From: Actinomycetota bacterium
GTDB taxonomy: Bacteria > Actinomycetota > Geothermincolia > Geothermincolales > RBG-13-55-18
NCBI GenBank assembly: GCA_014360655.1
Contig: JACIXC010000002.1
Span: 124,001-188,000 of the forward strand
Reading direction: 5' to 3'
Length of the DNA: 64,000 bases
Part shown: piece by piece, positions 1-64,000 of the stretch
How the letters are laid out: the number at the start of each line of letters is the position of its first letter
Numbering within the stretch: the stretch's first letter is position 1
The notes under the pieces: generated by a model
Databases searched by the model: none
What the model saw: the letters and a program-made list of their open reading frames with translations, nothing else
Told to the model about the DNA's origin: nothing
Translations under genes and position numbers: made by a program

Positions 1-36
1 CAGGAGGAGGTGAGCGAGGAGTTCGACCTGGAGTGA
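1..36 (+). CDS. C-terminal fragment of an upstream gene
   Basis: The window opens inside a reading frame. The last 11 codons read QEEVSEEFDLE and end in TGA at 34-36. The tail is acidic, but it is too short to assign. In related genomes the gene before DUF177 is often coaD or a DivIVA-like coiled-coil protein; that is background knowledge and is not shown here. The 230 bases that follow contain no convincing gene. Confidence 0.5.
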   Translation, partial: QEEVSEEFDLE

Positions 37-269
37 CGCCGCGCCTCCCGCGGGCCGCGGAGACGCCAGTGCCGTGCGAGACAGCGCAGAGGGGGCGGTT
101 TTCGCTCAAGCAGGCAGGCCGCCCATCCACCCCGTGACCGTACGAACCCGGACATGCAACCCCGCCATGGCATTCACGCTTGCCAACCCCCACCCTCATC
201 CGCAACACTTGTCCTGGGGCGGTTGTCGCCCCTGAGAGTGATACCGCTGCAGGCGGGAGGAGATGCTTG

Positions 270-848
270 ATGAGCGAGTCGCTTGCCTCGCGCAGGCTCA
301 GGGTGCCCGTTTCCAGCCTCATGAAGAAGCTTTTCTCGCGGGAGAGGTTCCGGGCCGACCTGGACATCGCGGTGGGAGAGCAGGGGTTGTACGAGCGCGG
401 CGGGCTGGGTGGCCTCAGCCTCGACCTGTGGCTGGAGAGCAGCCCGGACGGCATAAGGGTGAAGGGCAAGGTGCGGGGCACCGTCGGCATGGAATGTACC
501 CGCTGCCTGAAGGAGTACCGCCAGGAGCTGGACATCGACGTCGACGAGTTCTACAGGCGTCCCGGCCTGGGGGCTGCCGCCGGGGAAGGCGGCAGGCTGC
601 CGCGGGAGGTCGAGGTGCCGGAAGAGGACGCTTACCTCATCGAGGAGAACACCGTGGACCTCAACATCCTGGTCAACGACGCCGTGCTGCTCAGTATGCC
701 GATAAAGCACCTGTGCAGACTTGATTGCCGCGGATTGTGTCCCCGTTGCGGGAAAGAGTTGAACCAGGGTCCCTGTGACTGCCGCGGGGATGATATCGAC
801 CCACGACTGGAGGTGCTGCGCACGCTGCTGGAGGATGAGGGGGAGTGA
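270..848 (+). CDS. yceD: DUF177/YceD family protein
   Basis: A 192-residue protein of the DUF177 (YceD) family, which in most bacteria lies directly upstream of rpmF and is thought to act in 23S rRNA/50S maturation. The sequence shows the typical middle part with a Cys pair (METCRCL-like segment, residues about 76-82) and a C-terminal zinc-ribbon-like cluster of the form CRLDC...CPRCG...CDC. The start at ATG 270 was chosen because GGGAGGAG lies 8-9 bases upstream. The reading frame stays open further upstream to 180 without a ribosome site. The neighbour rpmF begins 113 bases later from its own probable promoter. Family assignment rests on the Cys pattern and on context. The molecular role is inferred from the family. 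Confidence 0.85.
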   Translation: MSESLASRRLRVPVSSLMKKLFSRERFRADLDIAVGEQGLYERGGLGGLSLDLWLESSPDGIRVKGKVRGTVGMECTRCLKEYRQELDIDVDEFYRRPGLGAAAGEGGRLPREVEVPEEDAYLIEENTVDLNILVNDAVLLSMPIKHLCRLDCRGLCPRCGKELNQGPCDCRGDDIDPRLEVLRTLLEDEGE

Positions 849-875
849 GGGGCGGCCACGCCTGGCGGACTCTGC

Positions 876-905
876 TTGACCCGGGTTATGCACGGTATTT
901 ATACT
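876..905 (+). promoter_or_regulatory. probable housekeeping promoter for rpmF-plsX-rnc
   Basis: TTGACC at 876-881 and TATACT at 900-905 are separated by 18 bases, close to the sigma-70/HrdB consensus TTGACA-N17-TATAAT. Transcription would start near 912, giving a leader of about 50 bases before rpmF. It lies just after the end of the DUF177 gene, so rpmF can be expressed separately from it. Confidence 0.55.
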
Positions 906-961
906 CTGATGGTGTTTGTGCCGGATACATTAGAACTCGTGGTCATATCACGGAGGTGAGC

Positions 962-1138
962 ATGGCGGTACCCAAGCGGAGGAAATCTCGCTCGCGCACC
1001 GCATCCAGGCGGGCGAAATGGGTGGCGCGACCCCTCCCCAAGGCGGAATGTCCGCAATGCCATTCCCCCAAGTTGCCCCACCGAGCTTGCCCCAACTGCG
1101 GAACCTACAACGGCAGGGAGATCCTGGAAAGCGAATGA
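962..1138 (+). CDS. rpmF: 50S ribosomal protein L32
   Basis: A 58-residue L32 protein of the large ribosomal subunit. It begins MAVPKRRKSRSRT, the hallmark basic N-terminus. It carries an intact zinc ribbon with two Cys pairs, CPQC (residues 30-33) and CPNC (43-46), so it is the zinc-binding (C+) form. The start at ATG 962 is preceded by GGAGGTGAG. An in-frame extension to 845 exists but has no ribosome site and no similarity to L32. It is followed by plsX, the usual rpmF-plsX coupling of ribosome and lipid synthesis genes. Confidence 0.97.
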   Translation: MAVPKRRKSRSRTASRRAKWVARPLPKAECPQCHSPKLPHRACPNCGTYNGREILESE

Positions 1139-1203
1139 CGCCGCGACTACGCGGACGAAACCCCACGTTGAGCTGCGGGATCCCGTGAGGAGCTGGCTAT
1201 AGC

Positions 1204-2211
1204 ATGGAGCGGTCGGAGATCGTCGTGGCCCTGGATGCCATGGGAGGAGACCGCGCGCCGGAGGCCATGGTGGCCGGTGCGCTGGATGCGCGCGATGAGC
1301 TGGGTATAAGTGTTCTGCTCGTGGGCGACGAGGAGAGGCTGTCGGTCCTGCTGCGCGAGGCGGGCAGGGGCGAACTCCCGGTCCTCCACGCGCCCGAGGT
1401 CATAGGGATGGCGGAAGAGGGAGCCCTGGCGGTGAGACGCCGCGAGGGCTCCTCCCTTGTTGCGGCGGCCCGGGCGGTCCGGGAGGGAAGGGCGCATGCC
1501 ATGGTGTCCGCCGGGAACACGGGAGCCGCCATGGCCGCGGCCCTGCTCACCTGGGGCAGGATAAAGGGGGCCAAGAGGCCGGCGGTCGCGGTCGTTCTCC
1601 CGCCGCTGGATGCGCCCACCCTCCTCCTGGACGCGGGAGCGAACGCGGATTGCCGGCCGGAACACCTGCGCCAGTTCGCCCTGCTGGGAAGCGCCTATGC
1701 TTCCCTGCGCTTCGGCCTGGAGAAACCCCGCGTGGCGCTCCTCAACATCGGGGAAGAGGAGGGGAAGGGCAACCAGCTGGCACGCGAGGCCTACGCCCTC
1801 CTTGCGGCGGAGGAGAGGATCGACTTCGCCGGGAACCTGGAGGGGAGGGAGCTGGCCGCTCACGCTGCCGACGTGGTGGTGACCGACGGCTTCACCGGTA
1901 ACGTGGCGCTCAAGGTGATCGAAGGAGTGGCGTCGATGATATTGAGGAGGCTGCTCGCCTCCCTCTCTTCATTGAGCGAGGAGGAGATGAAAGCGGTCCT
2001 CCCGGCCCTGGCGGGCCTGCGCGAGGAGCTGGATTACCGGGTCGTCGGTGGAGCGCCGCTGCTGGGCGTGCGCGGGATATGCATAATAGCCCACGGAAGC
2101 TCGGACGCGCTCGCGGTGAAGAACTCCCTGCGCGCAGCGGCCGAGGCTGTGGAGATGGGCCTGGTTGAAAGGACGGAGCGATTGCTGGCCGCCGAAAGAG
2201 GAGAGGAGTGA
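1204..2211 (+). CDS. plsX: phosphate acyltransferase PlsX
   Basis: A 335-residue PlsX, which converts acyl-ACP and phosphate to acyl-phosphate, the donor for PlsY in phosphatidic acid synthesis; it is peripheral on the cytoplasmic membrane. The N-terminal signature ALDAMGGDRAPEAMV (residues 9-23) is intact. Further family blocks such as SAGNTGA (about 101-107), DAGAN and VTDGFTGNVALK (about 226-237) follow in order. Length is normal for the family. The stop codon overlaps the ATG of rnc by one base (TGATG), indicating translational coupling. Confidence 0.96.
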   Translation: MERSEIVVALDAMGGDRAPEAMVAGALDARDELGISVLLVGDEERLSVLLREAGRGELPVLHAPEVIGMAEEGALAVRRREGSSLVAAARAVREGRAHAMVSAGNTGAAMAAALLTWGRIKGAKRPAVAVVLPPLDAPTLLLDAGANADCRPEHLRQFALLGSAYASLRFGLEKPRVALLNIGEEEGKGNQLAREAYALLAAEERIDFAGNLEGRELAAHAADVVVTDGFTGNVALKVIEGVASMILRRLLASLSSLSEEEMKAVLPALAGLREELDYRVVGGAPLLGVRGICIIAHGSSDALAVKNSLRAAAEAVEMGLVERTERLLAAERGEE

Positions 2212-2915
2212 TGAGGTTCCGGGGCAGGAGGAAGGCGGAGCCGGTCGAGGATAAGCTCGGCGTCGTCTTCCGCGACCGCGAGCTGCTGCGCAGGGCGATG
2301 ACCCATCGTTCCTACGCCCATGAAGCCGGGCTGGACGCCGGCGACACCAACGAGAGGCTGGAGTTCCTGGGAGACGCCGTCCTTGACCTGGTGATCTCCG
2401 ACTACCTCTACCGCCATTACGAACACCTTGACGAGGGGGAACTCACGCGCGTCAGGTCTACCCTGGTGAACATGAACCTGCTGGCGGAGGTCGCACGCGA
2501 CCTCGGCCTGGGAGAACACGTCATGCTCAGCCGGGACGAGAGGGCGGACGGGGGCGCCGACAAGACATCGATCATAGCCGACGCCGTGGAGGCGCTCATC
2601 GGAGCCGTCTACCTGGACCGCGGCCTGGAAGCCGCCAGGCGCCTGATCATGCGCCTCTTCCGGGAGCGGCTGCAGCAGGCGGTGGCGGGGGAACTGGATT
2701 TCGACTACAAGTCGCGCCTGCAGGAGCTGGCGGTCAAGCAACGGGGGATACTGCCGAAGTACCGCCTGCGGGAGGAGGGTCCCGATCACTGCAAGACCTT
2801 TTACGCCACCGTGTACGTGGCGGGCAGGAAAATGGGGACGGGGAGGGGGAATTCCAAGAAGGAGGCGGAACAGTCCGCCGCCCGCGAGGCGTTGCGCCGC
2901 ATAAGGGAAGGGTGA
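2211..2915 (+). CDS. rnc: ribonuclease III
   Basis: A 234-residue RNase III that cleaves double-stranded RNA in rRNA precursor and mRNA processing. The catalytic signature NERLEFLGDAVLDL is at residues 47-60. A second acidic site lies in the DKTSIIADAVEALIGA segment (about 120-135). A C-terminal double-stranded-RNA-binding domain (about 160-232) ends in the GRGNSKKEAEQSAAREAL helix. ATG 2211 overlaps the plsX stop; GTG 2208 directly before it is an equally possible start, and GGAGAGGAG upstream serves either. The context rpmF-plsX-rnc-smc-ftsY is conserved in many bacteria. Confidence 0.96.
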   Translation: MRFRGRRKAEPVEDKLGVVFRDRELLRRAMTHRSYAHEAGLDAGDTNERLEFLGDAVLDLVISDYLYRHYEHLDEGELTRVRSTLVNMNLLAEVARDLGLGEHVMLSRDERADGGADKTSIIADAVEALIGAVYLDRGLEAARRLIMRLFRERLQQAVAGELDFDYKSRLQELAVKQRGILPKYRLREEGPDHCKTFYATVYVAGRKMGTGRGNSKKEAEQSAAREALRRIREG

Positions 2916-3055
2916 CGACCCCGCGGGCCCCGGTCAGGGCTGTTGCCATAAACGGCCCCCGGGTGTTATTGATAGATGATCCATTGCGAGGCTGCTGCGT
3001 GGGATGAGGGGCGCCTGTCGGCATCGCGCCACTCACGCCGGTAAGAAAAGGGGGG

Positions 3056-3904
3056 ATGAAGTTGGCAGGCATCGGTATAGTCACGGATTCCACCGCGTAT
3101 CTCGGGGAGGATTACGCCAGGGAGCACGACATAAAGGTGGTGCCCCTGAAGGTCATCATGGACGACGTCTCATACCGCGAGGGCATAGACATCACCCACG
3201 ATGAGTTCTACCGGCGACTGCGGGAGCCCGGGGTCTTTCCCACCACCTCCCAGCCCTCCGCAGGCGAGTTCCTGGAGGCCTACCGGGAAATGGCGGACAG
3301 GTACGACGCCCTAATCAGCATACACATCTCCGCCGGCATCAGCGGCACCTGCGAATCGGCGCGTTCGGCCGCCATGGAGATGGGTGATTTTCCCATCAGG
3401 ATAGTCGACTCCCGCTTCACCAGCATACAGCTGAGCATGTTCATCGACGAGCTGGTCCGGGGGAGAAAGGAGGGGATGGGGCTCGATGAGCTGATGGGGA
3501 TGGTGGAGGAGAAGATCAAGAACAGCACACTCCTCTTCATGGTGGCCACCCTCGAATACCTGCACCGCGGCGGGAGGATCGGTGGCGCGCAGGCGTTCAT
3601 GGGCTCCATGCTGCGCATCAAGCCCATCCTCTACATAGACGGGACCATCGACGCGCTGGAGAAGGTGCGTGGGGCGAACAAGGCCCTGGATCGCCTGGTG
3701 GAACTCGCGGCGGAGAAGGCCGGCGGCCGCAGGGTGAAGGTCGGTCTGACCCATGTGCAGGACGAGGAACGCATGTTCGAGCTCATGGACAAGGTGAAGG
3801 CCGCTCTCGACTGCGATCCCGAGGACATCCGCTGGAACGAAACGGGACCCGTGATCGGCTCGCACGTCGGGCCGGGTACGGTGGGTGTGGGCTTCTACTA
3901 TTGA
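3056..3904 (+). CDS. degV: DegV family fatty-acid-binding protein
   Basis: A 282-residue DegV/FakB-type protein. Family members bind one fatty acid and present it to the kinase FakA for phospholipid synthesis. Visible signatures are TDSTAYL at residues 10-16 (normally V/T-DS-T/A) and FPTTSQPSAGEF near 62-73. A later ISAGISGTCESA motif contains the conserved Ser/Thr region, and the C-terminus has HVGPGTVGVGF. ATG 3056 follows AAAAGGGGGG. No fakA (DAK domain) is in the window. The gene sits between rnc and the long repeat region, so it is separated from smc by 1.4 kb. A lipid role fits with plsX nearby but is inference. Confidence 0.9.
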   Translation: MKLAGIGIVTDSTAYLGEDYAREHDIKVVPLKVIMDDVSYREGIDITHDEFYRRLREPGVFPTTSQPSAGEFLEAYREMADRYDALISIHISAGISGTCESARSAAMEMGDFPIRIVDSRFTSIQLSMFIDELVRGRKEGMGLDELMGMVEEKIKNSTLLFMVATLEYLHRGGRIGGAQAFMGSMLRIKPILYIDGTIDALEKVRGANKALDRLVELAAEKAGGRRVKVGLTHVQDEERMFELMDKVKAALDCDPEDIRWNETGPVIGSHVGPGTVGVGFYY

Positions 3905-4260
3905 TACCCGCGCGGGCGTATGTCTTTCCTCCTTCCGACGGCCGGGCCGCCGGGTAACGGTCTCGCTCGCAGGCTCGCTGCGACCGACCCGGTCGTTCCC
4001 GGCCTGGGTCGGTTGCGTATCCTTCCTTCTTCCGGCCCGGGGCCTCAGGGTAACGGTCTCGCTCGGCGCCGCGTACCTTTCTTATAAATCCGGAACGTTG
4101 GGAAAGGCGCACTCGCTGCGACCGACCCTGTAGTTCCCCGGGCTGGGTGGGTGGAAATACGTCCTTCTTCCGGCGGCCGGGCCGCCGGGTAACGGTCTCG
4201 CTCGCAGGCTCGCTGCGACCGACCCGGTCGTTCCCGGCCTGGGTCGGTTGCGTATAAGGA

Positions 4261-4495
4261 GGCCGGGCCGGGGCTCGTGCTCGCTCCGCGACGCGCGGCC
4301 TCGCGATGGTTTCACCCTTTAATGCAGGTGCTCAATCCATGCAAGGGTTTATCATATGCCTTCCTTGTCCGGAGGCCGCTTGCGATGTCCCTCGCCCGAC
4401 CCCGGACCCGGCCTTGGTGGGTGGGTATATGTACTTCTTCCGGCGGCCGGGCCGCCGGGTAACGGTCTCGCTCGCAGGCTCGCTGCGACCGACCC
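4261..4495. repeat. long repeat unit, copy 1
   Basis: A 235-base unit that begins GGCCGGGCCGGGGCTCG and includes an AT-richer centre (GGTTTCACCCTTTAATGCAG and following bases to about 4360). It ends at the palindrome/GTAACGG core and GCGACCGACCC. It is nearly identical to 4542-4777 and 4812-5046. It is followed by a linker starting TGTAGTTCCCCGGGC. Confidence 0.85.
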
Positions 4496-4541
4496 TGTAG
4501 TTCCCCGGGCTGGGTGGGTGGAAATACGTCCTCCTTCCGAC

Positions 4542-4777
4542 GGCCGGGCCGGGGCTCGTGCTCGCTCCGCGACGCGCGGCCTTGCGATGGTTTCACCCTT
4601 TAATGCAGGTGCTCAATCCATGCAAGGGTTTATCATATGCCTTCCTTGTCCGGAGGCCGCTTGCGATGTCCCTCGCCCAACCCCCGGACCCGGCCTTGGT
4701 GGGTGGGTATATGTACTTCTTCCGGCGGCCGGGCCGCCGGGTAACGGTCTCGCTCGCAGGCTCGCTGCGACCGACCC
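4542..4777. repeat. long repeat unit, copy 2
   Basis: A 236-base unit nearly identical to the one at 4261. It differs by a C-to-T change (GCGGCCTTGCG) and one extra C in the CCCAACCCCCGG stretch. It is followed by a different linker (GGTCGTTCCCGGCC), showing that linkers and units are shuffled independently. Confidence 0.85.
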
Positions 4778-4811
4778 GGTCGTTCCCGGCCTTAGTGGTT
4801 GCGTATAAGGA

Positions 4812-5046
4812 GGCCGGGCCGGGGCTCGTGCTCGCTCCGCGACGCGCGGCCTCGCGATGGTTTCACCTTTTCATGCGGGTACTCAATCCATGCAAGGGTT
4901 TATCATATGCCTTCCTTGTCCGGAGGCCGCTTGCGATGTCCCTCGCCCGACCCCGGACCCGGCCTTGGTGGGTGGGTATATGTACTTCTTCCGGCGGCCG
5001 GGCCGCAGGGTAACGGTCTCGCTCGCAGGCTCGCTGCGACCGACCC
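4812..5046. repeat. long repeat unit, copy 3
   Basis: A 235-base third copy with a few substitutions in the centre (TTTTCATGCGGGTACTC instead of CCTTTAATGCAGGTGCTC) and CCGCAGGG in place of CCGCCGGG in the palindrome. It is the most diverged of the three, as expected for an end unit. Confidence 0.85.
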
Positions 5047-5314
5047 GGTCGTTCCCGGCCTTTGCAGGTTGGAAATCCGTTCTTCTTCCGGCCCGGGGCC
5101 TCAGGGTAACGGTCTCGCTCGGCGCCGCGTGAATATGCTCGCTGCTCGCCGTTTCTTCAGGTGCGGAGGGATATCCCATCAGGTGAGAACGTACTTATAA
5201 TATGGGCGAAAAGGTGCCGGAATGGAAGCGGACCTGGCATGAAGGGGAAAGCAGGGGGCAAAGAGAAAAATATTAAAACCGTACCGGGATAGGAGGAAAG
5301 GAGAGCCGACGAGC

Positions 5315-8300
5315 ATGTACCTGAAATCATTGAGCGCGCGCGGCTTCAAATCCTTCGCCGATAGGATAACCCTGGAGTTCGAGCCCGGGATCGCGGTTAT
5401 CGTCGGTCCCAACGGCAGCGGGAAGAGCAACATCGCGGACGCGGTGCTCTGGGTGCTCGGGGAACAGAGCCCCCGCAACCTGAGGGGGAGCAAGATGGAG
5501 GACGTCATCTTCTCCGGCAGCGCGAGCCGCCAGCCCCTCAACATGGCGGAGGTATCGCTGGTCCTCGACAACAGCGGCGGAGGCATCCCGCTTGCGTTCC
5601 CGGAGGTGGTGGTGACGCGCCGCATCTTTCGCAGCGGGGAGAGCGAGTACCTTCTCAACAACACTCCATGCCGCCTCGTGGACATACAGGAGATACTCTC
5701 CGACCTGGGCGTGGGGCGGGAGTTGACGGCGGTGGTGAGCCAGAACCGGCTGGAGAGCATCCTCCGCAGCGGCGCCGAGGAGCGCAGGGTATTCATCGAG
5801 GAAGCGGCCGGTTTGCGCAAGCACAGGCGCCGCAAGGAGAAGGCCCTGCGCAAGCTGGAGGCCATGGAGCACAACCTGGTGAGGGTAAGGGACATCATCT
5901 CCGAGGTGAACAAGCAGTTGCGTCCCCTGGAGAAGCAGGCGCAACAGGCGCGCGAGAGCAACCAGCTGGCCTCGGAGATAAGGGATCTGTCCCTGCGCAT
6001 GCTGGTGGCCGAGATGGAGGACGTGAGGAGGCAGTGGGAGGAGCGTCGGCAGGAGGAAGGGAACCTGCAGGAGAGGCTGGAAACCGCGGTCGCGGAGATA
6101 AAGGAGAACAAGGAGAAACGGGCCGCGCTCGAGGCGGAGGTAAGGGTCCTGCGCGAAGCGCTCGACGCCTGCCGCGAACGCGACATGAGGCTGCTTTCCC
6201 TGGGGGAGAGGCTGCGCGCCTGTGACAGCCTGGGCCGCGAGAGGCTCAGGCTTTACGCGGCGCTCTCGGGCGAGGCGGACTTGCGGGAGAGGTGGCGCTC
6301 GCGGAGGGAAGAGGCGGAGGAGAAGATGGCGGCCCTGGAGGCCGAGCTGGCGCAGGCGCTGCAGGAGATGGAAGGGATGCGCGGGGAGGAGGCATCCATG
6401 CGGGAGCGCCTCGGCCGCCTGAGGGAGGAACTGGGAAGGGCCCGGGAGGCAAGGGATGAGCTGCGGCGATCCCTGCAGGGCGCACGGGAAGGGCTCGCGC
6501 AGATCTCGGAAAGGCTGGCGAAGGAACTGGAGCTCGGCGAGTCCCTCGAGGTCGAGGAACGGACCGCCCTGGCGGAGCGCGAGAGGCTCGCCGCGGAACG
6601 CTCCGGCCTCGAGGAGACGGCGGCCCGCATGGAGGAGGAGCTGGCCAGGGTGGAAGAGCGGCGGCGGGAGTGCGAGGAAAGGCTGGCCGCGGTCCGCGAG
6701 GAGCTCGCCCGCCGCGAGGAAGAGCTCGCTTCCCTGTCGCGGCTTGAGGCGGAGTCCTTCCGTGAGGAGGCGCTGGCGGCGGCCAGGTTGCAGGCGCTCC
6801 AGGAGGTGCAGGATTCCCACATCGATTACGCCGCCGCGGCGAGGCGCGTACTGGAGAACAGCGGCGGGCTGCCGGGCGTGAAGGGGTTGCTGCTGCACGA
6901 GATCAGGATAGAGGAGAAATGGGAGAAGGCGATCGAGTCCTACCTGGGGCCGTGGCTCTTCTCCGTCATCGTGGAGAGGCTCGGCGACGCCATGGCCGCG
7001 GTGCGCGCGCTGAAAAGGGAGGGCGAGGGCTTCGCCATTTTCCTGCCCCTGCGCGAACTGGAAACTTCTTCCATGCAGGAGGCGGCAGGCGTGGCGGAGG
7101 CGGTGGGCGGCGTTTCCGCCCTCCAGGTGGTGGAGTGCTCACCGGAGATACGGCCCGCCGTCGTGTCCCTGCTGGGGGACGTGGTGCTCTGCTCCGGCCT
7201 GAGAGAGGCGGAGAGCAAGGCGGAGCTGTTCCCCAGGCTCACCTTCGTGACCGCGGACGGCGACGTCATAGCGCCGCGGCGCGCGGTGAAGGGAGGGGCG
7301 CGCCCCCGCAGCCCCTTCCACGTGGTCGCCAGGCGGCGGGAGATGGAGCGGCTGCGCGAAAAGCTCGCGCTCTGCGAGGGGGAGGCGAACGACCTGGAGG
7401 CGCGGCGCGTGGAGGCTTCCGGAGCCGTTTCGCGCCTGCGCGCCGAGCTGGAGCGCGTGGCGGACGAGAGGCGCGGTCTCGAGGGAGAGATACGGGAGGG
7501 GGAGACGGCGCTGCGAGGACTGAGGCAGCGGATAGAGGAGAAGGGGAAGGAGCTCGCGCGCCTTGCGGAGAGAATGGACGATATCGCGGGGAGGCGGGCG
7601 GAACACGAGGAGAGGCTGCAGGGCCTGCGGGAAGAGGAGGAGGAACGCCGGCAGACCATGCGGTGCGCCGAGGCGCCCCTCGGGGAAGCGGAAACCAGGG
7701 TGGAGGAACTGCGCGGCCGCGAGAGGGAGATGGCGGAGCGCCTGCAGGAGCTGAAGGCGCACGAGGCCTCCCTGCGCGAACGGCGGTTCCACCTGGAGCG
7801 CAGGATAGCGGAACTCGAGGAGGAGGCGAAGGGACCCGCGGTGCCGGGGAAGGAGAAGATCGCGCAGGTCGCGAGCGTACAGGAAAGGCTGCTCACCCTC
7901 GTGGCCGACCTCTCGGAGGTGCACGGGAGGTTGACGAGGCGCATGAAGGAGCGCGAGGAGGCGACCAGGTCGAGGCTCTCGGAGGCGGAGGCGGAGATCG
8001 CCGCCCTCCAGGAGAGGCTGGAAGAGCTGGAGGAGCGCGAGTCCGAACTGCGCGAGATGGTGCATCACGGCGACCTGGCCTCCACGCAGCTCAAGATGCG
8101 AGTGGACATGCTCGTGCAGCGCCTGCTGGAGGAGTTCAAGGTCCCGCTGGAGACGGCGTTCAGCGAGTACATGCCGACGGAGAGCATGGAGGAGATGCGT
8201 TCCAGGCTGGAAAGGCTGGAAAGGCGCCGGGAAGCGCTGGGGCAGGTGAACCCCAGGGCGGTGGAGGAATACCAGGCGCTGAAAGAGCGTCACACGTTCC

Positions 8301-8863
8301 TCATGGAGCAGGTGGAGGACCTGCGCGAGAGCAAGGCCGCGCTCCTCAAGGTCGTACGGGCGATCGACCGGGAGATAATCCGCATATTCAAGGAGACCTT
8401 CGAGGAAGTGAACATGCATTTCCAGGAACTCTTCGAAAAGCTCTTCCCGCAGGGGAGGGCGGAGTTGAGCCTCAGCGACCCCACGGACCTCCTGCACACG
8501 GGGGTGGAGATCGAGGCCCAACCCCGCGGCAAGCGGCTGAAGAAGCTCACCCTGCTCTCGGGAGGAGAGACGGCCCTCATCTCCCTGGCCTTCCTCTTCG
8601 CGATCTTCAAGACGCGCCCCAGCCCCTTCTACTTCCTGGACGAGGTGGAGGCGGCCCTGGACGACGTAAACCTGCACCGCTTCCTGAACATGCTGCGCGA
8701 ATTCAAGGGCGATTCGCAGCTCGTAGTCATCACCCACCAGAAGCGCACCATGGAGATCGCCAACGTCATCTACGGCGTCTCCATGCAGGCCTCTGGCGTC
8801 TCGCGCGTTGTCAGCCAGAAACTGGAAGAAACGGAGCGCCTGGAGCGCACCGGCATCGCCTGA
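5315..8863 (+). CDS. smc: chromosome segregation ATPase SMC
   Basis: An 1182-residue SMC protein, the core of the condensin-like complex that compacts and segregates the chromosome. In order: N-terminal ATPase lobe with Walker A GPNGSGKSN (residues 31-39), a first long coiled coil (about 170-500, very rich in Glu/Arg), the hinge domain (about 510-660, starting near GGLPGVKGLL), a second coiled coil, and a C-terminal lobe with ABC signature LLSGGETALISL (about 1080) and Walker B FYFLDEVEAALDD (about 1103-1115). ATG 5315 follows AGGAGGAAAGGAG. A TATAAT at 5196-5201 is a possible -10 box, but no good -35 accompanies it. scpA/scpB are not in the window. Confidence 0.97.
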   Translation: MYLKSLSARGFKSFADRITLEFEPGIAVIVGPNGSGKSNIADAVLWVLGEQSPRNLRGSKMEDVIFSGSASRQPLNMAEVSLVLDNSGGGIPLAFPEVVVTRRIFRSGESEYLLNNTPCRLVDIQEILSDLGVGRELTAVVSQNRLESILRSGAEERRVFIEEAAGLRKHRRRKEKALRKLEAMEHNLVRVRDIISEVNKQLRPLEKQAQQARESNQLASEIRDLSLRMLVAEMEDVRRQWEERRQEEGNLQERLETAVAEIKENKEKRAALEAEVRVLREALDACRERDMRLLSLGERLRACDSLGRERLRLYAALSGEADLRERWRSRREEAEEKMAALEAELAQALQEMEGMRGEEASMRERLGRLREELGRAREARDELRRSLQGAREGLAQISERLAKELELGESLEVEERTALAERERLAAERSGLEETAARMEEELARVEERRRECEERLAAVREELARREEELASLSRLEAESFREEALAAARLQALQEVQDSHIDYAAAARRVLENSGGLPGVKGLLLHEIRIEEKWEKAIESYLGPWLFSVIVERLGDAMAAVRALKREGEGFAIFLPLRELETSSMQEAAGVAEAVGGVSALQVVECSPEIRPAVVSLLGDVVLCSGLREAESKAELFPRLTFVTADGDVIAPRRAVKGGARPRSPFHVVARRREMERLREKLALCEGEANDLEARRVEASGAVSRLRAELERVADERRGLEGEIREGETALRGLRQRIEEKGKELARLAERMDDIAGRRAEHEERLQGLREEEEERRQTMRCAEAPLGEAETRVEELRGREREMAERLQELKAHEASLRERRFHLERRIAELEEEAKGPAVPGKEKIAQVASVQERLLTLVADLSEVHGRLTRRMKEREEATRSRLSEAEAEIAALQERLEELEERESELREMVHHGDLASTQLKMRVDMLVQRLLEEFKVPLETAFSEYMPTESMEEMRSRLERLERRREALGQVNPRAVEEYQALKERHTFLMEQVEDLRESKAALLKVVRAIDREIIRIFKETFEEVNMHFQELFEKLFPQGRAELSLSDPTDLLHTGVEIEAQPRGKRLKKLTLLSGGETALISLAFLFAIFKTRPSPFYFLDEVEAALDDVNLHRFLNMLREFKGDSQLVVITHQKRTMEIANVIYGVSMQASGVSRVVSQKLEETERLERTGIA

Positions 8864-9044
8864 CCTCAACACGAGCCCCTTCCGGTCATCCGCGCGGGAA
8901 ACATGCCGCGTAGACGTTCCAGGCCGCTTCGGCCGCGGGGCGCGGTGCAGGGCGCGCGGGCGGCGGTCACGCTATTTACGCTATGATATTCAATGGCGGT
9001 GTCCGGGGAGCGGCAGGCGCGGCCCGCCGGCGGCGTTAGCGAGG

Positions 9045-10394
9045 ATGATGGTGATGGGAGAGGACAGGAAAAGCGACAGGGAGAGACGGAAGAGGGACAG
9101 GGAGGAGAAAAAGAGGCGGGAGAGGGAGGAGAAGGCCCGCCGCAGGGAAGAGCTGAGGGAGCTCCGGGAGGCGCGCAAGAGGGAAAAACTGGAAGCCCTC
9201 CGGGAGCTGGGCGACCTCCCTGACGTGGGGCGTGGCGAGGGAGAGGAGGTCCGCTGCGCTCCCGGTAGCGTGGAGGGCGCGTGGGAGATGGCGCGAGGGG
9301 AGGCGACGCCTGGCGGCGTCGCGGCAGGGCTGGCCCCTTCCCCTGCTTCCGGAGAGGGCCGGTGGGACGGGTTGGAGGCGGCGGCACGGGAAAAGGAGGC
9401 CGCATCGGAGGGTACGGCCGCCGCCGTGTCCGTGCGGGGCGAGGATGAGACGGGGGAAGGGAGAGAGGGAGCCGGGAAGGAGGAGGAAAGGGAGAGTTGG
9501 TTCTCCCGCCTGCGCAGGGGCCTTTCGCGCAGCCGCAGCGGGCTGGTCACGCCCCTGGCGAGGGCCATGGCGGCACGCCGTTTCGACGACGCCTTCTGGG
9601 AGGAGGTAGAGGACATCCTGGTGGGGGCAGACGTGGGCATGGAGATGACCATGCTCCTCGTGGAGCGGGTGAGGGAAGCGGTGGCGCGGGAGAAGCTGAG
9701 GGAGCCGGAGGAGCTCATGGAGGCCTTCCGCAGGGTGGTGGCCGAGGCCCTCGACACGGGGGAACGTTCTCTGCGCTTCGCCGACCCCGGTCCCAGCGTC
9801 TTCATGGTGGTGGGGGTGAACGGGACGGGAAAGACCACCACCATCGCCAAGCTGGCGCACCTCCTGCGCGGCGAGGGGAAGCGGGTGCTCCTGGCGGCGG
9901 GGGACACCTTCCGGGCGGCGGGCATCGAGCAGCTGGAGACATGGGGGGAGCGCGTGGGCGTGCACACGGTAAAACACCGGCAGGGGGCGGACGCCGCCGC
10001 CGTGGTGCACGACGCGGTGGAGTCGGCCCTGGCCCGCGGCATGGACGTGGTCATCGCCGACACCGCCGGCAGGCTGCACACCAAGGCCAACCTCATGGAG
10101 GAGCTGAAGAAGATCAAGCGGGTGGCGGAGCGCAACGCCCCGGTGACCGAGACCCTCCTGGTCATCGACGCCACCACCGGGCAGAACGGGCTCATCCAGG
10201 CGCGCCAGTTCAAGGAAGCGGTGGAGGTGACGGGAGTGGTGCTCACCAAGCTGGACGGCACCGCCAAGGGTGGCATCGTGGTGGCCATCGCCCACGAGCT
10301 GGGTATCCCCATCAAGCTCATCGGCGTGGGCGAGAAGCTGGACGACCTCCACCCCTTCGACCCGGAGGAGTTCGCATCCGCCCTCTTCTCCTGA
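9045..10394 (+). CDS. ftsY: signal recognition particle receptor FtsY
   Basis: An SRP receptor GTPase of about 449 residues that docks Ffh-ribosome complexes at the membrane. The first 30-60 residues are almost only Arg, Lys and Glu, and a low-complexity Gly/Ala/Glu stretch continues to about residue 150. The NG domain follows: Walker A GVNGTGKTTT (257-266), DTFRAAGIEQLETW, DTAGRL and TKLDGTAKGG. Start choice is uncertain: ATGs at 9045, 9048 and 9054 are all possible, with GAGG at 9041-9044 best spaced for 9054. The frame is open upstream into smc, but that stretch has no FtsY-like sequence. It follows smc directly, as in many genomes. TATGAT at 8982-8987 may be a -10 box. Confidence 0.94.
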   Translation: MMVMGEDRKSDRERRKRDREEKKRREREEKARRREELRELREARKREKLEALRELGDLPDVGRGEGEEVRCAPGSVEGAWEMARGEATPGGVAAGLAPSPASGEGRWDGLEAAAREKEAASEGTAAAVSVRGEDETGEGREGAGKEEERESWFSRLRRGLSRSRSGLVTPLARAMAARRFDDAFWEEVEDILVGADVGMEMTMLLVERVREAVAREKLREPEELMEAFRRVVAEALDTGERSLRFADPGPSVFMVVGVNGTGKTTTIAKLAHLLRGEGKRVLLAAGDTFRAAGIEQLETWGERVGVHTVKHRQGADAAAVVHDAVESALARGMDVVIADTAGRLHTKANLMEELKKIKRVAERNAPVTETLLVIDATTGQNGLIQARQFKEAVEVTGVVLTKLDGTAKGGIVVAIAHELGIPIKLIGVGEKLDDLHPFDPEEFASALFS

Positions 10395-10424
10395 GGGGAC
10401 GGGGAAGACGGGGACGGACGACTT

Positions 10425-10453
10425 TTGACATTACCTGGCCTTTCGGATAGTTT
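10425..10453 (+). promoter_or_regulatory. probable promoter for ffh
   Basis: A perfect -35 box TTGACA (10425-10430) is followed after 17 bases by TAGTTT (10448-10453), which keeps the key T1, A2 and T6 of the -10 consensus. The region is a local AT-rich island in GC-rich DNA between ftsY and ffh. The leader to ffh would be about 85 bases. Confidence 0.55.
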
Positions 10454-10547
10454 AAATAGTTTAGTGGTGCGGCGTTGACCGCCCGGGCAAGAAGACGGGA
10501 ACGTGCCCCGCGAAACGGCGTCCGGCGGGGACGGCGGAGGGAAGAGG

Positions 10548-11876
10548 ATGTTCGATAACCTGAGCGACCGCCTGCAGGACATCTTCAAGCGCCTGCGGGG
10601 GCGCGGGAAACTGACCGAGAAGAACGTCGACGAGGTGATGCGCGAGATACGCCTCGCCCTCCTTGAGGCCGACGTCAACTTCAAGGTGGTGAAGGATTTC
10701 GTAGGCAGGGTGAGAGAGAGGGCGGTGGGACAGGAGGTGCTGCGCTCCCTCACGCCCGCCCAGCAGGTGATAAAGATAGTGAACGAGGAGCTCACCGAGC
10801 TCCTGGGCAGCAGGAACGAGCGCATCAGCTTCGCCGGGAGGCCGCCCTCGCTGATCATGCTCGTGGGCCTGCAGGGCTCGGGCAAGACCACCGCCGCCGC
10901 CAAGCTGGCCCATCACCTGCGCGGCCAGGGGCGCCACCCCCTCATGGTGGCGGCCGACGTCTACCGCCCCGCCGCCATCGACCAGCTGGAGAAGCTGGGG
11001 CAACAGGCGGGCATCGAGGTCTACGCCGAGCGCGGGGCCGACCCCGAGACCATCGTGGAGCACGGCATACGCAAGGCGGAGAAGGAGGGCCTGGACACGG
11101 TGATCGTGGACACCGCCGGGCGCCTGCACATCGACGAGGGGATGATGCAGGAGCTGGTGCGCGTAAAAAGGAAACACCCGCCCCACGAGACCCTCCTGGT
11201 CGTGGACGCCATGACCGGCCAGGACGCCGTTAACGTGGCGCAGGCCTTCGCGGAGCAGGTGGGGTTCGACGGCGTCATCCTCACCAAGCTGGACGGTGAC
11301 GCGCGGGGCGGCGCCGCCCTCTCCATCAAGTCGGTCACGGGCAAGCCCATCAAGTTCGCGAGCGTGGGGGAGAAGATAGGGGACCTGGAGCCCTTCTACC
11401 CGGACCGCATGGCCTCGCGCATCCTTGGCATGGGGGACATGCTCACCCTCATCGAGAAGGCCCAGGCGACCTACGACGAGAAGAGGGCCCAGGAGCTGGA
11501 GAAGAAGCTGCGCAAGCAGCAGTTCACCCTGGAGGACTTCCTGGAACAGATGGGGCAACTGAAGAAGATGGGCCCCCTGGACCAGATCCTGGGCATGATC
11601 CCCGGCCTCTCCCCCGCCAAGCTGAGAGGCCTGCAGGTGGACGAGCAGCAGTTCAAGAAGACGGAGGCCATCATCCTCTCCATGACACCCGAGGAGCGGC
11701 GCAGGCCGCAGATCATAGGCGCAAGCCGCAAGCAGCGCATCGCCCGCGGCAGCGGCACCAGCACACAGGACGTCAACCGGCTCCTGCAGCAGTTCCAGCA
11801 GATGCAGAAGCTGATAAAGCAATTCGGGAAGATGTCCCCCAGAAAGATGGGACAGATGTTCCCCTTCCAGTTGTAG
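10548..11876 (+). CDS. ffh: signal recognition particle protein Ffh (SRP54)
   Basis: A 442-residue SRP GTPase that binds 4.5S RNA and signal sequences. The N domain begins MFDNLSDRLQDIFKRL. The G domain has GLQGSGKTT (107-115), DVYRPAAIDQLEKL, DTAGRL and TKLDGDARGG. The M domain (about 300-442) is Met-rich with the RNA-binding SKxR-like stretch replaced by ASRKQRIARGSGT, the usual bacterial form. The start at ATG 10548 was chosen because GGAGGG lies 8 bases upstream and the family N-terminus begins here; a 15-codon upstream extension has no support. No SRP RNA gene was seen nearby. Confidence 0.97.
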   Translation: MFDNLSDRLQDIFKRLRGRGKLTEKNVDEVMREIRLALLEADVNFKVVKDFVGRVRERAVGQEVLRSLTPAQQVIKIVNEELTELLGSRNERISFAGRPPSLIMLVGLQGSGKTTAAAKLAHHLRGQGRHPLMVAADVYRPAAIDQLEKLGQQAGIEVYAERGADPETIVEHGIRKAEKEGLDTVIVDTAGRLHIDEGMMQELVRVKRKHPPHETLLVVDAMTGQDAVNVAQAFAEQVGFDGVILTKLDGDARGGAALSIKSVTGKPIKFASVGEKIGDLEPFYPDRMASRILGMGDMLTLIEKAQATYDEKRAQELEKKLRKQQFTLEDFLEQMGQLKKMGPLDQILGMIPGLSPAKLRGLQVDEQQFKKTEAIILSMTPEERRRPQIIGASRKQRIARGSGTSTQDVNRLLQQFQQMQKLIKQFGKMSPRKMGQMFPFQL

Positions 11877-11926
11877 CGGATCCGCGCGATTAGCGGGACG
11901 GGAGCAAGGAAAGGAGTGCATGTTAC

Positions 11927-12199
11927 TTGGTGAAGATCAGGTTGCGGAGGATGGGGGGGAAGAAAAAGCCCTATTACCGCGTGGTGGCTGCGGACGCCCG
12001 CAGCCCGCGGGACGGCAAGTTCATCGAGACCCTGGGGCGTTACGACCCGCGCTGCGAGCCGTCCCTGATCGAGCTGGACGAGGAGAAGGTCCTGGACTGG
12101 CTGCGCAAGGGGGCGCAGCCCACGGACCAGGTGCGCAGGCTCATGGAGATCAAGGGCGTCTGGCAGAGGTTCCAGGAGGAAAAAAGTGGAAAGCAATGA
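11927..12199 (+). CDS. rpsP: 30S ribosomal protein S16
   Basis: A 90-residue S16, an assembly protein of the small ribosomal subunit. It has the family signature [20 protein letters not shown] at the N-terminus and [16 protein letters not shown] after it. The start is TTG 11927 (or GTG 11930), with AAAGGAG about 10 bases upstream. It opens the rpsP-khpA-rimM-trmD-rplS cluster, the common bacterial order for ribosome maturation genes. Confidence 0.96.
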
Positions 12200-12221
12200 T
12201 GGAGGCAAGCGGGGGTCGGCC

Positions 12222-12452
12222 ATGAAGGAACTGCTTGAATACCTGGCGAAAGCCCTGGTGGATAACCCGGACGGCGTGGAGGTGACCTCCGTGGAGGGCG
12301 AGAGGTCGGTCATCCTGCAGCTGCGCGTGGACCCCTCCGACGTGGGCAAGGTGATCGGCAAGAACGGGCGCATCGCCCAGGCCATGCGCACCCTCATCAA
12401 GGCCTCCGCGACCAGGGAGGGCCGCAACGCCATCGTGGAGATCATCGACTGA
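12222..12452 (+). CDS. khpA: KH-domain RNA-binding protein KhpA
   Basis: A 76-residue single KH domain protein (YlqC/KhpA). It contains the RNA-contacting GxxG loop as VIGKNGRIAQAMRTLI (about 46-61). In Gram-positives, KhpA pairs with KhpB and binds many small RNAs and mRNAs. ATG 12222 with GGGGG upstream fits the family start MKELLEYLAKAL. A 12-codon upstream extension would overlap rpsP and is not favoured. The gene lies between rpsP and rimM as in Firmicutes and actinobacteria. Confidence 0.93.
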   Translation: MKELLEYLAKALVDNPDGVEVTSVEGERSVILQLRVDPSDVGKVIGKNGRIAQAMRTLIKASATREGRNAIVEIID

Positions 12453-12457
12453 AGGCC

Positions 12458-12976
12458 ATGCCTCGTGGTGGCGGGGAAAGCGACCTGGTGATAGCCGGAA
12501 GGGTCCTCAAGCCCTACGGCATACTGGGTTGGGTGAAAGTGGAGGTGCTCTCCAGCAATCCGCGGCGCTTCGCCTCCGGCAATTCCTTCATCCTGGAGGG
12601 AGAGGAAGGGCGTAAGCTCGTCCTGCGGGAGACGAAGAGGACGACGGGGGCGCTGCTCGCCCGCTTCGACGGGGTGGAGACGCGGGAGGAGGCGAAGGCC
12701 CTGGCGGGAAGGCACCTCATGATAACCCCGCAGCAGATGGGGGAGGCGCCGGAGGGGGCCTACTGGGAACACGACCTGCTCTCGCTGCGTGTCTTCACCA
12801 CGCAGGGCCGCTTCCTGGGGGAGGTGGTCGAGGTGATGGAGACGGGCGCCAACGACGTCCTGGTGGTGAGGGGAGAGCGGGAATGCCTCATCCCCATGAT
12901 CGGGGAGGTGGTGATGGAGATAGACCTGGAGGAGGAAAAGATTACCATCAACCCCATGCCCGGCCTGCTGGACTAG
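12458..12976 (+). CDS. rimM: 16S rRNA processing protein RimM
   Basis: A 172-residue RimM, which binds S19 and helps mature the 30S head. The N-terminal beta-barrel starts IAGRVLKPYGILGWVKVEV (about residues 11-29). The C-terminal PRC-barrel has YWEHDLLSLRVFT, GEVVEVMETGANDVLVV and the ending CLIPMIGEVV...I..M.GLLD typical of the family. ATG 12458 lies 5 bases after the khpA stop with a weak ribosome site, suggesting coupling. Confidence 0.94.
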   Translation: MPRGGGESDLVIAGRVLKPYGILGWVKVEVLSSNPRRFASGNSFILEGEEGRKLVLRETKRTTGALLARFDGVETREEAKALAGRHLMITPQQMGEAPEGAYWEHDLLSLRVFTTQGRFLGEVVEVMETGANDVLVVRGERECLIPMIGEVVMEIDLEEEKITINPMPGLLD

Positions 12977-13034
12977 GCGCTCACCGCATGTCACCGCCGC
13001 CGCGGCGGGCCGTTCTTTCCCGGAGGTAAGCGAG

Positions 13035-13781
13035 GTGCGCATCGACGTTTTCACCATTTTCCCGGCGATTTTCACTTCCCCCCTGCAGGAAGGGCTGCTG
13101 GGAAAGGCGATAAGGAAAGGGATCGTCGAGGTGCGGGTGCACGATATACGGGAGTACGCCCCCGGCCGGCACCGGCAGGTGGACGACGCGCCCTTCGGGG
13201 GAGGGGCGGGGATGGTCATGAAGCCGGAGCCCGTCTTCGCGGCCGTGACGGGCGCGCTGGGGTACGGGATGGATGAGCTGGAGAGGCTGCGGGAGGAGGT
13301 GGCGGTGATCATGCTCACTCCCCGCGGAGCCAGGCTGACCCAGGAGAAGGTGGCCGAACTGGCCTCCCTTCCCCATATCGCCCTCATCTGCGGACGCTAC
13401 GAGGGGGTGGACGAGAGGGTGCTCGAGCACCTCTGCAGCGAGGCCCTCTCCGTCGGCGACTACGTGCTCTCCGGCGGCGAGTTCGCGGCCCTGGTGATCA
13501 TCGACGCGGTGTCGCGGCTGCTGCCGGGCGTGCTGGGGAACGAGGCCTCCCTGCGCGAGGAATCCTTCAGCGGCGGCGTGCTGGAGTACCCGCAGTACAC
13601 GCGTCCCGCGGAGTTCCACGGTTGGAGGGTGCCGGAAGTGCTCCTCTCGGGGGATCACGGCGCCATCGAGAGGTGGCGCCGCGAGGCGGCCAGGGAATGG
13701 ACGAGGAAGGTGCGGCCGGAGCTTTTGGGCGAGGAGGACGGAGCCGCCGGCATGGGGGAAGGAGGGGAAGGGGGCGGGTAA
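13035..13781 (+). CDS. trmD: tRNA (guanine-37-N1)-methyltransferase TrmD
   Basis: A 248-residue SPOUT-fold methyltransferase that makes m1G37 in tRNA to prevent frameshifting. The N-terminus MRIDVFTIFPAIF, the knot region LICGRYEGVDERV and LSGGEFAALVIIDAVSRL, and the motif YPQYTRPAEFHGWRVPEVL are all intact. The GTG start at 13035 has GGAGGT 7 bases upstream. The last 20 residues are Gly/Glu-rich and probably disordered. Confidence 0.96.
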   Translation: MRIDVFTIFPAIFTSPLQEGLLGKAIRKGIVEVRVHDIREYAPGRHRQVDDAPFGGGAGMVMKPEPVFAAVTGALGYGMDELERLREEVAVIMLTPRGARLTQEKVAELASLPHIALICGRYEGVDERVLEHLCSEALSVGDYVLSGGEFAALVIIDAVSRLLPGVLGNEASLREESFSGGVLEYPQYTRPAEFHGWRVPEVLLSGDHGAIERWRREAAREWTRKVRPELLGEEDGAAGMGEGGEGGG

Positions 13782-13826
13782 GACGCGGGCGCCGCGGCGG
13801 GGGGGCTCGTCACCGGGACCGCCGGG

Positions 13827-13854
13827 TTTCTTTCACGCGCGCATGAGTTAAAAT
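13827..13854 (+). promoter_or_regulatory. possible promoter upstream of rplS
   Basis: TAAAAT at 13849-13854 is a good -10 match. Only a weak -35 (TTTCTT, 13827-13832, 16-base spacing) accompanies it. Transcription would start near 13861, just before the structured leader at 13867-13903. Confidence 0.35.
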
Positions 13855-13866
13855 GTACGGGATCGC

Positions 13867-13903
13867 CCATCGGCGCCTCACTTGCCCGGAGGCTGGTCGA
13901 TGG
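13867..13903 (+). promoter_or_regulatory. two-stem structured leader of rplS
   Basis: CCATCG (13867-13872) pairs with CGATGG (13898-13903). Inside it GCCTC (13875-13879) pairs with GAGGC (13889-13893), giving a coaxial two-stem element about 28 bases before the rplS start. Several bacterial groups have L19 autoregulatory leaders. Whether this is one is inference from position and folding. Confidence 0.45.
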
Positions 13904-13931
13904 TTTGTAATAGAACGGAAAGGAGGAGAGG

Positions 13932-14279
13932 ATGCAGAGGACGGACATCGTAGAGAGCGAATACCTGAGGGATGACATACCGGATTTCCGGCCCGGGGAT
14001 ACGGTAAAGGTCCACGTCAGGGTGGTGGAGGGAAACCGGGAGCGTATCCAGGTCTTCCAGGGCGTGGTCATCGCCCGCAAGGGCGGGGGCACGCGCGAGA
14101 CCTTCACCGTGCGCAAGGTCTCCTTCGGGGTGGGCGTGGAGAGGACCTTCCCCCTGCACTCGCCCATCATCTCCCGCATCGAGGTGGTCTCCCAGGGAAA
14201 GGTGAGGCGCGCCAAGCTCTATTACCTGAGGGACCGCGTCGGCAAGGCGGCCAGGATCAAGGAAAGGCGCAGGACCTGA
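13932..14279 (+). CDS. rplS: 50S ribosomal protein L19
   Basis: A 115-residue L19, located at the 30S-50S interface. It contains [59 protein letters not shown] and the basic [17 protein letters not shown] tail. ATG 13932 follows AAAGGAGGAGAGG. It closes the rpsP-rplS cluster and is followed 9 bases later by lepB, the usual actinobacterial arrangement. Confidence 0.97.
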
Positions 14280-14288
14280 GGTAGAGTC

Positions 14289-15008
14289 ATGGCTGTATCC
14301 CCTCCCGGCGGTTCCCGCGAGGAGCGCGAGCCCGAGGAAAAAGCCGCCTCGCCTGCGGGTCAGGCCAAGGAGGGGGAGAGAGGGCCGGGCATCTCCACGC
14401 GGCGGGCCGGTGGAGGGGGCGACTGGTACGCGGCGGCCCTGGAGGTGGCGGTACTCTTTATCACCGCCCTGGTACTGGCCATATTCCTGCAGGCTTTCTT
14501 CATCAAGCCCTTCATCATCCCCTCTCCATCCATGGAGCCCACGCTCCAGGAGGGCGACCGGGTGTTGGTGGACAGGCTTACCTACCATTTCCGCAGACCG
14601 CGCAAAGGGGAGGTCATAGTCTTCCGTTTCAATCCCAACGACCCGGCGAACGCGACACAGGGCGGAAACCCGCTCTCCCGCTCACTGGACCTGCTGGCGG
14701 AGGTGCTCAACATCACCCACCAGGAGGCCATGCCCTTCATCAAGAGGGTGGTGGGCGTAGAGGGGGACGTGGTGGAGCTGCGCGAGGGCCAGCTTTACGT
14801 GAACGGCGAGCTTTGCCAGGTAGACTACGAGTACGTGTCGGACGGGAGCAACGGCAGGTGGGAGGTGCCCGCCGGGACGGTGATGGTCATGGGGGATAAC
14901 CGCCCCAACTCCAACGACAGCAGGAGATGGGGGTTCGTTCCCTACGGTTCCATCATCGGCAGGGCCGTGGCCGTCTGGTGGCCTCCCAGCCGCTGGCGGG
15001 GCCTCTGA
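14289..15008 (+). CDS. lepB: type I signal peptidase
   Basis: A 239-residue signal peptidase I that removes signal peptides on the outer face of the membrane. A 45-residue charged cytoplasmic N-terminus is followed by one membrane segment (about 48-72). The catalytic Ser81 is in PSPSMEPTL. The catalytic Lys is near 152 in FIKRVVGVEGD. The conserved GDNRPNSNDSR box is near 203-213. ATG 14289 is 9 bases after rplS. The only membrane segment seen is the N-terminal anchor. Confidence 0.95.
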   Translation: MAVSPPGGSREEREPEEKAASPAGQAKEGERGPGISTRRAGGGGDWYAAALEVAVLFITALVLAIFLQAFFIKPFIIPSPSMEPTLQEGDRVLVDRLTYHFRRPRKGEVIVFRFNPNDPANATQGGNPLSRSLDLLAEVLNITHQEAMPFIKRVVGVEGDVVELREGQLYVNGELCQVDYEYVSDGSNGRWEVPAGTVMVMGDNRPNSNDSRRWGFVPYGSIIGRAVAVWWPPSRWRGL

Positions 15009-15020
15009 GGTTTGCGGACC

Positions 15021-15650
15021 ATGGACCCGGCCTCGCATGCCGCGGAGAACTGGGCGCGCAGGCTCGGCTTTGCGAGGATAGCGGGCACCGACGAGGCGGG
15101 ACGGGGGGCACTGGCGGGACCGCTGGTCGCGGCCGCGGTGGTCCTGCCGCCGGGGGAGCGCTGGGAGGGGCTGGAGGGTCTGGCAGACTCCAAGTCCCTC
15201 ACGCCGGGAAGGCGCAGGGAGCTCTTCTCCCGCATCACCGCGGCGGCGCTCTGCTGGTCCTACGCCTGCGTCTCCCCGCGGGACATCGACGAGGCGGGCC
15301 TGCAGGCGGCGAACGTCGCGGCCATGCGCGAGGCCGTGCTCTCCCTCACGCCGGCGCCGGACCTGGTGCTGGTGGACTACTACAGGCTGGAAGGCCTGGG
15401 GATCCCGCAGTGGAGCCTGGTGCACGGGGACCGCTTATCTCGCAGCGTAGCCGCCGCCTCCATACTGGCCAAGGTGATACGCGATCACCTCATGCTGTCG
15501 TGGTGGGTTCGCTACCCCGAGTACGGGTTCGAGCAACACAAGGGATACGGGACTTCGTTCCACCGCAGGGCTATCGCCCTGCACGGACCGGCCCCCTGCC
15601 ACCGCGGTTCCTTCCGCGGCGTGCAGCAGATGCGCCTGGGATTCGCATAG
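15021..15650 (+). CDS. rnhB: ribonuclease HII
   Basis: A 209-residue RNase HII that nicks at ribonucleotides in DNA and degrades RNA-DNA hybrids. The active-site block GTDEAGRGALAGPLVAAAV (about 22-40) supplies the Asp-Glu pair. VDYY and the DRLSRSVAAASILAKVIRD block give further acidic residues and the conserved Ser/Ala/Lys helix. The C-terminus has YGFEQHKGYGT. ATG 15021 was chosen because TGAGG lies 10 bases upstream; TTG 15012 is possible but badly spaced. Confidence 0.95.
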   Translation: MDPASHAAENWARRLGFARIAGTDEAGRGALAGPLVAAAVVLPPGERWEGLEGLADSKSLTPGRRRELFSRITAAALCWSYACVSPRDIDEAGLQAANVAAMREAVLSLTPAPDLVLVDYYRLEGLGIPQWSLVHGDRLSRSVAAASILAKVIRDHLMLSWWVRYPEYGFEQHKGYGTSFHRRAIALHGPAPCHRGSFRGVQQMRLGFA

Positions 15651-15723
15651 CACGGGACGGGATGGGGTGCGCGGGTCGGCGGGTCGCGGCGGCGGTTTCG
15701 GGGGAGCGGATGCGAGGAGGACC

Positions 15724-16113
15724 ATGCACGGGAAGCAGGCGGAGGGCGGGCACAACCGCAGCATGGGCCGGGAGGGGGAGGAGGTCGCCTCCCGCTACCT
15801 GAGGAGACGCGGTTACCGCATTTTGGAGAGGAACTACCGCTCGCCCTTCGGGGAGCTGGACATCATCGCCGGGAAGGCGGGGAAGCTTGTTTTCTGCGAG
15901 GTCAAGGCGCGCACCGTGGGAGACGCGGAGGAGGCGCTGGCCGCGGTGGACGCCAGGAGGCGCGAGCGCATGGCGAAGGCCGCTTCCTATTATCTCGCCC
16001 GGGAAAGGCCTGAGGTCACCGTCTGCCGCTTCGACGTCATAGCCTTGCTGAAGAAGGGCGGGAAGTGGAAAATAGTCCATGTCGAGGACGCCTTCGTAAT
16101 GGGAGATCTATGA
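15724..16113 (+). CDS. yraN: YraN/UPF0102 endonuclease-like protein
   Basis: A 129-residue UPF0102 protein with a restriction-endonuclease-like fold. It shows the family core GREGEEVASRYLRRRGYRIL, the FGELDIIA acidic site and FCEVKARTV (the E-x-K catalytic pair). Function in vivo is not established; members may act in recombination or DNA uptake, which suits the neighbours rnhB, comM and dprA. ATG 15724 sits just after GAGGAGGACC. An upstream in-frame ATG-like extension from 15667 has no family similarity. Confidence 0.9.
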   Translation: MHGKQAEGGHNRSMGREGEEVASRYLRRRGYRILERNYRSPFGELDIIAGKAGKLVFCEVKARTVGDAEEALAAVDARRRERMAKAASYYLARERPEVTVCRFDVIALLKKGGKWKIVHVEDAFVMGDL

Positions 16114-16122
16114 GGACTGTGG

Positions 16123-16701
16123 GTGATCATGAAGCCCTGCCCCTGGTGCGGAAGGAACAACCTGGACAGCGACGAGTACTGCTTCAACTGCGAGCGTGAC
16201 CTCAACGCCGTGCCTGGTCCCGAGGACGAGGTGTGGGTCGAGGAGGAGATAAGGCGCATCCGCGTGCGCAAGCCGCCCTCCCTGGTACGGCTGGTTATCT
16301 CTTCCCTCCTGCGCAAGGCGATATACGGCCTGCTGGCGCTGGGGGGTTTCTTCATCGTGGCCCTCGTGGCCATCTGGGTCAGTTACGACAACACGGTGGT
16401 CGCCCTGGCGGCGCTGGCCCTGTTGTGCCTCTGCGTTCTACTCTCGGTTTACGGGCCCGACGTAAGGCTCTCCCGCAGGATAGGGATGCGCGGCGTGCTG
16501 GTGTCCGCGCTCACCAACCTGATAATCCTCGGCGTCTGCGTGCCGCCCTCCCTCTGGTTCTTGAGGCACCGCGGTTACATAGCGGGCGTTCTCCCCTTCC
16601 TGGCCCACACCTGGTGGGCTTTCGCCGCGTTCCCGGTCCTCGGGTGCCTGATCTCCTGGCTGGCGGGGAGGAAGGCGCCCGCGGAAACGGCCGCGCCCTG
16701 A
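16123..16701 (+). CDS. zinc-ribbon, four-helix membrane protein of unknown function
   Basis: A 192-residue protein that I do not recognise as a named family. It opens with a four-Cys zinc ribbon: CPWC (6-9) and CFNC (20-23). A short acidic/basic linker follows, then about four hydrophobic segments (roughly 62-84, 88-107, 122-146 and 158-182). This is the layout of small zinc-ribbon membrane proteins of unknown role. The start is GTG 16123 (GAGG at 16112-16115) or ATG 16129. It begins 9 bases after yraN and sits before comM and dprA, so a link to DNA uptake or envelope function is possible, but nothing in the sequence proves it. Confidence 0.8.
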   Translation: MIMKPCPWCGRNNLDSDEYCFNCERDLNAVPGPEDEVWVEEEIRRIRVRKPPSLVRLVISSLLRKAIYGLLALGGFFIVALVAIWVSYDNTVVALAALALLCLCVLLSVYGPDVRLSRRIGMRGVLVSALTNLIILGVCVPPSLWFLRHRGYIAGVLPFLAHTWWAFAAFPVLGCLISWLAGRKAPAETAAP

Positions 16702-16781
16702 CGGCACCTCACCGTATTTTTCCGACGCGGGGCTTCCTTTCGCGCGCGAAGCATCCCGCCGCGCGGCGCACGATAATCCTC

Positions 16782-16813
16782 TTGTCTTATTCATATTATA
16801 TAATATATATAAC
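16782..16813 (+). promoter_or_regulatory. AT-rich promoter island before comM
   Basis: A short, strongly AT-rich stretch (TTGTCT at 16782-16787, then alternating TATATAAT/TATATATAAC to 16813) stands out in about 67 percent GC surroundings. TTGTCT with TATATA at 16804-16809 gives 16-base spacing. The exact -10 cannot be chosen by eye because several overlapping hexamers fit. Confidence 0.5.
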
Positions 16814-16835
16814 ATGGGCAGGAGGTGATCGTGAA

Positions 16836-18392
16836 ATGTACGCGAGGCTGGACAGCTGCTCCATACTGGGCATGGAGGTGTTGCGTGTAGAGGTGGAGGT
16901 CAACACCTCGGGCAGCCTTCCGGGAATATACATGGTCGGCCTTCCCGACGCCGCGGTCAGGGAATCCTACCGTCGCATCAAGGCGGCGATCGCCAACTCG
17001 GATCTCCCCTTCCCGGGGCAGCTCATAACCGTGAACCTGGCCCCCGCCCACCTGCGCAAGGAGGGCTCATACTTCGATCTGCCCATAGCCCTGGCCATGC
17101 TGGCGGTCACCGGTTGCCTGGACGCGGGCGCCTTCGCCGGGAGGCTCGTGGTGGGCGAACTCTCCCTCAACGGGACGGTGCGGGGAGTGCGCGGCGCGCT
17201 GGCCATGGCCCTTTGGGCGAGAAGGGAGGGATGGAGGGAGATAGTGCTGCCCCTGCCGAACCTCGCGGAGGCGTCGCGCCTGGAGGGGATAGAGGTGGTG
17301 GGCGTTGAGAGCCTGCGGCAGGCCCTGGAATACCTGCAGGGGAAACCCCTGCCGCGACCGGAGATACGCCGCATGGAGGAGGGCGACGAGGAAGGCCCGT
17401 GCCTCTCGGAGGTCAAGGGGCAGGCGCACGCCAAGCGGGCCCTGGAGATAGCCGCCGCGGGCGGCCATAACATAGTCTTCGTCGGGCCGCCGGGTTCGGG
17501 AAAATCCATGCTCGCGGAGAGGTTGCCCGGCATCCTGCCGCCCCTCGATCCAGAGGAAGCGCTGGAGGTGTCGAGCATCCACAGCGTGGCCGGCCTGCTC
17601 GACGGGGAGCGGCCCCTGTGCAGGAGGCCCCCTTTCCGCGCGCCCCACCATTCCATATCCCACGTGGGCCTGGTGGGAGGGGGAAGGAACTTCCCGCGGC
17701 CGGGAGAGATAACCCTCAGCCACCGCGGCGTCCTCTTCCTGGACGAGCTGCCGGAATTCAAGCGGGACGCGCTGGAGGTCCTCCGCCAGCCCATGGAGAC
17801 GGGCGTGGTGACCATTTCCCGCTCCCTCGTGAACACCACCTTTCCCGCCAGGTTCCTTCTCGTGGCGGGTATGAACCCGTGCCCGTGCGGCTTCCTGGGA
17901 GACGAGGTGCGCCGCTGCTCCTGCCCTCCCGGTAGGATCAAGGCCTATTACAACCGTATCTCCGGTCCGCTCCTGGACCGCATAGACCTGCAGGTGGAGG
18001 TGCCCAGGCTTTCCCCCCGGGAGCTGGTGGAGCTCCCGCGCGGGGAAGGGTCGCAGGCGGTGAGGGAGCGCGTGATCGAGGCCAGGGAGAGGCAGAAGAG
18101 GCGCTGGGGTGGGGTCGCGTCCCTTAACGCCCACGTGGACATGACCGCCATGCACAGGTCCTCGCCCCTGGGGAGGGAGGAGAGGGAGTTCATGTTCGCC
18201 GCCGCGGGACGGCTGGGCTTGACGGCGCGCGGCTTTGACCGCTGCCTGCGCGTGGCGAGGACCATCGCCGACCTGGCCGGCAGGGAAAGGGTGACCGTCG
18301 CCGACCTCGCGGAAGCGGTGCAATACCGTTCCCTGGAAAGGTTGCGGAGTGCGTGGGCGATGGAGGAGGTGGTCCATGGAAAGGGCATATAG
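16836..18392 (+). CDS. comM: ComM/YifB family Mg-chelatase-like AAA ATPase
   Basis: A 518-residue ComM-type helicase. In naturally competent bacteria ComM drives branch migration during integration of taken-up DNA. The N-terminal Lon-protease-like S5 domain begins YARLDSCSILGMEVLRVEVE. The AAA domain has Walker A GPPGSGKSML (218-227) and Walker B-like LFLDELPEF. The zinc-binding box NPCPCGFLGDEVRRCSCPP is near 345-363. The Mg_chelatase_C region follows, with the AR-x-F-D-R-like GFDRCLRVARTIADL. ATG 16836 has a near-perfect AGGAGGTGATC ribosome site, so the long upstream open frame is rejected. It overlaps dprA by 17 bases. Confidence 0.95.
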   Translation: MYARLDSCSILGMEVLRVEVEVNTSGSLPGIYMVGLPDAAVRESYRRIKAAIANSDLPFPGQLITVNLAPAHLRKEGSYFDLPIALAMLAVTGCLDAGAFAGRLVVGELSLNGTVRGVRGALAMALWARREGWREIVLPLPNLAEASRLEGIEVVGVESLRQALEYLQGKPLPRPEIRRMEEGDEEGPCLSEVKGQAHAKRALEIAAAGGHNIVFVGPPGSGKSMLAERLPGILPPLDPEEALEVSSIHSVAGLLDGERPLCRRPPFRAPHHSISHVGLVGGGRNFPRPGEITLSHRGVLFLDELPEFKRDALEVLRQPMETGVVTISRSLVNTTFPARFLLVAGMNPCPCGFLGDEVRRCSCPPGRIKAYYNRISGPLLDRIDLQVEVPRLSPRELVELPRGEGSQAVRERVIEARERQKRRWGGVASLNAHVDMTAMHRSSPLGREEREFMFAAAGRLGLTARGFDRCLRVARTIADLAGRERVTVADLAEAVQYRSLERLRSAWAMEEVVHGKGI

Positions 18393-19503
18393 GGCCGCCC
18401 TGGCCTGCCTGCCGCGCATGAGCCCGCTCTCCCTGCCCAGGCTTATCTCCATGGCGGGAGGGGCATGCGAGCTCTGGGACCTCATCGCGAGGAAGAGCCC
18501 CGCGCTGGAGAAGTCGGTCGGGGCGGAAAAGATGGGGCTCTGGCGGTCGGCCTGCCGTGAGGCGGAGCCCGCGCAGGTGCTGCGCGGCCTGGAGGAACGG
18601 GGTATAAGGGTCATAATCCCCGGGGATGGAGCCCTTCCCCCGGACCTGTGGTCCATATACGACCCTCCGGCGCTGCTCTTCGCCGCAGGGAGGGAGGTGG
18701 ACGCCCGCGCTCCTTTCGTCGCGGTGGTGGGCGCCAGGAAGGCTTCCGGGTACGGGAGGAGGTGCGCGCTCTTCCTCGCCTCGCAGCTGGCGCAATGCGG
18801 CGTCGTGGTGGTATCGGGAGCGGCGTACGGGATCGACGGGCATGCCCATCGGGGCTGCCTTGAGGCGGGCGGTCCCACGGTGGCCGTGCTGGGATGCGGC
18901 ATCGACCGCGTCTATCCCCCGGCGCACGCACAACTCCTGGAGCGCATAAAGGAGAACGGGTGCCTTCTCAGCGAGTACGCGCCGGGCGAAGAGCCCCTGC
19001 CCTGGAGATTCCCCCACCGCAACCGCCTCATCGCCGGCCTGTCGCAGGCCGTGGTGGTGGTGGAGGCCTGCGAGAAGAGCGGCGCGCTGATCACGGCGGA
19101 GTTCGCGCTGGAGGAGGGGAGGGAGGTGATGGCGGTTCCCGGGCCCATCGACAGCCCACTCTCCAGGGGGACGCACTCGCTCATACAGAAGGGCGCCAAG
19201 CTGGTGGCGGGCGTCGAAGACGTGCTGGAAGAGCTGCAGGGGTTCCATCTCGAGCCGCCGCTCACGGGAACGGCGTTCACTTGCGCGTCGCCCGGCGCGC
19301 ACGGTGAACTGCAGGCGAGGGAGAGGGCGTTGCTGGCGCTCCTGGTAGACGGCGCAAAGTCCCTGGACTCCATGGTCGAGGCGACGGGCGAGCCACCCGG
19401 CGAGATACTGGCCTCCCTTACCTCGCTGGCGCTCAAGGGCTGGGTTGCGGCTGAGCCGGGAGGCAGGTACTGCGCCACACGCCACCTTGGCGAGCTTGCA
19501 TGA
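18376..19503 (+). CDS. dprA: DNA-processing protein DprA
   Basis: A 375-residue DprA (Smf), which loads RecA onto incoming single-stranded DNA. The Rossmann-fold core reads VVGARKASGYGRR, VVVSGAAYGIDGHAHRGCL, TVAVLGCGIDRVYPPAH, FPHRNRLIAGLS and PGPIDSPLSRGTHSLIQKGAKLV, all conserved. There is an N-terminal helical region (1-80) and a C-terminal winged-helix-like segment (about 310-372). ATG 18376 lies inside the comM 3' end, so the two are translationally coupled. comM-dprA-xer is a common actinobacterial order. Confidence 0.96.
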   Translation: MERAYRAALACLPRMSPLSLPRLISMAGGACELWDLIARKSPALEKSVGAEKMGLWRSACREAEPAQVLRGLEERGIRVIIPGDGALPPDLWSIYDPPALLFAAGREVDARAPFVAVVGARKASGYGRRCALFLASQLAQCGVVVVSGAAYGIDGHAHRGCLEAGGPTVAVLGCGIDRVYPPAHAQLLERIKENGCLLSEYAPGEEPLPWRFPHRNRLIAGLSQAVVVVEACEKSGALITAEFALEEGREVMAVPGPIDSPLSRGTHSLIQKGAKLVAGVEDVLEELQGFHLEPPLTGTAFTCASPGAHGELQARERALLALLVDGAKSLDSMVEATGEPPGEILASLTSLALKGWVAAEPGGRYCATRHLGELA

Positions 19504-19555
19504 CCGCCATTCGTTTAGTAACATTAGTTATAAATAGCAACATAAAATTCAGATA

Positions 19556-19586
19556 TTGACAATAATAGATTTTAGTTTAATATTAT
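19556..19586 (+). promoter_or_regulatory. probable promoter for xer
   Basis: A 100-base AT-rich island follows dprA. It contains a perfect -35 TTGACA (19556-19561) with TAATAT (19578-19583, 16-base spacing) or TATTAT (19581-19586) as -10. Transcription would start about 30 bases before the xer start. Confidence 0.6.
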
Positions 19587-19627
19587 ATATAATTTTAACA
19601 GCAAGGTCGGCGAAGACGGGAGTGACG

Positions 19628-20533
19628 ATGCGGGAGGAAACGGAGGATTTCCTACGCTTCCTGGAGACGGAGCGCAACCTCTCTCCGGAGACCCTGCGGG
19701 CTTACCGCGGGGACCTCGCCCTCTTCCTGGACTTCTGCGAGCGCGCCGGGGTGGGAAGTCCGGAAGCGGTGTCTCACCGTTTTATGAGGCGCTACCTGGC
19801 AAACCTGCAGAGCAGAGGTTATGCGCGCTCCACGGTCGCCAGGAGGGCCGCCGCCGTGAGGGGGCTCTTCCGTTACATGGTGCGCACGGGACGCCTTGAG
19901 GTCGACCCCACCCTCTCACTCACCCTGCCTCGGCGCGAAAGGAGGTTGCCCAGGGTCTTGAGCCTGCGGGAGGTGGAGAGCGCGGCCGCAAGGCACTCGC
20001 TTTACATATACCGCACCTCGTTGCGCGACATGGCGCTGGTGGAGCTGCTCTACGCCACCGGGATGCGCGTGGGAGAGCTAGCCGCGCTGAACCTGGGAGA
20101 TATCGACCTGAAGAGAGGGGAGGTGAGGGTTCTCGGCAAGGGACGCAAGGAACGCGTGATCCCCGTGCATCGCGTGGCAGTCGAGATGATCGAGGCCTAC
20201 CTGACCAAGGAAAGACACCGGCTTGCCGCGAATACAGGTATGGCAGGCGGGAAGGCGGAGCCCCTTTTCCTGAGCGTGAGGGGCGGCAGGTTGAGCGATC
20301 GGGGAGTGCGTCGGGTGGTTGAACGCTTCTATCGCGGGCTGGAAGGAGGGAAAAGGGTGAGTCCCCATACCCTCCGGCACACCTTCGCCACGCACATGTT
20401 GCAGGGCGGGGCGGACCTCAGGTCCGTACAGGAGCTGCTGGGCCATGTTGATTTATCGACTACCCAGATATATACTCATCTTAACAAAGGCCGAGTAAAA
20501 GAAGTGTTCTTTCAAGCCCATCCCCGCGCATGA
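19628..20533 (+). CDS. xerC: tyrosine recombinase XerC/XerD
   Basis: A 301-residue tyrosine recombinase for chromosome-dimer resolution at dif. It has an N-terminal SAM-like core-binding domain (FLRFLETERNLSPETLRAYRGDL, about 6-28). The catalytic domain carries Arg in ATGMRVGELAALN (about 146), Lys in GKGRKERVIPV (about 170), HTLRHTF (His/Arg about 246/249), LGHVDLSTTQIYTH with the second His and nucleophile Tyr near 283. All catalytic residues are present. ATG 19628 follows GGGAG. I cannot separate XerC from XerD by eye. The position between dprA and a WhiG-type sigma gene is as in Streptomyces relatives. Confidence 0.93.
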   Translation: MREETEDFLRFLETERNLSPETLRAYRGDLALFLDFCERAGVGSPEAVSHRFMRRYLANLQSRGYARSTVARRAAAVRGLFRYMVRTGRLEVDPTLSLTLPRRERRLPRVLSLREVESAAARHSLYIYRTSLRDMALVELLYATGMRVGELAALNLGDIDLKRGEVRVLGKGRKERVIPVHRVAVEMIEAYLTKERHRLAANTGMAGGKAEPLFLSVRGGRLSDRGVRRVVERFYRGLEGGKRVSPHTLRHTFATHMLQGGADLRSVQELLGHVDLSTTQIYTHLNKGRVKEVFFQAHPRA

Positions 20534-20567
20534 TGTCACCGCGAGAGACGAGCGTCCGGAAACCGAG

Positions 20568-21398
20568 ATGGGGAGCATGTTGAATACGGCAGACTTTTAC
20601 AAAAGAGGGGCGAGGTTGGAAGACATAGCGGATGTAAGCGGACTCTGGAAGCAGTTCAAGGAAGAAGGTTCGCAGGAGGCCAGGGAAAAGCTCATCCTCA
20701 ACTACGCGCCCCTGGTGAAGTACGTGGCGGGCAGGGTTTCGTCCAGCCTTCCCCCCAACATCGAGTACGCGGACCTGGTAAGCTACGGCATCTTCGGCCT
20801 TATCGACGCCATAGAGAAGTACGAGCCGGAGAGGGGGATCAAGTTCGAGACCTACGCCCTGGCCAGGATCAAGGGGGCCATCATCGACGAGCTGCGCTCC
20901 ATCGACTGGGTGCCCCGCTCCATCCGCTTCAAGGCGAGGGAGATGGAGAAGGCCTACGTCACGCTGGAGAACGAGCTCAAGCGGCTTCCCACGGACGAGG
21001 AAGTGGCCCGCCACATGAACATCAGCCTGGACGAATACCACCAGCTGCTGCAGCAGATGAGTTTCATCTCCCTTGTGGCCCTGGACGAGCTGTGGAACGT
21101 TGGCGGCGACAAGGGGGACAAGGTAAGCCTGGTGGATACCCTGGAGGACTCGCGGGTCAAGGATCCCTCCAAGACCTACGAGGTGGAGGAGATGAAGCAG
21201 ATCCTGGCCAGCGCAATCAACCGCCTTCCCGAGCGGGAGAAGATCGTGATCAGCCTCTATTACTACGAGGGGCTGACGCTTCGGGAGATCGGGGAGGTCC
21301 TCGGCGTCACCGAATCCAGGGTCTGCCAGATGCACACCAAGGCCATCCTGCGACTGAGGGGGAGGCTGGCCAGCGCGAGAGGGGCTTTGGAGGTCTGA
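20568..21398 (+). CDS. whiG: FliA/WhiG-type RNA polymerase sigma factor
   Basis: A 276-residue sigma factor of the FliA/WhiG/SigD group. Region 2 shows NYAPLVKYVAGRV, EYADLVSYGIFGLIDAIEKY and FETYALARIKGAIIDELRS, with the group hallmark DWVPRSIR following. Region 3 has the LERLPTDEEVA-like KRLPTDEEVARHM. Region 4 has LPEREKIVISLYYYEGLTLR and an HTH LREIGEVLGVTESRVCQ. In Streptomyces, WhiG controls aerial hyphae sporulation and lies before rpsB, as here; elsewhere the group runs flagellar genes. No flagellar genes are in the window. Start at ATG 20568 or 20577. Confidence 0.92.
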   Translation: MGSMLNTADFYKRGARLEDIADVSGLWKQFKEEGSQEAREKLILNYAPLVKYVAGRVSSSLPPNIEYADLVSYGIFGLIDAIEKYEPERGIKFETYALARIKGAIIDELRSIDWVPRSIRFKAREMEKAYVTLENELKRLPTDEEVARHMNISLDEYHQLLQQMSFISLVALDELWNVGGDKGDKVSLVDTLEDSRVKDPSKTYEVEEMKQILASAINRLPEREKIVISLYYYEGLTLREIGEVLGVTESRVCQMHTKAILRLRGRLASARGALEV

Positions 21399-21455
21399 TA
21401 CCTCCACCGCGTCCGCGGCGTACGTGGGAAGCGAGGCCCGGCGGGAGCGCGGCCG

Positions 21456-21485
21456 TTGCCGGGGAAGAAGGCCCTGTGCTATATT
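21456..21485 (+). promoter_or_regulatory. probable promoter for rpsB-tsf
   Basis: TTGCCG at 21456-21461 and TATATT at 21480-21485 are 18 bases apart, and TGC precedes the -10, giving an extended -10 motif. Transcription would begin near 21492, about 190 bases before rpsB, so the mRNA would carry a long leader. Confidence 0.55.
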
Positions 21486-21513
21486 TTACTGGCGCCGGGA
21501 AGTACTGAAAGGA

Positions 21514-21577
21514 GGTGGGCCGAGGAGGCTTTTCGGGAGGACGGCGCAGCGAGGCCCGCCACGGGCGGGATTTTTTT
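21514..21577 (+). terminator. intrinsic terminator / possible attenuator in the rpsB leader
   Basis: CCCGCC (21555-21560), a three-base loop ACG and GGCGGG (21564-21569) form a strong hairpin followed by seven Ts (21571-21577). It lies 157 bases after the sigma gene and about 100 bases before rpsB, and downstream of the probable rpsB promoter. The upstream GGTGGGCC (21514-21521) can instead pair with GGCCCGCC (21553-21560) over eight positions with one G-U pair, which would remove the left arm of the terminator. So the element may end the sigma transcript, act as an attenuator, or both. Confidence 0.65.
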
Positions 21578-21678
21578 GTGGCCGTTAAAATTCACACGTC
21601 CGCTGACCCCGTGCCCTGGTGCCCGGCAGGGTGGGTGCGGGGGTAGAGGCGGGCGGAGGAGAGAACCAAGGAGGAACC

Positions 21679-22479
21679 ATGACCGTCGTTTCCATGAAAC
21701 ACCTGCTGGAAGCGGGGTTCCATTTCGGGCACCAGACCCGCAGGTGGAACCCAAAGATGGCGAAGTACATCTTCACCGAGCGCAACGGGATATACATCAT
21801 CGACCTGCAGCAGACCCTGTCACTCATAGAGATCGCCTACAATTTCATAAGGGACACGGTGGCGCAAGGCGGGTCGCTCCTCTTCGTGGGGACCAAGAAA
21901 CAGGCGCAGGAGGCCATAAGGGAGAACGCCCTCCGTTGCGGCATGCCCTACGTGACCAACCGCTGGCTGGGCGGGACGCTCACCAACTGGGTGACCATCA
22001 GGCAGCGGCTGGAGAAATTGCGGCAGCTGGAGGAGATGGAGGCCTCGGGGGAGATCGACGCCATGCCCAAGAAGGAAGCGACCAGGGTGCGCCACCAGCT
22101 GGCGAAACTGCGACGCAACCTGGAGGGGCTGCGGGGCATGGAGCGCCTGCCCGACGCCCTCTTCATCATAGACCCCCGCAAGGAGAACATCGCACTCATG
22201 GAGGCCCGCAGGATGGAGATCCCCGTGGTGGCGGTGGTGGACACCAACTGCGACCCCGACCTGGTGGATTACGTGATCCCGGGGAACGACGACGCCATCA
22301 GGGCCGCCAACCTCATCTGCAAGATAATCTCCAACGCCGTCCTGGAAGGGAAGCAGCTCGGGGAGGTCATGCGCTCCCTGCAGGGCACGGAGGAGGAAGA
22401 AGGGGAAGGCGGGGAAGGGACCGCCGCGGCCGCCGAGGAGGAGACGGGAGCCCCGGAGGAGGAAAAGGTAACGGAGTGA
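21679..22479 (+). CDS. rpsB: 30S ribosomal protein S2
   Basis: A 266-residue S2, needed with S1 for mRNA binding by the small subunit. It has the signatures [56 protein letters not shown] and the nucleotide-like [20 protein letters not shown]. The last 35 residues are Glu/Ala-rich and probably disordered. ATG 21679 follows AAGGAGGAACC. Paired with tsf 47 bases downstream, the near-universal order. Confidence 0.97.
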
Positions 22480-22526
22480 GCGGCCGACACGTGACGCCGT
22501 GGTACGCCGTGATGTAAGGAGGAGAA

Positions 22527-23126
22527 ATGGAGATAAACGCCGCACAGGTGAAGACGCTCAGGGAGTCCACCGGGGCCGGCATCATGGATTGCAAGAAGGC
22601 GCTGCAGGAAGCGCAGGGCGACATGGACAAGGCCCTGCGCATACTGAGGGAGAAGGGCCTGGCGGGAGCGAAGAAGAAGGCCGGACGCGCCGTGGCCGAC
22701 GGCGTGGTGGACGCCTACATACATCTCAACAACCGCATCGGCGTGCTGCTCGAGGTGAACTGCGAGACCGACTTCGTGGCGCGCAACGAGACCTTCCGCG
22801 CCATGGTCCACGATATCGCCATGCACATCGCCGCGGCAGGCCCGCTCTTCGTCTCCGCCGAGGACATCCCCCCGGAGGTGCTCGAGCAGGAACGCGAGAT
22901 ATACCGTGCCCGTGCCCTGCAGGAGGGCAAGCCGGAGAAGGTGGTCGACAAGATCGTGGAGGGCAGGTTGAAGAAGTATTACGAGGAGGTATGCCTCCTG
23001 GACCAGCCCTTCGTGAAGGACCCCGAGATAACGGTGGGGGAACTGGTACAGAGGACCATCGCGGCGCTGGGCGAGAACATAGTGGTGCGCCGCTTCGTGC
23101 GCTACCAGCTGGGAGAGGCCCTCTGA
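22527..23126 (+). CDS. tsf: elongation factor Ts
   Basis: A 199-residue EF-Ts, the guanine-nucleotide exchange factor for EF-Tu. The N-terminal UBA-like domain has [19 protein letters not shown]. The core has [18 protein letters not shown]-like [20 protein letters not shown]. The length matches the short, one-core-subdomain EF-Ts forms (about 196-200 residues) and not the 270-residue E. coli form. ATG 22527 follows AAGGAGGAGAA. Confidence 0.96.
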
Positions 23127-23275
23127 GGCCCGGGGAACGTGCCCGCGCCCGGCGCCGCGCTGCGGGCGGGCGCGCCGGAAGCGGAAGGGTCGCGCAGCTC
23201 GCGCGGGCGCGGGAAGGTCATGCGGCCGGGAGAATAGAATAAGGGAACGAGGCCGAGTCAGACGGGGCGAAGGGG

Positions 23276-24031
23276 ATGGTGAGATTGGAGGATGAGAGCA
23301 GGGCGAAGCCCCTTTACCGGCGCGTGCTCATAAAACTCAGCGGCGAGGCCTTCATGGGGGCCAGGGAGTACGGTATCGATCCGGATACGGTGAACTCCAT
23401 CGCCGACGAGCTCGCCGAGGCCAACCGCATGGGGGTGCAGCTGGCGGTCGTGGTGGGAGGCGGCAACATCTTCCGGGGCGTGGCCGCCAGCGCGCGGGGC
23501 ATGGACCGCGCAGCCGCGGATTACGTCGGCATGCTGGCCACGGTGATGAACTCACTGGCCCTCCAGGACGCGCTGGAGAAGAGGGGAGTGTTCACCCGCG
23601 TGCAGTCCGCCATAGAGATGCAGGCCGTGGCCGAGCCCTACATACGCAGGAGGGCCATCCGCCACCTGGAGAAGGGCAGGATAGTCATCTTCGCGGCCGG
23701 CACGGGGAACCCGTATTTCACCACCGACACCACCGCGGCCCTGCGTGCACTGGAGATCGGGGCGGAGGCCATCCTCAAGGCGACCATGGTCAACGGCGTC
23801 TACGACTCGGACCCCATGCAGAACCCGGACGCGGTCATGTACACCTCCCTCGACTACATAGACGTGCTGCGCCTGGGGCTGAAGGTCATGGACGCCACCG
23901 CCGTCTCCCTCTGCATGGACAACGCCCTTCCCATCGTGGTCTTCAACATGACCGTTCCCGGCAACATCATCAGGGTCCTTTACGGGGAGAGGATCGGCAC
24001 CGTCGTAGCGGACAGGAAGGAAAGGGGGTAA
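23276..24031 (+). CDS. pyrH: UMP kinase
   Basis: A 251-residue bacterial UMP kinase of the amino-acid-kinase fold, which makes UDP from UMP. It shows [63 protein letters not shown] and [13 protein letters not shown]. The N-terminus has an extra 16 polar residues before the first strand. ATG 23276 follows AAGGGG. The gap from tsf is 149 bases and holds no clear signal. pyrH-frr-cdsA is a conserved order. Confidence 0.96.
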
Positions 24032-24034
24032 CAG

Positions 24035-24592
24035 GTGGTCGAGGACGTTCTGCAGGACGCGGAGAAACGCATGAGGAAGGCCGTGGAGCACGTGCGGGAC
24101 GACTTCGCGGGCATTCGTACCGGCAGGGCCAGCGCGGCGCTTCTCAACCGGGTTTCCGTCAATTATTACGGGCAGCCCACCCCCCTGCAACAGATCGCCT
24201 CCATCGCCGTGCCGGAGCCCAGCCTTCTGGTGATCTCCCCCTACGACAAGAGCATCATCGGCGAGGTGGAGAAGGCCATCCTCGCCTCAGACCTCGGCTT
24301 GACGCCGGTGAGCGACGGCAACGTCATCCGCCTGCCCGTGCCCAAGCTCACGGAGGAGCGCCGCAAGGAGCTGACGCGCCTGGTAAGGGCCAGGGCGGAG
24401 GAGGGAAGGGTGGCCATCCGCAACATCCGCCGCGATGCCATCGAGAACCTCCGCTCCTTCGAGAAGGAAGGCGAGATCACCAAGGACGACCTGCACCGGG
24501 GCCAGGAGGAGATACAGAAGCTCACCGACCGCTTCGTCGCCGAGACGGACGAGATGTTGAAGGTGAAGGAAAAGGAGCTCATGGAGGTCTGA
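24035..24592 (+). CDS. frr: ribosome recycling factor
   Basis: A 185-residue RRF, which with EF-G splits the post-termination ribosome. It shows VRDDFAGIRTGRASAALL, the YGQPTPLQQIASIAVPEP block, IRLPVPKLTEERRKEL and the final helix with VRNIRRDAIENL-like IRNIRRDAIENL. GTG 24035 lies 3 bases after the pyrH stop, indicating coupling. Full length for the family. Confidence 0.97.
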   Translation: MVEDVLQDAEKRMRKAVEHVRDDFAGIRTGRASAALLNRVSVNYYGQPTPLQQIASIAVPEPSLLVISPYDKSIIGEVEKAILASDLGLTPVSDGNVIRLPVPKLTEERRKELTRLVRARAEEGRVAIRNIRRDAIENLRSFEKEGEITKDDLHRGQEEIQKLTDRFVAETDEMLKVKEKELMEV

Positions 24593-24595
24593 GCA

Positions 24596-25477
24596 GTGAC
24601 CGTCGAGGAAAGGGCGGAGAAGACCCGTCTTTCCCTGCGCGCCCGCTTCGCCGACCTGGCCGTCCGGGTGGTCAGTGCGGTCGTCCTGGTGCTGGTGATG
24701 GTCATCCTCCTGTGGTGGGGGGAGATCCCCTTCACGGCGGGGATAGCGCTCATCGTCGCCGGCGGGCTGTGGGAACTCTACTCCACCTTCGGGAAACACG
24801 GTTACCGGCCCGCCGCCATCGTTTCCGTGGCCGCCGGCTGCGGGCTCCCGGTGATCGCCTACTTCATATCACGCAGCGAGGAGGGAGAGCTCACGCCGTT
24901 GGCCATACTCCTGGCCCTCTACCTCCCCGTCCTCCTTGCCTGGGTACTGTGCGGCCGCCATTCCCAGTCGCCCACCACGGACATGGCGATCTCCCTCCTG
25001 GGCGTGGTCCTTGTGGGGTTCTGTCTCTCCCACTTCGTCCTCATGCTCCGCTTCGACCAGGTGAACTGGACCGCCCCCTTCGCGGTGATCGTCATGGTCT
25101 GGGTCTACGACGCCGTGGCCTATTTCGCCGGCTCCGCCTTCGGGAAACACAAGGTGGCGCCGCGTATCAGTCCTGGAAAAAGCTGGGAGGGAACCGCGGC
25201 GGGCACGGCGGGCGCCTTCCTGGCGGCATACATCCTGCAGGTGACCCTGCACCGCGAGTGGCTCACGGTGGCCGTGGCCATGGAGCTGGCGGCCCTGGTG
25301 AGCGTCTTCGGGCCCCTGGGCGACCTATCCGAGTCCATGGTTAAAAGGGAGCTGGGGGTGAAGGACATGAGCTCGCTCATCCCAGGGCACGGCGGCATCA
25401 TGGACCGCTTCGACAGCATGTTCCTCACCGCCGTGGTCTGCTACTACTTCCTCCGCTACCTGGTGATCAAGGCCTGA
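24596..25477 (+). CDS. cdsA: phosphatidate cytidylyltransferase
   Basis: A 293-residue CDP-diacylglycerol synthase: phosphatidic acid plus CTP gives CDP-DAG, an integral-membrane reaction. Several hydrophobic segments cover about 25-240. The C-terminal signature has KRELGVKD followed by PGHGGIMDRFDS, matching the family pattern S-x-x-K-R-x4-K-D ... H-G-G-x-x-D-R. GTG 24596 has GGAGGT 7 bases upstream and follows frr by 3 bases. Its product feeds the phosphatidylinositol module near 31.7 kb. Confidence 0.95.
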   Translation: MTVEERAEKTRLSLRARFADLAVRVVSAVVLVLVMVILLWWGEIPFTAGIALIVAGGLWELYSTFGKHGYRPAAIVSVAAGCGLPVIAYFISRSEEGELTPLAILLALYLPVLLAWVLCGRHSQSPTTDMAISLLGVVLVGFCLSHFVLMLRFDQVNWTAPFAVIVMVWVYDAVAYFAGSAFGKHKVAPRISPGKSWEGTAAGTAGAFLAAYILQVTLHREWLTVAVAMELAALVSVFGPLGDLSESMVKRELGVKDMSSLIPGHGGIMDRFDSMFLTAVVCYYFLRYLVIKA

Positions 25478-25501
25478 GGCGTGCCGCCTGCGCCCCCCGG
25501 C

Positions 25502-25873
25502 TCATTCCCCTATTATGGAGTGCTCCTCCGTGAAGAACATGCAGGAGGCGGCGAAGTCGATGAAGTTGGCCTCATCCTCCATCAGCGCGTTGTTCGCGTC
25601 CATGCCCTCCGGGCTGCTGTAGGCGTCCAGGAAGTCTTCGATGCTCTCCCACCACAGTTCGGCCGTTCCGTCATAGATGTCGCCCAGCCCCCTGAGCGAC
25701 TTCATGAGGTCGTGCAACTCCAGAGGCATGGTGTGGCTCTGCACGTAGCGCAAGACCTTCAGCGCGGGACCGAGCCTGCGTACCAGGGGGCCGTGGCGGT
25801 TGAGCCAGTAATCGTGGAAATCCTCGTCGCTGAGGTCGGGACGCTTCTTCACGCAGTAGATGAGCTTGACCAT
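25502..25873 (-). CDS. EthD-like dimeric alpha/beta-barrel protein
   Basis: A 123-residue small protein on the minus strand, starting MVKLIYCVKKRPDLSDEDFH and containing DYWLNRHGPLV near residues 23-33. This F-x-x-Y/W-x-x-x-H-G-P-L pattern is the EthD-domain hallmark; such proteins form dimeric alpha/beta barrels, some enzymatic, many of unknown role. ATG at 25873 (complement) has AAGGAGG 8 bases upstream; a 6-codon longer start lacks a site. It is one of only two minus-strand genes and sits between cdsA and dxr, where rlmN is common in other actinobacteria. Its 3' end faces the end of cdsA (25 bases). Confidence 0.8.
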   Translation of the reverse strand: MVKLIYCVKKRPDLSDEDFHDYWLNRHGPLVRRLGPALKVLRYVQSHTMPLELHDLMKSLRGLGDIYDGTAELWWESIEDFLDAYSSPEGMDANNALMEDEANFIDFAASCMFFTEEHSIIGE

Positions 25874-25951
25874 CCTATCCCCCTCCTTCATCGATCCGTA
25901 CCCGGAAGCCGTCTCGCCGCCGCGCCGCGCCGGCCCGCATTCATGTCATCA

Positions 25952-25988
25952 TACAACAAGGGTGTCAGGCCCCGATAACCTTTATAAT
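25952..25988 (+). promoter_or_regulatory. overlapping promoters for dxr (sigma-A-like and WhiG-like)
   Basis: A perfect TATAAT lies at 25983-25988, with GTGTCA at 25962-25967 as a weak -35 (15-base spacing). Its expected start point is the A of the dxr ATG at 25995. Overlapping it, TACA (25952-25955), 15 bases, then CCCGATAA (25971-25978) matches the FliA/WhiG consensus TAAA-N15-GCCGATAA at 10 of 12 positions. Confidence 0.55.
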
Positions 25989-25994
25989 GTTCCT

Positions 25995-27215
25995 ATGAAA
26001 GAGGCACAACATCGGCGGGGGCTGGCCATACTGGGATCCACGGGGTCCATTGGCACCCAGGCGATGGAGGTGGTGGAAGCCCACCGCGACCGCCTGCGGG
26101 CGCTCGCCCTTACCGCCCACCGCAACCTGGATCTCCTGGAGGAACAGGCCAGGCGCTTCCGGCCTGAGATGGTGGGCATGGTGGGCGAGGAGGAGGCGGC
26201 GGAGCTGAGGAGGCGCCTGGCGGGCACGGGGATCAGGGTCTGCGCCGGTAAGGAGTGCCTGCTGGAGGCCGCCCTCCATCCCGGGGCGGAGACGGTTCTC
26301 AACGCCGTGGTGGGCTCCGCGGGACTGCCCCCCACCCTGGCCGCGCTGGAGGCGGGAAAGCGCCTGGCCCTGGCCAACAAGGAGAGCATGGTGGCCGGCG
26401 GGGAGCTGGTGCTGAAAGCGCTGGGGAGGGGCGGGGAGATAATCCCGGTGGATTCGGAACACGGCGCCGTATTCCATTGCCTGCGCGGCGAGGACATGGA
26501 GAGCGTCGCCTCCATCGTGCTCACCGCTTCCGGGGGGCCCTTCCGCGGCCGCAGCCGCGAGGAGTTGGCCTCGGTCACGGTCGAGGAAGCGCTCTCCCAT
26601 CCCACATGGAGCATGGGCAGGAAGATAACCGTGGATTCCGCGACCCTCATGAACAAGGGCCTCGAGGTGATCGAGGCCCACTTCCTCTTCGGTCTGCCCT
26701 ACGAGAGGATCAAGGTGGTCGTCCACCCCCAGAGCGTCGTCCATTCCCTGGTGGAGTTCGTGGACGGCTCCTTCGCCGCACAGTTGAGCCTGCCCGACAT
26801 GCGCCTCCCCATCTCCCTGGCCCTCTCCTACCCGGAGCGTTGGGGGCCACCCTTCCGGGTGACGCGCCCGTGCGACATCGCTTCCCTCACCTTCGAGGAG
26901 GTGGACAGGCGCACCTTCGGCTGCCTCGACCTGGCCTACGAGGCTGGAGAAAGGGGCGGGCTGCATGCCGCCGTCCTCAACGCCGCCAACGAGGAGGCGG
27001 TGGGCGCCTTCCTGCAGGGGCGCCTTCCTTTCCTGGCCATCGAGGAGGTCATAAGGGTGACCCTCGAGGATTACCGTCCCACGCCGCTGCGTTCGCTGGA
27101 GGACGTGCTGCGCGCGGAGGAATGGGCCCGCGCCCGCGCGGCGGAGGCCGCCGGGGAGCTTTCCGCCCGGGGAGCGGGCGCGGGGAGGAGGCGCGGCGGA
27201 GGTGAGGCGGAGTGA
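25995..27215 (+). CDS. dxr: 1-deoxy-D-xylulose 5-phosphate reductoisomerase
   Basis: A 406-residue DXR, which makes MEP from DXP using NADPH, the committed step of isoprenoid synthesis. NADPH site LGSTGSIGTQ (about 11-20), NKESMVAGGEL, the metal-site region PVDSEHGAVF, SGGPFRGRS, and HPTWSMGRKITVDSATLMNK are intact. The C-terminal helical domain ends in Arg/Gly-rich sequence. ATG 25995 has no ribosome site, and a -10 box ends only 6 bases before it, so the mRNA is probably leaderless. The stop overlaps the rseP GTG (GTGA). Confidence 0.96.
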   Translation: MKEAQHRRGLAILGSTGSIGTQAMEVVEAHRDRLRALALTAHRNLDLLEEQARRFRPEMVGMVGEEEAAELRRRLAGTGIRVCAGKECLLEAALHPGAETVLNAVVGSAGLPPTLAALEAGKRLALANKESMVAGGELVLKALGRGGEIIPVDSEHGAVFHCLRGEDMESVASIVLTASGGPFRGRSREELASVTVEEALSHPTWSMGRKITVDSATLMNKGLEVIEAHFLFGLPYERIKVVVHPQSVVHSLVEFVDGSFAAQLSLPDMRLPISLALSYPERWGPPFRVTRPCDIASLTFEEVDRRTFGCLDLAYEAGERGGLHAAVLNAANEEAVGAFLQGRLPFLAIEEVIRVTLEDYRPTPLRSLEDVLRAEEWARARAAEAAGELSARGAGAGRRRGGGEAE

Positions 27216-28309
27216 CGGTTTTCCTTTACGTGCTCGCGACCCTCGCCGCCGTCATCCTCATGGTCATCACCCACGAGCTGGGGCACTTCGTGGCCGCCAG
27301 GATGGTGGGGGTTAAGGCCACCGAGTTCTTCGTGGGGTTCGGGCCGCGCATCTGGAGCACCAGGCGGGGGGAGACGGAGTTTGGCATAAAATGGATACTG
27401 GTCGGCGGGTACGTGAAGATCCTGGGCATGAACCCCGAGGAGGAAGTCAGCCCGGAGGACTGGCCCCACTCCTACAAGGGAGTGTCTCGCGCCCGCCGCT
27501 TCTGGATCATCATCTCCGGGTCGCTGGTCCACGTGCTGCTCGCCCTGCTCATCGCCTTCCTCACCGTCTGGCTCATAGGGGTCCCCGTGCTCACCAACAC
27601 CGTGGGCAGCGTCGGCGAGTACGTCGAGGAGACGGGAGAGGAGACCCCCGCTCACCTGGCTGGCCTGCAGCCGGGGGATGTCATCCTCTCCATGGACGGG
27701 AAGGAGATGCGCGACTGGGAGGACGTGCGCGACTTCATCATCGCCAACCCGGGTGAGGAGGTGGAGGTACTGGTCGAGCGCGAGGGGCGGGAAAAGGCGC
27801 TCGTGGTGCGGCTGGCGGAGCTGGAGGACGGCAGGGGTTTCCTGGGCATAAGCCCGCAGCCGGGAGAGAAGCATTACTCCCTGGCGGCCTCCTTCGCGGA
27901 GACGGGGCGCTGGTACCTGGAATACTCCAGGGGGGTCTTCTACAGCATCTACCGCGTCTTCAACCTCTCGACCCTGAAACAGTTACTGGGCCTTGCGGAA
28001 CCCACGGAGGAGAGGCCGATGACCGTGGTGGGCATAACGCGAGTGGCCGGCGAGCTGGCGGGCGAGGGAATGTACTATTTCCTCAACTTCTTAGCCTTCA
28101 TCCTTCTCTTCCTGGCCTACATCAACCTGATGCCCCTCCCGCCGCTGGACGGCGGACACCTCCTAGTGCTCTTCGTGGAAAAGATCACCGGGAAGGATAT
28201 CGACATGCGCAAGCTTTACCCGGTGGCGGTGGCGGTCCTGACCTTTTTCGCGATGATGTTCCTGCTCACCCTGCGGCTGGACATCACCAACCCCGTGAGC
28301 CTGCCATGA
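27212..28309 (+). CDS. rseP: RseP-family site-2 zinc metalloprotease
   Basis: A 365-residue intramembrane protease. The first membrane segment holds HELGHF (about residues 21-26), the zinc-binding H-E-x-x-H. A single PDZ domain (about 130-210) includes AGLQPGDVILSMDG. The last part has NLMPLPPLDGGHLL, which supplies the third metal ligand Asp, and more membrane segments. In other bacteria such proteases release membrane-bound sigma regulators or clear signal peptides. GTG 27212 overlaps the dxr stop, and the gene end overlaps ispG (ATGA). This dxr-rseP-ispG order is usual in actinobacteria. Confidence 0.95.
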   Translation: MTVFLYVLATLAAVILMVITHELGHFVAARMVGVKATEFFVGFGPRIWSTRRGETEFGIKWILVGGYVKILGMNPEEEVSPEDWPHSYKGVSRARRFWIIISGSLVHVLLALLIAFLTVWLIGVPVLTNTVGSVGEYVEETGEETPAHLAGLQPGDVILSMDGKEMRDWEDVRDFIIANPGEEVEVLVEREGREKALVVRLAELEDGRGFLGISPQPGEKHYSLAASFAETGRWYLEYSRGVFYSIYRVFNLSTLKQLLGLAEPTEERPMTVVGITRVAGELAGEGMYYFLNFLAFILLFLAYINLMPLPPLDGGHLLVLFVEKITGKDIDMRKLYPVAVAVLTFFAMMFLLTLRLDITNPVSLP

Positions 28310-29412
28310 CCGTGCGCAAGATCACCCGGCAGGTAATGATCGGGAACGTCCCGGTGGGCGGCGGGGCGCCGGTGAGCGTGCAGTCCATGACCAACACCCC
28401 GACCTGGGACGTCGCGGCCACACTGGAGCAGATAGGGCGCCTGCACGGCGCGGGGTGCCACATCGTGCGCGTGGCCGTACCCGCCCCGGGAAGCGGGGGC
28501 ATGAAACGCGCCCTGCAGTCCCTGCGCGGCATCGTGGAGGGTTCCCCCCTGCCCGTGGTGGCGGACGTGCACTTCGACCACCGCCTGGCCCTCTTGGCCG
28601 TGGAGGCGGGGGTGCGCGGCCTGCGCATAAACCCCGGGAACATCGGGGGAGAGGATAAGGTGCGCGAGGTAGCCGCGGCGGCGAAGGCGGCCGGTATCCC
28701 CGTGCGCGTGGGGGTGAACGCGGGCTCCCTTCCCCGCCACATACTGGCGAAATACGGCCATCCCACGCCGGAGGCGCTGGTGGAGAGCGCGCTGGAGGAG
28801 ATAGCCGTTCTCGAGAAGTACGGGTTTTATGATATAAAGGTTTCCGTGAAGGCCTCCTCCGTCCCCTTGACCATAGAGGCATACCGCCTCCTGTCGCGCG
28901 CGGTCGATTATCCACTGCACGTGGGGGTGAGCGAGGCGGGACCGCCATGGACGGGGACGGTGAGGTCGGCGGTGGGCATAGGAACACTGCTTGCCGAGGG
29001 GATCGGGGACACCATAAGAGTGTCGCTGGCGGGGGACCCCGTGGAGGAGGTGAGGGCAGGCCTGGCCATACTGCGGGCCCTGGAGTTGGCGAGGAGAGGG
29101 GCGGATATAGTGGCCTGTCCCACCTGCGCGCGCTGCCGCATCGACGTGGCCGCCATAGCGGGGGAGCTGGAGAAGCTGCTGGCGGACCTGAGGGCTCCCC
29201 TGCGCATCGCGGTCATGGGGTGCGCGGTCAACGGCCCGGGAGAGGCGCGGGAAGCGGACCTGGGGATAGCGGGCGGGAAGGAGCGGGGCCTCCTCTTCCG
29301 GCGCGGCGAGTCGGTCGGGTGGTTTCCCAAGGAGGAGCTCCTCTCCGTGCTCCTGCGCGAGGTGGAAAACATGGAACGTGACTGGGAGGAACAGGAGGGT
29401 CGCGCAGAGTAG
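28306..29412 (+). CDS. ispG: 4-hydroxy-3-methylbut-2-enyl diphosphate synthase IspG
   Basis: A 368-residue 4Fe-4S enzyme that converts MEcPP to HMBPP in the MEP pathway. The TIM-barrel part has PVSVQSMTNTPTWDV, LRINPGNIGGEDKV and the VGVNAGSLP loop. The cluster-binding C-terminal domain has CPTCARC and the distant Cys in VMGCAVNGPGEAREADLGIA. ATG 28306 overlaps the rseP stop. With dxr and ispH this window holds three MEP enzymes. Confidence 0.96.
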   Translation: MTVRKITRQVMIGNVPVGGGAPVSVQSMTNTPTWDVAATLEQIGRLHGAGCHIVRVAVPAPGSGGMKRALQSLRGIVEGSPLPVVADVHFDHRLALLAVEAGVRGLRINPGNIGGEDKVREVAAAAKAAGIPVRVGVNAGSLPRHILAKYGHPTPEALVESALEEIAVLEKYGFYDIKVSVKASSVPLTIEAYRLLSRAVDYPLHVGVSEAGPPWTGTVRSAVGIGTLLAEGIGDTIRVSLAGDPVEEVRAGLAILRALELARRGADIVACPTCARCRIDVAAIAGELEKLLADLRAPLRIAVMGCAVNGPGEAREADLGIAGGKERGLLFRRGESVGWFPKEELLSVLLREVENMERDWEEQEGRAE

Positions 29413-29487
29413 AAATACGCGTGGCGGAAGGGACGGCGGGAGAGCCCCGCCGCGCGGCGGGAGAAAGGGCATGACGGAGAAGGCGGG

Positions 29488-31218
29488 ATGAGACAGTCGA
29501 GGACCTTTATCCCCACCCTGCGGGAGAGTCCCGCGGACGCGGAGATCGCCAGCCACCGCCTGCTGCTGCGGGCCGGTTACCTGCGCAGGGTGGCATCGGG
29601 CATATACGAGTTCCTGCCCCTGGGGGTCAGGGTGCTGCGCAGGATCGGCGACATCATCCGCGAGGAGATGAACGCGGCGGGCGCGCAGGAGATCATGCTT
29701 CCCATACTGCAGCCGCGGGAGCTGTGGGAGGAGAGCGGGCGCTGGGCGAAGTACGGGCCGGAGATGATGCGACTGAAGGACCGTGCGGAGCGGGATTTCG
29801 GACTGGGACCCACCCACGAGGAGGTCATCACGGACCTCGTGCGCTCCAACGTCTCCTCCTACCGCGAGCTGCCCCTCAACCTTTACCAGATCGGGAGCAA
29901 GTTCCGCGACGAGATACGACCCCGCTTCGGGCTCATGCGGGCGCGGGAGTTCATCATGAAGGACGCCTACAGCTTCGACCGCGACGAGGAGGGCATGCGC
30001 GAGTCCTACCGCGTCATGTACGAGGCCTACGGCCGCATCTTCAGCCGCTGTGGCTGCACCTGGAGGGCGGTGGAGGCGGCCACCGGGCTCATCGGCGGCG
30101 ACGTGTCCCACGAGTTCATGGTCCCCGCCGCTGCGGGGGAGGACCGCATAGCGTTATGCGACCGCTGTTCCTACGCCGCCAACCTGGAGCTGGCCTCCTA
30201 CAGGCGCGCCGGGCCGCCGCGCGGAGACGGGAAGGAGCGGGAGGAGGTGCACACCCCCGGGCGACGCACCATAGACGAGGTGGGGGAGTTCCTGGGCCTG
30301 CAGGCGGAGCGCATGATCAAGTGCCTCATGTACCTGGTGGAGGGGAGGCCTGTGGCCGTTCTCGTCCCCGGGGACCGCGAGGCCAACGAGACGAAGCTGG
30401 CGCGAGTGTTCGGGACCGACGAGTTCCGGCTCTTCCGGGAGGATGACTGGGAAAGATTTCCAGGTATCCTGCAGGGCTTCGTGGGGCCGGTGGGCCTGGA
30501 CGCGATCGAGGTGGTGGCCGATACCTATCTGCAGGGAGCGGGGGGGATGGCCTGCGGCGCCAACCGTGCCGACTTTCACCTGGTCAACGTGGAGGAAGGC
30601 CGGGATTTCACCGTGCACCGGTTCGCGGACGTGACCACCGCGCGGGAGGGCGACGCCTGCCCCCGCTGCGAGGGGAGGCTCAGGCTGGAGGCGGGCATAG
30701 AGGTGGGCCAGGTCTTCCAGTTGGGGTTGAGGTATTCCGAGGCCATGCACTGTTACTACCACGACGAGGAGGGCGTCTCCCGCCCCATGTACATGGGTTG
30801 TTACGGCATCGGCGTGACCCGGCTCATGGCGGCGGTGGTGGAACAGCACCACGACGAACGCGGCATCATCTGGCCCCTGTCCGTGGCGCCCGCCGCCCTG
30901 CACATCCTCCCCCTCGATTACCAGAAGGAGGGCAGGAGGAGGGCGGCGGAGGAACTGTACGGCGCCTGCCTGCGCAGGGGATGGGATGTGTTGCTCGACG
31001 ACCGCGAGGAGAGCGCGGGAGTGAAGTTCGCCGATGCCGACCTGCTGGGCATACCCTTCCGCGTGGTCATCGGGAAGGGATACGACGAGGACGGCACCCT
31101 GGAGCTGCAGGAGAGGGCCACGGGGGAAAGGGCCAGGTTGCATGCGGCCGCGTGCCTGGAGAGGATCGAGGAGTCGCTGCGGTCGTTCGACGATCTCTCC
31201 GCCAGGGACGACGCGTGA
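29488..31218 (+). CDS. proS: prolyl-tRNA synthetase, bacterial type
   Basis: A 576-residue class II ProRS. Motif 1 region ASGIYEFLPLGVRVLRRI, motif 2 FRDEIRPRFGLMRAREFIMKDAYSFD, and motif 3 YGIGVTRLMAAVVEQ are intact. The editing INS domain lies between motifs 2 and 3 (about 230-390), as in bacterial-type ProRS. The C-terminal anticodon-binding domain has VLLDDREESAGVKFADADLLGIP. ATG 29488 ends the dxr-rseP-ispG-proS run. Confidence 0.96.
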   Translation: MRQSRTFIPTLRESPADAEIASHRLLLRAGYLRRVASGIYEFLPLGVRVLRRIGDIIREEMNAAGAQEIMLPILQPRELWEESGRWAKYGPEMMRLKDRAERDFGLGPTHEEVITDLVRSNVSSYRELPLNLYQIGSKFRDEIRPRFGLMRAREFIMKDAYSFDRDEEGMRESYRVMYEAYGRIFSRCGCTWRAVEAATGLIGGDVSHEFMVPAAAGEDRIALCDRCSYAANLELASYRRAGPPRGDGKEREEVHTPGRRTIDEVGEFLGLQAERMIKCLMYLVEGRPVAVLVPGDREANETKLARVFGTDEFRLFREDDWERFPGILQGFVGPVGLDAIEVVADTYLQGAGGMACGANRADFHLVNVEEGRDFTVHRFADVTTAREGDACPRCEGRLRLEAGIEVGQVFQLGLRYSEAMHCYYHDEEGVSRPMYMGCYGIGVTRLMAAVVEQHHDERGIIWPLSVAPAALHILPLDYQKEGRRRAAEELYGACLRRGWDVLLDDREESAGVKFADADLLGIPFRVVIGKGYDEDGTLELQERATGERARLHAAACLERIEESLRSFDDLSARDDA

Positions 31219-31309
31219 GGGGAGGGCCCCGCGGTGAGGCGTCGGGCGACGGGTTTCCCGGAGGGGACGGCGCAGGGATGCCGGCGAGGTAAGATGCGGA
31301 GGAGTGATC

Positions 31310-31651
31310 ATGGACAAGTTCGTGACGCATGAGGATCAGCTGGAATGGGTCCCCGCCGATTTTCCACGCGCGCAGATGAAGGTGCTCTACATGGATCCCA
31401 GGGGAGGGGGGCAGATCCTGCTGGTGCGCTTCGAGCCCCACTGCGAGATGCCGGCGCACGGGCACGCCGCCTCGGACGAAGCGGCGTACGTGCTGGAGGG
31501 GGAACTGCGACAGCCGGCCGAGGTGGGAGAGGACGAGGTTTTCCGCAAGGGACATTTCGTCTTCCTCCCCGCGGGCCTGCGGCACGGCCCCTTCATCGCC
31601 GGCGAGGAAGGGTGCACCATCATCAGCGTCTTCTACGGTCCGCTGCGCTGA
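31310..31651 (+). CDS. cupin-domain protein
   Basis: A 113-residue single-cupin protein. Motif 1 is HCEMPAHGHAASDEAAYVLEG (H-x-H-x-E-like metal site); motif 2 is the GHFVFLPAGLRHG stretch. Such small cupins bind metals and serve as enzymes or sensors; none can be assigned here. ATG 31310 has GGAGGAG 5 bases upstream. It sits 91 bases after proS and directly before the phospholipid synthase gene, so it may be co-transcribed with the PIM genes. Confidence 0.8.
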   Translation: MDKFVTHEDQLEWVPADFPRAQMKVLYMDPRGGGQILLVRFEPHCEMPAHGHAASDEAAYVLEGELRQPAEVGEDEVFRKGHFVFLPAGLRHGPFIAGEEGCTIISVFYGPLR

Positions 31652-31664
31652 GGGGAGGGCGGGC

Positions 31665-32300
31665 ATGGCTAGGACCTGGAGCGTGGACGCCGGCTTGAGA
31701 AGATTTTCCAGCACGGTCTTCCACCCCCTGGGATGGGTGCTGGGCCGCGTCCTCTCGCCTAACCTGCTCACCACCTGTTCCCTGCTCTCCTCGGTGGCGG
31801 TGGGTTATTTCTTCGCCCGGGGGCGTTTCTTCCTGGGGGCTTGGCTGATGTTCCTCGCGGGGCTCTTCGATATCTGGGACGGTCAGGTGGCCAAGCTGAC
31901 CGGCAGGGTCACCACCTTCGGATCCTTCTACGACTCCACCGCCGACCGGGTGGCGGATTTCCTCTACTCGCTGGGCGCCCTCTATTACTTCACGGTGGAG
32001 AGGATCTTCGACGTGGCCTTCATGGTGGTGGCCTACATGGTGCTTTCCTCCCTCATCAGCTACGTGAAGGCCAGGGCGGAGGGATTGGGCATCTCCTGCG
32101 GGGTTGGCCTCCTGGCACGACCCCTGCGCATGCTCCTCTTCGGCATACCCCTTTTCGTCTACGGGTTCACCGGCAACCTGTGGACCTTTCGCGGGGCGCT
32201 CTACCTGGTGCTCATCCTGGGCGTGGAGACCCTTGCGCACCGGGTGCTGGTCATCTACCGGGGGGCGCGCGCGAAGGACGCCTCCGGACGAGAGGCCTGA
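31665..32300 (+). CDS. pgsA: CDP-alcohol phosphatidyltransferase, probable phosphatidylinositol (phosphate) synthase
   Basis: A 211-residue integral-membrane enzyme. The catalytic motif D-x-x-D-G-x-x-A-R-x8-G-x3-D-x3-D is present as DIWDGQVAKLTGRVTTFG with two later Asp, except that the usual Arg is Lys. Several hydrophobic segments follow. In mycobacteria and other actinobacteria the gene in this place (pgsA1) joins CDP-DAG and inositol-1-phosphate to make PIP, and it precedes PatA and PimA genes, exactly as here. Substrate specificity is inferred from this neighbourhood. The phosphatidylglycerophosphate synthase alternative is less likely. Confidence 0.87.
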   Translation: MARTWSVDAGLRRFSSTVFHPLGWVLGRVLSPNLLTTCSLLSSVAVGYFFARGRFFLGAWLMFLAGLFDIWDGQVAKLTGRVTTFGSFYDSTADRVADFLYSLGALYYFTVERIFDVAFMVVAYMVLSSLISYVKARAEGLGISCGVGLLARPLRMLLFGIPLFVYGFTGNLWTFRGALYLVLILGVETLAHRVLVIYRGARAKDASGREA

Positions 32301-32313
32301 GCGGGGAGGCGCC

Positions 32314-33219
32314 ATGCGCCGGGAAGTCCCCTCGGCCGCCAGGATCTTCGGCTACCTGAAGTACTGTTTCTTCAGGGGTTCCTGCTGGCTGGTGGGCCGC
32401 CTCCCCGCGCGCGTATCGCACGCCGTGGGGATAGGGATGGGCGAGGTAGCATACCGCCTTTCGCCCCGCAAGAGGGAGGTGGTCTGCGGCAACATGCGCC
32501 GCGTGCTCCCCGATGCCGGGCCGCGCGCCTGGAAGAGGATGGCACGGGGCTGCTTTCACGAGTACGCGCGCTACTGGGTGGATTTCCTGCGCTGCTACCA
32601 CCTCACCTTCGAGGAGGTCTTCTACTCGCTGACCATCCCCCACGGGGTCGAATGGTTCGACGAGTGCCTGCGGCGCGGCAAGGGCGTGGTCCTGGCGCTA
32701 CCGCACTACGGGAGCTGGGACATGATCGGCGGCTGGGTGGGGCACAATTACCCCTCCTTCTGGGCGGTGGCCGAGCAGCTCGAACCCCGCCCCATGTACG
32801 AGTTCCACACGGAGCTGCGACGGCGCATGGGCATCCGCATCATCCCCCTGGGGGAGGGAACGGTGGAGAAGGTGATCGAGGTACTTCTGAAAAACGGTAT
32901 GGTGGCCCTGCTCTCCGACCGCCTCGTCGCGGGGAGCGGCGTGGAGGTGGAGTTCTTCGGGGAGAAGGTCCTCATGCCCATCGGGCCCGCCCTGCTGGCC
33001 GTGAAGCTGGGCACGGCGGTGCTCCCCTGCCACATCATACGCAGGGGCGGCGCCTACCACGGGTACGTGGGGCCGCCCCTTGAGGTGGAGGTCACCGGGG
33101 ACACCCGACGCGACGTGCGGGTCAACACCCAGAAGCTGGCGAAGGTGTTCGAGGGATTCATCCGCGAGGACCCCACCCAGTGGCACATGTTCCAGCCCAT
33201 TTTCCGCGGTGAGGGGTAG
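32314..33219 (+). CDS. PatA-like lysophospholipid/PIM acyltransferase
   Basis: A 301-residue acyltransferase of the LpxL/HtrB fold. The catalytic H-x4-D motif is HYGSWD (about residues 131-136). A second block AEQLEPRPMYEFHTELRRR and the GEKVLMPIGPALLAVK region follow. In mycobacteria the gene between pgsA1 and pimA is PatA, which acylates the mannose of PIM1. The start at ATG 32314 follows GGGGAGG. The upstream open frame overlaps pgsA and is not supported. Role inferred from fold plus gene order. Confidence 0.87.
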   Translation: MRREVPSAARIFGYLKYCFFRGSCWLVGRLPARVSHAVGIGMGEVAYRLSPRKREVVCGNMRRVLPDAGPRAWKRMARGCFHEYARYWVDFLRCYHLTFEEVFYSLTIPHGVEWFDECLRRGKGVVLALPHYGSWDMIGGWVGHNYPSFWAVAEQLEPRPMYEFHTELRRRMGIRIIPLGEGTVEKVIEVLLKNGMVALLSDRLVAGSGVEVEFFGEKVLMPIGPALLAVKLGTAVLPCHIIRRGGAYHGYVGPPLEVEVTGDTRRDVRVNTQKLAKVFEGFIREDPTQWHMFQPIFRGEG

Positions 33220-33228
33220 AATGGCTCC

Positions 33229-34317
33229 ATGAAGATCGCGCTGGTCTCCCCCTATTCCTGGGACGTGCCCGGCGGCGTGAACCGCCACGTGGAGCAGCTG
33301 TCGCGCTGTTTGAGGGAGCGCGGGCACGACGTGACCGTTGTGGCGCCCGGCGGAAAGAGCGGCGAGGGTTTCCATTCCGTGGGCGGCTCCTTCGCGGTGT
33401 ACGCCAACCGCTCCGTGGCCAACATATCCTTCGGGCCACGCGTCTACGCGAGGATAAGGCGCTTCCTCGAGCGCAACCGGCCTGACCTCGTGCACCTGCA
33501 CGAGCCCCTCGTGCCCAGCGTCTCCATGCTCGCCCTGCTGGCGTCGCGGTCGGCCAACCTGGGCACCTTTCACGCCGCGCGGGAAGGCGGGAGCGCGGGT
33601 TACCGCCTGGCCGCGCCGCTCTTGCGCAGGCTCGCGAAACGCCTGCACGTGCGCGCGGCGGTGAGCCCCGCCGCCCTCGACCTGGTTTCCCGCTACTTCC
33701 CCGGCGAGTACCGCATCCTGCCCAACGGCGTGGACACGGAGAGGTTCACCCCCCGCGGTCCCACCCTCCCGGGACTTGACCCCCGCCGCTTCCGCGTGGT
33801 CTTCGTGGGCAGGGACGAGCCGCGCAAGGGACTGCAGGTCCTCCTGGAGGCGCTGCCGCTCGTGAGGCGGGAACATCCCGAGGTGGAGCTGCTGGTGGTG
33901 GGGGCGGAGGCGAGGGGGGGCGACGTGGAGGGCGTGCGCTGGCTGGGAAGGCTGGAGAGCGAGGCGGTGCCTGCCGCCTACCGCTCGGCGCGCGTCATGG
34001 TGGCCCCCGCGCTGGGTTGGGAGAGTTTCGGCATCGTGCTGCTGGAGGCCATGGCCTGCGGGCTGGCGGTGGTGGCCTCGGACATCGCGGGGTACCGCTC
34101 CGTCCTGAGGGACGGCGTGGAGGGAGTTCTGGTGCCCCCCGGCGACGCGGCGGCGCTGGCGGAAGCGCTTGGTGGGCTGGTGGAGGACGAGGAAAGGCGG
34201 GAGGCCATGGCCGCCGCCGGGCTGGCGAGGGCCGCCGCTTTTTCCTGGAAGAAACTGGTGGTCGAGGTGGAGGCGGCTTACGAGGACGCCGTGCGAGCCC
34301 GGGGGAGGGGCCGCTGA
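33229..34317 (+). CDS. pimA: PimA-like alpha-mannosyltransferase (GT4)
   Basis: A 362-residue GT-B glycosyltransferase of family GT4. The N-terminus MKIALVSPYSWDVPGGVNRH is the PimA-type opening. The C-terminal nucleotide-sugar site has VFVGRDEPRKGLQVLLEAL, and the E-x7-E motif is in ESFGIVLLEAMACGLAVVAS. In mycobacteria PimA moves mannose from GDP-mannose to phosphatidylinositol on the inner leaflet. Located 9 bases after the acyltransferase gene. The substrate is inferred; other GT4 specificities cannot be excluded. Confidence 0.88.
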   Translation: MKIALVSPYSWDVPGGVNRHVEQLSRCLRERGHDVTVVAPGGKSGEGFHSVGGSFAVYANRSVANISFGPRVYARIRRFLERNRPDLVHLHEPLVPSVSMLALLASRSANLGTFHAAREGGSAGYRLAAPLLRRLAKRLHVRAAVSPAALDLVSRYFPGEYRILPNGVDTERFTPRGPTLPGLDPRRFRVVFVGRDEPRKGLQVLLEALPLVRREHPEVELLVVGAEARGGDVEGVRWLGRLESEAVPAAYRSARVMVAPALGWESFGIVLLEAMACGLAVVASDIAGYRSVLRDGVEGVLVPPGDAAALAEALGGLVEDEERREAMAAAGLARAAAFSWKKLVVEVEAAYEDAVRARGRGR

Positions 34318-34372
34318 GGCGCCGGGGAGGGACCGCGAGCCGCCCCGCCGCGTGATAGGGAAAGGAGCGGGG

Positions 34373-35335
34373 ATGCGCCTGGAGGAGCTGGTGACGTTCT
34401 GCCGGGACCTCTCGAGGGAGGTACGGGACCTGGTGCGTCCCCACCTGGGAAGCAAGGAAGCGCGCAGGATGGAGGGGAGGGGGAGCAGCGGCGACTCAAC
34501 CTTTGCCATAGACGAGATGGCGGAGCGCCTGGTGGAGGAACGCGTCGCGGAACTCCCCGGGGTGGGTTTCTTCTCCGAGGACCGTGGGCTTGTGGGAAGC
34601 GAGGGCGCGAGCTGGGTGCTGGTGGTGGACCCCATCGACGGCACGCGGCCGGCGGCCGCCGGCCTGGAAGCTTGCTGCGTGTCCATAGCCGTGGCCGCCT
34701 ATGAACCGGAGCGGAAACCCCGCCCCGACCTCGGCGACGTGGTTTACGGGCTGATCCGGGAGATAAAGAACGAGGCCTGGTTCGAGGCAAGGCGGGGAGC
34801 CGGCTCCCGCATGGTCATCGACGGGGAGGAGAGGGAGATCGTCCTCCACCCCCACGACGACCTCTCCACCCTCTTCTGGACGCTGGGATTGCGGGGGCGG
34901 CCCGCCCTCCCCACCGTGCTGGTCCTCGAGGGACTCATCGACGCCTCCAGCGTGGACGGGGGGGTCTTCGACCTGGGTAGCGCCACCTTCTGCATCACCC
35001 GCCTCCTCACCGGGCAGTTGGACGCCTACGTGGATGTGGGGGACCGCATGCTAAGGGAGGTCCCGCAACTCGAGGAGATGTTCCTGCGCTGCGGGCACGG
35101 GCACGTCCTCAACAACTCGTCCTACGACCTGGCTGCCGCCAACCTCATCGCGCGCGAGGCGGGCCTGGCCGTCGGCGATGCTTTCGGCCGGCCCCTGGAC
35201 GGGTATCCCCTGCTGGCCTCGGGACGGGACGGGCAGCTCTCCTGCGTCGCCGCCGTCACCCCGCATCTGTGTCGCGCGATCATCGCGTGCGTGGACGAGG
35301 GCATGGCACGCATGCGGGCCCATTACGGATGGTGA
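34373..35335 (+). CDS. inositol-monophosphatase family protein
   Basis: A 320-residue member of the Mg-dependent IMPase/FBPase superfamily. The metal-site core WVLVVDPIDGT (about 84-94) is intact. FFSEDRG precedes it where most members have E-E. The last motif appears as SYDLAAANLIAREAGLAVGD (usual W/Y-D-x-A-A). It is long for the family (260-290 usual). It directly follows pimA with AAAGGAG before ATG 34373. It may remove phosphate from PIP or from inositol phosphate for the PIM pathway; this is inference from position. Confidence 0.8.
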   Translation: MRLEELVTFCRDLSREVRDLVRPHLGSKEARRMEGRGSSGDSTFAIDEMAERLVEERVAELPGVGFFSEDRGLVGSEGASWVLVVDPIDGTRPAAAGLEACCVSIAVAAYEPERKPRPDLGDVVYGLIREIKNEAWFEARRGAGSRMVIDGEEREIVLHPHDDLSTLFWTLGLRGRPALPTVLVLEGLIDASSVDGGVFDLGSATFCITRLLTGQLDAYVDVGDRMLREVPQLEEMFLRCGHGHVLNNSSYDLAAANLIAREAGLAVGDAFGRPLDGYPLLASGRDGQLSCVAAVTPHLCRAIIACVDEGMARMRAHYGW

Positions 35336-35344
35336 GCGGCGGCG

Positions 35345-35980
35345 ATGAGCCTGGCCTCGATCTTCTTGGTCTCCCTGGGCGTGGGGCTTTCCGGGGCTCT
35401 CATGCCGGGGCCCCTGCTCACCGTGACCATCAGCGAATCCTACCGACGTGGCTTCGTGGCCGGCCCCCTGCTGGTGGCGGGACACGCGGTGCTGGAGGGG
35501 AGCCTGGTGATACTTCTCATGCTGGGCCTGGACCGCGTGGTGGGTAACGACGTCTTCTTCGGCCTGGTGGGCGTGGCCGGAGGTGCTTTTCTCTTCTGGA
35601 TGGGGTTGGGGATGGCCATAGAGGTCAGGGACGGCAGGTTGCACCTGGACCTGGAGGACCGCTCCGCGGTCCGTCTCGGGCCGTTTCTCTCGGGTCTCAC
35701 CACCAGCCTCTCCAACCCTTACTGGTTCATGTGGTGGGCGACCTTCGGGCTGAGCTGGATGTTGCGCTCCCTCGAGCGGGGGGTCGCGGGGGTGGTCTTC
35801 TTCTACACCGGGCACATCATGGCCGACGTCCTCTGGTATTTTCTGGTAGCCATGCTGGTGGTCACGGGGAAGCGCTTCCTCTCCGACCGCATATACAGCT
35901 ACGTCATCCTGGCCTGCGGCGCCTTTTTGCTGGTGCTGGGAGCAAGGTTCGTGGGGGACGGGTTGGCCCACCTGCTCTGA
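35345..35980 (+). CDS. LysE/RhtB family exporter
   Basis: A 211-residue membrane protein with about six hydrophobic segments. The N-terminal SGALMPGPLLTVTISESYRRGF has the G-x-x-x-x-P-G-P motif of the LysE superfamily (amino-acid exporters). ATG 35345 is 9 bases after the phosphatase gene. The substrate cannot be predicted. A link to the PIM module is by position only. Confidence 0.82.
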   Translation: MSLASIFLVSLGVGLSGALMPGPLLTVTISESYRRGFVAGPLLVAGHAVLEGSLVILLMLGLDRVVGNDVFFGLVGVAGGAFLFWMGLGMAIEVRDGRLHLDLEDRSAVRLGPFLSGLTTSLSNPYWFMWWATFGLSWMLRSLERGVAGVVFFYTGHIMADVLWYFLVAMLVVTGKRFLSDRIYSYVILACGAFLLVLGARFVGDGLAHLL

Positions 35981-36337
35981 AGGTGCGCCGTTGAAGCCGA
36001 ACCGCCGGAGGCCGTGGTATGGCCAACGGAGCGCGAGAAGGCGGGCGTGAACGGCATACGGATTGCGTGTAAAGGAAGGAGCCACCTCTTACCGATACTG
36101 TCCGTAGCCCGGTAAAAGACGGATCGCCTGGCCCCCTGCACTCGTGGAGCGAACCGGTGGCCGGGAAGCGGGCGGGTTGATATGATTGACGCGGGCGACT
36201 TTTGGGAGGAGCCCGCTTCGGTAGATTGATGGCATCTCGCCAGGCAGGGAAGGAGGTGCCAAGGCTCGCGGCGCAGGAGGGTGGTTGTCGTCGCCCTCGT
36301 GTAGAATGCGAAAGCGGGAAGAAAGGAGGTAAGGGAA
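35981..36337. other. 357-base intergenic gap before lemA
   Basis: No gene recognised. It contains a GCGGGC (36191-36196) / GCCCGC (36211-36216) hairpin without a T-run, a TATGAT at 36181-36186 and a TAGAAT at 36302-36307, neither with a convincing -35. No tRNA-like fold was found. Confidence 0.4.
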
Positions 36338-36901
36338 GTGGTATGGGTCATCGTGATAATAGCGGTGCTGGCCTTCCTCGTAATATCGTGGATAGTCTAC
36401 TACTACAACAAGCTGATCCGGGACCGCAACCGCGTGGACAACGCCTGGCACCAGATAGACGTGCAGTTGAAGCGGCGCTACGACCTCATCCCCAACCTGG
36501 TGGAGACGGTCAAGGGTTACGCCGCGCACGAGAAGGAGGTCTTCGAGAAGGTCACCCAGGCGCGAGCCATGGGGATAAGCGCACAGACGGTGGGTGAGCA
36601 GGCGCAGGCGGAGAACGCCATCACGCAAGCCCTGAAGACCCTGTTCGCCGTGGCCGAGAACTACCCGGACCTGAAGGCCAACCAGAATTTCCTCATGCTG
36701 CAGGAGGAGCTCTCCGGGACGGAGTCCAAGATCGCCTTCGCTCGCCAGTTCTACAACGACAGCGTCATGTCCTACGACACCGACCGGCAGCGCTTCCCCG
36801 GCAACATCATCGCCGGGATGTTCTCGGGCACCTTCACCCCGCGCGAGTACTTCGAGATCGAGGTCGCCGCGGAGCGGGCCGCCCCCAAGGTGGAGTTCTG
36901 A
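36338..36901 (+). CDS. lemA: LemA family protein
   Basis: A 187-residue LemA protein. One N-terminal membrane helix (residues 1-24) is followed by the family core [21 protein letters not shown] and [21 protein letters not shown]. The helical bundle continues to [24 protein letters not shown]. LemA proteins are membrane-anchored helical bundles of unclear role, very often beside htpX, as here (htpX starts 200 bases downstream). GTG 36338 has AAAGGAGGT 7 bases upstream. Confidence 0.93.
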
Positions 36902-37101
36902 GCGGCGCGCGGCGGGAACGCGTTTCCGCGCACGTGCTGAGGCGGGAGCCCCCCGGGGGCGTCGCGCCGGCGAGTGTGCCTGGCCGGTCGGAGCTGCTCA
37001 AGGGCGCCGAAGACGGCGTCGCGGGGGCGCGAGACCGGGTCGCAGGGCAGCGGCGCGGGGTCCGCCGGCACACGGCGAGGAAGGTTGGGGAGGTGTAGGA
37101 A

Positions 37102-38082
37102 GTGACCTTCTACGACCAGATATCCAAGAACAAGTGGAAGACGGCGGTGCTGGTCTCCGTGTTCATCGCCTTCATCCTGCTGCTCGGCTTCTTCGTCGGT
37201 TACATCTGGGGGCTGGAGAGAGCCCTGGTCGGCCTGATCATAGCCACCGTGGTGGCCACCGTCATGGCCTTTACCAGTTATTACCATAGCGACAAGATCG
37301 CCCTGGCGGCTGCGGGAGCGCGGCCGGTGACCAGGGAGGAGTACCCTTACTACGTGAACACCGTGGAGGGACTGGCCATCGCGGCGGGGTTGCCCGTGCC
37401 CCGCACCTACATCATCGACACCCCGGCCATGAACGCGTTCGCCACCGGACGGGACCCGGAGCACGCGGCCGTGGCCGTGACCAGGGGTCTCCTCGAGAAC
37501 TGCAACCGGCTGGAGCTGGAGGGCGTCCTCGCCCATGAGATGTCCCACATCAAGAACTACGACATACGTCTCATGAGCATGGTGGTGGTGCTGGTGGGGC
37601 TGGTGGTCATCTTCTCGGAGGTCCTTTTCCGCATGTTCCTGTTCGGCGGGGGCGGACGACGGCGCAGCGAAGGGGGAGGCGGCGGCGAGGGCGGGGGCAT
37701 AATCTACCTGGTGATACTGGTGATAGGCCTCGTCTTTCTCGTCCTGTCGCCCGTCATCGCCCAGCTGTTGCAGCTGGCCATATCGCGCCGCAGGGAATAC
37801 CTGGCCGACGCCAACGGGGCCATGCTGACGCGCTATCCCGAGGGGTTGGCCAGCGCCCTGGAAAAACTTACCACGCAGGCCAAGCCCTTCCCGCGCGCCA
37901 GCAAGGCCACAGCCCATCTCTTCATCGTGCAGCCCTTCCGCAAGGAGGGGGGCGAGCGCATCCACCGGCGTTCCAGCATCTGGGATACCCATCCTCCCAT
38001 AGAGGAGCGCATACGCCGCCTGCGGGCCATGGCCGGCATGGAGGGCATGTACACCCAGGCGCAGAGGGAGTCGATGACCTGA
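37102..38082 (+). CDS. htpX: HtpX-like membrane zinc metalloprotease
   Basis: A 326-residue M48 protease. Two N-terminal membrane segments (about 15-60) precede the catalytic HEMSHIKNYD (H-E-x-x-H near residues 145-149). A Gly/Arg-rich loop (about 182-200) comes before two more hydrophobic segments. The third ligand region is RRREYLADANGA, with the conserved Glu. HtpX degrades damaged membrane proteins. GTG 37102 follows GGAGGTGTAGGA. It is paired with lemA. Confidence 0.94.
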   Translation: MTFYDQISKNKWKTAVLVSVFIAFILLLGFFVGYIWGLERALVGLIIATVVATVMAFTSYYHSDKIALAAAGARPVTREEYPYYVNTVEGLAIAAGLPVPRTYIIDTPAMNAFATGRDPEHAAVAVTRGLLENCNRLELEGVLAHEMSHIKNYDIRLMSMVVVLVGLVVIFSEVLFRMFLFGGGGRRRSEGGGGGEGGGIIYLVILVIGLVFLVLSPVIAQLLQLAISRRREYLADANGAMLTRYPEGLASALEKLTTQAKPFPRASKATAHLFIVQPFRKEGGERIHRRSSIWDTHPPIEERIRRLRAMAGMEGMYTQAQRESMT

Positions 38083-38106
38083 GGGGATTCCCCGCCCGGC
38101 TGCGGG

Positions 38107-38856
38107 TCACTTGATCAAGATCACGATGCCGGAATCCCGCTTCTTGCGCAGCCTTCCCAGCAGGCGCACTACGCGGATGGGATCGCGCAGGTGCTCGTAC
38201 TTGAACAGTTTCCGCAGGGGGGGATACCCGGGCTCGCCGAAGATGGTCTCCAACATGAACTCGGGATGCGGGTATACGTGATGGATCCCGAAGCCGGCCC
38301 TCCTTCCCGCCGCCACCACCAGGGACGGTGGCATGTCCCTCTCCGTCACCCCGTATCTCTCGACGGCGTCGCGTGAAGCGGGGGCCGCGGCGTGGCCCTT
38401 TCCCGGCTCGTAGACGAGACAGGTACCGCCGCGTTTCAGGGCCAGGTAGGCGCCGCGCAGGGCGGCCTCCTCGTCCTCCGTGTGGTGCAGGGCGGAGAAG
38501 AAGAGGGCGCAGTCGTACTCGTCGCGGAACTCCAGGGACTCGAAATCCCGGACCAGGAAGCGCAGGTTGCCCACCCCCTCCTCTTCGCGCTTGCGCTCGG
38601 CGCAGGCGATCATGTCCGCCGAGATGTCCACCCCGGTGACTTCATATCCGCGCCTGGCCAGAAAACGGCTGGTCCAGCCGGTGCCGCATCCCAGGTCGAG
38701 CAGCTTCGCGGGCGGAGGGGGAAGAAGGGACATCACCGTCCCTATCTGCACCAGGTACGTGCCGCATTCGGAGTCGGAGAAGGGCTTGTTGGCGGCATGC
38801 TCAGCCCCCGCAACCCCTATGTTCTTCAGGTAATCGATCTCGCCCTGCTTGCTCAA
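38107..38856 (-). CDS. class I SAM-dependent methyltransferase
   Basis: A 249-residue methyltransferase on the minus strand. Motif I is LLDLGCGTGWTSRFLARRG, followed by the acidic VTGVDISADMI and ALFFSALHHTEDEEAAL. It resembles UbiE/Methyltransf_11 proteins. Its substrate is unknown; the C-terminal 90 residues are specific to this protein, with an RLLGRLRKKRDSGI ending. The start is TTG at 38856 (complement) after GGAAGGGGGAG; the open frame runs on to 40059, but that part is antisense to pdxS. It converges on htpX and diverges from pdxS. Confidence 0.82.
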   Translation of the reverse strand: MSKQGEIDYLKNIGVAGAEHAANKPFSDSECGTYLVQIGTVMSLLPPPPAKLLDLGCGTGWTSRFLARRGYEVTGVDISADMIACAERKREEEGVGNLRFLVRDFESLEFRDEYDCALFFSALHHTEDEEAALRGAYLALKRGGTCLVYEPGKGHAAAPASRDAVERYGVTERDMPPSLVVAAGRRAGFGIHHVYPHPEFMLETIFGEPGYPPLRKLFKYEHLRDPIRVVRLLGRLRKKRDSGIVILIK

Positions 38857-39090
38857 CTCTCCCCCTTCCGCGCAAGACCCCTCTCCCCCACGCGAGCTCC
38901 ATGCGGGCCAGTAAACAATGATAATCCAGGGCTCGTCGTGGTGCAAAACGAACCGCAGGGAGTAGGACAGGCATGACTTCCCGTGCCGGGGGGAGCTATT
39001 CAGTTGCGGGTGAGTATGGTCTATATTAAAAGAAGGAAAGCCCCGCGGGGCGTTGTTTCCATAGACGGAAGGTTTGGAGGGATCCGGAAG

Positions 39091-39975
39091 ATGGTGGAAA
39101 AAGGTACGCTGCGCGTGAAGACCGGCCTGGCGGAGATGCTCAAGGGCGGGGTGATCATGGACGTGACCACGCCGGAACAGGCGAAGATCGCCGAGGAGGC
39201 GGGCGCGGTCGCGGTCATGGCCCTGGAAAGGGTGCCCGCCGACATCCGTGCTGCGGGTGGAGTGGCCAGGATGGCCGATCCGGGGGTCATCGAGGCCATC
39301 ATGGAGGCGGTGACCATCCCGGTCATGGCCAAGGCGCGCATCGGGCATTTCGTGGAGGCGCAGATCCTGGAGGCGCTGGGAGTCGATTACGTGGACGAGA
39401 GCGAGGTGCTCACCCCCGCCGACGAGAGGCACCACATCGACAAGTGGCGCTTCACCGTCCCCTTCGTCTGCGGCGCCATCAACCTGGGGGAGGCGCTGCG
39501 GCGCATCGCGGAGGGCGCGGCCATGATCCGCACCAAGGGAGAGGCGGGCACGGGCAACGTGGTTGAGGCGGTGCGCCACATGCGCACCATCAACGAGGAG
39601 ATAAGGCGCCTCACGGTGACTCCCCGGGACGAGCTCATGGCGGCGGCCAAGGAGATGGGAGCCCCCTATGACCTGGTCTGCTGGGTGGCGGAGAACGGCA
39701 GGCTTCCGGTGGTTAACTTCTCCGCCGGCGGCATTGCCACGCCGGCGGACGCGGCCATGATGATGCAGCTGGGCGCGGACGGCGTGTTCGTGGGCTCGGG
39801 CATCTTCAAGTCGGAGGACCCTGCGGCCAGGGCCAGGGCCATCGTCATGGCCACCACGCACTACGATGACCCCAAGATACTGGCCGAGGTCTCGCGTGGC
39901 CTGGGTAAGGCCATGGTGGGCAAGGAGATCTCGGAGATCGGACGCGAGAACCTCATCCAGTTCCGCGGCTGGTGA
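39091..39975 (+). CDS. pdxS: pyridoxal 5'-phosphate synthase subunit PdxS
   Basis: A 294-residue PdxS, the TIM-barrel synthase that makes PLP from ribose-5-phosphate, glyceraldehyde-3-phosphate and ammonia. Highly conserved blocks are seen: [67 protein letters not shown] in sequence, and [19 protein letters not shown] 39091 follows GGAGGGATCC. An upstream extension to 38983 lacks family similarity. TATATT at 39022-39027 may be its -10 box. It pairs with pdxT. Confidence 0.97.
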
Positions 39976-40005
39976 CGACGGCGGGGGAACGGGAGAGGCG
40001 GAACG

Positions 40006-40602
40006 ATGAAGAAACCGACCATCGGCGTGCTCGCGCTGCAGGGTGCGGTGCGCGAGCATCTACGCATGATCGAGGATTGTGGAGCTCGGGGGATCGCGGT
40101 CAAGTATCCCGCCGAGCTTCAAGTCTGCCGGGGGCTCATCATACCCGGCGGAGAGAGCACCACCATGGGCAGATTGATGCAGGCCCACGGTTTCCTGGAG
40201 GAGATACGCTCGCTGGCGCGCGAGGGCATGCCCCTCTACGGGACCTGCGCGGGATTGATCATGATGGCCGCGCGCCTGGCGGAGGGAGACCAGCCGCTTC
40301 TGGGGCTGATGGACATCACCGCCAGGCGCAATGCCTTCGGGCGCCAGGTGGACAGCTTCGAGACGGACATTGCCCTGCGCGGTGTCGAGGAGGCCGAGAG
40401 ACCCTTCCGCGCCGTGTTCATCCGCGCTCCCTGGATAGAGGAGGTGGGGCCGCAGGTGTCGGTCATGGGAGAGTTCAGGGGCAGGCCGGTGATGGCGCGC
40501 CAGGACGGCATGCTGGTATCCGCCTTCCACCCCGAGCTGACCGACGACGGGCGCGTACACCGTTATTTCCTGCGCATGGTCGATGAACTCGCGGGCGATT
40601 AG
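40006..40602 (+). CDS. pdxT: pyridoxal 5'-phosphate synthase glutaminase subunit PdxT
   Basis: A 198-residue class I glutaminase that feeds ammonia to PdxS. It shows IPGGESTTMG, the nucleophile Cys in YGTCAGLIMMA, RRNAFGRQVDSFE-like ARRNAFGRQVDSF, IRAPWIE and the His-Glu pair in AFHPELTDD. ATG 40006 is 30 bases after pdxS. pdxST-yebC-ruvCAB is a conserved actinobacterial order. Confidence 0.97.
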   Translation: MKKPTIGVLALQGAVREHLRMIEDCGARGIAVKYPAELQVCRGLIIPGGESTTMGRLMQAHGFLEEIRSLAREGMPLYGTCAGLIMMAARLAEGDQPLLGLMDITARRNAFGRQVDSFETDIALRGVEEAERPFRAVFIRAPWIEEVGPQVSVMGEFRGRPVMARQDGMLVSAFHPELTDDGRVHRYFLRMVDELAGD

Positions 40603-40733
40603 CGGGCCGGGAGGGTTCCCTGCGCCGCCCGGAGCCGCACGCCGGCGCAGGAGGACACGCTGACAGGCTCATGCGATAGGCTCATGCAGGCAGGCCGTTT
40701 CCAGCCGGCCGGTGGAGGAGACAGGAGGAGGAG

Positions 40734-41489
40734 ATGTCCGGACACAGCAAGTGGTCTTCGATCAAGCATAAAAAGGCCGCGGAGGACGCCAAGCGCGGGC
40801 AGATGTTCAGCAAGCTCTCGCGGGCCATCATCGTGGCCGCGCGGGAAGGAGGCGGCAACCCGGAGACGAACCTCGCCCTGGCGAACGCGATCGAGAAGGC
40901 GAGGAGCTACTCCATGCCCAAGGAGAACATCGAGAGGGCCATCAAGCGGGGCACCGGGGAGGGTTCCGCCGACGAGTTCGAGAAGATTACCTACGAGGGA
41001 TACGGCGCCGACGGGGTGGCCATCATGGTGGACGTGATGACGGACAACCGCAACCGGGCGGCCTCCGACATCCGGCGCATATTCAACCGCACGGGCGGCA
41101 GCCTGGGGACCACGGGGTGCGTGGCCTGGATGTTCGAGAAGAAGGGGAACATCATCGTGAACAAGGAGAGCGGGGCGGACGAGGACGCCCTGCTGGAGAC
41201 GGCCCTCGAGGCGGGGGCGGAAGACATGGTCTCCGAGGACGACCACTGGGAGATCATCACCGACGTGGAGTCCTTCCGGGGCGTGGTGGAGGCGTTGCAG
41301 AAAGCGGGTGTCGAGGTGGCCTCCGCTCAGGTCACCATGCTCCCCAAGAACACCGTCAAGCTGGACAAGGAAGCCGCCAAGAAGGTGCTCAGGCTGGTGG
41401 ATGCGCTGGAGGACTACGAGGACGTGCAGGAGGTCTACGCCAACTTCGACATCCCCGACGAAATACTGGCGGAGCTCGCGGAGGAATAG
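40734..41489 (+). CDS. yebC: YebC/PmpR family protein
   Basis: A 251-residue YebC protein. It opens MSGHSKWSSIKHKKAAEDAK, followed by the FSKLSRAIIVAAREGGGNPE and MPKENIERAIKRGTGE blocks. Recent work on the family links it to translation of proline-rich stretches and to transcription control. ATG 40734 follows AGGAGGAG. It precedes ruvC by 15 bases, as usual. Confidence 0.96.
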   Translation: MSGHSKWSSIKHKKAAEDAKRGQMFSKLSRAIIVAAREGGGNPETNLALANAIEKARSYSMPKENIERAIKRGTGEGSADEFEKITYEGYGADGVAIMVDVMTDNRNRAASDIRRIFNRTGGSLGTTGCVAWMFEKKGNIIVNKESGADEDALLETALEAGAEDMVSEDDHWEIITDVESFRGVVEALQKAGVEVASAQVTMLPKNTVKLDKEAAKKVLRLVDALEDYEDVQEVYANFDIPDEILAELAEE

Positions 41490-41504
41490 GGGCGTGCGGT
41501 AAAC

Positions 41505-42047
41505 ATGGTCATCATGGGCGTCGACCCCGGGCTTTCGTCCACCGGCTACGGCGTGATCGAGAAGAGGGGCGACGTGCTGCGGGCGCTGGGCTACGGCGGC
41601 ATCACCACCTCCTCTCGCCAGACGCTGTCATCGCGACTTGCTAAGATATATCGCGAGATAAAGGACCTGATAGAGGAGTATCGGCCGGACCTGGTGGTGA
41701 TCGAGGAGCTCTTCTTCAACAGCAACGCGCGCAGCGCCATGGTGGTGGGGCAGGCCCGGGGAGGGGTCATACTCGCCGCGGCGCATTGCGGGGTGGGCGT
41801 GGAGGAATACACGCCGCTGCAGGTAAAACAGGCGCTGGTGGGACACGGGCGGGCCGACAAGAGGCAGGTGAGCTACATGGTGCGGACGTTGCTGTCGCTC
41901 GAGGACGAGATAGCGTCCAGCCACGCCAGCGACGCGCTGGCGCTGGCCATCTGCCACGCGCATCGCGAGAAGCTCCAGGGCCGCTTGGAAGATATTGCCA
42001 GGAAAGGCGCGGGGGCGAAGCGGAAGGGTGGGGTCGGGGACGGCTGA
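41505..42047 (+). CDS. ruvC: Holliday junction resolvase RuvC
   Basis: A 180-residue RuvC. The acidic residues are seen in GVDPGLSSTGYGV, VVIEELFFNSNARSAMVVGQ and HASDALALAICHAH. It cuts four-way junctions symmetrically with RuvAB. ATG 41505 (or 41514) was taken. The last 15 residues are basic. Followed by ruvA after 109 bases that hold no gene I can support. Confidence 0.96.
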   Translation: MVIMGVDPGLSSTGYGVIEKRGDVLRALGYGGITTSSRQTLSSRLAKIYREIKDLIEEYRPDLVVIEELFFNSNARSAMVVGQARGGVILAAAHCGVGVEEYTPLQVKQALVGHGRADKRQVSYMVRTLLSLEDEIASSHASDALALAICHAHREKLQGRLEDIARKGAGAKRKGGVGDG

Positions 42048-42156
42048 GCTGGCGTGCGCGCCGGGCCGGAAGGAACGGCGCGGACGTGATGCGGGGCGGT
42101 GATATGCCGCCTGGAGCGAGGAAGGGCAGGAGGCGGAGCAGGAAGAGGGTCGCGGG

Positions 42157-42753
42157 ATGATCGAATTCGTGGAAGGCACCTTGGTGGAAAAGGGCGAGGG
42201 CAGCGCGGTGGTGGCCCTGGGAGGCATGGGCCTCACCCTCCATCTCACCACGGGTACCCTGAGCGGCCTTCCGCCCCTGGGTAAGAAGGTGCGCCTTCAT
42301 ACGTATCTCCATATAAAGGAAGACCTGGTTCAGCTCTACGGGTTCCGGGACCGCCGCGAGAGGGAGGTTTTTCTCAACCTGATCGGCGTGACCGGCATCG
42401 GCCCCAGGGCCGCCCTGGCCATACTCTCCGCCTACGACCCGGATACCTTCGCGCGGTTGGTGGCCGGCGAGGACCTGGAGGCCATCACCGCCGTGACGGG
42501 CGTGGGCAGGAAAAGCGGCCAGCGCATCATCGTCGAGCTCAAGGACAAGCTGGCGCCGCTGGCGGGCGACCTGGGCACGCTGCCCGCGGGACCCGACGGG
42601 GGGGACATGCTGCGCGAGGCGCGGGAGGCCTTGAAGGGTCTGGGCTACAGCGTGGCGGAGGCCAACCGCGCCCTGGAGGGTTACAGCGCGGAGGAGCCGC
42701 GCGTGGAGGACATGATCCGCTACGCGCTGCGGCGGTTGGGGGGCAAGGGGTGA
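42157..42753 (+). CDS. ruvA: Holliday junction DNA helicase subunit RuvA
   Basis: A 198-residue RuvA, which holds the junction for RuvB. Domain I (1-63) is an OB-fold ending YGFRDRRER. Domain II has two helix-hairpin-helix motifs, VTGIGPRAALAIL and VTGVGRKSGQRIIVELKDK. The C-terminal domain III (about 150-198) contacts RuvB. ATG 42157 is preceded by GAAGAGGGTCGCGGG. Confidence 0.96.
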   Translation: MIEFVEGTLVEKGEGSAVVALGGMGLTLHLTTGTLSGLPPLGKKVRLHTYLHIKEDLVQLYGFRDRREREVFLNLIGVTGIGPRAALAILSAYDPDTFARLVAGEDLEAITAVTGVGRKSGQRIIVELKDKLAPLAGDLGTLPAGPDGGDMLREAREALKGLGYSVAEANRALEGYSAEEPRVEDMIRYALRRLGGKG

Positions 42754-42876
42754 CGTCGAAGGCGTCGGTGCGGATGGACATCCCTGCGGAGAAAGGGATG
42801 GGGAAGGCGCACGGGTGAGGGTGCGGCGATCGCGCGGGAAGCGCCGTCCGCTCCGCACGGAAGGAACGGTTGCGAC

Positions 42877-43932
42877 ATGGCCGAGGAAGGAATGGGACGG
42901 GAAGACCGGGAAGGCGCGGACGAGGAACGCCTCTTGGACCCGGAACCGCGGGAGGACGAGCAGGAGCTCGACCTCACCCTGCGGCCCCGCTGGCTGAGCG
43001 AGTTCGTGGGGCAGGACCGTATCCGCGAGCACCTGGAGATCTTCATCGGGGCCGCCAAGGAGAGGAGGGAGCCCCTGGACCACGTGCTCCTCTCCGGTCC
43101 CCCGGGGCTGGGGAAGACCACCCTGGCGGGCATCATCGCCAACGAGCTGGGGGTCTCCCTGCGCCAGACCTCGGGGCCGGCCCTGGAGAGGGCGGGGGAC
43201 CTGGCCTCCGTGCTCACCAACCTTGAACCAGGCGACGTGCTCTTCATCGACGAGATCCACCGCCTCAACCGAGCCGTAGAGGAGGTCCTCTACCCGGCCA
43301 TGGAGGATTTCCAGCTGGACATCGTCATCGGCAAGGGTCCGGCCGCGCGCTCCATACGCCTGGACCTGCCGCCCTTCACCCTGGTGGGGGCGACCACGCG
43401 CTCCGGGCTGCTCACCTCGCCCCTGCGCGACCGCTTCGGGGTGCAGTGTCGCCTCGATTACTACGACGTGCGGGAGCTGAAGGCCATCATCATGCGCTCC
43501 GCGCGCATACTGGAGGTGGAGATAGACGAGGAGGGAGCGCACGAGCTGGCCCGCCGCTCCCGCGGCACGCCGCGCATAGCCAACCGCCTGCTGCGGCGGG
43601 TGCGCGATTTCGCCCAGGTGAGGGCCGAGGGGAGCATAACCTACGAGGTGGGGTGCCGTGCGCTGGCCCTGTTCGAGGTGGACGAGATGGGCCTGGACAA
43701 GGTGGACAAGCTCATCCTCACCACCATCATCGAGAAGTTCAACGGGGGACCCGTGGGCGTCAACACCCTGGCGGTTTCCATAGGCGAGGAAATAGACACC
43801 CTGGAAGAGGTGTACGAGCCCTACCTCATGCAGATAGGTTTCATGCAGAGGACGCCGCGCGGCAGGGTGGCCACGGAGAACGCCTACCGCCACCTCGGCA
43901 TGGAGGAGCGGCGCGGCAACACCCTCTTCTGA
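42877..43932 (+). CDS. ruvB: Holliday junction DNA helicase subunit RuvB
   Basis: A 351-residue AAA+ motor. Walker [13 protein letters not shown] (about 73-84) and Walker [16 protein letters not shown] are intact. Sensor 1 is [18 protein letters not shown], sensor 2 [18 protein letters not shown], and the winged helix [18 protein letters not shown]. An acidic N-terminal extension of about 30 residues precedes the conserved [12 protein letters not shown]-like start. ATG 42877 fits. Confidence 0.97.
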
Positions 43933-44121
43933 CCGCGGAAGGCCGGTGTTCCCGGAGGAACCCGCGCGGGGAAGCGCGGGCTCTGATATGCGGGGATGAA
44001 GGACGTTTCACCTGGCGGGCCCCGGGTGGGACGAGGCGTAGAGGCGACGGTGCGCTGCCGGAGAGGGGCCCTGGAAAGCTCGTTGCCGGGAAGCGCCGGC
44101 GGGAGGGACTTCAAACGTGAT

Positions 44122-44709
44122 ATGTGCGCGCAATCGTTGCTCTTGGACAGCTGCTGCGGACCGTGTGCCCTGGTCGCTCAACGCGCCCTGGACCTCGCGG
44201 TGCCGGATACCCGCTACCTGTTCTACAACCCCAACGTGCACCCCTTCCGGGAATACAGGCGAAGGCTGGAGAGCTTCGAGGAGCTCATGAACAGGACGGG
44301 AAGCGAGTTCACCGTCCTGGCCTACGAGCCGGAGGATTGGGTGAGGGCGGTGGCCTTCCGCGAGGAAAGCCGCTGTGAGCTTTGTTACCGCCTGCGCCTG
44401 CGCCGGGCGGCCGACTTCGCCACGGAGCATGACATCCCATCCTTCACCACCACCCTGTTCGCCAGCCCCTTCCAGGACCACGGGCTCCTCCGCCTGCTGG
44501 GAGAGTCGGTGGCGCGCAGCCGTGGCCTGCATTTCGTTGTATGGGACGGACGCGCCGCATACCGCGAAACCCTTGCCGAGGCGCGGGAGCTCGGCATGTA
44601 CACCCAGCCCTACTGCGGCTGCCTTTTCAGCGAGAGAGAGCGTTACGACCGTGCCTTCCGGGAGAGGATGCGCGCCAGGGGCGTTTACCCGCATGAAGGG
44701 GAGGGTTGA
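44122..44709 (+). CDS. queH: epoxyqueuosine reductase QueH
   Basis: A 195-residue QueH (DUF208), which reduces epoxyqueuosine to queuosine in tRNA and replaces QueG in many bacteria. Cys clusters are in place: LLLDSCCGPCALV (Cys 11, 12, 15), SRCELCYRLRL, and YCGCLFSERERYD. These bind an iron-sulfur cluster and the second metal site. ATG 44122 gives the usual family length; an open frame to 43996 lacks similarity. GGGAGGG lies 14 bases upstream, rather far. It stands directly before queA and tgt. Confidence 0.9.
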   Translation: MCAQSLLLDSCCGPCALVAQRALDLAVPDTRYLFYNPNVHPFREYRRRLESFEELMNRTGSEFTVLAYEPEDWVRAVAFREESRCELCYRLRLRRAADFATEHDIPSFTTTLFASPFQDHGLLRLLGESVARSRGLHFVVWDGRAAYRETLAEARELGMYTQPYCGCLFSERERYDRAFRERMRARGVYPHEGEG

Positions 44710-44800
44710 GAGCGGTGGCCCGTGCCCCCTGGTGGAGGCGTCTTGCTCGCGAGGAAGGCGGCACGGCCTCGCCCCGCAAGGCACTCGCGGAGGCGACCGC

Positions 44801-45853
44801 ATGAAGCGGGAGCTCTTCGCGTACGAACTCCCCGCCGGGCTCATCGCCCAGCGTCCCCTGGAGCGGAGGGAGGACTCACGTATCCTGGTGGTCGACTGCG
44901 AGACCGGGGCCATGGAACACCGCCTCTTCCGGGACCTGCCGTCGCTGCTCGAGGAAGGCGACTGCGCCGTCTTCAACTCCAGCCGCGTGAGAAAGGCGCG
45001 CCTGCGCGGGAGCAGGCAGGGAGGCGGTGGGGCGGAACTGCTCCTTCTGCAGCCCCTGGGAGACGGGTGCTGGCAGGCCCTTGCACGTCCCGCGAGGCGC
45101 CTGCGCGTGGGGACCACCATCACGTTCGCCGACGGCAAGCTGGTGGGAAGGGTGGTGGAAAAGGGGGAGCGGGGCATGCTGCGGGTGGCGATGGAAGCGG
45201 CGGATGGAGGCAGCGTGGAGGAATGGCTGGAGAGGGTCGGCGAGGTGCCGCTGCCGCCCTATATCAAGGAGAGGCTGGAGGACCAGGAGAGGTACCAGAC
45301 GGTGTACGCGCGCGCGCTCGGTTCGGCGGCAGCGCCCACCGCCGGGCTCCACTTCGACCATGGCGTATTGAGGGAGCTGGAGGTCAGGGGAGTTCGCCTG
45401 GCCTTCCTGGAGCTGCACGTGGGACTGGACACCTTCCGTCCCATCGAGGAGGAGGAGGTGGAGCGTCACCGCATACATACTGAAGAGATCGACGTGGGCG
45501 AGGAGTTGTGCGAACGGGTGGCGGAGACCCGCAGGGAAGGACGGAGGGTGCTGGCCGTGGGAACCACGGTGGTCCGTGCCCTGGAGAGCGCGGCGCGCGG
45601 CGGCGAACTGCGTCCCTTCAAGGGCCCGACCGATCTCTACATCTACCCCGGTTTCCGTTTCCGTGTGGTGGACCACCTGCTCACCAACTTCCACCTCCCG
45701 TACTCCAGCCTCCTGGTGATGGTCTGCGCCTTCGCCGGCAGGGATCTGGTCATGGAGGCCTACCGCAGGGCGGTGGAGGCGGAGTATCGTTTCCTGAGCT
45801 TCGGAGATGCCTGCCTCTTCCGCTACCCACACGGCTGGCGACCCCCGGACTGA
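44801..45853 (+). CDS. queA: S-adenosylmethionine:tRNA ribosyltransferase-isomerase
   Basis: A 350-residue QueA, which moves the ribosyl part of SAM to preQ1 in tRNA to form epoxyqueuosine. It shows FAYELPAGLIAQRPLERRED, NSSRVRKARLRG (usual N-x-T/S-R-V), RYQTVYARALGSAAAPTAGLHF with the PTAGLHF signature, and NFHLPYSSLLVMVCAFAG. ATG 44801 has GGAGG 8 bases upstream; the longer open frame overlaps queH and is not favoured. Confidence 0.96.
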   Translation: MKRELFAYELPAGLIAQRPLERREDSRILVVDCETGAMEHRLFRDLPSLLEEGDCAVFNSSRVRKARLRGSRQGGGGAELLLLQPLGDGCWQALARPARRLRVGTTITFADGKLVGRVVEKGERGMLRVAMEAADGGSVEEWLERVGEVPLPPYIKERLEDQERYQTVYARALGSAAAPTAGLHFDHGVLRELEVRGVRLAFLELHVGLDTFRPIEEEEVERHRIHTEEIDVGEELCERVAETRREGRRVLAVGTTVVRALESAARGGELRPFKGPTDLYIYPGFRFRVVDHLLTNFHLPYSSLLVMVCAFAGRDLVMEAYRRAVEAEYRFLSFGDACLFRYPHGWRPPD

Positions 45854-46099
45854 CGTGGTCGCGCGGGGAAGGGGGACGGCGGCGCGCTTCCTGGACTTGG
45901 GATCGAAGGGTGCGGAGGGAAAGGTCGGCGGACCGCGCCCGTGAGGCGGTCGCGCAGGTGCACGCCAGAGTTTCGGCGGGCGGGGGTGAAACGGCGCCAT
46001 GGTTGCGGTGGACGGCCCTGGTGGGCGGAGGAGGCGAGATGCGAAGAAGGGGAGATAAGCAAGCGAGACAGGGGGAAGAACGAGAAGAGCGGAGATAAC
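45854..46099. other. gap between queA and tgt
   Basis: No gene recognised. The GC-rich first part gives way at about 46040 to purine-rich DNA that becomes almost pure purine from 46100 (separate entry). A 272-codon minus-strand open frame crosses it, but it is Ser/Leu/Phe low complexity antisense to the purine tract. Confidence 0.5.
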
Positions 46100-46203
46100 G
46101 GGAAGGAAGAGAAGGGGAAGAGAAGGGGAAGAGGAAAAGGAAAAGAAAAGGAAGAGAAAAAGGAAAAATAAGGAAAGGAAAAGGAAGAGAAAGAGAAAAG
46201 GGA
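46100..46203 (+). repeat. polypurine tract upstream of tgt
   Basis: From 46101 to the base before the tgt ATG at 46204 there are 103 bases with a single pyrimidine (T at 46169). The sequence is a run of AAGGGGAAG, GGAAAAGG, AAAAGGAAG style words with no fixed period. The strand bias means the template strand is almost pure pyrimidine. It contains many overlapping Shine-Dalgarno-like words. Confidence 0.9.
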
Positions 46204-47319
46204 ATGAGGTTCGAGATAATCCGCCGGGACGGCGGCACCGCGGCCAGGGTAGGCCGCATGATGACCGCGCACGGCGAGGTGGTGACGCCCGCCTTCCTCC
46301 CCGTGGGCACCAGGGGCACGGTCAAGGCCATGGCGCCCTGGGAGCTCGCGCAGATCGGCTTCGACATGGTCCTTGCCAACACCTACCATCTCTTCCTTCG
46401 TCCCGGGGTGGAGACCATAGAGAAGGCTGGCGGGCTCCACCGCTTCATGGGCTGGGACGGGCCCGTTCTGACCGACAGCGGGGGCTTCCAGGTCTTTTCC
46501 CTCTCGACGGCCGCGCGCGTGGAGGAGGGCGGCGTGCGCTTCCGTTCCGTCTACGACGGCAGCGAACATCTCCTCACGCCGCAGGCCGTGGTGCGTATCC
46601 AGGAGAGACTGGGTTCCGACGTGGCCATGGTGCTCGACCACTGCGTGGCCTACCCGGCTTCGCGGGATGAGGTCAGGGAATCCGTGGAGACGACGTTACG
46701 CTGGGCGGAGGCCTCGCTCGCGGCCCGCAGGAGCGACGTGCAGGCCCTCTTCGGCATCGTCCAGGGCGGCGCCTACGAGGACCTGCGCGAGTTGAGCGCG
46801 CGCCTCACGGCGGGCATGGATTTCCCGGGTTACGGCATCGGTGGGCTCTCCGTGGGCGAGCCGCGCGAGACCATGCTCCGTTGCCTGGAGGTACAGGCGC
46901 GCGTGCTTCCCGAGGACAGGCCCCGCCACCTGCTGGGCATCTGCGACCCCGAGGGGATGCTGCGCGCGATCGCCCTGGGGATCGACCTCTTCGACTGCGT
47001 GCTCCCCACCCGCATGGCGCGCACCGGGGTGGCGCTCACCAGGCAGGGGAGGATGAACCTGCGCAACGCGCGCTACCGTGACGACATGAGGCCGCTCGAG
47101 GAGGGCTGCACCTGCCCGGCCTGCGAGCGCTTCACGCGCTCGTACATACGCCACCTCCACGGCACGGGGGAGATCCTCGCCCACCGCCTTCTCACCTGGC
47201 ACAACCTGCTCTTCATGCAGCGCCTCATGCTCGATTGCAGAGCCGCGATAGAGGCTGGTAGAATGTTGGAGTTAATCCGGGAATGGCAGGGCTGGGACGG
47301 GAGGAACCCGGGCGCATGA
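46204..47319 (+). CDS. tgt: tRNA-guanine transglycosylase
   Basis: A 371-residue Tgt, which exchanges G34 for preQ1 in tRNAs with GUN anticodons. It shows NTYHLFLRPG, LTDSGGFQVFSL with the Asp of the active site, GIGGLSVGEP, and FDCVLPTRMARTG with the nucleophile Asp. The zinc site is CTCPACERF plus a later His. ATG 46204 comes straight after the polypurine tract, which provides AAAAGGGA. Together with queH and queA it forms a queuosine group; queCDEF are not in the window. Confidence 0.97.
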   Translation: MRFEIIRRDGGTAARVGRMMTAHGEVVTPAFLPVGTRGTVKAMAPWELAQIGFDMVLANTYHLFLRPGVETIEKAGGLHRFMGWDGPVLTDSGGFQVFSLSTAARVEEGGVRFRSVYDGSEHLLTPQAVVRIQERLGSDVAMVLDHCVAYPASRDEVRESVETTLRWAEASLAARRSDVQALFGIVQGGAYEDLRELSARLTAGMDFPGYGIGGLSVGEPRETMLRCLEVQARVLPEDRPRHLLGICDPEGMLRAIALGIDLFDCVLPTRMARTGVALTRQGRMNLRNARYRDDMRPLEEGCTCPACERFTRSYIRHLHGTGEILAHRLLTWHNLLFMQRLMLDCRAAIEAGRMLELIREWQGWDGRNPGA

Positions 47320-47359
47320 AGGTGATGTTGTATGGTAATTACTGGGAAGGATGGTTGAG

Positions 47360-47746
47360 ATGAACATCCACGCTGCGTACATACCCCTGTTGGCGGCGGC
47401 GAGCGACAGCTACATGTCAATAATACTCATCGTCGGCCTCATCGTCATTTTCTACTTCATGCTCATCCGCCCACAGCAGAAGCGCATGCGCCAGCAGATG
47501 GAACTGATGAACAACCTGCGGGCGGGGGACGACGTCATGACCTCGTCCGGGATCTACGGCGTGATAACCGAGGTCGAGGAGGATACCGTCCTCCTGGAGG
47601 TTGCGGAGGACGTGGAGATCCGCGTGGCCAAGAGCGCCATCGCCAGGGTCTTTTCCGCGAAGGAGGAGCCGGAAGAGGAGGAGCCCGAGGAAGAGACGGT
47701 CGAGGAGGAGGAGGCTCCGGAGGGCTCCCCGGAGGAAAGCGAGTGA
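47360..47746 (+). CDS. yajC: Sec translocon accessory protein YajC
   Basis: A 128-residue YajC. One membrane helix (about 17-38, IILIVGLIVIFYFMLIRPQ) ends in the family motif RPQQKR. The LRAGDDVMTSSGIYGVITEV block follows. The last 30 residues are nearly all Glu. It works with SecDF in protein export. ATG 47360 has GGGAAGG 9 bases upstream; ATG 47351 is possible but directly abuts that site. Confidence 0.94.
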   Translation: MNIHAAYIPLLAAASDSYMSIILIVGLIVIFYFMLIRPQQKRMRQQMELMNNLRAGDDVMTSSGIYGVITEVEEDTVLLEVAEDVEIRVAKSAIARVFSAKEEPEEEEPEEETVEEEEAPEGSPEESE

Positions 47747-47778
47747 CCTCACCCGTCCGAGAAGTTCCCCGAAGCGTG

Positions 47779-47806
47779 AAGGCGGCGTCGCATGCGCGGC
47801 CTTTTT
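47779..47806 (+). terminator. possible terminator after yajC
   Basis: AAGGC (47779-47783) and GCG (47785-47787) pair with CGC (47795-47797) and GCCTT (47799-47803), with one internal G-G mismatch. The stem runs into five Ts (47802-47806). The stability is moderate. If it works, secDF would be less expressed from the yajC promoter. Confidence 0.4.
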
Positions 47807-47927
47807 GCCGGAGGGCGGGGAAGAGGCCCTTCCATCGCTCCCCGGCGCATGCGGCACATGGCGCGGGGCGTTTCCGCGGAGCGTTCGATCCCCCTGCATA
47901 GGGAATTTAAGGGCAGGACACGAGAGG

Positions 47928-47947
47928 AGGCGGCCAGTAAGCCGCCT
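47928..47947 (+). promoter_or_regulatory. hairpin just before the secD ribosome site
   Basis: AGGCGGC (47928-47934), loop CAGTAA, GCCGCCT (47941-47947): a 7-pair stem that ends 3 bases before the GGAGGTG ribosome site at 47951. It could influence secD translation or mRNA processing. No function is known. Confidence 0.45.
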
Positions 47948-47961
47948 GCAGGAGGTGAAAG

Positions 47962-49347
47962 GTGAAAAGGGGCAGGTCCCTGGGCATGCTGGCCGTGGTG
48001 GTCGCCATCCTTCTGGGCATGTACATACCCATACTTGTGGGCGGGTACAGCCCCCGCCTGGGTCTGGACCTGCAGGGAGGCATAAGCGTCACCCTGCAGG
48101 CGCTGGGAGATGCCACGGCGGAGAAGATGGAGAAAGCCGCCGACATCGTGCGCCGCCGCGTCAACGCCCTGGGACTGACGGAGCCCGTGGTGGCCGCGCA
48201 GGGCGAGAACCGCGTGCTGGTGCAGATCCCCGGCGAGCAGGACCCCGAGCGGGTGCTGAAGATCATCGGCAGCACGGCGCAACTGCAGTTCCGGGAGGTG
48301 CTGGAGGTAATATATCCCGAAAGCGAGAATTACGAGCAGACGCAGGTGACGGCCATAAACCCCGAGGACCTCGAGACCTACCAGGCCCTGAAAGACCAGG
48401 AGATCGTGCTGCAAAAGGAGGAGAAGGACAGGGTACTCAAGGTGAGGATGGGGCCCACGCGGCTGACCGGCGACATCATCAAGACGGCGGACCCGGCGGT
48501 GGACCAGGAAAAAGGCGGCTTCAAGATCGTTTTCGAGCTCACCGACGAGGCCGCGCCGCAGTTCGCCTCCCTGACCAGGGAACTCCTCAACAAGCAGCTG
48601 GCCATAGTCCTCGATTACCGCATCGAGTCCTTCCCCACCGTGCAGTCGGAGATAAGCGGGGGACGAGGGGAGATCACCGGTGATTTCACGCGCGAGGAGG
48701 CGCGGGACCTGGCGCTGGTGCTGAGGATGGGGGCGCTCCCGGTGGAGTTCGAGCCCGACCCCCTGGTGGAGAACATCAGCGCCACGCTGGGAAGGGATTC
48801 ACTGCGGCAGGGGCTCATCGCCGGGCTGGTAGGGCTGATTCTGGTGGCCATCTTCATGCTCGCCGTTTACAGGATGCTGGGGATAGTGACCTGCGCTTCC
48901 CTGGGCATCTTCGGACTGCTCATGTTCGGCATCGTGGTCCTCCTGGGGCGCTTCGTCAACTGGTCCCTTACCCTGGCCGGCATCGCCGGCATCGTGGTCT
49001 CGGTGGGCATCTCCGCGGACTCCAGCGTGGTCTTCTTCGAGCGCCTCAAGGAGGAGGTGAGAGAGGGCAAGGCGGTCCGCTCCTCGGTGGAGCGCTCCTA
49101 CCGCTCGGCCTTCCGCACCATCATAGCCGCGGACGCGGCCACCTTCATCACCGCCCTCATACTCTGGATACTGGCCATGGGCGCGGTGAAGGGTTTCGCC
49201 TTCACCCTGGGCATCGCCACCATCCTGGACGTCTTCATATCCTACTTCTTCACCCGCAACGCGGTGTCCCTCCTCTCCGGCCTCAAGGTTTACAACCGCC
49301 CGCGCATGGTGGGGGTGGGGCGCGAGGTCGCGGGGGGTGAGGCCTGA
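47962..49347 (+). CDS. secD: protein translocase subunit SecD
   Basis: A 461-residue SecD. The first membrane segment (about 8-30) is followed by LGLDLQGGISVTLQA, the periplasmic P1 domain with RRVNALGLTEPVV and QIPGEQDPERV, and then the six-helix RND part with motif D4 NISATLGRDSLRQGLIAG (about 272-289) and GIVVSVGISADSSVVFFERLKEE. GTG 47962 has AGGAGGTGAAAG upstream. The stop overlaps the secF ATG (TGATG). Confidence 0.96.
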   Translation: MKRGRSLGMLAVVVAILLGMYIPILVGGYSPRLGLDLQGGISVTLQALGDATAEKMEKAADIVRRRVNALGLTEPVVAAQGENRVLVQIPGEQDPERVLKIIGSTAQLQFREVLEVIYPESENYEQTQVTAINPEDLETYQALKDQEIVLQKEEKDRVLKVRMGPTRLTGDIIKTADPAVDQEKGGFKIVFELTDEAAPQFASLTRELLNKQLAIVLDYRIESFPTVQSEISGGRGEITGDFTREEARDLALVLRMGALPVEFEPDPLVENISATLGRDSLRQGLIAGLVGLILVAIFMLAVYRMLGIVTCASLGIFGLLMFGIVVLLGRFVNWSLTLAGIAGIVVSVGISADSSVVFFERLKEEVREGKAVRSSVERSYRSAFRTIIAADAATFITALILWILAMGAVKGFAFTLGIATILDVFISYFFTRNAVSLLSGLKVYNRPRMVGVGREVAGGEA

Positions 49348-50618
49348 TGTACGTGAGGGGCAGAGAGGTAAAGTACAACCTGGTCGGCGGCAAGCCCCTT
49401 TCCCCGCCCAACGTCTACTGGTTCGCCTTTTCCGCCCTGCTTCTCGCGGCCTCGGTGGCGGCGCTGGCTGTCATGGGGCTCAACCTGGGGATCGAGTTCA
49501 GGGGCGGTTACCTGGTGAAGATGGACCTGGAGCGCCCCGCCGACGTGGGAGAGGTGCGGTCCATCCTCGGCGATTACGCGGCACAGGGTCTCGACAAGGC
49601 CATCGTGCAGGTATCGGGCGACGGCATGACCCTCACCCTGCGCATGCCCTACATAGAGGAAACACAGACACGCAAGGAGACCATAGAGGCGGTCGAGGGA
49701 CGCTTGCGGGATAGGTACGGGATCGCGGAGATCCTGCAGGAGGAACAGGTAGGCTCCGAGTGGGGACGGGAGGTGAGCAGCAAGGCGCTCATTGCGCTGG
49801 GCGTCTTCCTGGTGGTGATCCTCATCTACATAACCCTGCGCCTGGAGTTCAAGATGGCGGTGACGGCCATCGCCGCCCTCATCCACGACACCATCATAAC
49901 CGTGGGCATCTACGCCCTCACGCGGCGGCAGGTCACGCCGGTGACGGTGATCGCCTTCCTGACCATACTGGGCTATTCGCTTTACGACACCATAGTGGTC
50001 TTCGACCGCGTGGAGGAGAACACCAACCTCATGGCGCGCGCCGGCAGGATATCCTTTTCCGGCATCGTGAACGAGAGCGTAAACCAGACCCTCATGCGTT
50101 CCATCGGCACCACCCTGACGACCCTCCTGCCAATAATTACCATCCTCGTCTTCGGGGGTGAGACGCTCAAGGACTTCGCCTTCGCGCTCTTCCTGGGGGT
50201 GCTCCTGGGAGGCTATTCCTCCATCTTCATCGCCTCGCCGCTGCTGGCCATGTGGAAGGAGAGGGAGCCGCGCTACGCGGCGGTGCGCGAGAGGGTGGGG
50301 GCGCGGGGGGCCCGCGAGGCCATACTGGTGAGCAAGGCCAGGGCCGCGGGGGCGGGAAAAGCCGCCCCCGAGGGAGCGGAGGAAGTCGTGGAAGAGGCGG
50401 CCGCGAGGGGCGAGAGATCGGGCGGCAAGACGGCTGCGGCGGAAACGCCCGGAGGGCTGGAGGCCGCCGCCGAACCCCCGGCTGCCAAACCCACCCCCGC
50501 CAGACCGCGGGCCGCCGGCAAACCCTCCGCCGGCAGGCCATCAGCAGCGCAGCAGCGCAAGAAGGCCACCACCAAGGGGCCGGGAGGCGGCAGGAAAAAG
50601 AAGAAGAAAAAGCGCTGA
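49347..50618 (+). CDS. secF: protein translocase subunit SecF with basic C-terminal tail
   Basis: A 423-residue SecF. The membrane domain (about 1-310) has NLGIEFRGGYLVKM, LITLRLEFKMAVTAIAALI-like YITLRLEFKMAVTAIAAL, GYSLYDTIVVFDRVEEN and VNQTLMRSIGTTLTTLLP, all typical. It is extended by about 105 residues rich in Ala, Pro, Gly and Lys that end GPGGGRKKKKKKR. This tail is cytoplasmic by prediction. The usual next genes apt/recJ are missing; rel follows after 193 bases. Confidence 0.95.
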   Translation: MYVRGREVKYNLVGGKPLSPPNVYWFAFSALLLAASVAALAVMGLNLGIEFRGGYLVKMDLERPADVGEVRSILGDYAAQGLDKAIVQVSGDGMTLTLRMPYIEETQTRKETIEAVEGRLRDRYGIAEILQEEQVGSEWGREVSSKALIALGVFLVVILIYITLRLEFKMAVTAIAALIHDTIITVGIYALTRRQVTPVTVIAFLTILGYSLYDTIVVFDRVEENTNLMARAGRISFSGIVNESVNQTLMRSIGTTLTTLLPIITILVFGGETLKDFAFALFLGVLLGGYSSIFIASPLLAMWKEREPRYAAVRERVGARGAREAILVSKARAAGAGKAAPEGAEEVVEEAAARGERSGGKTAAAETPGGLEAAAEPPAAKPTPARPRAAGKPSAGRPSAAQQRKKATTKGPGGGRKKKKKKR

Positions 50619-50811
50619 CGCCAGGACGCCTGCTGCGACGAAGGCTCCCGACGCCCGCAGAAGCATGCGGGAGGGCGACTACCGTGCGGAAGACGGGGCT
50701 GCGCCTTCCTACATCAGCCGGAAAGACCCCTGCAGCGGCTTTTCAGTGGCCTTGCCATTGTGGCACTATCAGGATAGGAGGAACGCGCGAGGAAAAGGGA
50801 GGTAGGAAGGC

Positions 50812-52977
50812 TTGTCGCAGTCCGTGGAATCCCTCATCCAGAAGGTGAGATCCTACAACGGCAAGGGGGATGTAAAGCTCATCCGGGAAGCCTACGAGTT
50901 CGCCCGCGAGCATCACGGCGACCAGCTGCGGAAGAGCGGGGAGGAATACATACTGCATCCCCTGGGCGTGGCGCACATACTCGCCGACATGCAGATGGAC
51001 GAGACCACCCTCGCCGCCGCCCTCCTCCACGACGTGGTGGAGGATACCGACATCACGCTGGAGGACGTGAGGAAGAGGTTCGGTCCCGAGGTGGCGGAGA
51101 TCATAGACGGCGTGACCAAGCTGGACCATCTCTCCTTCCGCAGCCGCGAGGAGGAGAAGGCGGAGAATTTCCGCAAGATGTTCGTGGCCATGGCGCGCGA
51201 CATCAGGGTGGTGATCATCAAGCTCGCCGACCGGCTGGACAACATGAAGACCATCGGGCACCTCTCGGAGGAGAAGCAGAGGGAGAAGGCGCGGGAGACG
51301 CTTGAGATCTACGCGCCTCTCGCCCACCGCCTGGGCATCTCGCAGCTCAAGTGGCAGCTGGAAGACCTCGCCTTCGCCACCCTCTACCCGCTGCGCTTCC
51401 AGGAGATCGTGCAGATGGTCAACCAGAGGAGGGGCGAGAGGGAGGAGTACATAAGGCAGGTGGAGAGGGAGCTGCAGGCCCTGCTCAGGCAATCCCACAT
51501 CAAGGCGGAGATCAGCGGCCGCGTGAAGCACTATTACAGCATCTACACGAAGATGAGGGAGCGCGGCAAGCAGTTCGACGAGATCTACGACCTCTTCGCG
51601 GTGCGCATCCTGGTGCACGCCAGGGAGGAGTGCTACACCGTCATGGGCATCGTGCATTCGCTCTGGCAACCCGTGCCCGGTCGCATAAAGGACTATATCG
51701 CCAAGCCGCGTTTCGGCATCTACGAGAGCCTGCACACCACGGTGATGGGGCCACAGGGGAAACCCCTGGAGATACAGATACGCACTTACGACATGCACCG
51801 CAGGGCGGAATACGGCATAGCCGCCCACTGGCGTTACAAGGAGACGCGCCGCACCCAGGAGCGCATAAGGGAGCGGCTGGCGTGGATAAAGCGCATCGTG
51901 GAGTGGCAACATGACCTCTCCGACCCCCAGGAGTTCATGGAATCCCTGAAGATCGACCTCTTCGAGGACGAGGTCTTCGTCTTCACGCCCAAGGGAGACA
52001 TCATCGACCTGCCCAAGGGCTCGACGCCCATCGATTTCGCCTATGCCATCCATACCGAGGTCGGGCACCGCTGCGTGGGGGCAAAGGTGAACGACAGGCT
52101 GGTCCCCCTAGAGTACAACCTGCGCAACGGGGACATGGTCACCATCATCACCTCCAACACCTCACCCGGGCCCTCCAAGGACTGGATAAACATCGTCAAG
52201 ACGGCGCGCGCCAAGACCAAGATACGCCAGTTCTTCTCCAAGGAGAGGCGCCAGGAGGACGCCCAGGAGGGGAGGGAGATGCTCGTCAAGGCCATGCGCA
52301 AGGCCCGCCTTCCCCTGCAGAAGATCCTGGGCACGGACACCCTGGAGGATATCGCGAGGGAAGAATACGGTTTCGTGGGCCTGGACGACCTTTACGCGAG
52401 CATCGGCGCGGGCAAGACCTCCGCCCAGCAGGTGGTCAACCACCTCGTCACGCGGTTGGGACCTCCCGAGGAGGTCACCGAGGCGCCGCCCACGCCGAAG
52501 CGGCGCCGCAAGACCCCCGCCTATACCAAGGGGGTGAAGGTCGAGGGGGTGGAGAACGTCCTGGTGCGCATAGCCCACTGCTGCAACCCCGTCCCCTATG
52601 ACCGCATCGTCGGCTTCGTAACCAGGGGGCGCGGAGTGTCCGTGCACAGGGCGGATTGCCCGAACGCTCGCCACATGAGGGAGCAGGATTACCGCAGCAT
52701 CGAGGTGAGCTGGGACACCAAGCAGCCGACCAGCTTCCAGGTGGAGATCTGCGTGGAGGCCATGGACCGGCCCCGCCTCTTGCGGGACATCACCACGGTC
52801 ATGGGGGAGTACCACGTGAACATCCTCTCTGCGACCATGAACATCAACCGGGAGAACGTGGCGGTCAGCCGCTTCGTCTTCGAGCTCGCCAATATATCCC
52901 ACCTGGAGGATATACTGCGCAACGTGCGCAAGGTCGATTCCGTCTACAACGCCTACCGGGTGGTTCCCGGGAGCTGA
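50812..52977 (+). CDS. rel: bifunctional (p)ppGpp synthetase/hydrolase Rel
   Basis: A 721-residue RelA/SpoT homologue. The hydrolase HD domain has ALLHDVVEDT (His73-Asp74), so hydrolysis is probably intact. The synthetase domain (about 230-340) has RIKDYIAKPRFGIYESLHTTV (usual K-P-x-x-x-Y-x-S-L-H). The TGS domain has VFTPKGDIIDLPKGSTPIDFAYAIHT (about 388-413). A zinc-finger region with HCCNPVP follows, then a C-terminal ACT domain. TTG 50812 follows GGGAGGT. Rel sets the stringent response. In Streptomyces it follows secDF-apt. Confidence 0.96.
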   Translation: MSQSVESLIQKVRSYNGKGDVKLIREAYEFAREHHGDQLRKSGEEYILHPLGVAHILADMQMDETTLAAALLHDVVEDTDITLEDVRKRFGPEVAEIIDGVTKLDHLSFRSREEEKAENFRKMFVAMARDIRVVIIKLADRLDNMKTIGHLSEEKQREKARETLEIYAPLAHRLGISQLKWQLEDLAFATLYPLRFQEIVQMVNQRRGEREEYIRQVERELQALLRQSHIKAEISGRVKHYYSIYTKMRERGKQFDEIYDLFAVRILVHAREECYTVMGIVHSLWQPVPGRIKDYIAKPRFGIYESLHTTVMGPQGKPLEIQIRTYDMHRRAEYGIAAHWRYKETRRTQERIRERLAWIKRIVEWQHDLSDPQEFMESLKIDLFEDEVFVFTPKGDIIDLPKGSTPIDFAYAIHTEVGHRCVGAKVNDRLVPLEYNLRNGDMVTIITSNTSPGPSKDWINIVKTARAKTKIRQFFSKERRQEDAQEGREMLVKAMRKARLPLQKILGTDTLEDIAREEYGFVGLDDLYASIGAGKTSAQQVVNHLVTRLGPPEEVTEAPPTPKRRRKTPAYTKGVKVEGVENVLVRIAHCCNPVPYDRIVGFVTRGRGVSVHRADCPNARHMREQDYRSIEVSWDTKQPTSFQVEICVEAMDRPRLLRDITTVMGEYHVNILSATMNINRENVAVSRFVFELANISHLEDILRNVRKVDSVYNAYRVVPGS

Positions 52978-53041
52978 CGCGGGCGGGGCTCGCGCGGCTA
53001 CGCACAGCGGGAGCCGTCCCCGTGTTTCCGGAGGGTACGGC

Positions 53042-53488
53042 ATGAGGGCTCTGCTGCAGAGGGTGAAGAGTTGTGCCGTCCGCGTGGACGGCGAGGAGGT
53101 GTCGCGTATCGGGGCGGGGTTACTCGTGCTCCTGGGCGTTGCCGCCCGGGACGACGCACGTGATATCGACTTCATAGTGAACAAGGTCGTGAACCTGCGC
53201 ATCTTCGACGATCCACAGGGCAAGCTGAACCTATCCCTGGCGGAGGTGGGGGGCGAGATCATGGTGGTCTCGCAATTCACCCTCTACGGGGATGCCCGCA
53301 AGGGAAGGCGGCCCAGCTACGTTGCGGCCGCCCCCCCGGAGAGGGCAGAGGAGCTCTACCGGCAGACCTGCGAGGCCTTCGCGCGCGCGGGCTTTCCGCC
53401 CGCGCGCGGGGTCTTCGGGAAGCACATGGAGGTGGAGCTGGTGAATGACGGGCCGGTGACCATCCTCGTCGAATCGCCCGCGCAATGA
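53042..53488 (+). CDS. dtd: D-aminoacyl-tRNA deacylase
   Basis: A 148-residue DTD, which frees tRNA from D-amino acids. It shows MRALLQRVKSCAVRVDGEEV, VVNLRIFDD, the catalytic SQFTLYGDARKGRRP and the Gly-cis-Pro motif NDGPVTILVES. Full length. ATG 53042 follows GGAGGGTACGGC. rel-dtd neighbours are common in Gram-positives. Confidence 0.96.
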   Translation: MRALLQRVKSCAVRVDGEEVSRIGAGLLVLLGVAARDDARDIDFIVNKVVNLRIFDDPQGKLNLSLAEVGGEIMVVSQFTLYGDARKGRRPSYVAAAPPERAEELYRQTCEAFARAGFPPARGVFGKHMEVELVNDGPVTILVESPAQ

Positions 53489-53601
53489 GCGCCTCGGCAT
53501 GATCTCCGCCGCGAGCGCCGCCGCGTATGGAGAAGTCCCGCCCTTTGAGGATATAATGACTGCTGTTCCGTTGAGGAAAGGCAGGAAACAGCGGAGGTTC
53601 C

Positions 53602-54234
53602 ATGTTCCTCGAGACCCTGACCGTAGGCATGCTCGCGACCAATTGCTATATACTGGCGGCGGATGAGGGCTCCCAGGCCGTGGTCATAGACCCCGCGGGC
53701 GAGGTAAGACATATAGTGCAGCGCCTGCAGCGGGCAGCGCTCGCATGCCGCGGCATACTGTGCACGCACGGACACCCGGACCACGTGGCGGGAGCGGGAC
53801 CCTTGAGCGAGGAGGTGGGGGCTCCCGTCTACATACACGAGCTGGACGCAGGCGCGCTTACCGCCGCCCGCAGCAGGTTCGTGGGACTCGCGGTAGGGGC
53901 GTTTCCCAGGCGCCCCCGCGAGGTGCGCCACATAGCGGACGGCGATGTCATAGAGGTGGGAGGGGTTGCCTTGCGTGTCCTCCATACCCCGGGCCACACC
54001 CCCGGCAGCGTGAGTTTCTACACGCCGGGATACCTCTTCTGCGGGGACCTCATATTCCAGGGTTCCATAGGCAGGACGGACCTGCGGGGAGGGTCGCTGC
54101 AGGCGCTCCTGGAGTCGGTGAGGGAAAAGGTCTGGGACCTGCCGGAGGATACGCTCATCATGCCCGGTCACGGCCCGCAGACCGTCCTGCGCGTGGAGAA
54201 GGCGCACAACCCGTTCCTGGTGGGCTTGCGGTGA
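53602..54234 (+). CDS. metallo-beta-lactamase-fold hydrolase
   Basis: A 210-residue MBL-fold hydrolase of the glyoxalase II-like group. Metal ligands are seen in CTHGHPDHVAGA (H-x-H-x-D-H near 55-60), LHTPGHTPGSVSFY (His) and LFCGDLIFQGSIGRTD (Asp), with a final PGHGPQT His. The substrate cannot be read from the sequence; members between dtd/rel and hisS are frequent in Firmicutes. TATAAT at 53552-53557 may be its -10 box, though no -35 is seen. Confidence 0.9.
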   Translation: MFLETLTVGMLATNCYILAADEGSQAVVIDPAGEVRHIVQRLQRAALACRGILCTHGHPDHVAGAGPLSEEVGAPVYIHELDAGALTAARSRFVGLAVGAFPRRPREVRHIADGDVIEVGGVALRVLHTPGHTPGSVSFYTPGYLFCGDLIFQGSIGRTDLRGGSLQALLESVREKVWDLPEDTLIMPGHGPQTVLRVEKAHNPFLVGLR

Positions 54235-54357
54235 GATGGCGCGCGGGGCGTCGCCTGCGCGGCCCCGCCGAGGACGGCACGGGGGCGCAAGGGGACGGCC
54301 GCTCGTAGCGCGTGCGGGGATCACGCCGGAGGAGTTGCAGGGAAGAAAGGACAAGGG

Positions 54358-55650
54358 ATGGAGGCCAAGTCGCCCAGGGGCACCATGGATGTACTGCCCC
54401 CGCAGAGCGAGCGCTGGCGGAGGGTGATGGACATGGGAGCCGCCCTTTTCCGCACCTACGGTTACGAGGAGATCATGCTCCCCCTCATGGAGCACACCGA
54501 GGTGTTCGCGCGCGGTATCGGCGAGAGCACGGACATCGTGCGCAAGGAGATGTTCACCTTCGAGGACAAGGGCGGACGCAGTCTCACCCTGCGGCCTGAG
54601 GCCACTGCGGGGGTGGCGCGAGCCTTCGTGCAGCACCGGCTGGAAAAGTCTGGATTGCCGGTAAAGCTCTACTACCGCGGACCCATGTTCCGTCACGAGC
54701 GTCCCCAGGCGGGCCGTTACCGCCAGTTCACGCAGCTGGGCGTGGAGCTCATGGGCTCGCCCCGGCCCAGTGCGGATGCCGAGGTCATCCTCCTCTGCCA
54801 CCACTTCCTCTCCCGCCTCGCGGTGAAATGCGTGCTGGCGATCAACAGCGTGGGCGACCGCGCCTGCAGGCCGGCTTACGTCGACGCGCTGCGTGAGTAC
54901 CTGCGGGACAAGGAGGGAGAGCTGTGCGCCGACTGCCGCAGGCGCGCGGTGGAGAACCCCCTGAGGGTGCTGGACTGCAAGGAGAAGGCCTGCGGCCGCG
55001 TCCTGGGTGGGGCGCCCGGGATACGGGAATTCCTCTGCGAAGCCTGCCGGGAGCATTTCCGGCAGGTGAGCGAACTGCTGCAGGAGGCGGGGGTGGCGTT
55101 CAGCGTGGAAGAAAGGCTGGTGAGGGGGCTGGATTACTACACGCGCACGGTGTTCGAATTCCAGGACCCCGCACTGGGGTCGCAGAACTCCCTGGCGGCC
55201 GGGGGAAGGTACGACCACCTAGTGGAGGAGATGGGGGGGAAGCCCACGCCCGCGGTGGGTTTCTCCATCGGCTTGGAGCGGGTGATGAATGCGCGGCCCC
55301 GCATCGAGGAGGAGGGCAGGAAAGGCGTGTACGTGGTGGCCATCGGGGAAGAAGCGAGGAAGAGAGCCTTCGCAGTAGCTGGAAGGATAAGGGAAATGGG
55401 TATCCGCGCCGACCTCGACCACATGGAGCGCAGCCCCAAGGCACAGATGCGGGAGGCCGACAGGGGAGGTTTCCGCTACTGCCTGCTCATCGGCGAGGAG
55501 GAACTCTCCGGGGGTTACCTCACCCTGCGCGACATGGAGGGGGGTACCCAGGACAGGTTGGAAGGAGATGCCATATGGCGGACGCTGCGGCAACGTCTGG
55601 AAGCAGGAAGCGGCGGTAGCCGACAGGGCGATCTTAGCGCGAGGGGCTGA
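54358..55650 (+). CDS. hisS: histidyl-tRNA synthetase
   Basis: A 430-residue class II HisRS. It has KSPRGTMDVLPPQ, motif 2 YRGPMFRHERPQAGRYRQF, the His-specific RGLDYYTRTVFEF and AAGGRYDHLV, and motif 3 GFSIGLERV. The insertion domain carries four Cys pairs or singles (LCADC, LDCKEKACG, LCEAC), a possible zinc site found in many HisRS. The C-terminal anticodon-binding domain is complete. It is followed by aspS after 5 bases. Confidence 0.97.
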   Translation: MEAKSPRGTMDVLPPQSERWRRVMDMGAALFRTYGYEEIMLPLMEHTEVFARGIGESTDIVRKEMFTFEDKGGRSLTLRPEATAGVARAFVQHRLEKSGLPVKLYYRGPMFRHERPQAGRYRQFTQLGVELMGSPRPSADAEVILLCHHFLSRLAVKCVLAINSVGDRACRPAYVDALREYLRDKEGELCADCRRRAVENPLRVLDCKEKACGRVLGGAPGIREFLCEACREHFRQVSELLQEAGVAFSVEERLVRGLDYYTRTVFEFQDPALGSQNSLAAGGRYDHLVEEMGGKPTPAVGFSIGLERVMNARPRIEEEGRKGVYVVAIGEEARKRAFAVAGRIREMGIRADLDHMERSPKAQMREADRGGFRYCLLIGEEELSGGYLTLRDMEGGTQDRLEGDAIWRTLRQRLEAGSGGSRQGDLSARG

Positions 55651-55655
55651 AGGAA

Positions 55656-57425
55656 ATGGCAGACGGAGATTGGGAGAAGAGGACCCGTTGCTGCGGGGAG
55701 CTGAGGTCCGCGGACGCCGGCGCCGAGGTGGTCCTCAACGGGTGGGTGCACACGAGACGGGATCACGGGGGCGTCATCTTCATAGACCTGAGGGACATCT
55801 CCGGGCTGGTGCAGGTGGTGTTCAACCCGGAGGTCAGCTCCCGGGCGCACGCCGTAGCCCGCTCACTGCGCAGCGAGTACGTGATCTCCTGCGCGGGTAA
55901 AGTGAGGACCAGGCCGCCGGAGGCGGTGAACCCCAGGTTGGCCACCGGGGAGATCGAGGTCATGGCCGAGAGGGTGACGGTTCTGAGCGCCTCCCAGACC
56001 CCGCCCTTCGAGATAGAAGGAGGGGGGGAGGTGGATGAGACGCTGCGCCTCCGCTACCGCTACCTCGACCTGCGCCGCGGCGAGCAGCGTGACGCCCTCA
56101 TCCTGCGCAGCCGCGTGTGCAAGGCGGTGCGCGATTTCCTGGATGCCCGCGGTTTCCTCGAGATCGAGACGCCCATGCTCACCAAGAGTACCCCGGAAGG
56201 GGCGCGGGACTTCGTGGTGCCCTCCCGCCTGCAGCCCGGCAAGTTTTACGCCCTCCCGCAGTCGCCGCAGCTTTTCAAGCAACTCCTGATGGTAGCCGGC
56301 ATGGAGAGGTATTACCAGATCGCGCGCTGCTTCCGTGACGAGGACCTGCGGGCGGACCGCCAGCCGGAGTTCACCCAGATAGACCTGGAGATGTCCTTCG
56401 TTGAACCGGAGGACGTCATGGGCCTCATGGACGAGATGTTCGCATACCTCTTCGGCGAGCTGCTGGGGGAAGAACTGGCCACGCCGTTTCCCCGCCTTAC
56501 CTGGCACGAGGCCATGGAACGCTACGGGAGCGACCGGCCGGATGTCCGCTGGGGGATGGAGATAGGGGATTATTCCGCCATATACGCCGGTACTACCTGC
56601 AAGGTGTTCCGCGCCGCCCTGGAGGCGGGCGGGAGGATAAGGGGCTTCAAGGTCGCGGGCATGAGGAAACCCGCGCGACGCGAGCTGGACGGCCTGGTCG
56701 AGGAGGCGCAGCGACTGGGGGCGGGGGGCCTGGTTTGGATGGTGCGAGAGGGTGACGAGATAAGGTCGCCGGTTGCCAAGTTCCTCGACGGGCGCGAGGT
56801 CGCGGACACGCTGCGCGCCGCCGGGCTGCAGGAGGGAGAGGTGCTGGTGCTGGCGGCGGGAGGGGAGGAGACCAATGCGGTTCTCTCCGGAATACGCGAT
56901 CACTGCGCGCGCCTTTACCCGGTGACGCCGGAGCGGAGGTTCTCCTTCGTGTGGGTGACCCGTTTCCCGCTCTTCGAGTGGGACGAGGAGGAAAAGAGGT
57001 ACAAGAGCAACCACCATCCCTTCACCGCGCCGTCGCGGGAATGCCTGGATTTCCTTGAGGAGCGGCCCCTCGAGGCGACCTCCGACTCCTACGACCTGGT
57101 GCTCAACGGCGTGGAGCTGGGAGGCGGCAGCATCCGCATCCACCAGCCCGCCCTGCAGGAGCGCGTTTTCCGCATCCTGGGATTGCGCGACGAGGAGGTG
57201 CGAGAGAAGTTCTCCTTCCTCCTCGAGGCCTTCCGCTACGGGCCGCCGCCGCACGGCGGCATAGCCTTCGGTCTTGACCGCCTGGTCATGATAATGGCGG
57301 GGAGGGAATCCATCCGCGAGGTGATCGCCTTTCCCAAGACGCAATCGGGTGCGGACCCCTTGACCGGGGCTCCGGATGCCATCTATCCCGAGCAGCTCAA
57401 GGAGCTGCGCCTGCGCCAGCTGTAA
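55656..57425 (+). CDS. aspS: aspartyl-tRNA synthetase, bacterial type
   Basis: A 589-residue bacterial AspRS. N-terminal OB-fold anticodon domain (about 1-110) with GWVHTRRDHGGVIFIDLRD. Motif 2 is ARCFRDEDLRADRQPEFTQID, the GAD insertion domain covers about 290-430, and motif 3 is GIAFGLDRLVMIMAG. His37 in the RRDHG loop occupies the position that is His in non-discriminating AspRS and Leu in E. coli, so the enzyme may also charge tRNA-Asn. ATG 55656 is 5 bases after hisS. Confidence 0.96.
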   Translation: MADGDWEKRTRCCGELRSADAGAEVVLNGWVHTRRDHGGVIFIDLRDISGLVQVVFNPEVSSRAHAVARSLRSEYVISCAGKVRTRPPEAVNPRLATGEIEVMAERVTVLSASQTPPFEIEGGGEVDETLRLRYRYLDLRRGEQRDALILRSRVCKAVRDFLDARGFLEIETPMLTKSTPEGARDFVVPSRLQPGKFYALPQSPQLFKQLLMVAGMERYYQIARCFRDEDLRADRQPEFTQIDLEMSFVEPEDVMGLMDEMFAYLFGELLGEELATPFPRLTWHEAMERYGSDRPDVRWGMEIGDYSAIYAGTTCKVFRAALEAGGRIRGFKVAGMRKPARRELDGLVEEAQRLGAGGLVWMVREGDEIRSPVAKFLDGREVADTLRAAGLQEGEVLVLAAGGEETNAVLSGIRDHCARLYPVTPERRFSFVWVTRFPLFEWDEEEKRYKSNHHPFTAPSRECLDFLEERPLEATSDSYDLVLNGVELGGGSIRIHQPALQERVFRILGLRDEEVREKFSFLLEAFRYGPPPHGGIAFGLDRLVMIMAGRESIREVIAFPKTQSGADPLTGAPDAIYPEQLKELRLRQL

Positions 57426-57584
57426 AATCAAGGTATGTGACGGTGAGGGCGGGAGGGTAGCCCGGGGCGGCTCGCGCGTGGACGAGCGGCCCGCGAGGCA
57501 TGGCGGCTCCGTGATTGGGGACGGCATGCGCGGGTGCCCCCGTGTGCAGGGGGGGTTTGAGGACGGGAGAGGAAAGGAACGGGA

Positions 57585-58499
57585 ATGGAGATAAAGGTCG
57601 CCCGCTATGCCGGTTTCTGCCCCGGGGTCAGGCGCGCCCTGCGACTCGCGGAGGAGACCCTCGCCGGGGCGCGGGGGAAGGTGTTTTCGCTGGGGCCCAT
57701 CATACACAACCCGCACGTGGTGGGGGAGCTGCAGGAGAGGGGGCTGCAGATACTGCCGGAGGATGAGGAGGTGCTGCGCGGGCTGTCCCTGAGGGGCGCG
57801 CTGGTGGTGGTGAGGTCTCACGGCATACCGCCCGCGACCGCCGCCCTCCTGCGCGAAAAGGGCGCCGCGCTGGTGGATGCCACCTGCCCCACGGTGAAGA
57901 AGGCGCAGAGGGCGGCCATGCGCCTCGTGAAGGAGGGCTACCACCTCTTCATCGTGGGCGACGCCGCGCATCCAGAGGTGGCGGCCATCCTCGGCCACGT
58001 GGGCGGGAACGCCGAGGTCATCAAGGACACCCAGGAGCTGAAGGAATGGTGGAGCAAGCGCACGGAAAAGGTGAGGAAGGTGGGCCTTATCGCCCAGACC
58101 ACGGTGGACCTGCTCACGTTCCGCAGTCTCCTTGACGGCCTCATCAACGAGGTCCCCGAGGTGATGAGGGAGGTCGGCGAGATGAAGCTCATAAACACCC
58201 TCTGCCGCAACACGCTGGCCCGCCAGGCCGAGGCGCTGAAAGCGGCTTTCGATTCGGACCTCGTGGTGGTGGTGGGAGGAAAGGAAAGCTCGAACACCGA
58301 GTTCATGCGCAAGATCTGCGCAACCGCCGGCACCAGGACCATCAAGGTGGAGGCGGCGGGGGAGTTGACGGCCGATGTCCTGCAGGGAGCGAGAAAGGTA
58401 ACGGTGCTGGGAGGCGCCTCCACCCCGGGGAAAAGCGTGCAGGAAGTGCGCGACAGGCTGGAGGAGCTGAGCGTGGAGGCGGAGGCCGGGGATCCCTGA
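57585..58499 (+). CDS. ispH: 4-hydroxy-3-methylbut-2-enyl diphosphate reductase IspH
   Basis: A 304-residue iron-sulfur enzyme that makes IPP and DMAPP, the last MEP step. The three cluster Cys are Cys12 (GFCPGV), Cys101 (DATCPTVKK) and Cys207 (NTLCRNT). Substrate residues are in SLGPIIHNPHVV, RSHGIP and GGKESSNTEFM. ATG 57585 follows AGGAACGGGA. The 159-base gap after aspS shows no clear promoter. Confidence 0.96.
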   Translation: MEIKVARYAGFCPGVRRALRLAEETLAGARGKVFSLGPIIHNPHVVGELQERGLQILPEDEEVLRGLSLRGALVVVRSHGIPPATAALLREKGAALVDATCPTVKKAQRAAMRLVKEGYHLFIVGDAAHPEVAAILGHVGGNAEVIKDTQELKEWWSKRTEKVRKVGLIAQTTVDLLTFRSLLDGLINEVPEVMREVGEMKLINTLCRNTLARQAEALKAAFDSDLVVVVGGKESSNTEFMRKICATAGTRTIKVEAAGELTADVLQGARKVTVLGGASTPGKSVQEVRDRLEELSVEAEAGDP

Positions 58500-58704
58500 G
58501 GCGCACCGCCGCGCCCCGACACCGGCACCGTTCGTCTCACCGGCTGACCCCGCGTGTGCCGACGAAGGAAAACGCGCGGCCGCACGCAGGGAGGTGAGCG
58601 ATGCCGCATACGGATATCCCCTAATATTTATCATCGGTTACCTTACTTCCTCGGGATGGCGGTCGATAGAACGCCCCGCTCGAGCCGGCATTCGATGCGG
58701 GACT

Positions 58705-58752
58705 GCCCGCGCGGCCGAGCCGGCCGCGGGTCGCGGGAACGCGACCGGCGGG
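58705..58752. repeat. hairpin repeat, copy 1
   Basis: A 48-base unit with two adjacent stem-loops. The first is a GCGCGGCC/GGCCGCG palindrome. The second is GTCGCG, loop GGAA (a GNRA-type tetraloop), CGCGAC. It is almost identical to 58843-58890; the flanks are also similar, indicating a diverged 138-base tandem duplication. Confidence 0.8.
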
Positions 58753-58842
58753 TTGAGAAGAGACCATCATGGCGGAGGCCGCAATAGCGGATCTACGCTC
58801 CACGAAGCTGGAATCCACGGCTCCGGATCCGCCGTATGGGAT

Positions 58843-58890
58843 ACCCGCGCGGCCGGGCCGGCCGCGGGTCGCGGGAACGCGACCGGCGGG
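58843..58890. repeat. hairpin repeat, copy 2
   Basis: The second copy, differing from the first at only two positions (one in the loop of the first hairpin). The GTCGCG-GGAA-CGCGAC hairpin is unchanged. Confidence 0.8.
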
Positions 58891-59013
58891 ATGATAGAGT
58901 CCGTGCGTGCAGAAGCGGAGGATATCGGGAGAACGATGCCGTATCGTTTCGGCAGGCGCTTTCCAGATAAAAAGATCGGGAGGCCACCCTATCATCCTGG
59001 CAAGGCCAGTGGT

Positions 59014-59042
59014 TTGCGCTCCGCCATGCCGGAATATAAAAT
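59014..59042 (+). promoter_or_regulatory. promoter of the 6S RNA gene
   Basis: TTGCGC at 59014-59019 and TAAAAT at 59037-59042 are 17 bases apart. The expected start near 59050 coincides with the start of the long terminal stem of the RNA. Confidence 0.6.
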
Positions 59043-59049
59043 ATAGGTA

Positions 59050-59255
59050 GCGCGGTTTGCGGGCTCGACCTTGTACGTTGTGCGCCGTGGTTTATCGTTG
59101 AGCCAACACTTCGAAAAAGGGAACCGCTTTCCGCCGGCGGACGCAATGCCCCCAACCCGGGTGGGGGACTGCGGAGGCCTGCGGTAGGTGCCCACCTGCG
59201 TGGGTGCAGGTTCAAGATAGCGGCGTGGACGGCAGGGTGGAGTCCGATTATTTTG
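59050..59255 (+). ncRNA. ssrS: 6S RNA
   Basis: About 205 bases that fold as 6S RNA, the regulator that binds the RNA polymerase-sigma holoenzyme in stationary phase. GGGCTCGACC (59061-59070) pairs with GGTGGAGTCC (59236-59245) with one mismatch. CGCCG (59083-59087) pairs with CGGCG (59221-59225), TATC (59093-59096) with GATA (59216-59219), and TTGAGCC (59098-59104) with GGTTCAA (59209-59215). The E. coli 6S stem has the similar TGAGCC/GGTTCA pair. A purine-rich 5' bubble strand, a GC-rich apical arm with CCCCC/GGGGG, and a CCCAC/GTGGG hairpin on the 3' bubble side complete the shape. The stem ends in ATTATTTT. In Bacillus subtilis a 6S gene also lies in the hisS-aspS-rarA neighbourhood (from memory). 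Confidence 0.82.
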
Positions 59256-59443
59256 CTTGGACGGGGCGACGGGCCGTCTTCAACGAGCTACCGCTTGCCG
59301 TGCGTGACCGGGCAGCCTACTTGTCGGGGGCGCGCGGTATATTGTTCTCGGCGGTTTCCTGGCGAGGGTCGCCGTCGAGGCGGGGGTTACTTGCCGGGGA
59401 TTTCCGGCACAGGCCCCTGGCTCCGGAGAGAAAGGAGATCCCC

Positions 59444-60778
59444 TTGGATCTCTTCGAAAGCGCACGGGAGGAGATGCTCAGGAGAGAGGCGCCGCTGGCC
59501 CTGCGCATGCGCCCGCGCTCCCTCGAGGAGTTCGTGGGCCAGGAGGAACTGGTGGGCGAGGGCACCTACCTGCGCCGGGCCATAGAGGAAGACCGGCTGG
59601 CGACAGCGATCTTCTGGGGTCCACCCGGTTCGGGCAAGACCACGCTGGCGGCGATCATCGCCGCCATGACACGGGCTCATTTCCAGCAGATTTCCGCGGT
59701 GGCGAGCGGCGTTGCCGAGGTGCGCAGGCTCATCCAGGAGGCCGGGGACAGGCGGGCCATGCACGGGCAGCGCACCATCGTCTTCATCGACGAGATACAC
59801 AGGTTCAACAAGGCGCAGCAAGACGCCCTACTCCCGGCGGTGGAGGACGGGCGCATCGTCCTCATCGGCGCCACCACGGAGAACCCCTATTTCGAGGTGA
59901 ACCCGGCCCTCGTCTCACGCTCCAAGATATTCCGCCTCAAGCCCCTGAACGAGGATGAGGTGAGGACCATCGTGGAGAGGGCCCTCGCGGACGAGGAAAG
60001 GGGCCTGGCGCGGCTCGGCCTGGTGGTGGAGGAAGCAGCCCTGGATCACATCGTCCGCCTCTCGGGAGGGGATGCGAGGGTCGCCCTGAACACCCTGGAG
60101 GCGGCGGCACTGCTGGCGAAGGAGGAAGGCGGGGTGAGGCGCATCGACCTGCAGGCCGCGGAGGAGGCGGCACAACGCAAGGCGCTCCTCTACGACAAGT
60201 GGGGGGACGCGCATTACGACACCATATCCGCCTTCATCAAGTCCATGCGGGGCTCCGACCCACACGCCGCGGTCTACTGGCTGGCTCGCATGCTCTACGC
60301 CGGGGAGGACCCCAGGTTCATCGCGCGGCGCATGGTCATCTTCGCCTCGGAGGATATAGGCCTGGCGGACGCGAACGCCCTACAGGTGGCGGTGGCGGCG
60401 GCGCAAGCCGTGGATTTCGTGGGACTCCCCGAGTGCAGGCTGAACCTCGCGCATGCGGCCCTCTACCTTTCCCTCGCCCCTAAGAGCAATTCCGCCACAC
60501 GCGCCATAGCGGAGGCGGACAGGGAGGTGGCCGAGGGCCTGACTCCCCCCGTGCCGGCACACCTGAGGGACGCCCACTACCCCGCCGCCGCGGCGCTGGG
60601 CCACGGCAGGGACTACCTCTATCCCCATGCCTTTCCCGGTTCCTACGTCAGGCAGAGTTACCTTCCCCCCGAGCTTGAGGGCCGCGAGTTCTACCGGCCC
60701 GGGGAAAACGGGGAGGAGGCGGAACTGGCCGGGGAATGGAAACGCAGGACGGGGGAGGGGAGGGATGGAACGCGATGA
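59444..60778 (+). CDS. rarA: replication-associated recombination protein RarA (MgsA)
   Basis: A 444-residue AAA+ ATPase that works at stalled forks. It shows LRMRPRSLEEFVGQEELVG, Walker A GPPGSGKTTLAA (about 60-71), Walker B VFIDEIHRFNKAQQDALLP, GATTENPYFEVNPALVSRS, and the C-terminal part with KSMRGSDPHAAVYWLARML and YPHAFPGSYVRQSYLP. TTG 59444 was chosen: AAAGGAG lies 6 bases upstream and family similarity starts there. The frame remains open up to 59204, but that stretch overlaps the 6S RNA gene. Confidence 0.94.
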   Translation: MDLFESAREEMLRREAPLALRMRPRSLEEFVGQEELVGEGTYLRRAIEEDRLATAIFWGPPGSGKTTLAAIIAAMTRAHFQQISAVASGVAEVRRLIQEAGDRRAMHGQRTIVFIDEIHRFNKAQQDALLPAVEDGRIVLIGATTENPYFEVNPALVSRSKIFRLKPLNEDEVRTIVERALADEERGLARLGLVVEEAALDHIVRLSGGDARVALNTLEAAALLAKEEGGVRRIDLQAAEEAAQRKALLYDKWGDAHYDTISAFIKSMRGSDPHAAVYWLARMLYAGEDPRFIARRMVIFASEDIGLADANALQVAVAAAQAVDFVGLPECRLNLAHAALYLSLAPKSNSATRAIAEADREVAEGLTPPVPAHLRDAHYPAAAALGHGRDYLYPHAFPGSYVRQSYLPPELEGREFYRPGENGEEAELAGEWKRRTGEGRDGTR

Positions 60779-60825
60779 GCGCGTTCGTGCGGATGACGGG
60801 CGCTGCCCGTCCGGGCACGGCCCAT

Positions 60826-60855
60826 TTGACACCCCTTCCGGGCCGGTGCTATCCT
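60826..60855 (+). promoter_or_regulatory. probable promoter for the IscU-like gene
   Basis: A perfect TTGACA (60826-60831), 18 bases, then TATCCT (60850-60855) with TGC in front of the -10 (extended -10). Transcription would start near 60862, about 32 bases before the GTG at 60894. Confidence 0.6.
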
Positions 60856-60893
60856 CGAAAAGTTGAAAAACCGCGTGCGAACAGGAGAAAAAG

Positions 60894-61271
60894 GTGTACA
60901 GCGACAAGGTGATAGAACATTTCCAGAATCCCCGCAACGTTGGGACGATCCCGGATTGCGACGGTGTGGGCAGGGTGGGCAGCCCGGTGTGCGGGGACAT
61001 GATGGAGGTCTATATCAAGGTTGAGAACGGCCGGCTGGTGGACGTGAAATACAAGACCTTCGGCTGCGGGGCGGCCGTCGCCTCGGGAAGCATGGGCACG
61101 GAAATGGTAAAGGGCTTGACCATAGAGGAGGCCCTGAAGATAACCGACGAGCAGGTTGCGGAGGCGCTGGACGGCCTGCCGCCGGAGAAGATGCATTGCT
61201 CCAATCTCGCCGCCGAGGGCATCCACGCGGCCATCCAGGATTACCTTTCCCGGCGGCGACAGGAACATTGA
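60894..61271 (+). CDS. iscU: IscU/NifU-type iron-sulfur cluster scaffold protein
   Basis: A 125-residue scaffold protein. The three conserved Cys are present: Cys33 (SPVCGDMMEVY, with Asp35), Cys58 (TFGCGAAVASGS) and Cys102 (KMHCSNLA). It begins YSDKVIEHFQNPRNVG, the standard IscU N-terminus. GTG 60894 has AGGAG upstream. The usual partner cysteine desulfurase iscS and mnmA, which often lie between rarA and alaS in Gram-positives, are not here. Confidence 0.94.
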   Translation: MYSDKVIEHFQNPRNVGTIPDCDGVGRVGSPVCGDMMEVYIKVENGRLVDVKYKTFGCGAAVASGSMGTEMVKGLTIEEALKITDEQVAEALDGLPPEKMHCSNLAAEGIHAAIQDYLSRRRQEH

Positions 61272-61284
61272 GGGGGGCTTGCGC

Positions 61285-61662
61285 TTGGGTGGGATCGCCG
61301 CGCTGGTGTGCGCCGTCTCCTTCGCCCTCTTCATGCTAGCGCTGGCGGTGGTGACCTTAAAGCTGGCCAGGTCCCTCTCCATCACCAACCGCATACTCAA
61401 TGACATCCGGCACGAGGCCGTCCCGCTGCTCACGAAGCTTCAGACGACCATGGACCACGTCAACGTCGAGATGGCGCGCGTCGACGGGGTGCTTGCGTCC
61501 GTGGAAAGTATGGCCGGAAGCGTGAACGAGGCGACCAAGGCGGCGCAGAAGGCGCTCACCTCCCCCCTGGCGAGGATACTGGGCCTGGGCGTGGGGGCGC
61601 GGAGGGCGCTCGGCTCCGTTTCCTCCGGCGGGAAGGGAGCACGGGACGCGGAGGGGGACTGA
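61285..61662 (+). CDS. DUF948 family membrane protein
   Basis: A 125-residue protein with one N-terminal membrane helix (about 3-27) and a predicted helical stretch with ILNDIRHEAVPLLTKLQTTMDHVNVEM and VDGVLASVESMAGSVNEATKA, the pattern of DUF948. The C-terminal 30 residues are Gly/Ser/Arg-rich. Role unknown. TTG 61285 has AGGGGGG 7 bases upstream; TTG 61279 is the alternative. The gene follows the iscU-like gene by 13 bases. Confidence 0.78.
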   Translation: MGGIAALVCAVSFALFMLALAVVTLKLARSLSITNRILNDIRHEAVPLLTKLQTTMDHVNVEMARVDGVLASVESMAGSVNEATKAAQKALTSPLARILGLGVGARRALGSVSSGGKGARDAEGD

Positions 61663-62113
61663 TCCATACGGCCGGTTTCCGCTTCGCCTCCCGCGAGCGG
61701 CCGGACCCCGCGGAATACGGCGCGTAAGAGTCTCGGCATAGCCCCGCTTTCTTTGCCTCCCGCTGGCGGCCGGACCCGCGGGCGACACGATGCGTAACCG
61801 TTGCAGGACCGCCCTGCTTGTCTGGCCGCCCGCAGGCAGCGGGCCTCGCGGGCCTCTCCGAAACGGGGGCGGGAAGCCCGAGGCATGGTGCCGACGCCCG
61901 CTTACCGCCGCAAGGGAGGCGGGGAGAACGGACCTACACGCAATGGATCCGTGCGTGTCGCGCAGCCCCCGCGGGAACCCCCGGTAGATTGCCGCGACTC
62001 CATGCGCGCCAAGCGCGCGATGATGTAGAATAAGCGAACATGGAACACGATACCGGGCATGCCCTCGCGGCAGGCGGGGCGCATGGCGTCGTCTTTCACG
62101 GGGAGGAACGGAC
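61663..62113. other. 451-base gap before alaS with degenerate repeats
   Basis: Two clear copies of a roughly 70-base unit start with GCCTCCCGC (61686-61713 and 61755-61782), both followed by GCGTAA. A third, more diverged copy appears near 61825-61855. TAGAAT at 62026-62031 is a possible -10 for alaS. No T-box specifier or terminator was found, and no gene is supported. Confidence 0.55.
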
Positions 62114-64000
62114 TTGCGCAGCGACGAGATAAGGGACAGGTTCCTGGAGTTCTTCCGGGAGAGGGGACACCGCGTGGTGAAGAGCTCCTCCCTCATACCC
62201 GATGACCCCACCCTGCTTCTGACCAACGCGGGCATGGTGCAGTTCAAGCCCTTCTTCCTCGCCCTCCAGAAGCCGGACTTCACGCGGGCCACCACCTGCC
62301 AGAAGTGCGTGCGCACCACGGACATCGAGAAGGTGGGTCACACGGCGCGTCACCTCACCTTCTTCGAGATGCTGGGCAACTTCAGCTTCGGCGATTACTA
62401 CAAGCGTGAGGCCATACCGTGGGCGTGGGAGTTCCTGACCGGCGTGATGGGGCTGGACCCCGGACGCATGTATTGCTCCGTTTTCAGGGAGGACGACGAG
62501 GCCTACGAGATCTGGAGAGACGTGGTGGGCGTTCCGGAAGACCGCCTCGTCCGCCTGGGCGAGGAGGACAACTTCTGGGACATGGGCACCACCGGTCCGT
62601 GCGGCCCCTGCTCGGAGATAATCTACGACCAGGGGGAGGAGTACGGATGCGGCAGGCCCGATTGCCGCGTGGGATGCGACTGCGACCGCTACCTCGAGTT
62701 GTGGAACCTGGTCTTCATGCAGTTCGACCGCGACGCAGAGGGCGGCCTGCACCCCCTGCCCTCGAAGAACATCGACACGGGACTGGGACTGGAGCGGCTC
62801 GCCTCGGTCATGCAGGGGGTAGCCAGCAACTTCGAGACGGACCTGCTGGCGCCGGTGTTGCAGGCCGTATGTGACCTCGGCGGCGTGAGCTACGGGAGGG
62901 GCGGGGAAAGCGACATATCGGTGAAGATAGTGGCCGACCACGCGCGCGCCTTCACCTTCCTGGTGGGCGACGGCGTGCTGCCGTCCAACGAGGATCGAGG
63001 GTATATACTGCGCAGGCTGATACGGCGCGCGGTGCGCCACGGGCGGCTGCTGGGGATAGAGGAGATCTTCCTCCCCCGCCTGGTGGACGTGGTGCTGGAG
63101 ATCATGGGAGACGCATACCCCGAACTGAAGCGGGACCGCTCCTTCATCGTCTCCATAGTGCGCGGCGAGGAAGAGAGGTTCTCGCAGACGCTGCGCAGCG
63201 GGCTCGTCTACCTGGCCGGGACCATGGAGGACCTGCGCAGGGAGGGGAAGCGCACGGTGCCGGGCGAGGCGGTGTTCTACCTCCACGACACCCTGGGTTT
63301 TCCGCTGGAGTTGACGCGGGAGCTGGCGCGTGAGGAGGGCTTGGAGCTGGATGAGGAGGGGTTTGAGGCCCTCATGCGGGAGCAGAGGGAGAGGGCGCGG
63401 GCGGCGCGCGTGGAAGAGGGTTATTCCGCCCAGGAGCAGGAGATATACGCCGAGATACTGGACAACTACGGCGAGAGCCATTTCACGGGGTACGAGACCA
63501 TGAGCGACCGCGCGAGGCTAATGGCCGTGGTCAGGGACGGCCGCGCGGTATCCGAGGCGGCGCAGGGGGATGAGGTGGAGCTCTTCCTCGACCGCACCCC
63601 CTTTTACGGGGAGAAGGGCGGCCAGGTGGGCGATACCGGGTTGATAGCATCCCCTTCCGGAGAGGCGCAGGTGCTCGATACGGTGCATCCGACGCGAGGC
63701 CTCACCGCCCACCGCGCGCGGGTCGTCCGCGGCAGGCTCGTGGCGGGCGAAGAGGTGGAGGCCAGCGTGGACCGTGAGCGCCGCATGGCCATAAGGCGCA
63801 ACCATACCGCCACGCACCTCCTGCACAATGCCCTGCGGCACGTTCTGGGAGACCATGCCAAGCAGGCGGGCTCCCTCGTGGAACCCCACAGGCTCCGCTT
63901 CGACTTCACCCATTACGCCCCACTGACCCGCGAGGAGTTGGCAAGGGTGGAGGAGATGGCCAACAGGGCCGTCATGGAGGATTACCCGGTGAGGGCATAC
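62114..64000 (+). CDS. alaS: alanyl-tRNA synthetase, 3' end beyond window
   Basis: An open frame of 629 codons running off the window end. It begins MRSDEIRDRFLEFFRERGHR at TTG 62114 with GGGGAGG 8 bases upstream. Class II motifs are seen in TTCQKCVRTTDIEKVGHTAR, FEMLGNFSFGDYYK and NIDTGLGLERL. The editing domain opens with RRNHTATHLLHNALRHVLG near residue 560, holding the H-x-x-x-H zinc site. About 250 more residues (the rest of the editing domain and C-Ala) lie downstream. Confidence 0.96.
   Translation, partial: MRSDEIRDRFLEFFRERGHRVVKSSSLIPDDPTLLLTNAGMVQFKPFFLALQKPDFTRATTCQKCVRTTDIEKVGHTARHLTFFEMLGNFSFGDYYKREAIPWAWEFLTGVMGLDPGRMYCSVFREDDEAYEIWRDVVGVPEDRLVRLGEEDNFWDMGTTGPCGPCSEIIYDQGEEYGCGRPDCRVGCDCDRYLELWNLVFMQFDRDAEGGLHPLPSKNIDTGLGLERLASVMQGVASNFETDLLAPVLQAVCDLGGVSYGRGGESDISVKIVADHARAFTFLVGDGVLPSNEDRGYILRRLIRRAVRHGRLLGIEEIFLPRLVDVVLEIMGDAYPELKRDRSFIVSIVRGEEERFSQTLRSGLVYLAGTMEDLRREGKRTVPGEAVFYLHDTLGFPLELTRELAREEGLELDEEGFEALMREQRERARAARVEEGYSAQEQEIYAEILDNYGESHFTGYETMSDRARLMAVVRDGRAVSEAAQGDEVELFLDRTPFYGEKGGQVGDTGLIASPSGEAQVLDTVHPTRGLTAHRARVVRGRLVAGEEVEASVDRERRMAIRRNHTATHLLHNALRHVLGDHAKQAGSLVEPHRLRFDFTHYAPLTREELARVEEMANRAVMEDYPVRAY

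Follow-up and report, generated by a model that had tools for sequence, protein, structure and literature searches.

Evidence for a single-copy 6S RNA gene upstream of rarA in an Actinomycetota bacterium

The aspS-rarA locus and its RNA gene

The window, i.e. the whole stretch of 64,000 nucleotides that was analysed, carries aspS, ispH, a probable 6S RNA gene and rarA, all on the + strand. 6S RNA is a small RNA by which the main RNA polymerase of the cell is sequestered. The upstream neighbour aspS (aspartyl-tRNA synthetase; 55656-57425; PF00152, 417 bits) is conserved upstream of the 6S gene, and ispH (LytB; 57585-58499; PF02401, 254 bits) lies between the two in part of the family. The probable transcript, of ~200 nt, spans 59050-59256 (+), its ends being placed by a -10 box and a T-rich tail, and is followed by rarA (MgsA AAA+ ATPase; 59444-60778; PF12002, 226 bits). 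The TTG start codon of rarA at 59444 is preceded by GAAAGGAGAT at 59430-59439; with this start in place the longer frame that begins at 59204 is not needed, and the RNA is therefore intergenic.

Between ispH and the RNA gene there are also two GC-rich direct repeats of 51 nt (58706-58756 and 58844-58894), which are 96% identical, lie 138 nt apart and each contain palindromic blocks. A 201-nt query over the repeats matched nowhere else in the genome. The 150-amino-acid reading frame with a GTG start that runs over them (58594-59043, +) has no Pfam match and is probably spurious.

An earlier note on this DNA had proposed a 6S RNA gene upstream of rarA, and had named a covariance-model search and covariation of the stems in relatives as its checks. 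RF00013 (Rfam 6S / SsrS) matches 59060-59247 (+) with 66.7 bits against a cut-off of 46.4 (E 5.5e-11); the match is full-length (model positions 1-187 of 187) and is the window's only Rfam match at gathering thresholds. The lineage models R1 and R2 both match the same core, which R1 scores at 216 bits, a value that is not independent because R1 was built from the window 6S and its relatives. Over the whole genome (3.0 Mb, 99.96% complete) the RF00013 search found a single 6S copy, and no 6C RNA was found there. With this match, and with stems that covary as described below, the proposal of the note is upheld: the region 59050-59256 very probably holds a canonical 6S RNA gene, present once in the genome, that adds a member to a known family. 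The note's further remark that the gene is invisible to annotation stands for protein-based annotation only, as any Rfam-based pipeline detects it; a search with the Rfam model is enough to show the gene to any user. As a gene of a known family it is ordinary in itself, and its interest is phylogenetic.

The gene order also agrees with the Bacillus-like synteny that had been pointed out for aspS and rarA. Across the phylum, 51 of 54 6S loci are preceded by aspS or ispH, or followed by rarA or alaS, in the orientation of the RNA, and in Alicyclobacillus pomorum (Bacillota; locus L115) the order aspS - 6S - rarA is found in the same orientation. rarA adjoins the 6S gene in lactic acid bacteria and in B. 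subtilis (PMC8414754). The neighbourhood of aspS and rarA is shared with Bacillota 6S genes (B. subtilis 6S-1, Alicyclobacillus, lactic acid bacteria; PMC8414754). The locus differs from these in that ispH is inserted after aspS, and from B. subtilis in that rarA there points the opposite way (PMC8414754).

Structure, promoter and predicted pRNA

We aligned 15 sequences from the window's order with MAFFT, without structural information (alignment A1), and obtained a consensus of 55 pairs. Double changes that keep the pair occur in 18 of the 55, compared with 6.0 +/- 1.5 when partners were shuffled and only 3-7 when partners were slid by 1-3 columns; 96.5% of the cells in this alignment can pair, compared with 33-46% after sliding. 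In alignment A3 (58 phylum sequences), which was built onto the model structure and is biased towards it, 45/55 pairs show double changes, 93% of cells pair and the covariation score is 0.487 (0.194 shuffled, at most 0.078 slid). Covariation in relatives thus bears out the proposed stems within the order as well as in the phylum.

The long imperfect terminal stem of the earlier note is recovered in two parts. The outer closing stem pairs 59061-59079 with 59228-59245, and 5 of its 16 pairs show double changes in the order; its 3' strand is part of the consensus structure, with covariation in both order and phylum. The inner closing stem pairs TATCGTTGAGCC (59093-59104) with GGTTCAAGATA (59209-59219), a 3' strand likewise in the consensus structure with covariation in the order, and includes both of the pairings that the note had singled out, TTGAGCC/GGTTCAA (59098-59104/59209-59215) and TATC/GATA (59093-59096/59216-59219). 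A central bubble, also predicted, follows, with AACACTTCGAAAAA (59105-59118) as its 5' strand, and the stem and arm that enclose it are supported by covariation. The apical arm (59119-59193; consensus structure, covariation) has GGG 59119-59121 paired with CCC 59191-59193 at its base. One element did not survive: the CCCAC/GTGGG hairpin on the 3' side is not conserved, as relatives carry GAGGG, AAGGG or GGGAG in place of GTGGG. The conserved hairpin in the 3' strand of the bubble (59195-59210), which shows covariation, is instead CCTGC/GCAGG (59195-59199/59206-59210).

The RNA was said to have a good promoter with 17-nt spacing and a U-rich end. The -10 box, TAAAAT (59037-59042, +), is well conserved: TAnnAT occurs at a similar distance upstream in all 17 copies from the order and TGnTAnnAT in 14 of them, against at most 5/17 and 2/17 in shuffled upstream regions. 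The window's genus, and the window with it, lacks the TG of the extended -10. A -35-like TTGCGC (59014-59019, +) does stand 17 nt from the -10, but it is poor, matching the consensus at three of six positions, and a consensus promoter scan reported no site; the case for the promoter therefore rests on conservation. The -10, its conservation and the spacing thus hold while the -35 does not, and on its sequence the promoter reads as -10-driven. We expect the transcript to begin near 59048-59051, a few bases ahead of the closing stem. The U-rich end is present as the T-rich TTATTTTGC (59248-59256, +), directly after the closing stem, which we take from the sequence to be the probable 3' end.

The bubble and the inner stem together hold the predicted pRNA template (59094-59107, +), which is nearly invariant, CCAACA (59103-59108) being present in 56 of the 58 phylum sequences. 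By homology, C59107 would be the first template base and synthesis would proceed from there to 59094, with 5'-GUUGGCUCAACGAU as its product. The predicted pRNA would begin 5'-GUUGGCUCAACG... and, started opposite C59107, would read 5'-GUUGGCUCAACGAUAAACC. The published hallmarks of pRNAs are GG at positions 4/5 or 5/6, AA at 9/10 and a conserved adenine adjoining the start (PMC8414754), and the predicted pRNA has all three: GG at 4/5, AA at 9/10 and A adjoining the start. The AA at 9/10 is shared with the pRNA consensus of lactic acid bacteria, whereas GG stands at 4/5 here and not at 5/6 as in the Bacillota 6S RNAs. The RNA resembles 6S RNA/SsrS (RF00013) in length, in its rod with a central bubble, in the layout of closing stem and apical arm, in the hairpin of the 3' bubble strand, in a predicted pRNA template with GG at 4/5 and in its putative upstream -10 promoter. 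There is no notable difference in structure; only the lineage differs, Actinomycetota being a phylum from which 6S is reportedly absent.

We infer transcription, holoenzyme binding, pRNA synthesis and an effect on growth or starvation from the 6S family. In the mechanism that we propose, transcription of the + strand from the -10-driven promoter would yield a rod-shaped RNA of ~200 nt with a central bubble, and this bubble would, by homology, mimic an open promoter and capture RNA polymerase with its primary sigma factor. The polymerase would later start on the 6S RNA opposite C59107 and make the short pRNA 5'-GUUGGCUCAACG..., which would refold the 6S RNA so that the enzyme is released. A search for sigma factor genes in the window's genome gave one RpoD-type gene over the cut-off (G000 C8:75182-75895). 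The window itself contains a sigma-70-family frame at 20757-21362 (+; G000:C2:144757-145362; 299 amino acids, RpoD_Cterm 89.8 bits, below the cut-off), which is probably an alternative sigma factor.

Alternative readings of the RNA

The RNA might be of the Ms1 type, a structural relative of 6S RNA in Actinomycetes that binds core RNA polymerase without sigma. The host belongs to Actinomycetota, for which Ms1 is accepted in place of 6S (PMC9130861), and Ms1 of Mycobacterium and Streptomyces shares with the window RNA the phylum, the class of abundant polymerase-binding RNAs and a central bubble. Because Ms1, although 6S-like, binds the core without sigma (PMC9130861), shape alone does not assure that the RNA described here would bind the holoenzyme. 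However, Ms1 is longer in mycobacteria (~300 nt) and has two extra short hairpins at its ends (PMC9130861), and these features are not found here, where the core is 188 nt and there is one long terminal stem. The ~190-200 nt of the RNA fit 6S (~180) better than mycobacterial Ms1 (PMC9130861), although length alone is a weak criterion, since Ms1 of S. coelicolor has ~230 nt. The window RNA also scores over the 6S cut-off (Ms1 was compared by its published description only), has a conserved pRNA template with the known hallmarks, and lies in the aspS-rarA neighbourhood of the Bacillota 6S genes. We consider an Ms1-type RNA very unlikely.

A structured leader or attenuator of rarA would put the same stem to a different use, as part of the rarA message and not as a free RNA. 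The stem does share its strand with rarA, whose start comes ~190 nt later; this same-strand position ahead of rarA was seen in 15/15 of the order members first tested, and a T-rich tail follows the stem. Against this, the downstream neighbour varies across several families of the phylum (alaS, others) while the RNA stays, the full 6S architecture is present, and the bubble contains a conserved template that has no role in attenuation; the leader is extremely improbable. Chance folding of GC-rich intergenic DNA has practically no likelihood: DNA as GC-rich as this region (65%) does fold readily, but the lone fold of the RNA reaches -99.8 kcal/mol compared with -79.5 +/- 4.4 for dinucleotide shuffles (z = -4.6; 0/200 as low), the RF00013 match has its E of 5.5e-11, the promoter is conserved, and the strong covariation by itself already refutes this reading.

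Distribution and descent in Actinomycetota

6S RNAs have been described as widespread except in Actinobacteria, where Ms1 is the RNA of the phylum (PMC9130861), and apart from one disputed candidate in Streptomyces no 6S RNA has been identified in actinobacteria (PMC11077062). The remark that 6S RNAs are little described in this lineage agrees with both papers, which give no accepted 6S in Actinobacteria. We found no paper that deals with 6S RNA in Thermoleophilia, Rubrobacter or Coriobacteria, and an earlier mention, e.g. in the main survey by Wehner et al. 2014, is possible.

A search with R1 found one 6S copy in 17 of the 18 genomes that represent the window's order; the one genome lacking a match is 62% complete. 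RF00013 detected 6S in 102 of 296 genomes across the phylum at E <= 0.001 (73 over the cut-off), and the phylum-wide model R2 in 73 of 197; these counts are lower bounds because the stricter filters of the phylum scans lose true copies, the RF00013 scan missing even that of the window. About a third of the sampled Actinomycetota genomes therefore carry 6S. Of the named genomes, 6S was found in a Thermoleophilia MAG and in several labelled Actinomycetota, MAG labels being no proof of class. No 6S was found in the Nonomuraea, Acidimicrobium and Ilumatobacteraceae genomes searched. At several loci R1 also gave antisense matches of 23-30 bits; these reflect the near-palindromic shape of the rod and were not counted.

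Sister families of the window's class gave a different result. RF00013, R1 and R2 found no 6S in 13 genomes from four of these families (f4-f7; G018-G030), seven of which are at least 90% complete, and a permissive Rfam search around aspS and rarA in the same genomes returned only chance-like matches below every cut-off. In none of these genomes do aspS and the best rarA match share a contig, not even in an assembly of ~10 contigs, so the old neighbourhood seems to be broken. The absence of 6S from the four families, together with the apparent unlinking of aspS and rarA, would mean that 6S was lost inside a single class of Actinomycetota.

That 6S holds this position in more than one phylum suggests, as judged from gene order, vertical inheritance of an arrangement that the ancestor already had. 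6S RNA thus occurs in Actinomycetota and probably goes back to their ancestor, and neither the best-studied classes nor the sister families in the window's class have it. We lean towards a fuller scenario in which the phylum started out with canonical 6S, and this and many other deep families still hold it at the old site between aspS and rarA. Actinomycetes, Acidimicrobiia and the sister families would have lost it together with the gene order, and Ms1 in Actinomycetes would either have replaced it afterwards or have evolved from it while its polymerase specificity shifted. Presence in deep-branching Actinomycetota runs against the published absence (PMC9130861, PMC11077062). A 6S RNA of this phylum at the Bacillota locus provides an outgroup for the origin of the core-binding Ms1, and the class that holds close relatives with and without 6S provides a natural contrast.

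Weak 6S matches of ~31-48 bits, mostly below the cut-off, were also obtained at loci L026 (G056) and L027 (G042) and in families f19, f26, f41 and f48, which have small complete genomes. These are possibly diverged 6S RNAs; at L026, rarA is found at the opposite flank of the match and on the opposite strand.
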